A DNA stretch of 64,000 nucleotides, taken from Polychytrium aggregatum. Taxonomy: Eukaryota > Chytridiomycota > Chytridiomycetes > Polychytriales. The DNA lies in NCBI RefSeq assembly GCF_025602895.1, contig NW_026516211.1, positions 1,013,006 to 1,077,005 on the forward strand, written 5' to 3'. The number at the start of each line of letters is the position of its first letter. Positions within the stretch are counted from its first letter, which is position 1. The notes under the pieces were generated by a model that had not been told where the DNA came from, did no database searches, and worked only from the letters and a program-made list of their open reading frames with translations. Shown here one piece after another: positions 1 through 64,000 of the stretch. The translations under genes and the position numbers were made by a program.

Positions 1-580
1 CATGTCCAACACGCCCGAAGTGCATTGCGCCAAGTCGCGGGCATAGCATATTCATCCGTCAGCGCGGTTATGAGCAAAGACACAAGCGACCAGGATGCAG
101 CTGTGCTTTGGTTGTGCTCCACAGATGCCATGTTCATGATCCATTCTGTAGGAGGTGAAGAGTCTCTTGCCAGGAGCGTTGCAAGCAAAAATCGGACAGC
201 GTGTTGAAGAAATAATGGGATACACCATCTCATTCGGACAAGCGGCGTAGTCGGATCATATCACAAGTGGGTCAAGTCATTTCCCTGTGTGAGGGAGATG
301 CATGGAGTGGGCACGACAGGACCAGCGAGCCACTGCAGATGCAGTCGCTGCAGGTCAGAGCACGAAGACATACCTGGAATGAGTGAGGAAGACGCAGGGC
401 AAAGAGCAATATCGCTGGTTTGGGTGCCGATCGAAGCCGTTCAGCCAGATCGATCAACATCAACCAATGCACAAGCCATCCGTGTGTGGAGGTGTTCCGA
501 TTCAAAAGGAGCTCGCAGGAACAACGGCCAGTGCGAGAACGACGAACCAGCGTTTGCACGACCAAACAGCGGATAGCCAG
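1..580. other. Left-edge spacer, no gene recognised
   Basis: This stretch lies downstream of the cyclin stop codon. Short open frames occur on both strands, but none resembles a known family or has a convincing exon chain. It may hold the 3' end of the cyclin transcript or an unrecognised gene crossing the left edge. Confidence 0.4.
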
Positions 581-1893
581 CTACCGGGCAAGAATCAGTG
601 CCGAAGCCTCCTTCTCTCGCTCGTACAGCCGCTCGAGAAACTCGAGGCGAATCCTTCCAAAGTGCACATTGGCAAAGCTCAGCGATACAGCCACGACGAC
701 CACGGCCACGGCCACCACATAGCTCAGCATCGAGCGCATGAGGATGCGGGCGATCATGATGGAGGCATCAAGGGGCCGGGTGATGTGGCGGTTGAGTTGG
801 GCAAGATAGGGCACAAACTGGGAGAGCCGCAGCAAGTCGCCGTAGGTCAGAGATGGCCAGCGATGGAGCTGGCGCAGACAAAGCATCCCATCGAGATAGG
901 TCAGGAAGTTGTCAAAGTCCAAGTCGCTGACATGCAGTTGGTAGTCCAGTCGCTGGAGAAACCGGACTTCCATATGGTTGATGTCGGCAAGAGAAAAGCG
1001 GTGGTCGGCGAACTCGACCCAGTCCAGGTTCGAGTACGTGGCGTCGTAACTGGAGGGACAAGTGCATATGTGAGCGAGTGTGGATGTGGATGTGGATGTG
1101 GATGTGGATGTGGATGTGGATGTGGATGTGGATGTGGATGTGGATGTGGATGTGGATGTGGATGTGGATGTGGATGTGGATGTGGATGTGGATGTGGATG
1201 TGGATGTGGATGTGGATGTGGATGTGGATGTGGATGTGGATGTGGATGTGGATGTGGATGTGGATGTGGATGTGGATGTGGATGTGGATGTGGATGTGGA
1301 TGTGGATGTGGATGTGGATGTGGATGGGGATGTGGACGTGAGCGAGTGGCTACTTACAGATACTTGTCCGCACAGATGACTGCCCCCAAAAACGTTGAAA
1401 TGCATCCGTGCGGCTCCAGCAGGCGGTCGTTGGAGTGGCTCGACGCAGCGGTGCTATTTTGATTCTTCGGCCGGCTTTCGGAAGCACGGTCCTGGCTTGG
1501 TCTTGATGCCGGCACCCGTACTGGTGCTGCTGGTTTTTGCCTCCAGAGTCTCCTTCTCCAATCGCGAGCCTCCCGGCTCTTCGACCGGTCGATGTAGAGC
1601 AGAGCCAGGACAAAAGTGCTGCAGTTCAGCTTGGTCCGGTTGATGAGTTTGCGGATGCAGTCGAACGCCTCTTGCCTTGCGGAGCGGTATTCCGATGGCG
1701 CTGATGGCGCTGATGGCGCTGATTCGGCCGAGGTTAAGAAATGAGCCCGCCGATTGAGCAGCAGCGAGACGAGGATGGTGGTTGTCAGGTCGATGAGGTT
1801 GGCAGGGATGGTGTAGCAGTCCTCGTGGTGTTTGAGGCCAAAGCTCCGGACCTTGGCCAGAAATCGTCTGTAGTCGCCCAACGGGTCGGCGAG
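581..1893 (-). CDS. PCL/Pho80-like cyclin, 5' end unresolved
   Basis: Cyclin of the Pho80/PCL type, expected to bind and direct a Pho85-class cyclin-dependent kinase. The exon about 1893-1358 carries the first cyclin-box helices (RKLINRTKLN, FVLALLYIDR) and ends in FLGAVICADKYL; a GT-AG intron (1357-1050) follows, and the exon 1049-581 continues YDATYSNLDW and INHMEVRFLQRLDY, the core of the PCL cyclin box. The join is in frame. A low-complexity insert rich in S, R and P separates the first two helices, and SAPSAPSAPS comes from a 9-base repeat. The hydrophobic stretch near residues 265-280 of the last exon (VVAVAVVVVAV) is unusual for a cyclin. No ATG is visible at the start; an acceptor AG near 1894-1895 suggests one or more upstream exons in 1.9-2.9 kb that I could not place. 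Confidence 0.75.
1080..1337. repeat. Hexanucleotide array (TGGATG)n inside the cyclin intron
   Basis: About 43 near-perfect copies of a 6-base unit (TGGATG on the plus strand, CATCCA in the sense of the gene). They fill about 258 of the 308 bases of the intron, leaving only short flanks for splice signals. Only the last copies show single-base changes. Confidence 0.95.
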
Positions 1894-1968
1894 CTTTGGT
1901 GAGGCGGGATGAGGCCAGACGGGAGCAGCCCAACGATGTTAGCCGAGGCCACAGTGCCTCACGGAAGT

Positions 1969-2028
1969 AAATGCAAATGCAAATGCAAATGCAAATGCAG
2001 ATGCAAATGCAAATGCAGATGCAGATGC
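1969..2028. repeat. Hexanucleotide array (AAATGC/AGATGC)n
   Basis: About ten copies of a 6-base unit AAATGC with A-to-G variants in the last copies. It lies just upstream (in gene sense) of the cyclin exon at 1893, perhaps in another intron of that gene. Confidence 0.9.
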
Positions 2029-2489
2029 GTCGCCAGTGTCTGAGAGTTGTCCAGTTCGGCAGCGTCGAGACGGTGCTGCTGGGCTGCAGTCTGGACAGAC
2101 TTGCCTGCTCGGCTAGCTTTTGGTCAGCCCGCTCGCGGTCCCCGGCGCTCTGGGCGCTTCGGTCATGTTGCTTGGATGGGCGGCTGCGTTTCCTGGTCAT
2201 TCTTGGGCAGATGCAGGGCCAGCCAGACGGACAGGCGTCCCCAGGGAAGACAGAGAGGCCGCCGCGGCCAGGACGAGCACACAGGCGCAGGGGACACGCC
2301 CGTGGCGTGGCCGATCTGCAGGAGTCGCCGTTGGAGCTGATCTTTCGGCGCTGGAGTTGATCGCTCGGCGCTGGATATATCTGACCAGCCAGTAGCACAG
2401 ACGACGCAAGCGATGCACGCTGACGCATGGGAGCAAGGATCTGCGCGTGCGGGCACGGGTGGGGCACGGCGCCAGCGGGGCGGATGCAT

Positions 2490-2599
2490 TGATTCATAAT
2501 TGTGTTGATATTGTTCATAATTGTGTTGATGTCGTTCATTCATATGCTGATGTCGTTCATTCATATGCTGATGTCGTTCATTCATTCATTCATTCATTC
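2490..2599. repeat. Nested 21-base and TTCA repeats
   Basis: A 15-base imperfect duplication around 2491-2530 leads into a 21-base unit present two and a half times (about 2528-2580). It ends in a run of the 4-base unit TTCA. This looks like slippage growth of one repeat from another. Confidence 0.85.
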
Positions 2600-2674
2600 G
2601 CGGATTGATGTCATTGATTGACCCCGTTCGCTGTAACATTTACCGCACTTGCTCTTTGCACCTCTCGCACCTGC

Positions 2675-2722
2675 GCCATGCAATCCGCCATGCAATTCGC
2701 CATGCAGTCCGCCATGCAATCC
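2675..2722. repeat. Four copies of a 12-base unit (GCCATGCAATCC)
   Basis: Four tandem 12-base units with one or two substitutions, each containing CATGCA, a palindromic hexamer. Located about 430 bases upstream of the 3151 start codon. Confidence 0.85.
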
Positions 2723-2946
2723 GCACTTGCACCATGCTCCTTCGTTTGCAATGCCCCCTCCCGCGCGGATCCCGCCCCTGCCCTCCCCGATCCGGCTGGA
2801 TGTGCGACGCCGGCTTTCTTTCTTGCTTGGCTCGGATCGCTGTGCCCTTGTCGTCCCAGCCGCGGCGTTCGTGTGAAAAAGAAAGGGAAACGGCCCACCG
2901 CGCGTCTCTGTGCTTCTTCTGCCGGCCAACTTGCGTCCAGCGGCAC

Positions 2947-2954
2947 TTATAAAA
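2947..2954 (+). promoter_or_regulatory. TATA-like box upstream of the 3151 gene
   Basis: TTATAAAA lies about 200 bases before the ATG at 3151, followed by a C/A-rich leader of the kind seen in fungal 5' untranslated regions. Placement and motif only; no transcript evidence. Confidence 0.5.
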
Positions 2955-3150
2955 CCCGCACCTCCAACCCCTCAACCCGCCGTCAGTCGACTACTTGGGA
3001 TCGTTCGCCAATACCCAGCCGTCAACATCCAGTCGCCAGCACCCAGTCGCCAATCAAACTACTTGTCAAGCCAAGTACTCTTCGTCACTCGCCAACTGCC
3101 AACTGCACCCTCCGCTCGTTATCCTTTACCACTGCCACCATCTCGCACAT

Positions 3151-3828
3151 ATGGCCTCCACTGATCTCAAGCGCCAGAACAGCGTCGCCTCGCAGCGCTC
3201 GCTTCTCAGCATCACCACCGTCGCCCAGCCCAACCGGCCCTCGATCATGATCAGGCGCTCGGAGATGGCAAACCCCCCGCCGCTGTCCCCTCCCGCCGCG
3301 CGCTCCCTCTCCACCTCGCGGAAGCCTCCCACGATCGTTACTGCACCAGCCCACCCGCCGCAGCTGCCCAGTCCCCGAGACCCACACGCCGAGGAGCTTT
3401 TGCGCCAGATGGAGGGCACTGCCCGGGCCATCCTGCATGCCAATATCCCTGCCCGCCGGCCATCCAAGGGCCGTGCCTGCCACAAGATGGCTCGCTCTCG
3501 CTCGTCGCCTGGCATCAGCCCCAGAGATCCGCCATCGCCTGCCCACGATTCTCACCACGGGTGGTCCACCCTCTCCCGGTCGCAGAATGCCTCGCCGGTG
3601 GACCCGAAGCAGAGCCCGCATCCGCTGCTCGAGCCCGAGTCGCCTGGCCTTGCTCCAGAGCCCGACTGCCCGGACCGCTCCCGGCCTCGCTTCTCTCCAA
3701 GGCACACGCCCACATACATGCGTGCTGACGAAAGCCTCCGCAGAAACCTCAAGCTGGCCAACATCTCGCACATCAGTTTCGAGCCCACCCCGCAGCTGGC
3801 TCCCTCCGTTGTCGAAAGCATGCTCTGA
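3151..3828 (+). CDS. Unrecognised Ser/Pro-rich protein (225 aa)
   Basis: Single-exon gene with a good leader, a clear ATG and no disrupted family match. I do not recognise it. The protein is basic at the N-terminus (DLKRQNSVASQRS), rich in serine, proline and arginine throughout, and has several basophilic phosphorylation-type sites (RQNS, RRSE, RRPS, RSRSS). The C-terminal 40 residues are less biased (RRNLKLANISHISFEP) and may be the conserved part. No signal peptide or membrane segment is visible. The TATA-like box about 200 bases upstream and an AATAAA-like element (about 4065) downstream support a real transcript. It could be an intrinsically disordered regulatory protein; that is inference. 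Confidence 0.6.
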   Translation: MASTDLKRQNSVASQRSLLSITTVAQPNRPSIMIRRSEMANPPPLSPPAARSLSTSRKPPTIVTAPAHPPQLPSPRDPHAEELLRQMEGTARAILHANIPARRPSKGRACHKMARSRSSPGISPRDPPSPAHDSHHGWSTLSRSQNASPVDPKQSPHPLLEPESPGLAPEPDCPDRSRPRFSPRHTPTYMRADESLRRNLKLANISHISFEPTPQLAPSVVESML

Positions 3829-4442
3829 GCGCAAGCCGCCCATATCACATATGCCAACCCCGCCTCTCGAACTCACACGCGCACTCACGTCCTGTTCGGC
3901 CATGTCCTCGGAGTATTCCCAGCATTTGCCGGCAACTATGGCTTCCTCCTTGCCCGGCATCTGTTAATTTTGGAACCATGCTTAATACTATAGATCAAAC
4001 TTTGGCGATGACCTCATCCCCCCCCCACTTTTACCGTCACGACTTGGACGGTCCAATGCTAATGTAATAAACCGGGACATTGCCCCTTACACAAAACACC
4101 CATGCTCTTCGAGGCAGCCTACTGAATTGGATACGGCATGACCACAGCTTGTCCGGCCGCCCCTTTGTCATTGCTTGCGATCAGCGTTGCGAGTGCCGTG
4201 TCGGAGTGTACATGGGTTCTCTGTGAGTAGTTTCTTTGTGAGTAGTTTCTCTGTGACAAGTGACTAACGGGTTATGGTGTCTTGCCAATACCCCTTGGAG
4301 TCAGTGGGCTGCGGACTCTGGAATCAGGGGACTGAGACCCCGAAAGCCGGGGAAAGCGGACAGGATATGGCTGGGACATGATGGGGCAGCCGTCATTGGA
4401 TTCGTCGCGGCATCTCAGCCACGATCAAACCAGCCGGCCGCA
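3829..4442. other. Spacer before the methionine aminopeptidase
   Basis: Holds the 3' end of the 3151 gene (aatgtaataaacc near 4060) and a short 16-base direct repeat at about 4217-4255 built on TGTGAGTAGTTTCT. No further gene is visible. Confidence 0.5.
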
Positions 4443-6880
4443 ATGATCCGACCCTCGCTGCTGCTGCATCTGCGAACACAGCTGCGTCTGAGCACATCCC
4501 TGCATCGCCAGGGGCTCTTCACGTTCGCCTCCAAGCCAGATCGCCTGGCCGAGTTCGGGCGGTATGACCTGCTTCTACCCAATCCTCAGGGCCAGCCGCA
4601 GCTCCCATCGGCAAGCTTGCTCCAGCGCTCGGTGCCGGCCCACATCCGCCGCCCTCTCTACGATGCGCATACCGGCCGACCGCTCGTATTTCTGCCCGAG
4701 CCCGAGATCAAGTCGAGCGAAGCCATCGCCAAGATGAAGGCCTCGTGCCAGCTGGCCAAGAAGATTCTTCAAATCGCATCCGAGGCCGCTCGAGAGGGAG
4801 TCACCACCAACGAGATCGATCGGATCGGTGAGCCTACTATTCATCGCGCTGCTGTCGCATATACTTGCCCAACCGAAACCCGAGCAGGCATCGATGGGGG
4901 AGCGTTGAGGATCCCGGCCTTCGGATATCGCGCACGGCTTCTCGTCGCAGGCGCTGTGGAGTCGATGTTGAATCTCTCCGTTCCAAGCCCACGACCAGAT
5001 TATCACGCACAACGCATATCCCAGCCCGCTGGGCTACATGGGGTTTCCAAAATCCATCTGTACGTATCGCCGGCGGCCGATCTGCTGTGTGAGTGCCGCT
5101 TGATGCCAAGGCCATCCCATGAGCATCAGGCGACTCGGCTGGGCAATACCAGGAACAGGCATCCTGAACCAGCGCCTTTCTCACCCCTCCCACGTCCAAT
5201 GCAGGCACCTCGATCAACAACGTTGTCGTTCATGGGTGTGTTTCTATTGAGCAGACTTCCAATGCTTGCCTCACAGCCGCCGTCATTGGTGCTTCAACCA
5301 TCGTCGTCCAACGGCTCTGACCAACATTTCTCCACGGATCTGAACGCCTGATCCCGACGCTTATCCGCACGGCTGTTCCCCAGAATTCCGGACGAGTAAG
5401 TTGCTATTCCACAGTGGCCGGTGATGGGCCCTACCGGCCATCGAGGACCACACTCGCTCCTGGACCCACTGCTCTTCGGCTCGTACTTTGTGTGAGCCAT
5501 GTGTCGTTGGCGTGGCTAATCGACGATCTGCCCCACTCTCAGTCGACCCTTGAAGAACGGGGATATGATCAACATTGACGTAACGGTAGGTTTGGCTCAC
5601 AGAGAGCCACTGCAATGCTGCAATCCACTCGACGATGCACACGGCGTGGCTGCAGCGGAGCTGATTCTCGATGGCTCGACTCCAACCACGGACTGCACAG
5701 GTTTATCTGGACGGGTACGTGTAATCGATAATAGGAGATAGGAGCAAGTGCAGCTGCTTCGCTGACGAGGATCATCTCGGCCGTGGTGGATGTCAACAGG
5801 TACCATGGCGATACCAGCGCGACGGTGCTTGTCGGCGACGTGGACGAAGCAGGTCGGCAACTTGCCGAGAAAACCAAGGAGGCCATGCATCAAGCTATCG
5901 CCCTGTGCAAGCCCGGGGCATACTTTAGCGACATTGGATATGTGATCAAGTGAGTTTTGTATTCAGATAGCCGTGTGGTTATCATTCGATGCTCAACCAC
6001 CGACCTGGAGCCCACCTGGAGCCTCCCAAATCGGCTTCGACTAACGTACCGCCCCTGTCTCACTGCCTCTCAGCACCATCGCTGATCAGAACGGATACTC
6101 TGTCAACTCTGAGTTTTGTGGGCATGGAATCGGTAACGAGGGAGCATGTGCAATCGCAGCGTTTCGGTATTGTTCGGATGTGACGCGGTGATGGCTTTGA
6201 GCACCTGAAGCCGATGGAGCGAATGGCTGACTGATTTACCATGGATGCTCTGTATCTCCTGTCTTTCCAGGTCGCCACTTTCACGAACCGCCGTTGATAT
6301 ATCACTTTGAGAACGACGAAGACGGAGTGATGGAAGAAGGAATGACGTTCACCATCGGTACGTTCCAAAAGAACGAGATGCGGCCAGCTCGATGGGTTCG
6401 GGGCGGCGATGGAGCTACTTATAGAGCGACTGACGGATGAACTGGCGTTGCCAACCATTCGTCTTCCAGAGCCCATATTCAATCAGGGCACATCGGACAC
6501 CCTGAAATGGGACGACAACTGGACCGCAGTGACCAAGGACGGTGAGGCTGTGGCTGCCGGATCGCCAACCTCCGACGCACTTGCCCGGATCGCTTGCTAA
6601 CATTTGTTGCGGCTACTTGGTTGCCTGTTGCTATCTCGCGCCTCCAGGCGGCCGCTCGGCCCAGTTTGGTGAGTTATTGAATGGCATTGCCCCGTGAACG
6701 ATGGAAAGATCAGCACCATTGTTTCGCCGGAGCAGCAATTATGTCCTATGTGTACGGCCAACGGCGTGGGATAGCTGCAATTTGAGACGCACGGCTTGCT
6801 GATGTGTGCCTTGATTCTGGCTTCATGCAGAGCACACCATCCTGATTACCCAAGACGGTCATGAAATCTTGACGGCTTGA
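4443..6880 (+). CDS. MAP1D: Methionine aminopeptidase type I, mitochondrial form
   Basis: Removes the initiator methionine from nascent proteins; the arginine- and leucine-rich N-terminus without acidic residues (MIRPSLLLHLRTQLRLSTSL) looks like a mitochondrial presequence, and the N-terminal zinc fingers of cytosolic MetAP1 are absent. Twelve exons: 4443-4827, 4988-5059, 5205-5235, 5384-5395, 5543-5585, 5701-5714, 5800-5949, 6074-6132, 6271-6357, 6470-6541, 6648-6668, 6831-6880, giving 331 residues in frame. Diagnostic segments in order: AYPSPLGYMGFPKS; NIDVTV with the first metal Asp; GYHGDTS with the second; EFCGHGIG with the metal His; EGMTFTIEP with the metal Glu; and RSAQFEHT with the last Glu. 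The 12-, 14- and 21-base exons are required, because each supplies conserved residues and restores the frame. FEN1 follows in the same direction. Confidence 0.93.
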
Positions 6881-7362
6881 TGGCAGCGCTCAAGCTCAGC
6901 TCTGGAAGCATGGGCGGGGGATTGGAGGCGCTGTCTGCCTGTCCCCGATCTCGGAAGTCGGGCTCTGGGCGATGGGAGACTGGTTTGTGTTGGCTGGGGT
7001 TGGTCGGCGAGATGCCGTCCTCTTCATATCCATGGTGGTGCCACGCCTGGAGGAATAACATATCATCGCCATGATATTCGGTCCGCCCTGGTATCATGCA
7101 AGGGCGATTGGGCGGCTCAAAGCTCGGACACGCAATGTGACCATTTTCAGCGATATTGTCACCAAGCACACCCCGCACCGCATTGCCTGCTCTTGGCTGC
7201 TTTGGCGAGGAAAGCAGCGACGCTCTGCTGATGATCGTTGGCTGCCCATTTCGGCTACGCTCTCGCTCGGCTTTGGTCTCGTCTGTGCACCGATCGCACA
7301 CCCCGGCCAGCCTCCCTCGACTACCGCCGTCCATCCGCCATTTCTCGTACACAGCAACAGCG
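6881..7362. other. Spacer and FEN1 promoter
   Basis: 482 bases between the MetAP stop and the FEN1 start. I see nothing more than overlapping short open frames; presumably a terminator and a promoter. Confidence 0.4.
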
Positions 7363-9785
7363 ATGGGTATTCACGGTATGTCCAGACCGACAACCCACCC
7401 GCTCTCGCTCGAGTCCGGCGACCGCCGAGCTTTCTGACTCGCAATGACGGTCCGCTGGCGATCCACTGATATCTGCCCCCCTTTCATTGTCTCCGCAGGG
7501 CTATCCAAGGTCCTCGGCGACAATGCCGAGTCGTCCATGAAGGAGAACGAAATCAAAAACTATTTTGGTCGCAAGGTGGCCATCGACGCCTCGATGTCGA
7601 TCTATCAGTTCTTGATTGCTGTCCGACAGCAGGACGGCATGCAGCTTTCAAACGAGTTTGGCGAAACAACCAGGTGGGCACCGATTGCACTGGCAGGCGA
7701 ACAGGCGGCAACGATGCCGATGGCAATGATGACGATGATGGTGATGATGATGATGGTGGCGATGACGGCGATAGTGATATATGCTCGAACCTTTTTTTTT
7801 GGGGGGGGGGTTGATTCTGCAATCGCAGTCACTTGATGGGCATGTTTTATCGCACGATCCGAATGGTCGAAAACGGTATCAAGCCGTGCTATGTGTTTGA
7901 CGGCAAGCCGCCGGACATGAAGTCTTCCGAGGTGCAGTCACATCCCAATCTGCGATCTGCAGCCATGCCCTGAAGGCGGGCGGGGAGCCGCGGATAGGCG
8001 CTGTCCGTGACGAGCGATATGCCGCTGGAATCTCGGTGGAAAGCTCACCAGACCCTCCTGGAAATCACGGCTTCGAATCATGCAGCTCCAAAAACGTGGC
8101 GAACGCCGTGCCGAAGCCCAGAAGGCTGCAGAGGTGGCCAAAGAAGAGGGCGACGCCGAAGCAGCAGAAAAGTATGAGCGGCGGACTGTCAAGGTGACCA
8201 AGGAGCACAATGCCGAGTGTCAAAAGCTTCTGAAGCTCATGGGAATACCATACATCGAGGTTCGATTTCCCTCCCCCCCCGCGTCTGCAGACTTGATCCC
8301 GAGGATGGAGTACAGTACTGGCGTTGCTCGGAGGTCATAGTTCTCTGTGGATCGCATTGCCAGTATTCATAGCCAGCATCTTCGACGCATCCTTGCAAAT
8401 CCCGACCAGCATTCCAACCACAAGCCCTCGTAGCTTTGATCCCCCCCCCTGAGTCGCTGGGCTGCGTTCTCACAACTTCATTCTTTACCGCGCATGCAGG
8501 CTCCAAGTGAAGCCGAGGCTCAGTGCGCGGCCCTGGCCAAGGCTGGCAAGGTGAATCAAAGCTGCGATTCCAGCACCTCTACTTTATACCAGAAAGGTAT
8601 GCGCTGATCTGGTGCTGTTGTCACTTACATGGACCCACCCTTTTTTTATCGACACTCTGTAGGTCTATGCGGCTGGATCCGAAGATATGGACACCCTGAC
8701 CTTTGGATCGCCGGTGCTGCTGAGACGTCTGACGTTCAGCGAAGCTCGCAAACTCCCGATCTCGGAAGTCCACTTGGACAGAGTCTTGGAGGGACTCGGC
8801 TTCACCATGGACCAAGTATGGCTTCCTCTGGAATTCCCAGCTCGTATGCTTCGCTGAATCTAACGAGATGACATGCCCCATGCCTGACACTGCCTCACTA
8901 CCATCCACCGTGTCTTCGCGCGGTAGTTCATCGATCTCTGCATCCTTCTGGGATGTGACTACTGTGACTCCATCAAGGGCATCGGCCCGCACCGTGCCGT
9001 TGCCTTGATCAGAGAACACGGATCGATCGAGAAGATCTTGGAGAATCTGGACACCAAAAAGTACCCCGTGTCCGAAAACTGGCCCTACCAGCAGGCGCGC
9101 GAGCTCTTCAGGAACCCTGAGGTGCTGGATCCTTCGACAATCGATGTGAGTTCTCTCCGACAATGTCTGGCAAATGTGCCGGCCAACGAGCCAGGTCGCA
9201 GGACGGCGTTCGCGTGCTCTCCACCGCTCCCCAGACGCTCACAGCCTCGTTGCATCAATCTGATCCTCGAAATAGCTCAAGTGGGAGCAGCCTGATGAAG
9301 AAGGCTTGGTTGAGTTTATGGTCAAGGAGAAGAGCTTCAAGTAAGTGGGAGGTGCTCGTCGATGCTTCGTGGGAACCCGACTGGAAAACCGGGTACGCCC
9401 TCGGGCACTCCCACGCCATGGACTTTGTGCCAACACGCTCCTGGATGTGCTTCATACTCTCCCTCTGGAACTACAGCGAGGATCGAATCCGTGGAGGCGC
9501 AAAGAAGCTCCAGAAGAACTTCCAGACGGCGACTCAGGGGCGTCTGGACTCGTTCTTCAAACCGATCCCAAAGTCACCCACCTCGCCTGAAGCCAAGAAG
9601 CGCAAGGTTCGTATGGCTCCTCTTGATCGATGCTGTGTCTGAGCCGCTCTTTCCGAAGGCGCTCGACTCGCCGCTGACATGTGTCCGTGAATCACCCCCC
9701 CCCGAACTTTGAGCAGGAGCCTCCGGGAAAGAAGGCGGCACCATCGAAGAAGGGAAAGCCCACATCTCCCAAGGGGCGACGATAA
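7363..9785 (+). CDS. FEN1: Flap endonuclease 1 (Rad27)
   Basis: Structure-specific nuclease that cleaves 5' flaps in Okazaki fragment maturation and long-patch base excision repair. Ten exons: 7363-7375, 7499-7673, 7829-7931, 8086-8259, 8500-8550, 8663-8815, 8927-9145, 9276-9340, 9477-9606, 9717-9785; 383 residues, the usual length. The first coding exon encodes only MGIH plus one base. All metal-binding acidic residues are present: [35 protein letters not shown] and [14 protein letters not shown]. The PCNA-interacting motif QGRLDSFF lies near the C-terminus, followed by a lysine-rich tail. The intron after exon 2 contains a (GATGATG)-type tract and a T8-G10 homopolymer junction near 7792-7810. 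Confidence 0.97.
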
Positions 9786-11393
9786 CCCTCGATCGAGACC
9801 AGAGGCGGGTACTGGGAATATACATTGTGTCTGCGGACGAGATGCCTCTGGCTCTGTCGCTCGCCAACAGAGCCCTGCGTCGCAGTGCGAGAGTATCTGG
9901 GAGCCTCGGGCTGGGTGGGTGGTCCGACGGCGCCTGGCCGCAATGACCAGGCAGGCTGGATCGGCTGTGGCGCAGGTAATGTGACGCTCACCTGACCGGG
10001 CGCTGTCCAGCCGCACCTTCGTCCACATCCATTCGCACAGTGGCCGCCCCCCGTCTCGCCCTTCGCCCCTTGGATGTCCTTTGGCCTTTGGATCACCCTG
10101 TCCAGCGCTCGATTCCGACGTCTCTGCCCTGCCCCCGGCTATCTGTCTTGGCTGTCGCCTGCCCTCGGTCCACCAGGGTGAGATCCGTCTGCTCCATAGC
10201 CGTGTCCGTGAGGGCTCTGCATCCATATGTCTCCGGCCCAGAGATGCGTCTTGCTCCAAGTGCAGTATCGCATCGAGAGCCCTCGCTCCCCGCCATCTCG
10301 CCAGTGCCGATCGCGATAGTTGATCGAGTCGCCTGCGTATTGGGGCGATCGTCTCAAGAGCCATCAATATAGCTACCGCAAGCTGCGGCTGCCGGCCTTG
10401 CAGCCGGTGGCGATCATGCCCTTGGCATCTGATCGAGCTGCCATCTCGCTGCCATCTCGCTGCCACGCACCGCTGGGCTGTCGAAAATCACCACTCGACC
10501 GCACCACTCGACCGCACCCGATATCTGGCCATCGACGGATTCCGAGATACCCATCGCAGCCTCCTCGACCGAACGAGCTGCAGATATGCGACATTCTTTA
10601 ACGCTCTTATTTTCTCGTGTTGTGTTTGCTACCTCCTACCCCCTCCCGTCTCGGCCTCGTTCCCTGCAAACCCTGTGGGCATGAAACCTGTCCCGCTTCT
10701 ATCAACGTCCCCGCGAATGGAAATGGCGAACACGTCTCTTGACCTGGACCGACCGGGTATCTGCTACTTGCCATGATCGGTGTCGCAGACTTCTTCTTCT
10801 TTCCTTCCCTCGCTTTTGTCCGCCCCGTTATCCTTGGTCGTTGCTCTTCCATCCTTCCGTTCTTGCAGCCATTCATTTTGTTCCTTTCCTTCCCTTTGTT
10901 TCTTTTACTTTCGTGCCGTTATTTCTCGATTCCCTTCTTCCGCGAGCTCGCTTCGTCATTATCCTTGCTCCCTCCAGCGTTTGGTTCTCTAGATAGGATC
11001 GCCCGTAAGTGCACTTTGGTGCTTGCTGCCCGTGTTGGTGATGGTTATGTTTCCCGGTGCGGCTCACAAGGGCGCTTACAAGCTCCTTCTGCACTGGACC
11101 AGTGTCCGACCGATTTGATGCTGCGAGTATCCTTGCGCGCTATTGTCGCTGAACCCTTTGCTCACTCGTGCGTGATCTGTTGTGCCGCTCAGATCGATCT
11201 TTCAAGTTACTAACTCGACGAAGCTCTGCCAACTGCAAGCCGGCGATCTTGGCAACATCAGAGACGCATTTGGATTTCTCTGGTCTTTTGTGTGTGCTCT
11301 CAATTCCAGCCATCATATCGCTCAGTCGAGAGGCTATCCCCACGTTTCTACCCGTCACGCTGCTCCAGTCGTAGCTGATCCAAGACTTGGCTC
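9786..11393. other. Long leader/promoter region before CCR4
   Basis: 1.6 kb without a recognised gene. A strongly pyrimidine-rich plus strand (10780-10990, mainly C and T) precedes CCR4, and a donor-like GTAAGT at about 11006 could start a 5' untranslated intron. A 310-codon minus-strand open frame (9534-10466) overlaps FEN1 exons and resembles nothing; I treat it as chance. Confidence 0.45.
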
Positions 11394-14032
11394 ATGTCTG
11401 AGAAGGATCAGGACACCCTTGCCTACAGCGGCTACACACTAGGCATGCCCTATAACCCGACAGGATCGCCCGGCCCAGCTGGATCGGCGAACGGATCCCC
11501 AGTTCCTTCGTCGCCTCTGGCTGGGTATGTCACTCAAGGACATCCCATGTACGCCAACTCTGCCCCCAAACTTGCCCATTACTCCCAGAAGCTTGCTGCC
11601 CAAGGTATCCAGTCGCCCCAGCCCACCCATCTCGCTGGCATGGGCATCCTGGGAGCAAGTCCGTATCAACAACAAGCCCTTCTCGGGGGCTCCAACGGCT
11701 CCATCAACGCCTCGATCAACGGCTCGACCAGCTCGCTGCTATCGACCGCTGCAACCGGACACCAGCGCCGCCAGCTTGAGCTTCTGAATGAGTCTCGGTC
11801 CATGAATGTCGCCCACCATCATGCACGAGTTGCTGCAGCCAATGCCAGGGCCGCAAACAACGGCGCCAACGACGGTACCTCGAACGGCGTCATGGTCGTC
11901 AACTCGATCGACCGTGCTTCCCAGTGGAACATTATCGATATGGGCGGCATGCAGATCAAGAACCTGAGTAGGAACCTGTTCCACTATCACTTCCTAACGA
12001 CGCTCTATCTCAACCACAACAACCTCACGAATCTGTCATCGGACGTTTGCAAGCTTGTCAACCTGAGGATCCTGGATCTTTCTGGCAACCAGCTCACGGC
12101 GATTCCGCCGGAACTGGGCCTGCTGGTTCAGTTGCGAGACCTGAGGCTCTTCGATAATGTTCTGTCCACGGTCCCGTTTGAGCTGGGATTCCTGTTCCAG
12201 CTGGAGATTCTCGGTCTGGAGGGCAATCCGCTGCAGGAGCCGCTGCTGGGCATGGTCCAGAAGGAAAACACTGCCACCATCCTTGCCTACATGCGAGACA
12301 ACTGCCCAAGTAAGTTTCCATCGGTGTACTCTGTGTATACACGCAAACTGCCGCGGTCCTCTTGCTACGTCCATGCTCCCGTACATACTCGGCTGTTGAT
12401 CTTGCATCGAGCATGCCCTCGTTCTAAATGCGCCGCTTTGGCCTCCTGTTTGTTTCAGTGGGTCCCCAGCCGCCGGAACGAGAATGGATTCCGCTGGAAG
12501 ACGAAGCTACTGCGTCCTCAAGCTCGAGCGGTAAGCCAGCCGCGGATATCAGCTTCGTTTGTGCCTCAGCCACAGCAGTTTGTCGTGCACTGCCACATCG
12601 CTGCCAGACACTGTTCTACGATGCCGCTAACTCGGTTCCTTTGGCTCGGCTTCTCCCCCCAGATACCTTTACGGTTCTGTCCTACAACATCCTCTGCGAG
12701 AAGTATTCTCCGCAGCAATCATATGCCTACACGCCATCATGGGCGCTGGAGTGGTCGTACCGGCGAGAGCTGCTCATCCAGGAAATCTTGAACTACAACC
12801 CCGACATTGTGTGTCTGCAGGTGAGTGAAGTTGACCGCCGCGTGCTCTCTCGCTTGCCCTCTATCCCCCTGTCTCTGGCATTGTACATCTGAAGAGCTAT
12901 CGCATCCAAGGCATCGGGTCGGCATCGCAATCACGTCCGAGCAGTCGCTACCGTCCCTCAAAATACTTACATGGTTTTTGGGGTGGCCAACCTGCAGGAA
13001 GTAGAGCTCGGACAGTATGAGGACTTTTTCCGCGAGCAGCTCAGCCAGCACGGGGAATACGATGGCGTCTTCCATGTCAAGTCAAGGGCCCGTACCATGG
13101 CTGTCAGTGATCAGCGCGGCGTTGACGGCTGTGCAACTTTTTACAAGAACTCCAAGTGAGTTGCATGATTCAATCGGCTGTTGCATCGGTATCGTTTCTG
13201 TATGTGGCAGCGACCACTGGTCACTTCCATGCCATGGGCACTGCGCCGAGCTGACGGTCGCTCTGCTCGCCAACATCACAGATTCACTCTGATCGACAAG
13301 AGCCTGATCGAGTACCAGCACTACGCCATGAAGCGCCCGGGCCTCCGCGGCAGCGAGGACGTCATCAACAGAGTCATGATCAAGGACAACGTCGCCGTGG
13401 CGATTCTGCTGGAGACAAAAGAAACACACCAGCGCCTCGTCGTTGCCAACACGCATCTGCACTGGGATCCTCAGCACCGTGACGTGAAGCTGGTGCAGAC
13501 GGCGATCCTGATGGAGGAGCTACAGCGCATCATCGGCACATACTCTCAGTCCGGCAAACAGGCGAACGGCGCCGGCGGCAAGGCCGGCCAACAGTCCCCA
13601 CTGCCCTTGATCCTCTGTGGCGATTTCAATTCGATGCCCGACAGTGGAGTCTACGAGTATCTCTCGAGCGGCCAGCTCAGCCACGACCACGAAGACTTTG
13701 GAACATACACCTACTTGCCCTACACGGCTGATGGCCTGAACCACAAGCTGCTGCTAAAATCCGCATATGCTCCCATCGAGAACGAACTGGAATTCACAAA
13801 CTACACACCCGGATTCAAGGGTGTGATCGACTACATCTGGTATTCTTCCAACACCCTCACCGTCACGGGACTGCTGGGAGGTGTCGACCGCGAATATGTA
13901 ACCAAGCAGGCGGTCGGATTCCCGAACAGCTACCATCCATCCGACCACATTCCCCTGGTGGTTTCCGTCCGAATCAAGAGCGCCAGCGGCGGAGGCAACC
14001 CCAACGCGGCCAAAACCATCAAATTCAAATAA
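11394..14032 (+). CDS. CCR4: CCR4 deadenylase (CNOT6-like)
   Basis: Catalytic exonuclease of the CCR4-NOT complex, which shortens mRNA poly(A) tails in the cytoplasm. Five exons: 11394-12309, 12459-12530, 12663-12820, 12998-13155, 13282-14032; 684 residues. Order of parts: a low-complexity N-terminus rich in S, G, N and A (1-180); leucine-rich repeats at about 195-290 ([26 protein letters not shown]), which in yeast bind Caf1; then the exonuclease-endonuclease-phosphatase domain. In that domain [15 protein letters not shown], the catalytic Glu in [33 protein letters not shown] and PSDHIPLV are all visible, so activity is expected. The A-rich tract after the stop may be part of the 3' end. Confidence 0.96.
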
Positions 14033-14207
14033 AGAAAAAAAAAAAAGAAAACCTGTAAAAATCTGCGGCAGAAGCGGCGGCGAGCGATGGTCGTTGATCC
14101 TCATGGGACCGGCACGCAATGGCTGATATCGTGAGCGACTGGGATACGCCGTCGGAGCCAGCAAACACAGGGCGCATCTTGGCCGATGGTCGAGTCTTGA
14201 TGCAGCC

Positions 14208-15020
14208 TCACGAGCTCGAGCGTGGATCACATGGACATGAGTCGATCTTGGATTCGAGGTGCTGGATTTGGAGGCCTTGGCCGCGGATCTGGTGATTCAG
14301 GTTGGCGATCTCGACCAGCACCTCCAGCGCTGCAGACATGCCATGTGCGGTGGGAATGAGAGTGCAAGGGTTATAAAACGATTGCCGCCAGATGAAACGA
14401 GGGGCTGGCCGAACGAGACACATGGCGCCCAGCGGCTTCGCTGGGTCGCCTAAAGGCCGCACCGATTCCGCCATCGCCGATGCATGCAGCCGATACATGC
14501 AGCCAATGACGATGCACGAACGAAACCAACCGTCTGAGAACCCGCGCTGGGCATCCTTCAGAGACTGCGGAGACAGGACACCAAACCAGTTGAGAGGATC
14601 CGAGGAATCGCGGGCTACAGGGGGCTTGTCTTCGCCGTTGTCGCAACCGACGGCTCCATCCTGGTGCATGGCTTTGCATGCACTCTTACGAGAGAGTACC
14701 AGCTCATCCGGCGAGTCGACAGCCCCGGGTTCGCCGCTGGCTGGGTGTGCATCGCCCTCGTCCGATCCAGTCGCCGATCGAGCCGCAACACAAGCTCGGG
14801 GATCCGGGGCTTTGAGCGCCTGCCTGTTGTACTGGAAGGAGCACAAGCGCTCCGGACCCATTACGTACTTGGCTTTGGCAAAGTCCCAGAAAGCCGATGC
14901 AAGATGCTTGTGGGCGCGGGCCTGGAGCTCCTGCAGCCGGTCGCATTTGTCGAGGAGCGACAAGAGGGCTTCGTCGAGGCGATCGTGGATGAGCGCGGGA
15001 GAGTCGTCCGGAACAGTCAT
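14208..15020 (-). CDS. VMA22: Vma22/CCDC115-like V-ATPase assembly factor
   Basis: Homologue of the endoplasmic reticulum factor that helps assemble the membrane (Vo) sector of the vacuolar ATPase. Starting at the ATG at 15020 it reads 270 residues: an N-terminal coiled coil (RLDEALLSLLDKCDRLQELQ), FWDFAKAKYVMG, and the family hallmark DPLNWFGVLSPQSLKDAQ. The C-terminal helix ALEVLVEIANLNHQIRG closes the family pattern. Between the last two parts lie 67 residues with no family counterpart, exactly bounded by a donor (GTTGGT, 14530) and an acceptor (CAG, 14330), so this is probably a 201-base in-frame intron. Without it the protein is 203 residues, nearer the usual length of about 180. Confidence 0.8.
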   Translation of the reverse strand: MTVPDDSPALIHDRLDEALLSLLDKCDRLQELQARAHKHLASAFWDFAKAKYVMGPERLCSFQYNRQALKAPDPRACVAARSATGSDEGDAHPASGEPGAVDSPDELVLSRKSACKAMHQDGAVGCDNGEDKPPVARDSSDPLNWFGVLSPQSLKDAQRGFSDGWFRSCIVIGCMYRLHASAMAESVRPLGDPAKPLGAMCLVRPAPRFIWRQSFYNPCTLIPTAHGMSAALEVLVEIANLNHQIRGQGLQIQHLESKIDSCPCDPRSSS

Positions 15021-15451
15021 GGCACCGAGCGTTCTCTCGATACAGAGGGTGTCCAGGATGCTGTGGATGTGCAGAGGCGAAGCAGGACGCACGTAATGCA
15101 GCGCAGCGATGCGGCGGGTGCAGATGGATCGACCGGGAGGTGTGCGATTGCGCGACGGAGCGGGCGAGGGCGGGAAGAAACCAGGGGCGCTGTGGCGGTG
15201 TGTTCTGTGCCGCGCTGCAGCCACAGACCAATTTGTCAGCGCGAGTGCTCCCGGTTTCGTTATCGAAACTCGCTGCTCCAGCCAGCCGGTCCGCCAGCCA
15301 GAAGCCCCAGCTCTGCCGCACATCGCACATCGCACATCGCACATCGCACATCGCACATCGCACATCGCATCTGCTCATCTGCTCATCTGCTGTGGCCAGC
15401 CCGTCTGCAAAGCTTTCCTCCATCACAGATCTTGCTGAGCATACTCGAATC
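15021..15451. other. Divergent promoter of VMA22 and GRX
   Basis: 431 bases between two start codons pointing away from each other. It contains the 7-base repeat listed separately; otherwise GC-rich with no recognised motif. Confidence 0.5.
15318..15390. repeat. 7-base array (GCACATC)n followed by TCTGCTCA units
   Basis: About seven perfect copies of a 7-base unit, then two to three copies of an 8-base unit TCTGCTCA. Lies 60-130 bases upstream of the GRX start codon, likely in its 5' leader or core promoter. Too short and uniform, with no spacers, to be a CRISPR array. Confidence 0.9.
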
Positions 15452-17714
15452 ATGACGGCCGCCAAGCACAACGTTATCGAAATCATTGCCGATGATCAGT
15501 TCAACACCCTCAGCTCCGACGCCATCGTCACCGTGGCCAACTTCCATGCCACCTGGGCCGACATGTGCAAGGACATGAACGAGGCAAGCCCAGTCATCCA
15601 CTGAGCTTGAGTTGTCTATAGCAGAGCCTGTCTGAGCTATTGGAATCGTATCTGTCCTGCCGGCTGCATGGCTGCTTTCACTATGCACTTTGGCTCATTC
15701 GGCTCGTTTCCTTGCCCTCGACTGGCCTGCCCTGGCTCACCAGGTCTTTGATGAGCTGTCTCGAAAGTTCCCTAACCTCCAGTATCTCAAGGTGAATTGT
15801 TTCAATGCGACTCTGATTCTTTCATCCTTCGTGTTGCAGAGCGCCTCTGCAGTAGGGCAGAGTGCTCTCGATCGAGATCATGCTGACAATCTGTCGCCCC
15901 CCGTCTTGACCCAAATGGCAATCAGATCGAAGCTGAGGAGTTCCCCGAAATCTCCGAGAAGCTTGAGATCTCGTCCGTCCCGACGTTCATCTTCATTAGC
16001 GTGAGTACATATTCCGACCTGTCGCAGGCGTCGTCTCCCGATCGATTCGCCAACATTTCCCTGCGACTTTGTCCTCGGAGCGATGACACCGTCGCCGAAA
16101 CGGGCCGTCGCTTGGGTTCCGCCGGCCGATCGGCATTTCCATTCTACTCAGTAGTCTAGCGCTCTGGCCAGAGTGAGAGCTCTGGTCGTTTACTCTCCGG
16201 CAGCCTGATCTGCGGTTTATCTCTCGCGGATTTACTGATGTCATCGCATCGCTCTTGGCCGCGAACGGATGTCAGTCCGGAAAGGAACTCGATCGGGTGG
16301 AAGGTGCCAACGCTCCCAAGCTCACCAGTTTGGTTGAGAAGCACTCTTCCAAGGCCGCCAGCTTGGCCTCAGAGAGCAGCTCGGGCGTCGCCAAGAAGGA
16401 TCTCAACACTCGCCTCAAAGAGCTGATCAACTCGAACAAGGTCATGCTGTTCATGAAGGGCACTCCCCAGCAGCCCCGCTGTGGCTTCTCGCGAACAACG
16501 ATCGAGCTCCTGACTCAGGTCGGCTGTCCCTATGGAAGCTTCAACATTCTGGCCGACGAAGAGGTCCGCCAAGGTAAGCGACTTGAGAATGCTGTGGGGC
16601 TTGCTTTGGCAGTGAAGCCGAATGGGCTTGCTCTCGGAGACGGAACTGGATGGCTCCCACGGTCCTCGTTTCTGATGACCACTTATCGATTCCTTGTCCA
16701 ACACCAGGCTTGAAGGCGTACAGCAACTGGCCCACGTTCCCCCAGAGTATGTTCTGCAAGCTACTGTACTGATATGGCGACGGCGCCGCACTTGTGAGCC
16801 TCGCTAACCCAAGCTGTGTTGCAACCGGCAGTCTACGTCGATGGCGAGCTGATCGGCGGCCTCGACATTCTGAAGGAGATGATTGCCTCGGGTGATTTCC
16901 AGGCCATGGTGCCTCAAGAGGAGGATCTCGAGAGCAAGCTCAAGAGGCTGATCAACTTGGCCCCTGTCACGGTATGACCCGCACTTGCACGGACACGACA
17001 TGCAACCTGCAATCCGACTGTGGATTCTCACCACAAAGACTGACGCTTCCTCGCCATGACCTCGGACTCGTCCAGGTTTTCATCAAAGGCACTCCTGAGG
17101 CCCCGAGATGCGGATTCTCCCGACAGGTACGGCGCTTGCAGATCGCCTGGCATGACACCATGCTAGCGCTGACCTGTCGGTTCGGTGTGCCATTTTTTCT
17201 TTTCCTCAGATTATTCAAATTCTGAACGAGCAAAATGTCAAGTTTGCATCGTGAGTATGCCACAACCCTGCGCCTTAAGCCACCGTTGTGCTGATCAACC
17301 CACGCTGTCGCTCCATCGACTCACAATCCCGTCCCCACCATCGACACAGGTTCGATATCCTGTCCGATGACGAAGTCCGCAGCGGCCTGAAGGTATGCTT
17401 GATTCGGCTTCATGGATGCGCTCGGCAGGGAACATCGTCGATGGGGGAATGAACGGGCGTAGGCTGACCACGATGGCATATGAAACTAACGATTGCATGT
17501 ACTCGTCAGACCTTCTCCAACTGGCCCACCTTCCCGCAGCTCTATGTCAAGGGGGAGCTGATTGGCGGCCTGGATATTGTGAAGGAGCTGGTAAGTATCG
17601 GCTGCACACCAGCTTGATCGCATCCGAGTCCAGGCTCCTCTGACTGATGCATTACCTCGACGTATCCAGGTTGAAAACAACGAATTCCAGGAGGCTGTTG
17701 CGGGCGCCCAGTGA
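15452..17714 (+). CDS. GRX4: Monothiol glutaredoxin Grx3/4 (Trx-Grx-Grx)
   Basis: Cytosolic/nuclear iron-sulfur glutaredoxin that binds [2Fe-2S] clusters with glutathione and signals iron status. Eleven exons: 15452-15583, 15744-15791, 15926-16000, 16276-16573, 16708-16746, 16832-16971, 17076-17126, 17210-17250, 17350-17392, 17510-17590, 17670-17714; 330 residues. The thioredoxin domain (1-110) has a single active-site cysteine in WADMC (residues 35-39), where family members usually have WAxPC. Two glutaredoxin domains follow, each with CGFS (154-157 and 256-259), a WPTFPQ segment and GGLDI, which bind glutathione and the cluster. The animal PICOT protein has this Trx-Grx-Grx order; Saccharomyces Grx3/4 has only one Grx domain. 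The first intron has a GC donor (GCAAGC at 15584), fixed by the conserved join [19 protein letters not shown]. Confidence 0.95.
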
Positions 17715-18460
17715 GGCCGCCATGGAATGCGAAATGTTGTAGCGCTGATACTGAATCCGCCAAAGGATGAAGATCCGTGACATGGCTTATAGCTCGCAAG
17801 CTGAGCACCACAATCCGTATGCAGCTGATTATGAGCGCAGACTTGTCCATCATCGCGCTCCCAACGACATCCGCCCCGGCCACTTTGCAAAAGTGGGACT
17901 TTCTGAATATACTGTGTATACAGCGCCTCGTATAGAAAAACTCACGCCCGAGTTGCATGAGGGGGGCTTATTGTTGGGACAGAGTGACGCTGGCGGCAGT
18001 GGAGCTACTCAAAATCCCAGGGAAACTGAGATGCCGGACGCTGGGACTGCAATCTCCATGAGATTGGCGCTCATTGTCATAGCGATTGACGAGAGCATGG
18101 TTGGTATGCAAAGACAACTGGTCGTCGCCCTTGAAGCTGAGGCGCCAGTCGGGACTGATGATGTGATACTTTCGAATTGCAATGAGATCACCGCTCGTCC
18201 CAATGACTAGTCGCCGTGCCATCGATTACCATGTGCCATGGGTTCTCAAACAGACAAAGCGCCCCTCATGCTCTTGAAAGATGTATGAATGTATTGGAGT
18301 CGCCAGAAAATGCTGCCAGAGCCGCAATTGGCCTCCATGTCTTCTCCCCTTGACCTTGGTACCAAGCACAAAGTCCCACAGCCGCTTGCAAATCTATTTG
18401 GGGGAGGCTACTATGGCGGCCTGCGAGGACAGCCGATCCTGAGACACATTGCATCAGCCT
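17715..18460. other. Convergent spacer GRX / NIP7
   Basis: 746 bases between two stop codons facing each other. An uninterrupted open frame (17767-18210, plus) matches no family I know and has normal chance length for this composition. Expected to hold both 3' ends. Confidence 0.4.
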
Positions 18461-19728
18461 CTAGATCAGGTTCTCTTCGTCTCGAATGAACTCGCCAACA
18501 TCGGTTTGGTGGAAGACACAGATCGCCGAAGGGTCCAGCTTCCTCGCATCCTGTGTCGAGCGGGCCGTGACACCAAAGCCCTGTTGCAGAATGGGCGGCG
18601 GTCAGCTGTGGCCGAAGCTCGGGGGCTTTGGAGATGTGCTCGATGGCTACTCCAGAAGCAGCGGTTGATGATGCTCACCAGAGGGATATCGGACATTGAG
18701 TAGACAATGACACCCTGATGCTCCGGCGTGTCTTCGGTGATGCGGCCAAGATGGGCCTTCAGAATGTGGTTGCCGTACAGATACGACATCTCGCCAGAGG
18801 GCTTGATCCAAACCTTGTACTATGCCAACACGGCGGCATTCAAATAAGCACATTTGACGACGATACCAGCAAGCGATGTTCGGGATTGTGTGTGGCGATA
18901 GGCGGAAGTTTGAAGTTCCCCACCACCAAATGCATGACTTGCCAAGAGCAAAGGCCAAAGCCATATACGGTGCCTGACCACACATGACTCCGATCCAGGA
19001 TGGACTCTGGTGGGCGTCAGGCACGAGCTTCTCGCCTCACTCCTCCGGGACGGCATGCACCACTGCGTACCTTGGCGTACTGTGCCATATACTCGAGGGC
19101 TGTGATGTGGAGACGGAACTTGAGGGTCTTGGAGAACTTGCCGAAGCAGATACCAAGCGAGACGAGCTGATCCCGACTAACGCTGGTGGCCTTTTTCATA
19201 ACATCCTCACTGAAGCAGGAACGGATTGGACGCATCAGAGGCAGATCGGGCATCCGATGGATGTTTCGAGTGGAGTGGTTTTGACCCCGTGCTATCGATG
19301 AACTGGTGTGGTTGCGGCACTTTGGATCGCGATGCTGGGCAGCCCGATGCAGATTGAACCAGAGGGGCACAAGCCTGGGGGCATGAGCTTGAATGGAATG
19401 GATATCGGCGTCGACTACCAGTTGCTCACCCGACATAGTAAACTCGGTCCTTATGTAATCGGAAGCAGTACGGCTCATCCGGCCGATCGATGAGATGAAC
19501 AATGTTGCGGCCGATACTGTTCCGATGCAGAAGAATGGTGAGCATCAAAGCGCACATGATGTGGCCGCATTGGTCGGGACGGTGATCGAAGCACACCTGG
19601 CCTCACGGCGGCCGATAGATCGAAACCGCACAGCGAATGCTCGACGGAGCCCAAGCGGCATCAAGGACGTACTATTTGGCCAGCTTCTCAAAGAAAATCT
19701 TGGTTTCTTCTTCTGTTAGTGGACGCAT
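18461..19728 (-). CDS. NIP7: 60S ribosome biogenesis protein NIP7
   Basis: Nucleolar PUA-domain protein needed for 27S pre-rRNA processing and 60S subunit assembly. Five exons on the minus strand: 19728-19673, 19516-19430, 19209-19071, 18813-18679, 18580-18461; 178 residues, essentially the family length. Visible landmarks are [75 protein letters not shown], the PUA core [16 protein letters not shown], and the end [13 protein letters not shown]. It is transcribed away from RPL28 from a 389-base shared spacer. Confidence 0.96.
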
Positions 19729-20117
19729 GGCTCAGGTGGGATGGCTCCGGAATATGCTTTGCCGAGTGGACTTTTGCTGCAAAGGCCGGACGGTGATGCA
19801 ACAGCAGAGGCGATGCGTTTGGATGTGTCTCGACGGCCCGATGCGACTTGGTGTCTCGCTGCGGGTCGGTGCTGGATCGGCGGCAGCGTGTCCCAGCAAC
19901 CAACAAAAATTTGTATTAAAAGTTAATTGCGCGGACGCCACCAGGCGACGGCGGGTGTCCAGCGGGTCACGCAGATCACGTGTGCTCCTGCGCGACACAG
20001 ACAGCAGGCGGCGCCGCACCAAAACAGGCATGCAGCCGCCAGCATTCCGACTTTCTTCCCTCTCGTCGCAGCCTTTTAACTCTGTTCATTTGAGTTTGGC
20101 ACACCCCTCGATTCAAC
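19729..20117. promoter_or_regulatory. Shared NIP7/RPL28 divergent promoter
   Basis: 389 bases separate the two start codons. An A/T-rich island near 19904-19926 contains AAAAATTT (about 19905-19912), which resembles the yeast RRPE element of ribosome biogenesis genes. The yeast PAC core (GATGAG) is not seen next to it. Function by analogy only. Confidence 0.45.
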
Positions 20118-21395
20118 ATGGTAATGGCGCCCGCGGTGCACACGTTTGCAGAGCAGCTGAAGAGGATGCCCGATGGATGGATGGATGGATAGATGGATGG
20201 ATGGATGGATGGATGGATGGATGGATGGATGGATGGATGGATGCACGGATGGATCGATGCCGGATGGACCGATGGATGGCTCTATGCGACAACGACGACG
20301 ACGAACAAGGGGCAGACTCGAACGATTCCAGAGCAACACGGCCATAGGACAACCATCGGCGAGAACGGACGCATCGGGCCGTGACGCAGTGCACGGCCAT
20401 CTCCCGCCTGAGACGAGGTGCAGCAGCTCCGACTGGATCCGCCGCCGGCTACATCACGACATCCATCCCCATCTGGAAGCAAGGTCGTCTGGCGATCTGG
20501 ATGCAGATCGGAGCCGGATCCGATACCACAGCAGGCAGTGCACATCACCGGTCTACCTGGCAGGAGTGTACTAATCTCGTGCCTGGCCTCTTCAACAGCC
20601 TACCAGAGAACACAAGAACCGAAAGAAGCGTGGACGTATGTATTTCATCCGTCCTGCGCAGATCGTTCAAATGGCTCGCGACACCCAGCCGAGATGTGAC
20701 GCTACACTGTTGACGCCAACTAATTTGTCGCCTTTGTTTGCCAGACGTTTCCGCTGGTCACGGTCGTATTGGTTAGTACTTTGTCCAAGCAGTGAACATC
20801 CGGAAGCACAACGCAACAGTTGAACAGTTGGTCTGGCATTTCGGACCACAAAACGTGGGTGAGACGATCACGATCATAATACGATGCCGTGGCCCTCCGT
20901 TGGATAAACAGGAAAGCACCGTAAGCACCCCGGTGGTCGTGGTCTTGCCGGTGGTCAGCACCACCACCGCATCAACATGGACAAGTACCATCCCGGCTAC
21001 TTCGGTAAGGTCGGTATGCGATACTTCCACAAGACCCTGAACAAGTTCCACCGCCCCGCCATCAACCTGGACAAGCTCTGGACTCTTGTTCCTGAGGAGG
21101 TCAAGGCCAGCGGTCAGGTCCCCGTCATCGATACTCTTCGTGCTGTAAGTACCACCTGCTGCTGGTGCATGTCTACGTTTGTGTCTGTGTCTGCGCGGCG
21201 CAAACGAACGCCCGGTCTGCTTGCACAGCAAGTATTGCGCCATACTGATGTGTGCTGGTTCCGCAGGGTTATGGCAAGGTTCTTGGCAACGGTCGTCTCC
21301 CCGAGCAGCCCCTCATCGTCAAGGCCCGCTTTGTCTCTCGACGAGCTGAGGAGAAGATTGTCGCCAAGGGTGGCAAGGTCGAGCTCATTGCTTAA
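20118..21395 (+). CDS. RPL28: Ribosomal protein uL15 (RPL28/L27a)
   Basis: Structural protein of the 60S subunit. Five coding exons: 20118-20120, 20599-20635, 20745-20771, 20912-21144, 21267-21395; 142 residues. The first coding exon is only the ATG, followed directly by GTAATG, and the next begins at [13 protein letters not shown]. The family signature follows: [39 protein letters not shown], and the end [15 protein letters not shown]. This start is preferred because family members begin MPxR at this point and no other ATG precedes the PTRE segment in frame. Intron 1 (478 bases) contains a (GATG)n array. Introns of such genes often host snoRNAs; I did not see clear C/D or H/ACA boxes. Confidence 0.93.
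20172..20283. repeat. (GATG)n array in RPL28 intron 1
   Basis: About 18 uninterrupted 4-base units (20172-20243), followed by degenerate copies. Entirely inside the first intron of RPL28. Confidence 0.9.
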
Positions 21396-21790
21396 ATGCT
21401 CTCACTCCAATAAACGAACGAGGCTTTTAGTGCTTGAATCCACCCAGTCGGCGTTAGTACCGAGCAACCCGTCATGCGACTCAATGAGTGGGAGGAGTAT
21501 CTGGATGCGGATCGGATGTGGTCGGCAGCAGCCCGTCTCAACCAACACTCCTATCCCCGCCTCGACTGACAGGATGCGGGTTGATGCAGATTGTATTACG
21601 TGCTGTGCATTTTGCGGTGTTGCTGTTCTCGGTCTCTTGTCTGGGCCGAGAGCCCTGCTGGATCTGGATCTCGACCAGTGGCTGCAATTGGGCCAGTGCC
21701 AATCCGTGCTTGCTGCCGAATCGCAGGCTTCCTCCTTCATCTCAAAAGGCCGTCTGCTGCAGAGGGCCAGCGGCAGGTCCTCCGATGTCT
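21396..21790. other. Convergent spacer RPL28 / CFAP97
   Basis: 395 bases between facing stop codons. AATAAA-like ccaataaacg lies about 15 bases after the RPL28 stop. Nothing else recognised. Confidence 0.5.
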
Positions 21791-23420
21791 TTACGCCGGT
21801 GCTACCGGCTCCTCAGCGACAGCTTCGCCTGGTGGATCGGCCGGTGGATCGGCCGGTGGATCATCCAGCCCGGCCGCTGCCAGAGGCGAAGACTCGCGCT
21901 TTACCCCGCCTTGAGTCGACGGCCGACTGGGGATCGCAGGCAGGGGCGGCAGGTCCTTGGAAAACGCAGCCTTGGACGAGTCCGGCTTTGGTGTCGCTGC
22001 CTCGCCGGTTGCCGCTGACTCTCCAGCTGCTGTCTTCGTTGAGCCCCTGGGCTTGCGGATCTCTCCCGGAGCCCGCGGGTTGCTCTCGCGCGGCGGGGCC
22101 GGAGCGCATTCCTTTGGATCGCGGGGGACTCTTGGAATGGTCTTGCGCGGCTTCCTCACCGTCTGCCGGATCTGCTCGATCTTGCGGTGATACTCGAGAT
22201 CTTCAAGCTCTTTCAGGATCCGGTCTTGCTCCCGGGCCTTGGCTTCTTCGCGCTGACGTGCCAGCGTCTCTCGCCAGACCCGCTGCTGCTCCCGATAGCA
22301 CTTTTGTTCGTGCTTTCGCTTGCGGTAGTGGTACGGAAACTCGGGCGCACCGCCAAAGGCCTTGTCGATGCGGCGCTTCTCAAACTCATAGGAGTTTGGA
22401 TAGGAGCTGATGCTGTCGAGGTAGCCCAGGTGCCGTCGCCGATCGGCGTCCCACCGCAAATGGTCCAGATGCGGCTCCTTCTTCTCAAGCCGCTTCGCCA
22501 TGACCTGGAAGCAGAGCGGCGCAGAGTAGGCGCCCCATCCGTGTGTGTCGCCACAATGAGCCACGATTGCCAATCATGCCCAGGCCCACTCCGGAGGGCA
22601 AGCAGGAGCGAGCGATAGTCCGACATACCGAGTTCTGAGCTTTGATCTTCTTTTCCCGCTGTTTGCGACTGTAAGAGTTCAGAGAGTGCGAGTAGTTGGG
22701 TCTCTCCAGAAGCTTCTTTCGCGACTGGTCGCTCCAGACGTGCGACATGCGGTCCACCAGGATGAGATTGTTTCTCTCAATCTCGGCCATGCGGTCTGAG
22801 AACAGGGGATATGTGGTTGCGTTATTGGCTTGACCAGGTACCCGCCGAGTGCACAAGCTTTGTCTCGATGCTCTTGTCAGCCTCTTGGTCAGGCTCTGGA
22901 TACAGTCGCCGCACCAGGAGATGTGCGGAAATCGGTGCTCTCCATCATATAGACCGCCACCGTCGAGCTTATACAAGTTTAGCAAGCGCCCGTATGTGTG
23001 CGACTCATCTCTACCTTGCTCCTTTTGCAGCTTCTTGAGCTTCAGATGGAGGTGGAGATAGAGCTTTGGCTCGGCATTGTCAACGGTGTGTTGTACTTTT
23101 TTGAGCTTGTCTTTGTGCAGCTTCCGTAGATCCCGGTCCCACTTGAGCTCCAGGATCCGACTGCATGTCGGGTGCAGCGGCTGGAAGTGGCGATACGGGT
23201 GTCGATCTGGTCGCTTCTTTGCCTTCACGGCCGGCGGGTTCGTAAGGCCGTCGATCTCGCGGCCATGCTCTTCGTCATAGTTGTCGAATTCGTCTCCATA
23301 CGACTCGTCGATGGGGGGCTGGCTGGGTTCAGTGTCTGGCAGTATACTGGCCTCGCCGGCGTCTGGCTTCGGATCCAAGACGGCCTCGGTTTCAAAGGCT
23401 TCGCTCTGGACTTGAGCCAT
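21791..23420 (-). CDS. CFAP97: CFAP97 (hemingway/KIAA1430) flagellar protein
   Basis: Cilia- and flagella-associated protein with the CFAP97 domain, required in animals for axoneme assembly or motility. Three exons on the minus strand: 23420-23015, 22795-22629, 22504-21791; 428 residues. An acidic N-terminus ([16 protein letters not shown]) precedes the domain: [19 protein letters not shown], a long helix [13 protein letters not shown], then [10 protein letters not shown] and [14 protein letters not shown]. The C-terminal half is a charged coiled coil ([19 protein letters not shown]) and a proline-rich tail. The start at 23420 is the first ATG of the exon; upstream codons stay open, so an extra 5' exon is possible. 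Presence in a fungus implies a flagellated stage. Confidence 0.85.
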
Positions 23421-24420
23421 GGGTGACTTTGCAACTTGGGGTGACGGCACGGACGGAGGAAGAGATTGCTGTGTTCTGGATACGCCCACTTGCTCCAGGT
23501 GCTCCCGAGGTCTCTGCTGACAGGGGTACCGTTGAGAATTGAGTCTTGATCTGACAGCAGGTTATATCGCTCACTTTGCTTGTGCGGTTGAAGCCGTGAC
23601 CGCCTTGACAACTACCTGGAGTACGAGGTGTTGGGGAACTCACTTGGCGGGGTACTTGCAGGTGTATCAGCAGGGCGACGGAGGACTGTGGCTCCTTGGT
23701 TGCTCTGAAAGCGAGGAAAACGGCGCAGAGCTGACCAGAAATTGAGTTGCTGCCTCTCAACTCCGGGATATGCTGGCTTTTCTTCCAGAGTCACCGGTCT
23801 GCTCAGGATAATCAAGAGCCGCGAAGAATGGGTTGTACCACGCTGGCATAATGACACCGAGGTTGCTCCAATCTTGTCGCCAGCATCCGTCCTGAGCCAC
23901 GGACAATGGAATATACGGCTCGCGGACCAACCAGCAACAAACAGTCGCCATTGTTGGTTGCTGCGTTCGGCAAGGATCGTGCCATGAGCCAAGAGGCTCG
24001 GAGCGCTTCATGGGCCTGATTTGCAGCGGTCGAGGCGGTGGTAGCTGTGCTGCTCGCGGCCCACCAAGGCCAATGGCTCCAGCATCAACAAGCCTTTTGT
24101 GGACCTGCATATCAGGAGATAGACAGCCCCTGCACTCTCTTCATGCCCGCCGAGGCCCAGGGGCGCCGGCCGCCGTCAGTCCGATGCCAATGTGGGTCCG
24201 TGGGAAGTACCGGCAGCGCTGTTCCCAGGGGCCTGCATCGGCCTGGCGCGGCGGGGTTGGAGCGGAGCAGTTCGGCCGCTGCTTTGATCGGGCCGCCCTC
24301 CCGGCGTCGCCCTTGCCTCCTCTTCACCCGCATCTCCATAGGGGCCAAGCCGCTTGCTCGCTCGTCGATTCTCTGGCTCATCCACCCATCCATTCGTCCA
24401 TCCCCGTGTCTCGCGCAGCT
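23421..24420. other. Divergent spacer CFAP97 / GID9
   Basis: 1.0 kb between two outward-facing genes. GC-rich, with several short open frames and no family match. Presumably holds two promoters and perhaps a 5' exon of CFAP97. Confidence 0.45.
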
Positions 24421-26973
24421 ATGGACCGCTTCAAGCTCAACAACGACGGCATCATTCTTCTGGAGAAGCCCTTCATCCAGGCACGTCGGCCCTCCCCGGA
24501 CGCCTTGGTCCATCCGAGGCCTATTTCAGCTACTCCCGCCGCTTCGCTGGAAGACATCCATCACTCTCATTGATTATTCGCACAGCAAGACAAGTGTCTG
24601 CTTCGACCGTCTCCGCTGAGAGAGCTCGCTGCTGCAGAGCATCCTCGGCTGTGCGATCCGTATAATGGTCGCGCTCATACCGTCGCTGCATCCTCGTACT
24701 CTCGCCTCGTACTCTCGCCTCGTAGGTTCCCTATGAACAATTCAAGCGGGCGTTTCGCACCTACCAAAAACTCATTGAGAAGGAAATGACGAATGTCACC
24801 CAAGCAGCCAGCGACTTGCAGAGCAAGGCTTCGGGTTTGAAGTCCGAGGACGCCTGTCAGGCTATCGACGGCATGGTTGCCAAACTCCAGCATCTCAAGA
24901 GAAAGGTCAGACTGAAACCACATTTTCTCGCGGCCCGCAGGACAGCAAATGCATTGTCTGTGTGGATTTCATGTGCTTCGCTCCGCAGCGTTGAAGCCCC
25001 ATGCCGAATATCGTCGCTGTGGGCGCTGGACGGCGTGATTGCAGCATCCGAGAACACCGACTTCCCATATCGAGAGTCATCGTGCAGCAATGTCCGAAAC
25101 AGCGAGCTGACAGGGCTTCTGTTGTTGTGCCATGACTCGTTCGCCCCACGTTTTGCACCGACAGATCGACGCCATCAAGTCCGAAGAGGAGACATTCTCC
25201 GAAAGAACCCGCGCACGCCTCGAGCATCTTGCCGAGTTTGCCGATATTCCCAGTGCCGAATGCGACGAATATACCAGATGGAGCAAGATTCGCCTCGACC
25301 GCGTGCTTGCTGACTTTCTCTTGCGGCAGGGATACATCAAGACCGTCAAGGATCTGGCCAAAGACCGAGACATGGAGGTAGTGCCCAACGCTGCGAGTGT
25401 CTCAGAGAAATGAAGTGGGCGGTTGCATTGGATTGATGAGCGTCGGTATGGGTCTGCAATCGGTTGCGGACTGACAGCATATCCTGCCGGCAATAGCATT
25501 TCCTCGACATTGAGCTATTTGTCCAGGCAAAGAAGATCGAGGACTCTCTCCTCAGCCATAGCTGCACCGAGTGTCTAGCTTGGTGCAAAGAGAACTCGTC
25601 CAACCTGAAGAAGATCAAGGCAAGTTGCTCTGCGATATGGAGACCGATGACCCCGGCGAGCCGTGGTTTGCTCATCTGCCAGGGGACCAGCCGGAACTGA
25701 CAACCTCTCGGCTCTTTGCACGTCAGAGCACCCTTGAGTTCAATCTCCGGGTACAGGAGTATATTGAGCTTGTGCGTGTGGGAAAGCTCAAGGAAGCCAT
25801 CCAATATGCCCGAAAGCACTTGACGCCGTGGTCGGCGACCCACCTCAAGGAGATTCAGAGGGCCATGGGACTGCTGGCTTTCCGCCCCGACACATCCAGT
25901 GAAACCTACAGGGTGAGCCGAACGCAGCGCCAGAGCGGGTCTAGAGTTGGCTGGGCTTGCCTGTTTGCCAAGAGCTGGCGAGGCTGTGGAGGTCTTGGCA
26001 AACGCTTGTTGCTATCCATGACGGCAGTGGTCAAGGCCCCGGGCACTCGGGGAGCCGGGCGGCTCTGGGGCAGACCATTTGGTTCGCCCCGAATCCCCCG
26101 AGCCACATTGTTGCCCGAATGGACACAGGGATTGTGAGAAGTTGTGGCATTGCGATGCTTGAATGCTCAGATGATATGGCGTTGCGATGATTGAGTACTG
26201 GGCGACTGACCATGCTACTCGCTGAAACCCACCGAACGACATCCCGGGACCCCGGCCCTGGCCTGCAGGAAGTCTACTCCGACGCCCGATGGGCCATGCT
26301 GCTGGAGCAGTTCCGCGTCGACAACTATGCACTCAACAACCTGACGAGCCAGCCCTCGCTCAAGACGTCGCTGCAAGCCGGGCTTTGCGCTCTCAAGTCG
26401 CTGGCTTGCTTCGAGGCCAAGAGCCAGAACCTCAACTGCCCTGTGTGCTCCGTTGAGAGCTTTGGGGCACTGGCCCAGAGCTTGCCAAACTCGCACCATG
26501 TCATCTCGTGCATCGTGTGCCCGATCTCCGGCAGCATCATGAACGAGGACAACGAGCCGCTCGTGCTGCCGAACGGATACGCATACTCCTCCGTGGTGCG
26601 TGTCCAGTGCTGGTGCTGGTGCTGGTGCTGCTGTTGATGAGCTGCTGCACTCTCTTTCCCTCATTCTCTTTCCCTCATTCAGCTCTCTGGGCTGCTTGCT
26701 GTGCCGACATCCCCGTTGCACCACGCCCCACCCGATCCGCCAATTCGCCCACCCCTTTCGTCTGCCGCGTGGGCGTCTGGGTGGACCGATGGGCTGATGG
26801 TTTGATCATTGATCGCCGCCGCCGCCGCTAACGACTCGTCCGGGCACGGCCCATCTGCTCCCTCCTGCCAGGCCCTCAAAGAGATGGCCAGCCGAAACAA
26901 CGGCGAGGTTACTTGCCCCCGCACCGGCCAGACATTCCTGTTCAAGCAGGCCAAGAAGGCCTTCATTGTCTGA
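24421..26973 (+). CDS. GID9: GID/CTLH E3 ubiquitin ligase subunit Fyv10/Gid9 (MAEA)
   Basis: Catalytic RING-like subunit of the GID/CTLH ligase, which in yeast degrades gluconeogenic enzymes. Seven exons: 24421-24480, 24726-24905, 25165-25377, 25497-25619, 25727-25912, 26269-26595, 26872-26973; 396 residues, matching MAEA. LisH region (RLDRVLADFLLRQGYIKTVK), CTLH region (DIELFVQAKKIEDSLL, ECLAWCKENSSNLKKIK), CRA region (ARKHLTPWS, AMGLLAFRPDT), then the atypical RING with CPVC, IVCPISGSIMNEDN, LPNGYAYSS and VTCPRTGQTF. Two introns use GC donors: 24481 (GCACGT, weak consensus) and 25620 (GCAAGT, strong). Both are fixed by conserved joins (FIQ-VPYEQFKRAF and KKIK-STLEFNLRVQEY). Confidence 0.94.
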
Positions 26974-27194
26974 TCTGCTTCAATAGAGCGGCGTCCGTGG
27001 CGCACGGTGAAACGCACACAGCACAGCCACCTGGTCTCCCAGGCTGCCTTGTTCCTGGCTTGGTGCCTCGGGCTTTTCTCTGAGCCCCGCCTGGATCTTC
27101 GTCCGCTGCTCCTCTGCTCCTCTCCTACTGCTCCTGCTCCTGCCTCTGCTCCTGCGTCCCCCATCGAGAGCGGCTCCTCTTGCGCTGTCCTGCC

Positions 27195-28686
27195 ATGTCT
27201 CGCCAGCTCGGCCCTGGCCCCGCGCAGGCCCTCGCTCGCCTTGCACTTGCCCTCTACTTCGTCTCCTGCGTGTGGGTCGGCGCCTCGCCGTTGACCAACG
27301 TCATCGCCTCCTACAGCGGCTCCAACTTCCTCAGCGGCTTCAGCTTCTTTGTCGGCGATGACCCGACCAACGGTTTTGTCAACTATGTGGACCAGAACAC
27401 TGCCGTCTCCTCGAATCTGGTCTACTATCGCCCCGACCGCGGAACCTTTATCGTCGGCGTCGACAACACCTCCGTGGCCACTTCCAGCCGAGGCCGCGAC
27501 TCGGTCCGGCTGACATCGACCGTCAGCTTTTCTTCGGGCCTGTTTCTCTTTGATATCGTGCACATGCCGACGGGGTGTGGACTCTGGCCTGCTCTCTGGA
27601 CAAGTAGGTGCCCGCAGTGGCCTTGAATTCTTTGCTTCTCCCGGATCGCATTCGGCCGCTTCTTCCGCCTGCCTCTCCACGCTGCAGCCCGACCCCTCTC
27701 CGTCCGCTAACATTCCCTGGATCGACCCGTCCCCAGCCGGCCCAAACAACCCAAACAGCGGCGAAATCGACATTGTCGAAACAGTCAACAACCGGCCCGG
27801 CAACTCTCTCTCGCTTCATTCGGGCCCAGGTTGCTACTCTGCAATCAAGCGCACCCAGATTGCCAACTACAGCTCGCTGACCTGTGCCAACAACGCCAGC
27901 GCCCCGGTCCCCAACACTGGCTGCTCCAACTCTGTCCGTGGCGCTATGTACGGCGGCGACGGCTTCAACCAAATGAACGGCGGCGTATATGCTCTGCTCT
28001 GGGATGCCGGCGGCATTCAAATCTGGATGTTCCCCCGTTCCAGTATCCCGAGCGACGTCACCAAAGGCGCACCCGATCCATCCACCTGGCCCACGCCCAT
28101 CGTCTCCTTCCCGTTCTATTGCTGCTCTGCATCAAACTTTGCCTACAACACCATCGTCCTCAACACTGACTTTTGTGGCAACTTTGCTGGCCCCACGTTC
28201 CTCAAAACATGTGGATCCGGAGGCAACTTTACCCGGGACCAGTCTTTCGATGCATGCGAGGATTTTGTCAAGAACAACTACTCGGCCTTCAATGAAGCTT
28301 ACTGGGAGATCAACTACTTCAAGGTGTATTCAGTCGACTCGAGTAAGTATCCCGTGTCTTGCGTGCCGTTGGTGCAGAGCAGATTGATCGACGGGTCGGC
28401 TGGCTCGCGGGTTGACTGGCCAGGTACCAAGGCCTCCGCTCGTCCGGGACCTATCTGCCCAGCGAATGGTCGATGCCGATCCTCTCTTCAGCCGCTGTCG
28501 GCATCTGCTCGATCTCTGCTGGCACCATTAACCACGGACGACTGTTTCCCCGCAGGCAAGCCGTCGTTCAATACCCAAAACGTTCCGGCCGGCACCTGCC
28601 CCAAAGTATCGATGGCACCGCAGCTGGTTTCGTCGCTGTTCAGCCTTGCTTTGGTTGGAGTTGTATCCCTCTTTGCCCTGCTATAG
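27195..28686 (+). CDS. Secreted GH16 beta-glucanase, GPI-like tail
   Basis: Glycoside hydrolase family 16 enzyme of the laminarinase/mixed-linkage glucanase type, likely acting on wall or environmental beta-1,3-glucan. Three exons: 27195-27603, 27737-28342, 28556-28686; 381 residues. A signal peptide (about 1-30, ending near VWVGASP) is followed by the beta-jelly-roll start IASYSGSNFLSGFSFF, GLWPALWT and the catalytic motif GEIDIVE with nucleophile and acid/base glutamates. Downstream FNQMNGGVYALLWD and IQIWMFPRSSIP are typical of the fungal subgroup. The C-terminus ends in a hydrophobic segment (LFSLALVGVVSLFALL) without a charged tail, as in GPI-anchored proteins. The exon 2-exon 3 junction is less certain because the intron is a multiple of three without stops. 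Confidence 0.9.
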
Positions 28687-28710
28687 ACTCAGATGTATTA
28701 TGATCAGGCG

Positions 28711-28754
28711 ACACATCAGGCCACACAGGCCACATCAGGCCACACAGGCCACAC
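28711..28754. repeat. GGCCACA-based tandem repeat after GH16
   Basis: Alternating 9-10 base units (GGCCACACA, GGCCACATCA), about four and a half copies, starting 25 bases after the GH16 stop codon, probably in its 3' untranslated region. Confidence 0.8.
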
Positions 28755-29297
28755 GATGCTCTTCCATCCTGTGTTTTATCATGGCTTGTGTTGCGCGGCC
28801 ATTGGGAACTCAATAATGTTCTATGTAGTACTTCCAAACATTAACGGGACGCCAAGTGTCGTGGCAGGGAGCTGTGATGAGCGAGCGGTGATGATCAACG
28901 AGGAACGTATTGAGCCATCTTACTGCCGTCGCTGTTGCCGGTCATTTTGGGTCGGGTGTCGGCCGACATCGCAAGTCCATAGTCCCCGCTGGTGGAATCC
29001 GACACACATCCCTGCTCTGCCTCCACGATATGGATAGCCGTTGCGGATGATGGATGTATGTGCATCCAGATTGGGAATGAGCAGCAATCGGAAGCTGGTC
29101 GCCGATGCTGGTGCAACCAGGAGCGATTTCAGGCCAAAGCCGGGACGGCTTCAAGCACGTGACATGCTGTGGCTTTGTCTCGCGGTTGATATGGCGATGG
29201 CTGGGCGGCTCTCTTTTGAATTCCCTCTATCACAAGCCCATTTGTATCCATAGGTAGCTATCGTGGGCGACGCATACTGAGCGCCATATGCCGAGGC

Positions 29298-29346
29298 CCA
29301 TCCATCCATCCATCCGTCCATCCATCCATCCATCCATCCATCTATC
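29298..29346. repeat. (CATC)n tetranucleotide array
   Basis: Eleven to twelve copies of CATC with one G variant, in the RPL29 upstream spacer. Same family of repeat as in RPL28 intron 1 (reverse complement). Confidence 0.9.
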
Positions 29347-29944
29347 TTCACCGCTCGTCGGTGGGTGGATGCCTCACCCGGACGACCCCATTATCACGGA
29401 TTGGGCCAAGCCAATTGCTGGTTCAAGACAATCACGCACCGACAACCTCCGAACAAACGAGCCCTCGTGGCCAAGCTGCGGCATCGGCGAGCGCCACGGT
29501 TTCTTGGCTAGTCGCTCTCGAGCAAGACCTGAATGGTCGACGCTGGCGTTGTCGTTTGAGAAGGGGCTGCCTTGGCCTGCAAACCCCTCACCCACCATGT
29601 CGAGCCGGCCGAACAGAAAATAGAGCCATGCGCACGAATCTGCGCCGATCAAAATGAGGCATCGTGCTCACACTCTCAACGGCATCGTGTCTACGATTCT
29701 ATCTGGATATCCGACCTGCAGCTCGGAGTGCGACTCTGGCGACCAACCTTACCCCCCCCCACCCGCAAGGATCGACTGATGGATAGATGGATGGACGAGC
29801 GGATAGGCGCGACTGGCTTGGACTCGGCCTTATGGCTCGGGTGCGCTGTGAGGCGTGGCTGCCTCACATTCGAGCAGCACAGTCGCTAACCGTTGTTTCC
29901 TCGTGGCTGCCGTCCCGTAGGTATAGCCTAATTCATCGGGAGAA

Positions 29945-30347
29945 ATGGTTTGTATCGGGTGCGATCAGTTGCCGCAGAGCGTGCGCCGCATTGAAGCTCG
30001 ACCGTCTGGGCGTGCATCTGCGGGCTTGGTCCTGACCGATGCCCCATTTGCGTGTCATTCAGGCCAAGTCGAAGAACCACACCAACCACAACCAGAACAA
30101 GAAGGCTCACCGTAACGGTATCAAGAAGCCCAAGAACCACAAGTACCCTTCTCTCAAGGGTGTTGACCCCAAGTTCCTGCGCAACCAGCGTTTTGCCAAG
30201 AATGGCATCCGCAACGGTGAGTGTCTGTGACCCCTGGACCGGCTGCGTCGATCCAGCCCACTGATCCGCGCATATGGCAACGGCCAAGTCCAGTGCACTG
30301 ATGCCTTCTCGTTTGTGTTTCTGCCACCAGCCAACAAGGACGAGTAA
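29945..30347 (+). CDS. RPL29: Ribosomal protein eL29 (RPL29)
   Basis: Small, highly basic 60S protein. Three coding exons: 29945-29947 (the ATG alone), 30063-30216, 30331-30347; 57 residues. Exon 2 encodes the invariant [19 protein letters not shown] and [19 protein letters not shown]; exon 3 encodes ANKDE and the stop. The ATG is directly followed by GTTTGT, and the acceptor TTCAG lies directly before GCCAAG (Ala-Lys), so Met-Ala-Lys is reconstructed as in all homologues. No other in-frame ATG precedes AKSK. RPL28 has the same start-codon-only arrangement. Confidence 0.93.
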
Positions 30348-30971
30348 ATTGCTTGTGGTGGCTGCGAGCCGTGTGTGGTAGTCGGATTCCCATCGAGGCG
30401 CATGGCAGCTGAGCCTGTGCCGGTCGCCCTCTTTGCATGCGATGACGACGTACGGCTTGGATTGTGTGCGCCATATATTTCAATATATGTAGCCTAAATC
30501 GAAACGAGACACGATGTGGATGGCATGTGGGGTGGTATTGATTGATTATCATCATCATCGGGCTGAATGCAGTGCCGCCCACATTGAAACGGAACGGCAA
30601 CGAAATCCATTTGCTGGGAAGGCGACGACATGTTCGATTGTTTGCTCAGCGTGCTGTGGCAAACGAGCCGAGAAGCAATGCTGCCCATCGCCATGTCCGC
30701 ATTCCCACGCATCCCACAGTGCCTTCCAGGCGATCCTGTGTGCCTGGTGTGATTGGGGTTGATCAATTGGGGTCGACAGCTTCGATTCCAGCATACCCGT
30801 CATTCACAGACGCTTTCGACCCCAACCGCACGGTGGCCATCTGCCGTCATCAGCGTCTCCGAAGCATCCGAAGCATCCGAAGCATCCGAAGCATCCGAAG
30901 CAGCAAGACTGCCGTCGCTTGCATCGACACTGCTCGCGTCGTCGGCTGGCAGATTCGCATCCCTGCCGGCC
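30348..30971. other. Spacer RPL29 / CCDC33
   Basis: 624 bases. AT-rich just after RPL29 (catatatttcaatatatg near 30470), a likely 3' end region. The frame of CCDC33 stays open upstream of its ATG through a 9-base repeat, but this part looks low-complexity. Confidence 0.45.
30858..30903. repeat. 9-base array (GAAGCATCC)n
   Basis: Just under five tandem copies ending about 70 bases before the CCDC33 ATG. Translated in frame it would read EASEASEAS, so an upstream start would give an acidic repeat; I place the start after it. Confidence 0.9.
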
Positions 30972-33900
30972 ATGAGCGCCGACGAGCTGACCCTCACCGT
31001 CACGCTGACGGATGTGACCTTCAGCCGCGAGGGCTACTATTTCGTCCTCCTCCAGCTCAAACACGACGGCGAGCTTACGGGCCCCAAGAACCGGACCGAG
31101 GTCTGCAGCCGAGTGACGGCGCCTGTGTTTCGCACAAGCACCTTTAAATTCGATCGAGCTATTGCCACCAAGTCGCCCGAGCTCGAGCTGACCGTCAACG
31201 AGATCATCACCGCAGCCGATGGCAGCAAGGCGGTCAAGATCATCGGCGGCAATGTGGTTTCGCTGAGCGACATAGCATCGGATCGCTCGGGACAGCGACA
31301 GTCCAAGATCACCCATCTCTATGCTACCTCAGAATATGCCCAAACCCTCGGCGGCAACAAAAAGAACCTCCGCAACGGAGTGGCCACCGTGGGCAGACTG
31401 ACTCTCACGTTTGTGTGCGAAGGTAGGCACCGCGATCGGTTAGGGTCGCCCCACCTAATGAAGCCTCGTTCGGGCCCGTATCCGACAGAGTCTCATCGCC
31501 CATCCCTTTGACGACAGGCAGTGCCCTTCCCAAACCCGAGCAGGTCAGCAAATCAACGATCGAGGCCGGTAAGCAACTCGGGCGTCTCTCTGGTTCAAAG
31601 TTGCGGTGTTGGGCCGACGCGATAGCGACTGCTCTCGGTTAAAAATGGCTATGACTATAACCCGATACTTTGTTCTTCGCGGCCATAACGATGGCTGGAT
31701 GCTAGATCATTCTCCCAAGGCAGATCGTGGTGAGTCTTCAAGAACGGCACGCTTACGACTGCGGATCGCTCAGAATGTTGCCCCAAGGGTGGGCTGTACT
31801 GAGCCTTTCGCTTCTCCGCATCGACCCAGCGCTGCCGGCCTGGAAGGAGGTCCATGTTGAGGCCCCCCCTCAGAGACAATTTGAGCATGAACGTGCCCGA
31901 GACGCTGTGCCAACACCCAAGGAAGCCACAACCACAGACCATCCGAGCGAACCCACCGAGCCCAGCGAGTCACCGCAGCTACCAGCACCACAGTCTCCAG
32001 ATCCGACCTGGCGCCAGGGTGAGTCGTGGGAAACAGGATTCCAGGAGCCTTCATCTCCAGCACGGTTGATCTCTCGGCCGCCTGACCGTTTCGATGTGAC
32101 GTCAGACGTCCCATTCTGTTTCCAGGAACAAGCGCCGCATCCCGGACACCGGATACGACTGTTCGTCCACGAGGTCTGGGGACTGCCGGTCGCAAGCCCA
32201 ACCAACGAGAGCGGTACTGTATCGGCATCACCGGTATCAGTGTTTGTCTCGGCTCGAGTCCATGACCCTGCATCAACATTGCCTAAGAGAGGAAGCTATG
32301 CTACAAGCGCCAGTTATGCTTCCACGGGCGGGTAAGCTCCAGCCCCCAGGCAATTGACTAGGTTCCTGTGATCCCGCGATACCTCTCTAACCTGCTCGTT
32401 TGCAGCGAAGCACTCATTGCCGAGTGTCTGACTTTGGACCTCGACGAGCCTTATTCTCCATCGAGCGCACCAAACCTCAACATCTCCGTCATCAACAGCA
32501 CCACGGGCGATGCTATTGTGGCTTTTCTCTTTCCCGTCTCGACCATATACTGTCCCTCCCATCGACAGCTCAACGTGATCCTCAAAGGCGCTGCCAATGG
32601 ACTGAGCTCGCCCCTGTTTTTGCGGCTCGGCATTGTCTCCATCAACACGATGGTTGATTCTGTCCGGCTACTGCAGCAGGAGTATTCCGGTCCCATGACC
32701 TTCTTCCAAATCCAGCCGCGCGGGATCAACAACACGTTCCCATTCTCTATGAGATGCTATTGTGTCGTGCGACTCGTTCCAGACACTAGAGCCTATTTGG
32801 TGGCCATGGATCAACTGCAGCGGTCCTATATGGTTGGTCAATTCTCATGTAGCTCTGTGCTTGAGTGCCGGCCAAGCAACTTTCTTGATTCTGGAATCGC
32901 TAACTCATCAGCAATATCCACCTCTACCGATTTCACCAGGATGGCCATGAGTTCAGTTGCTCGCCGGTTGAGCCCGAGGTCACGTTGACTTTTGATGAAC
33001 AGGGATGCCTCACCAACCTTGAGGAGCTCTACACCAAAGTATACATTCCGCAGCTGGCGTACTCACCCCGGGATGCCGACAAAGTGTATCCAAGGGCAGC
33101 CCGGAGCGGCAGATGCTATCAGATGACATGCGCCTCTGAGGCCACGGCATCTCCGACATGGAGCGATGCCTGCTTTATGTTTGCGTTACCGGCGGTATGT
33201 GCCCAGCAAAGTCGCAGGCGACAGCGTCTCGACCCGTGTTCGGTGATCTCGTGTTCGGTGATCTCGTGTTCGGTGATCTCGTGTTCGGTGATCTTGGATG
33301 TTGCTGCTTGCATTCCCATACCACATTGGTTGTGGATGGCTCCACTGTCTCATTACCAGCCAAGGCGATATGTACGTCACTTCTATTCGCTCATACTGTT
33401 GCTCTTGCTTACTCTGCAACTCTGACATGATCCAGCCTGAAGTTGGACCAGACACAGGCTTCGCTATCGAGCTCTATCGCTGCGGCGTGGCCCAGTTTGA
33501 TGGCGGCCCCCAGCCCCATCCAAATCGCGAACTTGATCGGCCGCTTATCCAAGACATGGTTTGCTACGCCACCATCGGGCTGCAGAGCAGCGGCGCTCTC
33601 AAAGTCCCACAGGCAGGCGGCGGAGTCGATCTGGACCATGTCAAAGTCAATTTCGTCGGTCGATTTGCCTCGTTGGGCGAGCGAAACAGCGTCCCGACCC
33701 TTCGGCTCTCGCTTATCCTTCCGGATATTCGCCTGGTAACGACGAGCTGCAATTGATTGTAAAGATTATATGCAGTCCACAGGACGACCTTCTCGCTTGC
33801 TCGAATCATTCTAATCGAATCTGGTCACCTGCAGGACACTTCGTCGGGTCCTGACCCATCCAAGACCTCTCCCACCGTCACCCAGGTAACGCGTTCACCA

Positions 33901-36224
33901 GATGTTGAAGCAAAGCAGCCAGGAGCTGTCCTGATGCACAAGCTACGCCGAATCTACTGCGCAAGCGGAAATACACTGACATTAATAGAACACTCAGGTC
34001 CAGGAGCCCAGGACGGATCGAAAATCAAGTCTCAGCCAAGAAAACAAAGCCTCAGCAGGGCCATCTGCACCGCAAAGGTCTGTAACGAGCGGCTCAAGGC
34101 TTCTCGAGCGTGATGACAAAGAGTCTGACCCTCGTTCCTTCACTCGGCATAGGAACAAGAGCAAGGCTGGTCACAACCATGACGACACACAAAACCAAAG
34201 AGTCATCGACAGGTTGTTGCTGGAAATCGAGTGTCGCTCCGAAGCCATCCGAAGGGTTGGAGAAGATCTGATTCGAGTTCGCCAGCTCAATGCGCATCTG
34301 GAGGTAGGATCGGCAAAGGCTTGCTGAAATCTGCAGGGTCCTGCACCCATCAAAGCCGACGATTACATCAAGCAAATTGATGCGCATTTCAACTCGGTGA
34401 GATGGCTGCTTATCGGTGGTATGTTGAAACGACACGGATCTGTGGATCAGGAAGCCAACCGAAACCTTCGAATGGTTGTTGCGAGCCACGAGTCTAAAGC
34501 CGGGTACCTCATCGAAGCGGTCGACATTGAAACGCTCTCTCTGGATGAGATCCGGAGACGATATGATATCCTTTTGATTTGATCAGCCTGGAAGAATACC
34601 GCCAAAGATCCACCTGTTCCATGTCTAGCTAACCTCTTGTGACGCGGGCCATATCCTTGACTCTCACGATATCCTTTATTGTTCGACGGTACCCGTCCTC
34701 GCTGGCAAGCTGCGGCAAGAAAAGCTTATAAACCGCGGACTGACCGAGAGACTTGAAGAGGCACAAGCGGCAGCGATCGAGGTACATGGACAGGAGACTG
34801 TGATCATTTCGTGGCTGACAACGCTCGGGGGAGCGTCGCCAAATGCTTATTCTATGGACGCACAGAAAAATGAGATACAGAAAAAACTCTTGGAACTCCG
34901 GCATGCCCATACAACACAGCAAGTCTATGTACAGAAGCTGCAGGTTCACATCTTCATCATGAGTCAATCAATCTGAGACGCTTGCTGTTGGATCGGCTTG
35001 GGGCCTCTGATCCTTTGGCTGTTATTGCCGCCCAGGACAGTGTTGCACGACAAACGCAGTACAAAAAGCTCGTCAAGTCGCAGGAAGAAGTCATACAGAG
35101 AATGGGGATGCTGCTGAAGGAGTCGCTCAGTATCCAAAAGAAAGGTAAATTCCGCTGGTGCTGCAGCGCTCCCCCGGATGATATGTGGCCGCACATCGCC
35201 GCACCACCGCATCGCCGCATTCGTCCAACCAAACATCTATTTGCGTTCGTGACCCATCGCTATCACAGAAAAGCTGGACGATTTTTTGAAATCTGTACAG
35301 ATTGATTCGTCCGAGTTCGATTTGGGCCTCTACAGGCTACTTGCGGACGAGAACCAGGAGCTAAAGCGCAAGCTGCGCCAGTTTGAGCAGGTTGTTTCGG
35401 CCACAATGTCCCGTCGCTCGACTGAATGCCTTATATATGAGCCAGAGCTAATGCAATCACAATACAACATCCCAACGATTGAAAAGCGCGAGGAAACAAA
35501 AACAGATGACAAACCGGGCAAACCTGATAGCAAGGACAAGTCGGTGACCCTTTTGGATCTGCATGCACAGGGGACTCTTGGGTTCATGCGTTTCCAGTCA
35601 ATGAGCTGACCTGCTGACATCTTGCTTCCAGAGAGATTGCGGACTTGCGCTCGGCCTCTGACAACTTCCGACTTCTCATGAGGGCTGAGCGAGCAGAAAC
35701 CAGAGTGGCGGCGCTCGAGCAGCAGGTCTGCGTATGCGAACAATCCAGTCCGTCGCACCGCCGTTCTCAGGCGATGCACTTGCCAGGCGGCTCTGACCAT
35801 ATGATGAAAACAGATCATTGATAGCGCCAAGGGGTTTTCCAAGGAAACTGCCGAACTCAAGTCGACGATAGCCATCCTCAAGGCCAGGAGCGAGGTGTTG
35901 CCAGCGGCATCTCTGGTGAATGTGGGTATCTCCATCAAAGACAAGAGCAATCTCTGCTCACCCAGCTGATATGGCACCAACTGTTGTCCCGTCTGGTATC
36001 CATCCCAGGCCCAGAGCACTCCCAAGTCCGAATGTCCAGAAACACCCAAATCGGCCACTCCGATATCCCTCAAGCTTCCCCGCAAGCCATCGGTACACTT
36101 GGAGCCAATGCCAGATGTCAAAGAATCAATGGCCAGGAGAGACACGACATCGTCCCCTTCGCCTGTAATATCGCAGCCGGGCTTTTGGACACTGCCCAAG
36201 GATCTTGTATTTGATCGCAAGTAG
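30972..36224 (+). CDS. CCDC33: CCDC33-like flagellar protein (C2 domains plus coiled coils), exons partly resolved
   Basis: Homologue of animal CCDC33, a testis/cilium protein with C2-type domains and a coiled-coil half. Secure pieces: first exon 30972-31422 (LTVTLTDVTFSREGYYFVLL, a C2 strand pattern), 31518-31568, 32126-32331 (HRIRLFVHEVWGLP), 32406 to about 32830 (LNISVINSTTGDAIVAF), about 32910-33194, about 33436-33735 (FAIELYRCGVAQFDGG). The coiled-coil half includes RRVGEDLIRVRQLNAHLE (to 34301), KLVKSQEEVIQRMGMLLKE (35073-35130), FDLGLYRLLADENQELKRKL (35320-35380) and DNFRLLMRAERAETRVAALE (35660-35720), which line up with the order of segments I recall from human CCDC33. The last exon (about 36010-36224) is rich in S, P and T and ends FWTLPKDLVFDRK. 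Several junctions between 32.8 and 35.2 kb are not settled. Confidence 0.75.
33236..33295. repeat. Four 15-base repeats in a CCDC33 intron
   Basis: Four perfect tandem copies of the 15-base unit GTGTTCGGTGATCTC, starting about 40 bases after the donor at 33195 (GTATGT). The reading frame stays open through it, so exon use cannot be excluded, but the protein would be repetitive and unlike the domain. Confidence 0.9.
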
Positions 36225-36382
36225 CCGAAAGTCAAGCGCCAACCCGTCGCGTGTGTCTCGGAGTCGCGAGATAGCGAGAATTAGCGCAACAGCCAGTATA
36301 TGAATACAGGGTATAGATGTATCCGGAACATAGATGCGGCGATCTGTCGATAGTACCATAGACACTATGGGTTGAGCTATCA

Positions 36383-39165
36383 TCATGGAGAGTCTTGAGA
36401 TCCCGACGGATCCTGATCCAAGTTGGCCAAATCAACTGCCTGGCTGTGAAGCGACTGGCAGAATCGCTTGAATTCAAGTGGGTCTCCCTGAGTAGAAAGC
36501 GACCCATCGAGTGAGTCAGCGCAATGGCAGACAACAATTACTCAACGCCACTCATGAATGCCCGACAGGGGCCTCATGTGCGCACCTTTCGTTTTTGGAG
36601 ATTCACCATGACCCGTTTCAGTACAGTCCGCAGCTGTGTTTCGCCCGTTAAAGGACACCGTCGCTTGTCCACCGTGGAGAACACAATCTGAGCCACGCTG
36701 GGTGTTAGTGGGCGGGATGAAAAACCATTCAGCGGATAGCCCGGTGCAGGTGGCAGCTTGCCTTTGAAAGCCGCTTGTTCACTTTGTGAGGGACGACAAA
36801 CTCTTCGAGGACACGAGAGAGCACAGACAGCGCTTTGTCGATGGTGCGGCAGTTTAGATAGAACCTCGTTGTTCGTTCCGACAAGAGAAGTTCCCGCAAA
36901 GCCCGGCGTCGCTGAGTCTGTTTCAACAGAGTTTGTTGGTTGCGGTGTTGGTGTGGATATGGGCGCGGGGTCAGTGTTCAGCACAGCACAAATCAACCAC
37001 ATAGAGAATCTACGCCTCGACCGAAATGAGGGCAACAGCAGTAGAGCGCGGCTGAACAGCCCGACCAAATAGCATGGAATTTCGGCCGACCCGAAACAGA
37101 TACTTGGGCGATGGGCAGTGCTGGTTGGCTTACCGAGGAGACGTCAAGCTCTGCCCCGCTCGAAAGGCAGCGATCTACCGGTTGGGAGAATGACACGATT
37201 CCTTTGTGCACTCGCTTACTGGGGCTGACAACCGATCCGGCAACAGCAATATCCTTCGCGAGGGTCTCTGGTTGTGAAAACGCGCTGATGTGGGGTTGTT
37301 GGTTATGTTATAGAAACAACGGGCATGGAAGTGCCTGCGTCCGCAAGTCGATACTGTCGTCCGTCGCCAGCATGGGCAACACCTACACAGGTTGCGTAGA
37401 ATCCTCCAGATCTTCAGCCGGGGCGATGCGCTCGTTAATCAGATCAGCCATCTTGGTGACATCACCACATTTCCCTGTGAAGTAGCGCCCAGGCGATGTG
37501 ATTAGTGTGTCGTATGCATGGTTCCGGAACACCAGGGGATTCGTACGCCAGTGAGGAGCTAGTTCGATGCATTCATTCCTGACTTGAGATGCACTCACCA
37601 CTCTCAAGGAGAGGATTGGGGGCTTGAAACCATTTGTGGTCAATGATGTCATCCAACAAAAGTCGCTCCTCGGGATTGATCGTGAGAATGCCTCGGATGA
37701 GATCTAGAGAAGGGGGATCGATTGTAAGCTCGATATATATCGCAGACCGATCCGGGAGCTGGTCTTGCTCGCCTCCGGACGTTGGCGCTGAGGAGCAAGT
37801 TGGTCTTGCGGCCGCGAACCCACCAAAAGATGCTGCTCCGAGCCTGTTCCATGGAGCATGTTCGTTCAGGTTGCCAGAGCAGTGGTCGAAGTACAGACGA
37901 TACTCGTCGTCGGCGGTGGTGGGCTCGGCCCAGGGGGTATCTATGCCATCCATGGATATCAAGTCAGCCAACAGAGGAATCCAAGGTCCGGCTCATATGC
38001 AGCTTGGGCACTTACTGCCGATGAGGAGGACAAACAGGATGACTCCTGCCGACCAGATGTCCGCCCGATCGCCGTCGTATCTGAGCTTCAGGACCTCGGG
38101 TGCAATGTACGGAGGGCTTCCACACAGGGTCTGCAGCACGCGGCGCTTGCCTTTGTGCATGAACACTGTCGACAGCCCGAAATCCGAGATCTTCAAGTTT
38201 CCTGGAATTCAGATCCGGCCGGCACATCGGCGCATCAGCACGGGGCTCGCATAGGGCCACGAAAGAGCCCTGACGACGACGACGCCACTGATGCGATATG
38301 TTCAGCAAAACCCCACCATAGTCATCCAACAAGAGATTCTGCACAAACAGCATAAGCGAAAGGACCGATGTGAATGCAGGCAGGAAATGCTCTACTGTTC
38401 CCAGCTTTGCCGAGTGGCAGCAGCAGCAGCATTGCTTGGAGCACTTCACTGACCTCGGGCTTCAGATCCCGGTGCGCTACACCCTTGCCGTGAAGGTATT
38501 CCTGGAGCAAAGGCACAGGCAGATCCAAATGCGGAGTCTGTGAGGAAGCAGACCGGCAATCGACAGCATGCTCGACAATGATTGCAAAGACGGCCAGCAT
38601 TACCATCCCGGAAACAAGCTGAACGAAATAGAGATGGGCCAGATTCTCTTCGATCCCGACATCTGGAACTGGAGGGGCAAGGGATTCAGCCGAGCGCTCG
38701 GGCAGAGCCATCCCAGCGCTTTCTTCGTCGAACCATCGCTCGCGGCACTGGCAGAGGCATCACCTATGTGATTGAACAGTTCTCCGACGGCTGCATATTC
38801 CATGAACAGATAGATGTGACCGTCGTCTTCCTCGGTGCCCAGAAGCCGAATGATACTCTCGTGTTCGATGCCCGAGTGGATCAGGATCTCCTTGCGCAGA
38901 CACTGCAGCTGGGCGGCCGCCGAGTCGTTCTTGCGGACCGTTTTTACGGCAATGTAGGAGCCGTTGTCATCTTGGGCAAGCTGTACTCTGCGGCGCTTCG
39001 AGCGTCAACACGGAATCGATGCGCAAGCCCTATTGCGCATGGATCAGGGGACCACACTCAGCGAAATGCACCGCTGTCTTACCTGGCGAAACCACCGACG
39101 CCGATGACGTCGAGCAAGAGTAGGTTCCGGATCCTTGGGCCAGCGGCTTTGGCTCTTTGGGACAT
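36383..39165 (-). CDS. CHK1: Checkpoint kinase CHK1, C-terminal exons partly resolved
   Basis: Serine/threonine kinase of the DNA damage and replication checkpoint. Resolved exons on the minus strand: 39165-39083, 38987-38764, 38668-38604, 38501-38454, 38338-38317, 38201-38016, 37940-37599, 37474-37389. Kinase motifs in order: glycine loop GVGGFAR, catalytic Lys in [57 protein letters not shown], and the CHK1-typical GNTPWAEPT and HKWFQ. The C-terminal regulatory (KA1-like) half is recognisable at [24 protein letters not shown] (about 36870-36790), [16 protein letters not shown] (about 36680-36640) and the last exon [13 protein letters not shown], ending at 36383. One exon is only 22 bases. 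The gene ends 158 bases from CCDC33, which runs toward it. Confidence 0.92.
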
Positions 39166-40048
39166 GACGGAAATGAGACCCAGCGAAACCCGGGTGGCGG
39201 ACCGACCGGCTGAGATCAGCACCGACCAGGGTCAGCGAGGAGGTGACGATACCCACGCCGAGCACAAACGCCATCGCCGCCATCGCCAATGTCCCATGCT
39301 GTGTCGATGCCCATGCTGCCGATGCCGATGCCGAGATGCAGACGACATTCCCATGACGAATACGATTGCCGTTGTCTCCTGCGGCTCGGTCGGCGCTGCT
39401 CCCGGCATCTGCCGATGACCCACGCTGCCCTGCCCTCTCTCCCATGCCGATCCCTCTTCTCCATCGCCCCCTCGCCCGCTTTTGCGTCGTCGCTGCCCAC
39501 GCCGCCCTCCGGAAATCGCCGATCCCGCAACGGGAGCACTCGGAACCCCGGACACTCCCGGCTTCTCTCCTATCGGGCGTTCCCGGAGATCGGGCGCGTC
39601 CGGCTCGTCCGCCTCCGCTTTCCCCCGAACAAGCCAGACATAAATACCTGGGATATCCAGTCCAGTCCCCACCACCCACCACATCCGCTGCGACTGCGGA
39701 CCAGCCTCGACCGATTGACTCGCCAACCGACCCGACCACCTCCTTGCCACCACAGCCGCCCTTCTGTCCGAAAACCAATCCTTGTAAGTTGTAGCGCCGC
39801 TCGCGTTGTGGCTCTCGACTTGGCTCTGATTCTCCACACACAACAGCCACCCAGTTCACACCCGCAGCCATGTCCATGTCGTCTGCGTGCATGTCCATGT
39901 CGTTCACATGCACGGCCGCCATGCTGCAGCTCACAGCTCACAGCCCACAGCCCATCTCACCACTCTGGCCATTCCTCCTTCAGTCAGCCCACGGTCTCTT
40001 GTCAATCCTTCTCATTCCAGACCCATCTCGCCACCCATCTCGCCACCC
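39166..40048. other. Divergent spacer CHK1 / methyltransferase
   Basis: 883 bases. ATAAATAC near 39640 is TATA-like for the plus-strand gene, and GTAAGT near 39785 could begin a 5' untranslated intron. Long open frames on both strands here are low-complexity, and I reject them as genes. Confidence 0.45.
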
Positions 40049-41247
40049 ATGTCTGCCCAACAGTCCGACTTTTGGTCTCCCAGCCACTACTCGACCCACG
40101 CCGCCTTTGTCCCCGTCTTGACCAGCAACATCGTCACTCTCCTGGACCCCAAGCAGGACGAGCGCATCTTTGACCTTGGCTGCGGCGACGGCGTCCTGAC
40201 CCAGGAGCTCGTCACCCGCTTTGGCGCTCGGGTCGTCGGCACCGACTCGAGTCCGGCCATGATCGAGGCTGCCAGGGCCAAGGCTGCAGCCGCCGGCATC
40301 GACGAGAGCCGCCTCCGATACGATGTTGTTGACGGCCAGAGGCTCGAGGAGGACATCGGCGACAGCTACAAGGGCCCTTATGATGCTGTCTTCAGCAACG
40401 CAGGTATGGGCATGCACCCCTGCACCCCTGCACCCCTGCACCCCTGCACTCATGCACTCATGCACTCATGCACTCATGCACTCATGCACTCGGTGGTATC
40501 CTTGGTGTGCGATGGTCTTGCCGAGGGATATATCCGCCACACCACATCCTTGCCATGCAGTGTCTGGTGTGCATCGTGGTGGTTCCCACGGCATCAGGCA
40601 TGTGCGATTCGAGTCCCTTGTCCCTCTCAGACTCATCTCGCTCACCGCCATTCTGCCGCCTCATCTGCCACACGCCCTTTCCACAGCCATCCACTGGATG
40701 AAGCAAGATCCTGAAGCCGTCGTTCGCGGCGTCCGTCAGCTTCTCAGACCTGGCGGCCGCTTCGTCGCCGAGTTTGGTGGACATCTGAATGTCGCCACCA
40801 TCCACTCGGCCTTGATTGCGGCGGTCGGTCGCCGAGGCAAGGACGGCGTCGAACTCTCGCCCTGGTTCTTCCCAACGTGAGTGTCGTCGACGTACATCCC
40901 ATCCCATCCATACCATCCATCCACTCTCGGCTCTGGCCTTCGTGCTCACATTCACATCCATCCATTCACGATGTCACAGCGCCGACGAGTACAAGACCAT
41001 TCTCGAGCGCAACGGCTTTGAGGTCGAATCTATCGGCCTGTTCCCGCGCCAGACAGATCTCCCCACTGATGTCGGTGGCTGGGTCGATACCTTTGGCGCG
41101 CCTTTCCTCAAGCCCTTTTCCGAGGCCGAGGCGGCGCAGATCCGACACGAGGTCGTCGAGCAGCTCAGACCGGTTCTCTGCGACAAGAACGGCAAGTGGG
41201 TTGTCGACTACGTCCGCCTCCGAGTCAGGGCCACCCTCAAGCCTTGA
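40049..41247 (+). CDS. SAM-dependent methyltransferase, bacterial/trans-aconitate type
   Basis: Class I methyltransferase. Three exons: 40049-40403, 40687-40876, 40980-41247; 270 residues. The SAM-binding motif I is DLGCGDGVLTQEL, motif II VVGTDSSPAMIE, an acidic post-II residue lies in YDVVDGQRLEE, motif IV is YDAVFSNAAIHWM, and the post-motif segment is LLRPGGRFVAEFGGHLN. The SNAAIHW plus EFGGHLN combination resembles bacterial trans-aconitate/malonyl-type methyltransferases and related fungal proteins. Substrate unknown. No signal peptide or membrane segment. Intron 1 is filled with 8-base repeats. Confidence 0.88.
40415..40490. repeat. Two adjacent 8-base arrays in methyltransferase intron 1
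   Basis: Four copies of CACCCCTG followed without a gap by five copies of CACTCATG. The array begins about 11 bases after the intron 1 donor. The two units share CAC and TG ends, suggesting one derived from the other. Confidence 0.9.
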
Positions 41248-41702
41248 ACATAGCCACTCCACTCCCTTCGCTGATGATTAGCCCAGATTCTCACGCGAGG
41301 GCATCGCAATTGATATTGGTTTTGATTTTGTTGGAATATATTGTTTGGAAATTGAAAATCGAATGTGAATGTGAATGTGAATGTGAATGTGAATGTGAAT
41401 GTGAATGTGAATGTGAACGGAATCAAAACTCATCTCAAAATCACCGCACATTTCCTGGGTTCTTCAAATCGACTCAACCACCAGCAAAACTTGATTCAAC
41501 TACAGGGTGCATGATAAATAGTAGAGTGTGCCTAATAGATAGCGTGCTGGAAGGCAAATCGCAAGCTGTCCTGTCTCCGGAACCGACATGACGCCGACAC
41601 TGACAGCCCCCGAGTATCGCCGATATGGGCTGCCGAATCCACACCTGCATCACTTGGAAGCAAGGGCCTTGGCGCCAGAGCCGGACTCATCCTCGGGCAC
41701 TC
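41248..41702. other. Convergent spacer methyltransferase / TCP11
   Basis: 455 bases between facing stop codons, AT-richer than its surroundings, with a hexanucleotide array (listed) in the middle. No gene seen. Confidence 0.5.
41361..41416. repeat. Hexanucleotide array (GAATGT)n
   Basis: Nine perfect copies of a 6-base unit in the shared 3' spacer of the methyltransferase and TCP11. Confidence 0.95.
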
Positions 41703-44700
41703 TCAGGCGGATCCGCTGGGGCTCTGCTCGGCCGAGATCTTTCTCAAGATGTCGTCGTAGTACTTTGCATGGACTTCCTTGGTGTGCTTCGTGAGCAGCA
41801 CAAACTTGGTGACCAGCTCCTCGAGCTCGGTCTGGACGATATCCAAACCGTGGCTTGCCAGGGAGTCTCGCTTGAAAACACCACCCGTCAATTGAGCGCG
41901 AGCAATCGACTGCACCCGGCGGCTGAGCAGGGTGTACACCGGGTCCTTGTAAGACAGCGTCTTCTCGACCATTTGCTGGATGAGCTGCTTCTGCTCCGGT
42001 GTCAGTGTCTTGGGTGACAGGGCCGCGACGGGGGACCCGGTCGAGCTCGAGAGTGTTGGAGGGCGTCCTGTCTTGGGGCTCTGGGCGGCGGACTGCTTGG
42101 CAAAGACCGAATCGAGAGTTGCGACGATCTGCACCCACAGGTGCTCGATCGTTGTTTCTGGATCTCGCAGCAGGACAAAGAGCACCTCCTTCAGCTTGGA
42201 GACAGCGGCGACATCTCGCCTGAGCTCGGTGACAATGTTCTTTGCCAGCATGACCAGAGCCGCCACGATCGTCAGGGCCTGGGCTTCGTTCTGGTAAGCA
42301 TAGAGCCGAGCAGCGTCGAGTTGGAGGGTTTCTGGAACAGACTTCATAGAAACGGCAGCGGTGGCATTGAAGACGATGCTGAGCATGGCATCGTGGAAGA
42401 CATCCTCGAAGCGTATCTTGTTTTCGGGAGCGTCGATGTTCTCGGGGTTGCGAGCCGCCGAGATTTGGGCGAGATTCCTATATGCTGTCTCGAGCCATGC
42501 CGTGGTCTTTTCGAGGGTAAACGACCCGGCATGCAGGGCCTGCTCAAACTTGAGCTGCTCGTAGGACACGGCCTGGGCCTTGAGGTGAGGACGCAGGGCC
42601 TGCAGACGGTAGTTGGCCAGATCCACTTTCATGTCTTCCAAGATGTCCATGATCTTTTCAAAGACTGCGGCCAGGTCAGTCATGCCCTCGATCTGGCGAA
42701 TGGGTGCATCGCGGATAGGCGCACACAGCGAGATCATCTTTGCGGTAATGTAGTGGATGCATCGCGGAATGTCGAAGACGTTGTTGTTGATCTGTTGCTG
42801 GATCAGATCGCCATCGAGGGCTTCGTTGATCTCCTGCGCTATGCGGCCGCCTGAGCTGACCATCGCCAGCAGTTGCTGTTTAGGCAAAGGGCAAGGACAT
42901 GGCGGCGAGGTGGTGCGTTAGAAAGGCGGGCTGAGAGCTCTGGCGTCTCCGGACGTCCGCGGCATTTGGCTTACTAGTGCCAGTTCTGCAGTCGACATCG
43001 ACGCTCGCTCTGCTGCGTCGACTCTCAAGCCCGCTTGCCGCCTTGTCCACGTAGCACCCACAGCAAGGGGATGGGCTGCTCACCTGCTTGATGTCTGCAA
43101 TAAATGCAGGCAAATACTCCGAGAACTGGCCTCTTTGGAATTCACGGCGTGCCCCGTCGAAGAAGGCCTTCTTGGCAATGGTACGGACCTGCTCCTCGAG
43201 GGCAGAGCGCGGCGGCGGCTTCAGGCTGAAGTTTGGATCGAGAATCAACTCGTGCGCCAGCTGCTCGTTCGTAAGCTCGTTGGAAAACCCTGGTACGACA
43301 TTCTGGAGCTTGGGGATGTCGCCCGTGGGAGTGGGCAGGTAGCGCGGCGGGTTGGCGGCAGGTAGGCCTGTCAACGATCCCGTTGGGGCGGACTCGACCG
43401 ATTTTGCTGGGCTCCGCGATCTGGTGGGCGACCGGCTTGGAGATTGGCTCGAGGAGCTACGGGAAGTTTGAACCGAGTCAGAGCGATCCGTCGAAGTCAA
43501 CGACGGGAATCGCTGGGGCGAGGTCGACAGCTTCGGGAGGGCACGGCCGCGACGGCCGTCAGGGCTGGGGTCGCTTGCCGTTGGGCCCTGGTTGGTCTGA
43601 GCCGCCCCAGGAACAGGAATGGGGCTGGATGCCGAGTGCGACGAAGGGTCGTCGACCGCATCGGATGTGCCGAGGACTTCGTTCTGGATCCTCTCTTGCT
43701 GGGCATGCAGCTTCTGCAGCGCTCGCTTGCCGAATTTGGCGAGGCGGGACTGGATTTGCCTCTGCTGCCTCTCGAGCTTGGGCTTCCACTCAACGTCAGC
43801 GTGGGGCTGGTCTCGCACAGAGAGCCAGAGGCGCTCCAACTCAATCCAGTGAGCGACCATGCCGTCGATCATCTTGCGGGTGTCTTCGGCTTTCCACTTC
43901 TGGAACGAGGCAAAGTAGGACGTCCATGCGTCGCTGAACTGCAGGGCGAGTTCATATCCCTTGGGCGTCGAGTACCCACGAGTCCAGTTTTCGAAGGACT
44001 GGATCATGGTCTCGGCTGCTTTGCTGAGGGCCTGCGAGCCGACGGCGCCGAGATGGCCATCCGAGAGACAGACATCGACATGGACACAGCAATATCCGAG
44101 CCGTGCAGGATGATGATGAGCGGCCAGATCGAGGAAGGGCACAGGGCAATAGATGGAGAGTGTTTGGGAGGAGGGGATTTAGGGGTGCGTGAGATTGTGA
44201 ACTGGTCGATCCCGGGAGACGAAACAGGTCCGGCACGCGATTTGTCGCCGCCATCACCCAGGCCGGCCATGATCGACAACATGGCCATCCGGACAGCAAC
44301 CAGTTGCCCAGAGCCAGCGGCCGGCTGCTTGGAGGCACAAATCAGCACACGAAAGCAACTCCTACCTTTTCCTCGTGACCGACATTCGGCATGGTGGCCT
44401 TCGGATGGGCAGCAATCATGTAGGAGCTCAGGAAGATGCGTGCCGGTGATTTCCACTCGGGGCGATCGTGGTGGGAGCGGTCTCGGGTCATGGCCCGGAG
44501 ACGAGCAAACAGCTCCTCAACGGTCTTGATGAGCGGATCAGCCTGGATGAGCTTGACGACGTCGTCAAAGGCGAGGCGCATGACCTGGTAGAGCTCCAGG
44601 TCCGACTCGAGCAGACGAGCGATCGGGGCAGCGAGCTTGGCTGCCCTCCATTTGCGCTGGATGGCGGTTGCAGCAACGAGACGCACGGACTCGTATTCGG

Positions 44701-45211
44701 GGCGTTGGCCGCCACTCTCAACGAATCGAGAGCGCGGAATGCACTTGAGACGCTGCGAGAGGCCGGGGGTAATGTACAGACGGTCCTCCAGAGACTTGCA
44801 GAGCAGCTCGGCCTGGATGGCGCGCCGGAGAGCCTGGAGCTCGGCGACCTTGCGAGCATGCGTGACAGCCTCCCGGCTCTTGCGGACCTGCTCCTCAATC
44901 AGAGTCTGGCGGTTCTGCTCGGCGTGGGCGATGGACTCATTCAAATGGATGCCTCGCATCATGCTCTTGGTGCGGAGGCGGTGGTGGTGCTGGGCGAGGG
45001 TGTCGCGGATGTACGAGTATCGCCGGGCCAGCTTCAAGCGACGGGCCTCCAAGAATGCATTGCGCCGAGAGGCGGGGGTGGACGTCTTGAAGACCGCTTG
45101 GCTCTTCAGGCCGTGGGATTCAAACCGCTCTGCAACAAAGTGGGGCTTTTTGGATTTTTGCACCAGCCCAGAGGCGTCGAGAGACCAAAACGCAGCCGAG
45201 TTCTGGTTCAT
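41703..45211 (-). CDS. TCP11: TCP11/Sok1-family protein
   Basis: Member of the T-complex protein 11 family (yeast Sok1), linked to cAMP/PKA signalling and, in mammals, sperm flagellar function. Three exons on the minus strand: 45211-44366, 44031-43084, 42875-41703, all phase 0; 988 residues, long for the family because of an inserted disordered stretch (about 390-470, rich in S, P, R and T). The N-terminal third is helical and charged with an IQ-like motif (AATAIQRKWRAAKL), then FLSSYMIAAHP, the family-typical motif. The C-terminal domain contains FDIPRCIHYITAKMISLCAP, RDAPIRQIEGM and LANYRLQALRPHL, the classic TCP11 core. The basic N-terminus (SRRNAFLEARRLKLARRYS) resembles animal orthologues. 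Confidence 0.92.
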
Positions 45212-46284
45212 GGCGAGCGAGCGAGCGAGAGGTGATGCTGGCGAGCTGGGGTCTGGAAGACGGGATAGTGTGCGAACTTGTGAGAGAGAGGATGGACCCT
45301 TGGAGGACGGACTGGGACCACGGGATGCTTGGATGGCAGAATGCGGGGCGAGAGAGATGCAGGAAGAAAGAGGTCGCGGACGGGGCCGGCGATGAAGCGG
45401 GTCGCTGGGCGTGGGATTCGGGGGAGGGATCGAGCTGTTCGATCCGCCTGGCGAGAGTGGTTCGTCTGTGGGATCGTAGACAATTTGTAAGCGCGGCCGA
45501 CGACGCAGACGACGACAAACCAGCGACGGAGATTGAAATCGGGCAGGAGCAGTCCAAATATGGAGACACGCACCGAAGAAAGAGAAGGCGATGGAAGGCG
45601 GTCAGGAAGGCCAAGTGCTCCGTGCGAGTCGGGGGGTGGATGTGCAAGGCCAGAGGCAGTGCGAGAAAGGAAGCGTCCTTCGGGAGGGGGCTGCTACCGA
45701 AGGATGCGGCATATATTTGCGGTGCTGATGCAAGGTTTGGGGGCGAGATGGCCTCGCAATCTGCCCTGCCCTCTGTCCTGCGCAAGCAGGCCGGGATCAG
45801 GCAACAGCACACCTTGTTCCAAAAATAGGGACATGTTTGTCTTCTGTTGGATCAGCGGCTTTGCCAAACACATCGGGCGCTCAGCTGACGACAGTTCGGA
45901 CAAGATATTCGTCGAGGACGGCGCTGTCCATGCGAGACACATGAGCCAACGGCCGGGTCTCATGGCGCAACTCCTTGGCGGCGTGTCCGGCCAAGAGGAA
46001 AGCCGGCCCGAGCACCGAGCGATACGCCCATCACGGGGCGATGAGGCGATGCGGGTGACCGTGCTGTTCGAGGAACAAGCAGTCCAGCGAGGTCGCTTGG
46101 CGATGCAGATGAGAGAGGGACGGTCCTCGGTGAGAGACGCAGACCCACCAAGCAGCGGTGCCTGGGACGGCCCTGCTGTGTATTGAGTTCGTGCGGTGGG
46201 AATACAGGACAGTATCGCACGCAGCCGTCAGCAAGGGCGGTGGCCTCTGCTCAAGTGGCTTCTGCTCAGAAGGTGGCCTCCTGC
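45212..46284. other. Spacer TCP11 promoter / pyruvate kinase 3' side
   Basis: 1.07 kb between two minus-strand genes. Open frames on both strands lack family features. Nothing recognised. Confidence 0.4.
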
Positions 46285-49200
46285 TCAGAGGCTGGGAACC
46301 TCGACAACCTGCATTTTAGTGGTGGTGCCCTCGAGGAAACCGACGCTCTGGAAGTCACGGAAGCCGATTCAGTGGCGTGGGGAAGAGATGGCAAGTGAAA
46401 GTGATGAGCAATGGGCCCGGTCGTTCGGTGACGAATTGCGACGCAAGAGATGGCGAGTATGGCGTAACGTGGAAGCTGGTTGCCTCGGCATTTTGCCACT
46501 CGCCGGAAGTGCCCGTGTTGCACACCGTTGTCGTCATGCGTATTCATGTTCCGCGCCCGCTCTCTCGCCACACACACAAGTCCTGCACCATCGGATCATG
46601 CGTAGTTTCCCACAGAGCCATCTCGCCGGACAGCTCCCACGACAGGTGCCGTGGCCCTTCGTCTTACCTGTCCGGAAGTGATGACGGCAATCTGCCCGGG
46701 CTGGCACAGACCAATCTCGACGGCGTAGCCTGAAAAATACACAGCTCTGGTGAGACGGCCGCTGCGATGCGTATCCCACATGTCGCCACGCTTTGTCGTC
46801 GCCCGTCCCGAGACACCACCCCGCGCCACCAAGACGAGCAAGTAAGAGGATCACATACGCAGAGTCTCCGGAATGAGCGAGTCCTGGGAATAGCGGAGCG
46901 AGATACAAAGCGTCAGGACTACGATACCAACCACGATACCAACCACGATGGCGATCACGGTAACAACCACGGTTACAACCAAGATGGCAGTCGCCAGCGC
47001 CTGACGGGTCGAGACAGCGACTAGAACGCATCGAGCCCACTGCGACGAGCATATATCCTCTCCGATCGCGTGCGCTCAACATACGGGTGATCCAGAATGG
47101 TAGAAGGGCACGACGCCAAAGCTGAGGCCCAGCTGGCGAGCCGTCACCGCGATGTGCGTGGCAGCGACAATGGGGATGTCGGGGCGATACTTGGCAACCA
47201 GCTTTGCGGTGCCACCGTATTCGGTGGTGCAGATGATCAAAGACGCATTGACCTGACGCGAGCACAGAACCGCAGACGAGGCAATACTTTCGGAAACGCC
47301 GATGGGCTTGGGGATGCGTCGCATCATCTTGACCTGATACTCGGCGTAGTTGGGGACCTTCTCGGCCTCAGCGGCAATGCGGCGCATGATCTTGACGCAC
47401 GCCTCGGGGTAGTCGCCTGTATGTTATATCTTGATTAGCGCATCGGGGAAGTGTGGATCGCTTCCGGCCAGGCCACAGAGTTGCGACACTCACCAACGGC
47501 AGTTTCGCCGGACAGAACCAATCCATCGGCGCCATCGATGACGGCATTGGCCTGGTGTTGTAGAGAAAAGTGCCGTCGCCATTGTTTACATGAGGATGCT
47601 GCTGACTCATCTGCCCGCCCATCTCCGGTGCAATCACTTTGCCGGCATGGTATGGCTTCGCGTTCCCAGCATGACATCGCGTTCCAGACACTATTCGCAC
47701 CCAAACAACATACCACATCGGCAGCTTCGGATCTGCATGTCCGATGAATCGCTGGTTAGACCATCGCCATGGCATGGAGATGCAATACAGTGCATAGACG
47801 CGAAGCTGTACTTACCGGGTAGGACGGGGGCTGGTGCGCATGGACTCGAGCATCTGGTTGGCCACGAGCACGACCTTGCCGGCGGTGTTGGCCTGTTTGA
47901 TCAGCCGTCAGTAAAGTTCGGAGACATCCTTGCATTCCGTGGCGCCTTTCCAAGAGCAGGTCCGCAGCAGCCCGAGGAACACACCGCAACCGGGCAAATA
48001 AACTTACATAGTCAATCATTTCCTTCTGGCTCGTGGTGACGATCTCGATGCCGACCTCGCATCCGAGATAGCCACGATCGATGACGATACCGTCGGCAAA
48101 GTTCAGGATCTGTTTGTAGCTCTGCATACCGCGCTCGTTTTCGATCTTGGCCAGCAGCTTGACTTTGCTGTTGCCCAGAAGAATACTGCGAGCGGGAAGG
48201 AGAGAGAGAAACGCACGGGTGCGACCCAGTTACAGCCATACTGATCAACGCTTGCTCTGGTAGAGTCGCCCAGTGGTGTAAACATGCGCAGCGAAGCACA
48301 CCAATCGCAGGTCTAACCGACGAGACGCTTACCGAGCCTCTTCAACATCCTCGACGGAGCGGATGCATGAGACGGAGATGAAATCAACATTGTTCTGGAG
48401 AGCAAAGTTGATGTCGGTGCGGTCCTTCTCGCTGAGGGCAGGGAGATCCTCGACAACGCGCTTGGGAATGTTGATGCCCTGCAATGGACGCACGTCCTCG
48501 CTGTTATCAAGGGTATCGAGCGGTACCCGGCGCACACGTAGCGATTGCTGTTGCTCTCGTAGAATTGACCACGTCCCGCCTTACCTTGTTCTCACCAAGA
48601 TAGCCTGGCGGGGCACACCAGAAAGTAATATCAGCCACTGAACCTCCCCACGAATCCTCCTTGCATTGCAACATCACGCTCATCAAGGCTAGACGTACCA
48701 GAGTTCAGGACGACGGTCTTGAGCGAGTCGTCGGTACGTCCGACAACCTTGAAGCTCAGGATTCCATCGTCGATGTAGAGGGTCTCGCCAACCTCGACGT
48801 GCTTCTTGGTATAGGAGCAGCCAACCTACAGCCACCCGCGCGATATCAAGTTGGCGGATCAGCCGATAGTTCGCTGGCACCCCGGCCAAGATCGAGATCA
48901 AGAGACACAAGGAAGCTGCATAAACTCGGACGGGCGGATACCTGGGTGCTGTCACCGATCAGGTCAACATCGTTGCGGATCCAGAACTCTTGTCCGACCT
49001 CCAGGTAGACAGGCTGGGAGTTGACGAGGCGGCCACTTCTGCAGATATAAAGACAGAGTTGATAAGGATTCCGGCTACGGAAGGAAGTCGGCAACAACAT
49101 ATAGCCAGCCGGATGCTGGGGATAGAAGCCCATGGCTTGGTCGCTCGGACATACGCCAGGGTGCGGGCAGATGCTGGTACACATGGGGCATTCGTCTACT

Positions 49201-49803
49201 GACCGAACTTTGGGGCCGTTGGTGTCGACCCAGATGGCGACTTGAGCAGTGCTGTTGGACTCCTGGAGACACTCGCGGATGCTGGTGATCACCTCGCTGA
49301 CAAACTCGTGAGTCGAGTGGCTCAGGTTCAGACGGGCCACATTCATGCCGGCGTTGATCAGGGTCTTCAGGGATTCCTTGTCCGAGGAGGCTGGATCGTG
49401 GCCATCGCGGCGGATATTGGAAGGAACATCAGCGAGAAACATGATCCGAGCGAATATGGCGCACCCGTACGTAAACAGCGCCATCGAACGACCCTGACGA
49501 TACCGGCATTGAGTCGCTACGGCAGATTCGGATGGGTCTGTGGGTGGGCCTGCGGACGGGCAACAGGCGATCGACGCGAAACTTACCAGGGCCGATGGTG
49601 CAAACGACCTTGGTTCGAAGGGGGTGATCCTTCGACTCTGTTGGATGGGCCCGAGTCGAGCGAGCGGATATACGCCGTCGTTATTGCGTGGACATGGGTG
49701 GCTGGCGGCGAGGCATGGACGGACACCGGCTTCAACCTCGACAGCAGAGGCGGCCCAGCGGAAACGTACCCACGATGTAGTCGGGGTGAGTGCGTTGAAC
49801 CAT
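46285..49803 (-). CDS. PYK1: Pyruvate kinase, divergent active site
   Basis: Pyruvate kinase fold (phosphoenolpyruvate + ADP to pyruvate + ATP, last step of glycolysis). Fifteen minus-strand exons: 49803-49770, 49637-49587, 49390-49204, 49038-48942, 48825-48699, 48604-48585, 48478-48333, 48185-48008, 47892-47816, 47732-47714, 47551-47494, 47416-47085, 46883-46859, 46729-46668, 46347-46285; 491 residues, normal length and fully in frame. Present: RTKVVCTIGP, NVARLNLSH, KIENERG, DGADGLVLSGETA and the C-terminal domain ending SVGFLEGTTT. Odd: the Mg-binding motif usually ARGDLG reads DRGYLG (Tyr260), ATQMLES reads ANQMLES (Asn292), and DTKGPE reads DTNGPK (86-89). The Lys (234) and Glu (236) of KIEN are kept. 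Either a variant enzyme or a paralogue with altered activity. Confidence 0.9.
46917..46980. repeat. Degenerate 14-15 base repeat in a pyruvate kinase intron
   Basis: Units built on ACGATACCAACC and ACGGTAACAACC, about four to five degenerate copies, lying in the intron between exons 12 and 13. Confidence 0.7.
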
Positions 49804-51040
49804 GATGGCGGAGGGTTCTCGATCGGGCTGCGGGGGCTCGGGAGGAGGAGATGGAGGCGGGGACGGAGGAGCAGCGAGTGTCGTCGCGGTTTGACCCAGG
49901 ATGGCAGGGACGAAAGGCAAATGCAGGAGTCGAGGCGGATGGAGGAGATCGGGTGTTGGCAAGCCGCAAGGCTTTTCAACTGCCGGGCCTGGCTTGCTTC
50001 CAGGGATTGGCTGATGTTTGTCGAGTCACGTCACGTGTGCGGCTGGTATCAAGGCTATCGGCACAGCCTGGCGCCGGCGGCTGGGGGGGTGGAGAGGGCA
50101 GAGGAGGCCCTGGAGATGCAGATTCGATGCGCTGCGGGCACCGATGGGGATGGGTGCGGATGGGGTGTGGATGTGGTCGAGGCAGCTGGCGTCTGGTATC
50201 TGTATCTGGCATCTGGTGTCTGGCATCGGGAACGAGCGGGTGCTGCAAGATGAGAAACACCCATGTCGTATTGGGTGCAATGCGAGCGGGTGCATGTGAG
50301 GCTTCCCGGCGACTCGGTCGATGCATCAGGAGCATCCGGGCGGCCCAGCTGGCAGCTGCTGCGGCCCTGGAAGCAACATGGAAACCAGGACGGCTGTGAT
50401 CTTCTCGCTCGGCGCGCCGAGAAGAGGGCGTGGCGCCACCCGAGTCTGCGTCGCCGCTGTGTCTGTGCTCCCGCTGCGCTCTCGCCGCAGGCTCGGCTCT
50501 CTGTGTCGCCAGGCGGACCACTCAGCGCCTTGCCTGGGACTGCTGCGTCTTTTTTTGCAGGGCAGCGAGGCTCAAACACCGGCCGGTGGTGGTTGTTTCC
50601 CGGTTGAGACCGCTTCGCTCTGCTCTGCTCCATCCCATCCACCCAGCTCCCATCATGCTGCCGCGGCAGCCTTGAGCCATCCGATACGATCGTCTCCACC
50701 CCTCGCTGTACATAGCCACTCCCGCTCCTGCTGCCAAACGCTGGCTCGCTGTCTATATCCTGCGCTCTGCGGTCAAGCTGCTGAGCCCAGTCGCTCCTTC
50801 TCCCTCTGGTTTCCCGGCTCTGTGGATTCCGTCTTTCGCTCTGTAAATTACATCTGAAAACCCTAGACTCTGCCGCCAGGCATATCTATCCGTCCGCTTT
50901 TGGCCGGGCTTCTCCCATCTCCTTTCGCTCTGTCCGGCGATCACGCCTCTGCACCAAGCTGCTCCCAAGTTGCGGCCCACTTGCATCCATCGCACGCAAA
51001 CACACGCACATCTTGCTGTACATTCTCCCCCATTTTCGCC
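49804..51040. other. Divergent spacer pyruvate kinase / 51041 gene
   Basis: 1.24 kb. A GT/GA-rich tract (about 50090-50240) gives way to a CT-rich leader (50590-51040) that fits the 5' untranslated region of the 51041 gene. Long overlapping open frames here are compositional. Confidence 0.45.
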
Positions 51041-52102
51041 ATGGCCTACAACACATCCGATATGCTCGTCAGCTCTCCGTTGGAGGCCAGCTCAGTCTGG
51101 CCCCAGCAGGACTATGACGACGTTGTGATTGTAAGTGGGAGGTGTGGCATGGCAACTGGCTCCGGGCTGCGTCTTGTTGGTTCTTGGTCGGCGCTTGAGA
51201 ACGCTGCGTTGCCGGGGGGCGCTTGCTGTGGCTGCAGAGACTTGCTGGCAGACACATCCATCGGCTGGTGGACTTTGCCGCACACATTCGTGGGGTAATT
51301 TGCAAGCAACTCACTAACCGAGATGCTCACATCTATCCCTCCGTTCTTGTGTCGCTCCGCCCTCTCCATTCCTGTCCCGATTGCGGCAGTCGATATCCCC
51401 GTGGGCTGCCTCCCAGTCCGCCGCACAGGCTCGATCGCCTCTTCTCGACCAGGCCTGCTCGGCCCAAGCCCTTGGGCCCTATTATCCGGCTCACCCACCA
51501 TCGGCGACCCGATGGCTGCAGCACTCTGGCACGGTTCAGCTGGCTTCTCACGACACAGAAAGCCTTGCCCGTCTGCGCGAGGAGGCTTTCCGGGATCTTC
51601 AGCGGGCTGTCGACGAAGAAGGCGCTCGGTTTGTCGCCCAGATGCAGTGGATGGAAAGCATGCCGCTTGACCAACTGCCCGGTACCCATGCCGCCATACC
51701 CGACTCGCACAACTGGTGGGAGGTCTCTGACGACGATATGGACGAAGGCGACTACATCGGCGAGGACGACGACCTGATGGAGGAGCTGACTCTGTGTCTC
51801 GGTGCCGACTTGACAACGAAGGACTACTCGGCCTATGCGGATTTCGAGAGGAATCTGGTGAGTTGTTTCTCGATCCGCACTGGTCGGCGAGCGCCAGGCT
51901 GGTTGCCTTGTGCGGCGGATGGGGTCATTGCTGGCAACGGCCTCGACATTGACATCGACTATTGGTCATCTGCACTGCCGTTGCCCAATGCTGACGTTGG
52001 TACCTGGCTACCCATTTTCATTTTTCCCGGCAGCTAATGAGCCGAGAGTGCGGCAACAGCTGGAGCAACGACGACTACCAGGACTATGGAGTTCTGTTCT
52101 GA
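51041..52102 (+). CDS. Unrecognised acidic protein (208 aa)
   Basis: Three exons give one clean frame: 51041-51130, 51390-51857, 52034-52102, with strong donors (GTAAGT, GTGAGT) and CAG acceptors. I do not recognise the protein. It starts MAYNTSDMLVSS and has an alanine/serine/proline-rich middle. A probable helix follows (ESLARLREEAFRDLQRAVDE), then MQWMESMPLDQLPG and a strongly acidic block (SDDDMDEGDYIGEDDDLMEE). The tail is rich in N, D and Y (SWSNDDYQDYGVLF). No signal peptide or membrane segment. The conserved-looking helix plus acidic patch suggests a protein-protein adaptor, but that is a guess. Confidence 0.65.
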
Positions 52103-52625
52103 GGCCAGCGGCTTCACACCCCTGCATTCATATGATAATCCGTGTCGCCATCTCTATGGCGGCGTCAACTCTGCATTTCACATATACTCGTTCCAAGAAA
52201 CAACGGGCATGCTCCCATATGTCAGCGTAGTCTGTGATGGCATGCGTCCAACTATGCCATAAGAAATAAATCAAATCACTTTGGGCAGCCTCCGAGTGAA
52301 CACCACCGGTCGCTCTCCGGTCTCCACAATCGACCTGCACACTGTTCTCGGAGTGCCAGCGGCGAATGGTGCTCTTGGACACACTGGCGAATGGTCATGG
52401 CCAGCACGCGATGGTATTGGGTAACAGATATTTGATCAATAGTCAATAACCAGGGTGTCCCGCTTTTTCTCGGATCGCCTGTAAATCATTCCAAGAAGTG
52501 AATCGCCGACTTCTCCCGCTGGTGACCCGATCCGAGACAGCCACAGCAAACACGTTTGTCTGCCTGTTTCCTCCCGTTCAGCCCTGCCTTCCATCTGCCT
52601 GCATCGTCTCTATCCTTCTCCCGTC
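52103..52625. other. Spacer before the EI24-like gene
   Basis: 523 bases; holds a probable AAATAAA 3' end signal near 52263-52270 and the promoter of the next gene. No other feature seen. Confidence 0.45.
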
Positions 52626-53630
52626 ATGCCGTCGCTTGACGAACCCACACAGCCCCGGACGTTGCGGGTGTATCCACTCGAGGGCGTCCGCTTCCTGATC
52701 GAACACCCCAAACTGTGGAGGAACTTTCTCGTTCGGGTGTCAACGACATGCTTTGTCTCGCTGCTGGCCACCATCCTGCTGTTCACACTGGCCATGCCAG
52801 CGCAGGCTGCTGCTCTCGAACGTGCCATCTCTCAAACATGGTGCGTCCGCCCAGATCACAAGAGTGCAGCGCTTGGCCTTGCGGGACTTGCTGGCTGGCT
52901 CGCTCGTTGGCCAACGACCTTGAAACACATGGAGCCGACACCTGGCGGCTGGGGGTGCATCGACATCATGCCCTCTGCCCGGTGTCGCTGCTGACCAGCT
53001 GCGTTACTTGCCACTAACCGGCCCTCTCTCTCGCTCCATGCGCCCCACAATCGGATGTCGCACTCACTCAGGGCGTGCTGGCTCATTGCCGTGCTGCTGA
53101 CGATATTCGAGTCGGCGGCGTTTGTTCTTGTCTGGTCTTATATCGTCCTGCCGCTGACGCTCGATCGGCTCTTTGACGACGTCCTGCGCTTGCGAGGACA
53201 TGGTGATCTCGTTGATTCAAGAGTCACTTCGCATCGTCAAGTTTATCTGCGGTTCCGCCATCGAGAAGCATCGAAGCGCATTCAACAGGCCGTCAACGGC
53301 TTTGTGGTGGCTCTGACGCTGCCCGTGAACCTGATCCCGATCGCCGGTCAAGTAGTTTTCTATGGTGTCAATGGATATCTCGCGGCCTGGTCTCTGCACC
53401 TCCACTACTTTGATCTGAAGGGCTGTACCTTCCAAGAGGGCGTCGAATATGTTCAGAGCCACAAGGCCCGGTACGTCGCTTTTGGCGTGTGGAGCATCGT
53501 CACCGGCAGCATCCCGGTGCTGTCGTGGTTCTTCGTATTCACCAACACCATTGCCGCTGCCGTCTGGGCCGCCGATCTGGAGGATGCTGGGCTGGGCCCG
53601 AAGAGCCAGGAGCTGGTGGATGCGAGCTGA
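52626..53630 (+). CDS. EI24/Rrt8-like multi-pass membrane protein
   Basis: Integral membrane protein of the EI24 superfamily; fungal members include the lipid-droplet and spore-wall proteins Rrt8 and Lds1/2. Two exons: 52626-52840 and 53072-53630; 257 residues. Features: YPLEGVRFLIEHPKLWRN, a first hydrophobic segment (FVSLLATILLFTLAM), a second (ACWLIAVLLTIFESAAFVLV), a third pair around FVVALTLPVNLIPIAG and VVFYGVNGYLAAW, the family-typical LHYFDLKG, and a last segment (FGVWSIVTGSIPVLSWFFVF). The junction SQTW-ACWLI keeps the frame. The precise subfamily and function are not decided by the sequence. Confidence 0.8.
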
Positions 53631-54979
53631 ATGCTGCCGGACAGAGCCTGCATATGCGATGAATTGGTCCCGGTGTGGGCGTTTGTGAGCCGCCTGGAGC
53701 TCCAGACGATCCCCGGAGCCGATCAACAAGATTGGCAGCTGGTCACCCAGCTCTATGGCAAGCAAATGCACCGCTGATCCAGGTTGGCAGGATGCGTCGC
53801 CTTCTGGTGGGTCAATGCCACCGACTGGATGCTGGACAGAGGGCCGCATCGAGGGGATGCATTAGTGACGCATAGATCCGAGCTCTGGCCGAATAGAGAC
53901 CCACATCCCTCCCGTTCCCGCATCGCCGACACCCGCATTGTGCTCGATGGGTGTTTCCTGGTGCTGCTGGTGCGCTGGCTGGCCGGGCTGTGGCTGGGCC
54001 AGACCAGCCGCTGTGTGGCAGTCCGGACGCGTGGCCAGCCAAACACGGCCGCACGCGCACATGCCCGCTGGCGCCCTGATTGTGTGGTGCTGTGTGTGTG
54101 TGTGTGCTGGCGAGCAAGCAAGGCCCCCCCACCAGACCAGGCCAGGCCAGGCCAGGCCCCCCGGAGAGAATCGCAAACCCAAGGGGCTTCGCGGATTACC
54201 CCCCGTCCAACGGCATCCGCTGAATCTATCAGAGCCGTGCCTGCCGCCGCGTCCATCCGCCCGTCCATCCATCCATCCATCCATCCATCCGCCCATCCAT
54301 CCATCCATCCGCCCATCCATCCGTCCGTCCGTCCGTCCGTCCGTCCGTCCGTCTATTCATCATCGCTGCAGCTCCCCGTCTGACTGAGCTGTCTGTGGAT
54401 TTTGCTTTGGACTTGCGCTTTCCCTTTTGCCGCCATCTGCCTCCATCCCCTTGAAATCGCCCTGGCTCGACTGCCGACGATTCTGGACCGTGGACTGTTG
54501 AACGGACACTTGGCTGCTCGTTGTCTTGGATAGAGAAGCGAGACCTCCCCCCTATTTCCATCTCGCCACGGCCTTGAACCGCAAAGTGATAGAGCATTGG
54601 GATACACGTCTCGGTTCCGTCGCCTATTCTGCATAAATCTCTGAATGTAGGTGGTTTGGCCAGACCGTGCTGTTCCCGGCGGACGACAGACCGAGCCTCG
54701 AGGCCGTCTCCATCACGGAGGTGGCAGCTAATGAGAGCAGGACGGGCTCTGGCTCACCCTCGTCCGGACTTGGGATGCGCCTCCCTGGTGGCTCGAGGGC
54801 CTTTGCCCTTGCCAACACCCACACATTTGGAGTGCAGCTACAAAAGACTCTGCCCCACTGCTTCCTCGGCGCATGCAGATTCGTCTTTGCACCGGTTGCC
54901 GCTTGGCGTGCTGCTTGCTGCCGCTAACGCCTGCATCATTCGTAACTCGGCAGTCTCGCCACAGCCCCCCCCCTCAACA
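53631..54979. other. Spacer before PP1
   Basis: 1.35 kb with a (CATC)n/(CGTC)n array (listed). GC-rich, several accidental open frames, no gene recognised. The last 100 bases form a C-rich leader for PP1. Confidence 0.45.
54251..54354. repeat. (CATC)n passing into (CGTC)n
   Basis: About 14 units CATC, interrupted by three GCC variants, followed by eight to nine units CGTC. The switch from CATC to CGTC at about 54321 is abrupt, as if one C-G mutation spread by slippage. Confidence 0.9.
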
Positions 54980-56962
<1,983 letters not shown>

Positions 56963-58067
56963 TAGCCTCTACCAGTTCCGACTCCAACCTATGTCCCACT
57001 CCGCCTTTTCCTTCATATACAGTCCTCTCTGAATGTATCCGCTACAGCTCCTTCCGACCGTCCTCCCCGCCGCCGCCGCCGCCGACTCTCCCCTCCGATC
57101 CGACTGCCGAACGCCACTTTTCCAATATCCTCCCTCTGCGCCATTCAGCTTGATTTTTCCAAATCCAAGAACGGCGCTGCTCATCCGGGCTTTGAAACAT
57201 GAATACCTGCTTTGAGAACTCGAGGGAAATTTTGTTTCAATGTGGATATTCGCATTTGTTTTTTCTTTCTTTCTTTTCTTTATTTCTCTCTCTCGTATGC
57301 TACGCTGTTCCCCCCCCCTCGACTTGCCTCGCCTCACCTCACCTCCCGCCTCCATAATCGCCTTTATCACATTTTTTTTTCTTTCGTTTTTGTGTCTGTC
57401 CTTCCTTTCCCCTTGTTTTGGGCAGCCTTTTCCGCTCGGAGGTTGTCTGGCGGTGTCGGTCGGGCAGAGAATGACCACAACTGTTCTGTCTGTCGTCGTG
57501 CTTCCTGGCCTGGAGAGGATGACCGCTTTGTGCCTGGTCTGCCTTCACTTCTGCAGCTCGGCTCCATGTCCTGTTCTTTCCTCTGACGACCGAAACAAAG
57601 ATTGGTCCAAACGAAATCCGGTGTGCTCGGACTTGGGCAGGAAGCTGGCGCTGCTGGTGGTCGAGAATCCGTCCAGGGCTTGTCCTTCTCCGCGTCCCGC
57701 TGCACCAGCCATCTCGGCTTGGGGCCAGGCGATCTGTAGTGAGAGCCTGCATCGTTGTCCTGGCCATCTGCATCGTCCTTGGAGCTGGCAGCACGATCGC
57801 TCCAGGTGTTTCCACAATCTTCCACGGCGTGTCGCACAGCCACTGGCTGTGTGGCGGCCCGATGCTCGTTCTCCACATATCGGCCGCCTTTTCACCCGCA
57901 CCAAAACGGCTGTCGGGAGCCGATCGTCCTCGCAGCTCCATCTCTTCCTTCGCCGCCGCGCCTCGACGGCCAGCCGCTCTGCTGTCTTCGTCCACGAACC
58001 CGCTCGAATCGTGCCCTCGATCTGGTCCATCCCACCGTCAAACACGCCCGCCGCTACACTCAACGAC
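56963..58067. other. Spacer before the CHORD gene
   Basis: 1.1 kb. Plus strand strongly pyrimidine-rich at 57240-57420 (runs of T and C), similar to the CT tract before CCR4; likely a promoter/leader of the CHORD gene. Open frames here are compositional. Confidence 0.45.
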
Positions 58068-60345
58068 ATGACCGTCTCGATCTGCACCCGGAAAGGTGAG
58101 CCACATCGGCGAATCGCTCGCTGTGCCTGCAGCGTACCTGCTTTCCCCCCCCCGGCGCTCGGGATTTGCATGCTGTGTCCTGGTCGCTGTTGAGACCCGC
58201 CAGATCGACGATCGGTCAGGTCTGCCCGGCATCTCTGTTCTCAGCGGCACACAATCGTCAAGCATATATCGAATACAATATCTGTCGGCCCTCGGGCGAC
58301 CACCAATGGTGTGGGCCCCCACTCACCCTGCTTTTTCTTTGGCTGCTGACTGGATTCATCGGTGCTCCTGTCTCCCTAGGCTGTGGAAAGTCCTTCAGCG
58401 AAAGCGACAACCATGACACTGCATGCGAACATCACCCAGGAGCCCCCGTCTTCCACGAGGGTCTCAAGGTAACGCTCTGCCCTGGCACAAGCGACTGCTG
58501 CATATGTTGCTGCTGTCAGTCTTGCACACAAAGTGCAAGCGGCCCAACGACTGCTGCTCCGATTCCGGAATGCCCGCAGTGTGACCATCATCGCAGCAGC
58601 TGATACAAGTATGACCGACTCTGACCATACTCCCTCCACCCCCGATTGTATATTCATTCAGGGATGGTCCTGCTGCTCCAAGAAAGTCACCGATTTTGAC
58701 GAGTTCATGAAGGTACGGCTTGATCCGCGTGGCTCCGTCAAGTAATTAGCCGGCTGTGCGGGACTACTGAAAGCCGACCAGCCTGTCCGCGTGGTCTCGT
58801 TCGTCGCTGGCTCGGACCGATCTCGATGGATCGGCGACTTGCCACCGCGGACGGGTGGCTGGGTGTCGTCTGTGCAGATCCAAGTCTTACCTTGGCAATA
58901 TGTGGTGCGTTTGCCATCTCACCGAATCCGAGCAGATTCCAGGCTGCACTGTGGGCCGCCACTCGACCGTCGTTGAGGCTGCTCCTCGCACTCCCGTCAC
59001 CCCTGTTGCTCCAGCAGCGACTCTTGTCAAAGACGGCGTCGAGATCTATGGATCGGCCGCCGCAGCCGCCGCAGCCCCGTCCTCCGCCCCGGCTGTCGTT
59101 TCGACCCAGCCCGTTGTCGCCAAGGTCGAGATCAACGAGGAGGAGCTCAACGATGCCCCTGACGCCGTGATCGAGAAAGGTGCCAAGTGCAAGCGCAACG
59201 GATGCAAGTTTGTCAACGAAGCGGGCGGGCACACCGACAGCGAATGCGTCTTCCACAGCGGCACCCCGGTCTTCCACGAGGGCAGCAAGGTGAGTTCGCG
59301 ACCAATCGTGATCATGTCCTCTCCGGCTGATCGGCCAACTGGATCGGCCCACGCCTGTGGCATGTTCTGGTGGGTTGGACTCAGAGCCGATCGAGAGAGG
59401 CTCATTGGTGTACGATCTGGACGGGCAGGGCTGGACATGTTGTCCCCGCAAGGTCCTGGAGTTCGACGAGTTCCTGAAGATCGAAGGATGCAAGCGTGGT
59501 CGCCACCGCTTCACTGATGCCAAGGTGAGCCTCCGAGCAGTATTGGCTATAACGAGTGGCTTTCTACCGGGACATACTGCTTGCCCAGTCTCATGCCCGG
59601 TCATCAAGCTGCCATGCCCCACACACTGCCGGCCGTCGTTTACTTACACAACCGCTTCCTGCCACAGACCGACGGTGCCGCCGAGGAGATCGTCGCTTGC
59701 CGGCATGACTGGTATCAGACTCAGACCAGTGTCATCATCTCGGTCTTTGCGAAAAAGGCCGACAAGGCCAGCACCAAGGTTACCTTTGGTGCCGAAGAGG
59801 TATTTAGTCACATCTCTGCTCGCCTCCCTCCCGTTCGGTGCCGGTCCTGTCCGTCTCACCGATCTTATGAGGCAGAGTGTCTTGGCAGCACCCTCATTAA
59901 CTTGTATCTCTCCTATGCGGCGCAAAGCTGAGCGTCTATGTCAAGTTCCTGGATGGCAAGGTTTTCCGATGGAACACCCCGCTCTCGCAGGTGAGCGTCA
60001 TGACCGACTTTATGCACAACAGCGCGTTCAGCTCAACTTCCGTCGTTGGAGGAGCTTGCCGAGTCCCTCGACAGTGCCGGTATCATACCGGGTGACCGCC
60101 ATCAATGCACTCACGGCCAGTTGTTCTACTAGCCCATCCTGTCGGAGCAATCCAAGTTCGAGGTGCTTTCGACCAAGGTCGAGATCACTCTGAAAAAGGC
60201 CAACGGCATCTCGTGGCCCTCGATCGAGCCCACAGACAACCTCGTCAGCTGGACCACCTTTGGCACCACGGGCGTCCACGGAACTGTTGGCGGCAAGGAG
60301 GCGCATGTCGCAGCCGATGCACCCGTCCATCTTTTCAAAAAATAG
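58068..60345 (+). CDS. CHORDC1: CHORD-CS domain co-chaperone (CHORDC1/Rar1-like)
   Basis: Zinc-binding Hsp90 co-chaperone with two CHORD domains and a CS domain. Eight exons: 58068-58095, 58380-58468, 58662-58712, 58936-59289, 59429-59524, 59668-59799, 59928-59990, 60133-60345; 341 residues. CHORD-I: ICTRKGCGKSF, HHPGAPVFHEG, GWSCCSKKVTDFDEF, PGCTVGRH. A linker with poly-Ala (about 95-135) follows, then CHORD-II: CKRNGCKF, FHSGTPVFHEG, GWTCCPRKVLEFDEF, GCKRGRH. Finally a CS/p23-like domain: CRHDWYQTQTSVIISVFAK, the beta strands LSVYVKFLDGKVF, and VEITLKKANGISWPS. All cysteine and histidine positions of both CHORDs are present. Splice joins fall within motifs and are consistent. Confidence 0.96.
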
Positions 60346-61866
60346 AGCACCCGATGCGTGGATGTTAATCGTTGGATCCGCAAGACGAAGGGGGGGGTTA
60401 TTTGCACGCACATAGACCGGATGCCCTTGCTGGCTGCTGATGTGGCGATCGATCGGCGTGTACGATTGCACCAAGGGTAGACAACGCGCGTGGGCTGTCG
60501 ATGGCCGAGACGGCCCAGCGAGGAAGCAGTGGCACTGGGGTCGGCAAGACCCTCGACAAGACCCTCGGCAATTCACGATTGGACCGGCCGTCGAATCCTC
60601 CCGTATATTACATTCGCCGAGTAGGATAGGTGAAGCGGAGTCTTGCCGCTCGACAGGCCGTGCATCGGCCCCGATTCCTTGGGCGACGCGGCAAGCGTCC
60701 CCCTGATGCCAGGTCCCAGAGCGCATCGCTCCTGTGCGAGCCACCGATCCAAGCCTGACCACAGACGGTCCGCACTGGGTTCTTGCAACCGCGGAGGAAT
60801 GGGCCGGATGGACGGATGGACAGCCTGCGGGGGGAGGAGAGCAGGGCATTGCCGGCGGCCCTGAGAGCCGAGGAGATCATCGACGCTGGCATCGACACTG
60901 GGATATATACGGCACGAGCACACCAGCATTATCATCATCATCGTCGGCATCAGCAGCACCATTCACCATCGACACCTTCACTCAGCACCTCTGGCTGAAA
61001 CAGCAGCGTCTGTGGGTCGGACACCCCTTGTGGCTCGTCCGGGTTCGGTTGGTCGGCGCCGTCCTCCCAAAAACAGACAGCCAATCGCGCACACACACAC
61101 GACCGACGGAGCGAGAAGCGAGAGCCAGGGAGAGGACCAAGGCCGCCAGCCGAGAGAAGGATGGAGGCGAATGTGCCGGCAGAGGATGGGCGAGCCGATG
61201 GACAAATCGATGGACAAATCGATGGACGGCAGCGTATTTCGACGCAGCAGACCAGGAGAAGACCAAGGCAGATCAAGGCAGATCAAGGCAGATCAAGGTA
61301 GGCTAAGGCGAACCGAGGCTGGCCAAAGGCAGACCGAGGAGCGGTTGCGCCGAGAGCCGCGGACGGCCTCTCGCCTCGGCGTCAATCACCAAATGTCCAT
61401 TCTTTGGCCTTCGCCCGGCACAACCGCTCTGGAGACATCTCTCGGCCTCCCCCTCGGCGTCTTCGTCGGCCTGTCGCCGTCTTCCGTCCACTTCCCATCG
61501 AGTCCGCTGTCAGGCCGTCTCGGCTTTGTTTCTGCTGTCGTCCGGCTCTTCGTCTCTTGTTTGTCCTGAATATACCTCCCGCCTGCTTCTCTCCAGCAGA
61601 TTCCCTCTGACTCGTCTGCTGACTCTACAGGTAAGTCGTTCTTCCATCTGTTCGCTGCTTCCCACTCTCTCGGCGACCTATGGCGGTGTCGCTGCGTCAC
61701 CTGGAGACTGCCCTTGAATCCGATGCCTCGACCGGGGCCTCCGTAGATTGCAGCCCAGGCTCTCCCTGCGTCGTGCCCCAGATGTGCTCTCGAGTTGGGA
61801 GCAACCCAGATCTAACTCGGACAGCACTCCCGTGCAGGCTCCACGCACCACCACCGAGCAGACACC
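60346..61866. other. Spacer before the Vts1 gene
   Basis: 1.5 kb without a recognised gene. It holds a 10-base tandem repeat (61261-61300), a short 13-base duplication (about 61195-61225) and, at 61631, CAG followed by GTAAGT, a candidate donor for a 5' untranslated intron of the next gene. Confidence 0.45.
61261..61300. repeat. 10-base array (ATCAAGGCAG)n
   Basis: Three to four tandem copies of a 10-base unit in the Vts1 upstream region, the last copy mutated. Confidence 0.85.
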
Positions 61867-64000
61867 ATGGCAATGCAACGGCCCATGTCGGATCTTCCTC
61901 CGACCCTGCTTCACCGCCCCGTCTCGGCAAGCAATCGAGAGTTTGTCAAGCCCAATGTCCGCCCAAGCTCCGAGGTCCTCAACGGCGCATACAAGTCGCC
62001 CGAGGCTGAAGGTACCGGCCGGTGGCCACCGATCCACCTACCCCACCACCCCGCCCCCTCCCTGTCAGACCGGCTCTCAGGGGTGGAGCGGCGTCTCGGT
62101 TTGCGATCTGCATTCAATTGCTTGTTTCGCCCCCGTTGGATGACTCGGCGTGCTCGGGGCTCTATTTGATCCCAAGCTGGGTCTGCGATTGACTCGGAAG
62201 GATGCCTGCCGGGCCCACAGCAAACCCTCCCCCTGCCAACGCACAGCTTCCAGAACCTGCGCTAACAAGTGGCTTGCACTAATGTGCCGGCTCTGTGTTT
62301 GGTCTGCAGAAATCGATCGTTGGTTTGAGGATCTCAGCTACTACGAACGGACCCTCGAGCAAATGGCCAAGGCTCGTCTGGACGACCACTTCCGTGAAGA
62401 ACTCAAGGCCATCGAGCAGTGGTTCAGTGTCCTCACGGACCCCGAGCGGACTACTGCTCTTTACAGTCTCCTGCAGCACACCACCCCTGTCCAGATCCGG
62501 TTTTTCATGACCGTCCTGCAGCAACTGGCTCAAAAGGATCCGATGGTTGCTGGACCTCCAGGCACCCAGCCCCTGGGGGCAAGTTCCTCGCCAACGGTAC
62601 ACAATGCCGCCCCGGCCATCGCCCTTTCAGGTGAGCAATCGATGGCTTGGCATGGCTGATGCAGATCCGGGTCGATTCAGCTCTCCTTTGGCCGACTTTA
62701 TTTGCGTTGCTCGGATCAGTCAAGGGAGAGGGACATGCGCTGGGGCACTGCTTTTGTCTGTCCAGCAGCACTGCTCTCCTACACCCCGCTTGACCTGCTG
62801 GTGTGCCCCCGGCGTCCGCCACCTGCCATGGATCATCCGCCACCCGCTGTTTGGAAACCGCCCTTTGCAGTCATCTCCGATCTCCTTTCTGTCCCTGCAC
62901 GCCCGGCTGCACCCATCCGCACTCTGGCTCGACTCTCCAACCGCTCCCATCGTGCTGCACATGTTGATCCCGGCGCCGCTGTTCATCTTGTTGACCATGT
63001 GCATTTTCCTGAGCGAGCACTGCCAACCTTGCGCTTGCCTCTAACGATCGCCTCCTCACCCTGTATTTGTGCTCAGACCGCGTCATCAGCGAAAACGAGG
63101 AAATGATGCGGCTCCAGCGTGCTCCCCAGCCTCGCTCAGTCGGCCGCCTCTATGACCGCCACAGCGCTCCTGGAGCCGAAGAGCAGTACTCACAGCTTCT
63201 GGATATGCGGTCTGTTCCCGAGGAGTACAACTACAGCGCTCCTCATAGCAACATGAGCTCCTCCCCTCTGCTCCGACCCAAGACCCCTGCCGACGATGTC
63301 ATTGCCTCGGTCAATTGGTCCGTCAGCCCGAGCATGCCGCCGGGACACCCTGCCAATCGACCCCACTTCTCTCCCCTTGTCAGCGCCCCTCGGCTGCCCA
63401 TGGAGTCCGACGGCATGGCAGGCACCGAGGCTATGATGAGTGCCCTCCACTTTGGATCGCCTCAGCCGACCGCCTACTCCAGACCCACTTCCCCCTTCAA
63501 CCACGATCTCGCGGCGGCGCAACTCCAGCACCCCCAGTCCCACCAACGCATGAGGCCTGAGCAAATCTCAACCTTCAATCCCCTGCATCCCGCCAAGGGC
63601 TGGGGTCATGTGGAGATGGCCGGCACCAAGTCTCACGGATATGCAACCTCGGATTACAGCGACAGCTACGATGATGAAAGCGTTGACACCACCACCACCG
63701 CCACGACTGCCAATGCAGCCACTCCCGTTGGCTCTCGCCCCAAGCCTGGCTCGCGCGGCGGCAGCAGCTCCGAATCGCACAAGGAGAAGGGCAAGATCCC
63801 CGAATCGATCGACCTGGAGGCGCTGAATCGTAAGTGGCGCCGGCCTCTGGAGCTACCTGCCTGCCGCCAAAGATTGTGGGAAGAGCGACAGTGCCCCTTG
63901 TCCCCTTCCCGAGTTTCGTGGGAGGCTTTTGCTGTGATGAGATCATCGATTCTGCTCCGAGTCTGTCTGCCTTTGCACCTCACTGAACCACACCCTTTCA
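61867..64000 (+). CDS. VTS1: Vts1/Smaug-like RNA-binding protein, truncated at the window edge
   Basis: Fungal Vts1 homologue; Vts1 binds stem-loop Smaug elements through a C-terminal SAM domain and recruits Ccr4-Not to mRNAs. Visible exons: 61867-62011, 62310-62630, 63077-63829; the next exon is beyond the window. The N-terminal conserved region reads WFEDLSYYERTLEQMAKA, LKAIEQWFSVLTDPERTTAL and TPVQIRFFMTVLQQLAQ, the Vts1 family block. A long disordered S, P and H-rich stretch follows. The exon ends IDLEALN just before a GTAAGT donor, where the SAM domain would start. The SAM domain is not in this window, so identification rests on the N-terminal block. The gene product could act with the CCR4 enzyme encoded at 11.4 kb. 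Confidence 0.82.

Follow-up and report, generated by a model that had tools for sequence, protein, structure and literature searches.

The window, that is the whole stretch of 64,000 nucleotides analysed here, carries a pyruvate kinase (PK)-like gene of Polychytrium aggregatum that is likely (a probability of about 0.7) to be a paralogue kept by selection and unable to perform the metal-dependent reaction PEP + ADP -> pyruvate + ATP. Its product, related to a central enzyme of energy metabolism, would probably have lost catalysis or been turned to another use. The fold is conserved, the reading frame is maintained, a catalytic residue is lost and a canonical paralogue, C57, is present in the genome. 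A non-catalytic paralogue had been one of the options offered by an earlier, sequence-only reading of the gene, and it is well supported by the canonical C57 gene, by the changed Asp295, Thr327 and Ala292 and by the kept frame and fold.

An intact gene with an altered PEP/metal pocket

The gene lies on the minus strand, with its ATG at 49803 and its stop codon ending at 46285. The coding sequence of 1476 nt is free of internal stops and the 14 introns are all of the GT..AG type, in line with the in-frame, full-length chain of 15 exons that had been described and with all the residue numbers then given (Arg48/Asn50, DTNGPK at 84-89, Lys234/Glu236, Tyr260 and Asn292). Hereafter, positions such as Asp295 and Thr327 follow the numbering of rabbit PK, and Tyr260, Asn292 and Asp257 that of the window protein. 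In the list below, the whole gene was rebuilt from the raw sequence and the exons come from that model, with residues placed by alignment and the domain content of exon 12 taken from the model and Pfam.

46285..49803, minus strand: PK-like gene, start to stop codon, 15 exons, 491 aa
49770..49803, minus strand: exon 1, with the start codon
49587..49637, minus strand: exon 2
49204..49390, minus strand: exon 3, with RLNLSH (Arg48, Asn50) and DTNGPK (84-89)
48942..49038, minus strand: exon 4, B domain
48699..48825, minus strand: exon 5, B domain
48585..48604, minus strand: exon 6
48333..48478, minus strand: exon 7, with Cys210 for Phe243
48008..48185, minus strand: exon 8, with KIEN (Lys234 and Glu236 kept) and Val255, Asp257 and Tyr260 for Met290, Ala292 and Asp295
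47816..47892, minus strand: exon 9, with ANQMLES, Asn292 for Thr327; its 3' end falls within the Arg306 (Arg341) codon
47714..47732, minus strand: exon 10, with Ser307 for Ala342
47494..47551, minus strand: exon 11, with LSGET kept (Ser326, Glu328) and Val324 for Met359
47085..47416, minus strand: exon 12, end of the barrel and most of the C domain
46859..46883, minus strand: exon 13, C domain
46668..46729, minus strand: exon 14, C domain
46285..46347, minus strand: exon 15, with the stop codon

The protein matches the Pfam families PK (PF00224, 341 bits over residues 19-339, cut-off 30) and PK_C (PF02887, 86.8 bits over residues 374-485, cut-off 28), as well as the NCBIfam model TIGR01064 "pyruvate kinase" (446.1 bits for a cut-off of 306.4). 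Barrel, lid and C-terminal domain are thus full-length and score above the curated cut-offs, and the A barrel, B lid and C domain of canonical eukaryotic PK (EC 2.7.1.40) are all present. TIGR01064 being a PK model of the "equivalog" type, a match at 446 bits would also lead to the protein being labelled an active glycolytic enzyme, which is a warning for annotation.

The active site was examined in an alignment of the window protein with 93 other PKs, namely C57 and C90 from the same genome, yeast 1a3w, human PKM, Toxoplasma 3eoe, Cryptosporidium 4drs (4 of the 102 matching PDB chain sequences were put into the alignment), 80 prokaryotic loci, which are the best 80 of at least 579 relatives, and 7 loci from viral contigs. 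Columns at least 97% invariant were considered near-invariant, giving 52 columns in this 94-sequence alignment. The window PK departs at seven of them (F243C, M290V, A292D, D295Y, T327N, A342S and M359V), against none in C57, yeast and human, one each in Toxoplasma and Cryptosporidium, and one plus one gap in C90. Two of these changes had been noticed before and are confirmed: Tyr260 stands for the metal-site Asp295 and Asn292 for Thr327, and each of these two positions, where it is occupied, holds its usual residue in 91 of 91 other sequences. The other five were absent from the sequence-only reading, and counted in the same way, Ala292, replaced by Asp257, is Ala in 91/91 others, A342, M290 and M359 are each unchanged in 91/91 and F243 in 90/90. 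One of the two patterns used to find genome loci permitted Thr or Asn at 327, so that Thr was not forced there by the search. The 7 relatives obtained from a scan of viral contigs showed no loss of Asp295 where a residue is present at that position.

From rabbit PK structures, we take Asp295 to be a direct ligand of the metal that holds PEP and, with Glu271, one of the two protein ligands that presumably form the divalent-metal site of an active PK. In the window protein, Glu271 is kept as Glu236 and Asp295 has given way to Tyr260, and in the PEP pocket Thr327 and Ala292 are replaced by Asn292 and Asp257. The Tyr would remove one of the two ligands of the activating divalent metal and, together with the changed Thr327, Ala292 and Phe243, would prevent normal PEP binding and phosphotransfer.

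The remainder of the site is well preserved. Lys269, Glu271, Arg72, Arg119, Arg293, Gly294, Ser361, Glu363 and Arg341 are kept, and the alignment bears out the earlier statement that Lys234/Glu236 (Lys269/Glu271) and Arg48/Asn50 are retained. On a list of PK functional residues based on rabbit/human PK annotation, nucleotide/K+-site residues are kept in 11 of 11 cases and PEP/metal-site residues in 5 of 9. Lys269, Arg72, Ser361 and the nucleotide/K+ site of an active EC 2.7.1.40 enzyme are all found in the window PK.

The loop reading DTNGPK instead of DTKGPE had also been counted among the altered catalytic positions. The substitutions are there (K114N and E117K), but the change of Glu to Lys does not stand as a catalytic loss, Lys being found at this position in 39 of the 84 comparison loci that have a residue in that column. 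According to excerpts of two studies, Glu117 is the mark of K+-dependent PKs and Lys117 that of K+-independent PKs (PMC8835810, PMC4374775), and the rabbit E117K enzyme is active and K+-independent with about 35% kcat (PMC8835810). As the natural state of active K+-independent PKs, Lys117 is no lesion in itself. The rabbit variant, along with the kept Lys269, Glu271, Arg72, Arg119 and Ser361, would be compatible with a window PK that is still active, weakly or with a shifted metal use. We consider this very unlikely, considering that Asp295, the presumed metal ligand, is unchanged in 91/91 others, that four PEP/metal-pocket residues are changed together and that the genome holds a canonical PK.

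Descent from a eukaryotic pyruvate kinase

A profile search over the assembly (64.7 Mb, 418 contigs) gave PF00224 matches at three PK loci, C57, C25/C90 and the window gene (contig C408, plus a copy on C33), and a protein search of the assembly found no PK loci beyond those three. C57 is an intact canonical PK gene of 6 exons with RGDLG, ATQMLES and DTKGPE. The second, canonical PK that the sequence-only reading had proposed to look for is therefore present, with changes at 0 of the 52 near-invariant columns, and a scenario in which the window gene represents the loss of the genome's only PK was rejected on account of C57.

In a tree of 89 rows (5 of the 94 sequences, fragments, left out), the window PK is joined to C57 with an SH-aLRT of 82, and the eukaryotic group that contains them has 99; in a tree of 32 rows (62 of 94 left out) the same pairing obtains 86/79 and the eukaryotic group 100/99. 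With this moderate support, the window PK would be the sister of C57. The pairing agrees with a shared intron position, since the phase 2 intron after exon 3 (GPxxR|SG) is common to both genes; one shared position is observed for 0.047 expected by chance with 14 and 5 introns. The terminal branch of the window PK is long, 1.85 against 0.56 for C57 in the 89-row tree and 2.7 against 0.74 in the 32-row tree. The suggestion that the gene stands for a distinct PK class is not demonstrated, for it nests beside C57 on a long branch and is a single known locus here. A bacterial origin was likewise rejected, as in the 32-row tree the window PK clusters with the five eukaryotic PKs of the Glu117 type at 100/99. 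It shares 44% identity with C57, 42-43% with the human and Toxoplasma enzymes and 39% with that of yeast. In neither tree is yeast grouped with the pair of C57 and the window PK; in the 32-row tree this pair stands beside two apicomplexan PKs (89/89), a placement unresolved in the 89-row tree. C57 itself is not grouped with yeast and human PK; its identity is 52.6% with the human enzyme and 43.4% with that of yeast.

The third locus consists of C25 and C90, near-identical copies (99.78%) of a Lys117-type PK gene with RGDLG and ATQMLES. The copy at C90:408000-411000 bears introns and encodes Leu113/Cys114/Lys117, with a gene model incomplete at its 3' end, and in the tree it groups among bacterial Lys117-type sequences. 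Eukaryotic PKs carry Glu117, as stated in excerpts of PMC4374775 and PMC8835810, and PK isozymes in both clusters are thought, in an excerpt of PMC5501398, to be unique to gamma-proteobacteria; the Glu117-type and Lys117-type clusters are both represented in this fungal genome. Lys117 is common to the Lys117-type PKs (the bacterial cluster and C25/C90) and the window PK. However, the former usually have Leu113/Gln114/(Leu,Ile,Val)120, as described in part of PMC8835810, and the window PK has Thr113/Asn114/Ser120; none of the 84 comparison loci combines Lys117 with Thr113, which makes the pairing in the window PK unusual. Membership of the Lys117 cluster was rejected because of Thr113/Asn114 and of the position in the tree with Glu117-type eukaryotic PKs (100/99). 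Since the window PK nests with these Glu117-type enzymes, its Lys117 looks like a separate change.

Maintenance of the gene and location of its divergence

The coding sequence is strongly codon-biased. With preferred codons defined on C57, their fraction is 0.63 compared with 0.374 +/- 0.021 in 500 synonymous draws at intron composition, and GC3 is 0.752 compared with 0.568 +/- 0.022 in the same draws. Furthermore, when C57, as a stand-in for the ancestor of the window gene, was mutated neutrally to 44% identity, stops appeared in 200 of 200 runs (mean 10.2, minimum 3). An open frame, codon bias and no stop where the simulation gives at least three together indicate that the protein was kept by selection through most of its history.

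These data bear on the view that the locus is a young pseudogene or the product of a sequencing or assembly error, which might appeal to the fast divergence of the window PK and to the state of the C33 copy. The end of contig C33 matches window positions 45077-48616 at 99.83% and differs, bar its last bases, by six single-base indels only, two of which are in exon 7. Differences confined to indels resemble assembly noise, and the two contigs, C33 and C408, are in agreement across exons 8-11, altered residues included. Given also a frame open across 15 exons, 14 of 14 canonical introns and the codon bias and simulation described above, we find a pseudogene or an error hardly credible. As for the altered residues in particular, Tyr260 (TAT) in exon 8 and Asn292 (AAC) in exon 9 are encoded within exons, away from splice junctions, and a sequencing or splicing error behind them was rejected on these grounds and on the agreement of the two contigs over exons 8-11. 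We infer that C33 may be an uncollapsed haplotype with contig-end errors, because many loci of the assembly occur as near-identical pairs, as in the list of chitin synthases. The chitin synthase profile matches 71 pieces of the assembly and also 4 of 14 bacterial/archaeal controls, and the Fungal_trans profile 11 pieces and 0 of 14 controls; both sets of matches speak for a fungal genome.

The divergence was compared inside and outside the A2 half of the barrel (residues 219-388). Outside A2, identity to C57 is ordinary, with 124/290 for the window PK, 127/296 for human (p=1) and 118/283 for Toxoplasma (p=0.8). Inside A2 it is reduced, 82/168 for the window PK against 117/168 for human (p=0.00015) and 113/168 for Toxoplasma (p=0.00088). 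The contrast with yeast is weaker (100/168 inside, p=0.063; 103/296 outside, p=0.051, yeast being the less C57-like there). Judging from these identities, the extra divergence is in the catalytic half of the barrel, the lid and C domain having apparently evolved at an ordinary pace. A2 also holds all seven altered near-invariant columns, but as it contains 37 of the 52 such columns, this clustering alone is not significant (p=0.077).

Possible functions of the window protein

Relative to canonical PKs, the window PK thus has in common the nucleotide/K+ site, Lys269, Glu271 and Arg341, and differs by the lack of Asp295, Ala292, Thr327 and Phe243, by Lys117 and Asn114 and by its long branch. Most likely, it would serve the canonical PK as a partner that binds a ligand or enters hetero-oligomers. 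What favours a partner role is the preservation of the other domains, of the pocket's nucleotide half and of Arg341, a subunit-contact residue; in Cryptosporidium PK, the equivalent of Arg341 extends to the active-site helix of the adjacent subunit, as described in an excerpt of PMC3467265. The window subunit could assemble with canonical subunits through conserved interfaces and tune them, although hetero-oligomerization as such, granted that activity is lost, is a guess that would fail more often than hold. Residues with no obvious role in assembly are also retained (Lys269, Glu271, Ser361, Glu363 and the 11 of 11 nucleotide/K+-site residues), which exceeds the needs of a plain scaffold and may point to ligand binding or chemistry that has persisted.

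This retention of Lys269, Glu271, Ser361 and Glu363 makes the main rival an enzyme whose PEP/metal subsite has been rewritten (A292D, D295Y, T327N, F243C, E117K, K114N) for a new substrate, metal or reaction. The one-sided pattern of 11/11 and 5/9 kept residues on the list of functional residues would fit it, as would a branch several times that of C57 (1.85 vs 0.56; 2.7 vs 0.74), an acid at position 292 seen in 0 of 91 other PKs and Lys117 with Thr113 seen in 0 of 84 loci. Asp257, three residues before Tyr260, could then provide a displaced carboxylate. Nevertheless, Tyr at 295 brings a large side chain without charge, no relative that shares the pocket residues was found among the 93 aligned PKs to attest the conservation of the new pocket, and we regard such a rebuilt enzyme as unlikely. 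In a related and tentative formulation, the protein might act beside the canonical PK of this early-diverging fungus as a nucleotide-dependent sensor or an enzyme of new specificity, with nucleotide, K+, Lys and Glu elements kept by selection and the PEP/metal half rebuilt; equally tentative is its version in pocket detail, where the Asp would have moved from 295 to 292, accompanied by Tyr at 295, Asn at 327 and Lys at 117.

For the preferred reading, a paralogue without ordinary PK activity, the closest known parallel is in Drosophila, which has six PK genes including a paralogue named Pykl1 (PMC11836677, PMC10755183). Eighteen non-canonical paralogues of Drosophila carbohydrate enzymes, known or predicted to be inactive, were given a "like" suffix, according to part of PMC11836677. 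The PK paralogues are likewise diverged extras beside one canonical enzyme, and "like" designates a predicted pseudoenzyme; they differ in belonging to an insect and in being mostly testis-restricted, and the likeness is one of description, not of sequence (excerpts of PMC11836677 and PMC10755183). Our literature search found no fungal PK pseudoenzyme. By this analogy, the window PK may be a fungal example of the pseudoenzyme type of PK paralogue known from Drosophila, its loss being confined to one side of the site, the PEP/metal subsite. An intact, codon-biased gene lacking Asp295 lets one ask, in a natural setting, why the PK fold is retained where ordinary catalysis is improbable, the candidate purposes being regulation of the canonical enzyme, nucleotide sensing and new chemistry.

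As for the surroundings of the gene, tRNA and Rfam scans of the 64-kb window gave no match. At window positions 52213-52486 lies a repeat of some 270 bp that is dispersed over the genome, with at least 41 further matches of 77-91% identity (40 of 1093 candidates scored). A gene matching T-complex protein 11 (PF05794, 260.7 bits) neighbours the PK gene at 41703-44178 on the minus strand, and the open frames at 11379-12791 (plus strand) and 14208-15374 (minus strand) match leucine-rich repeats and Vma22/CCDC115.
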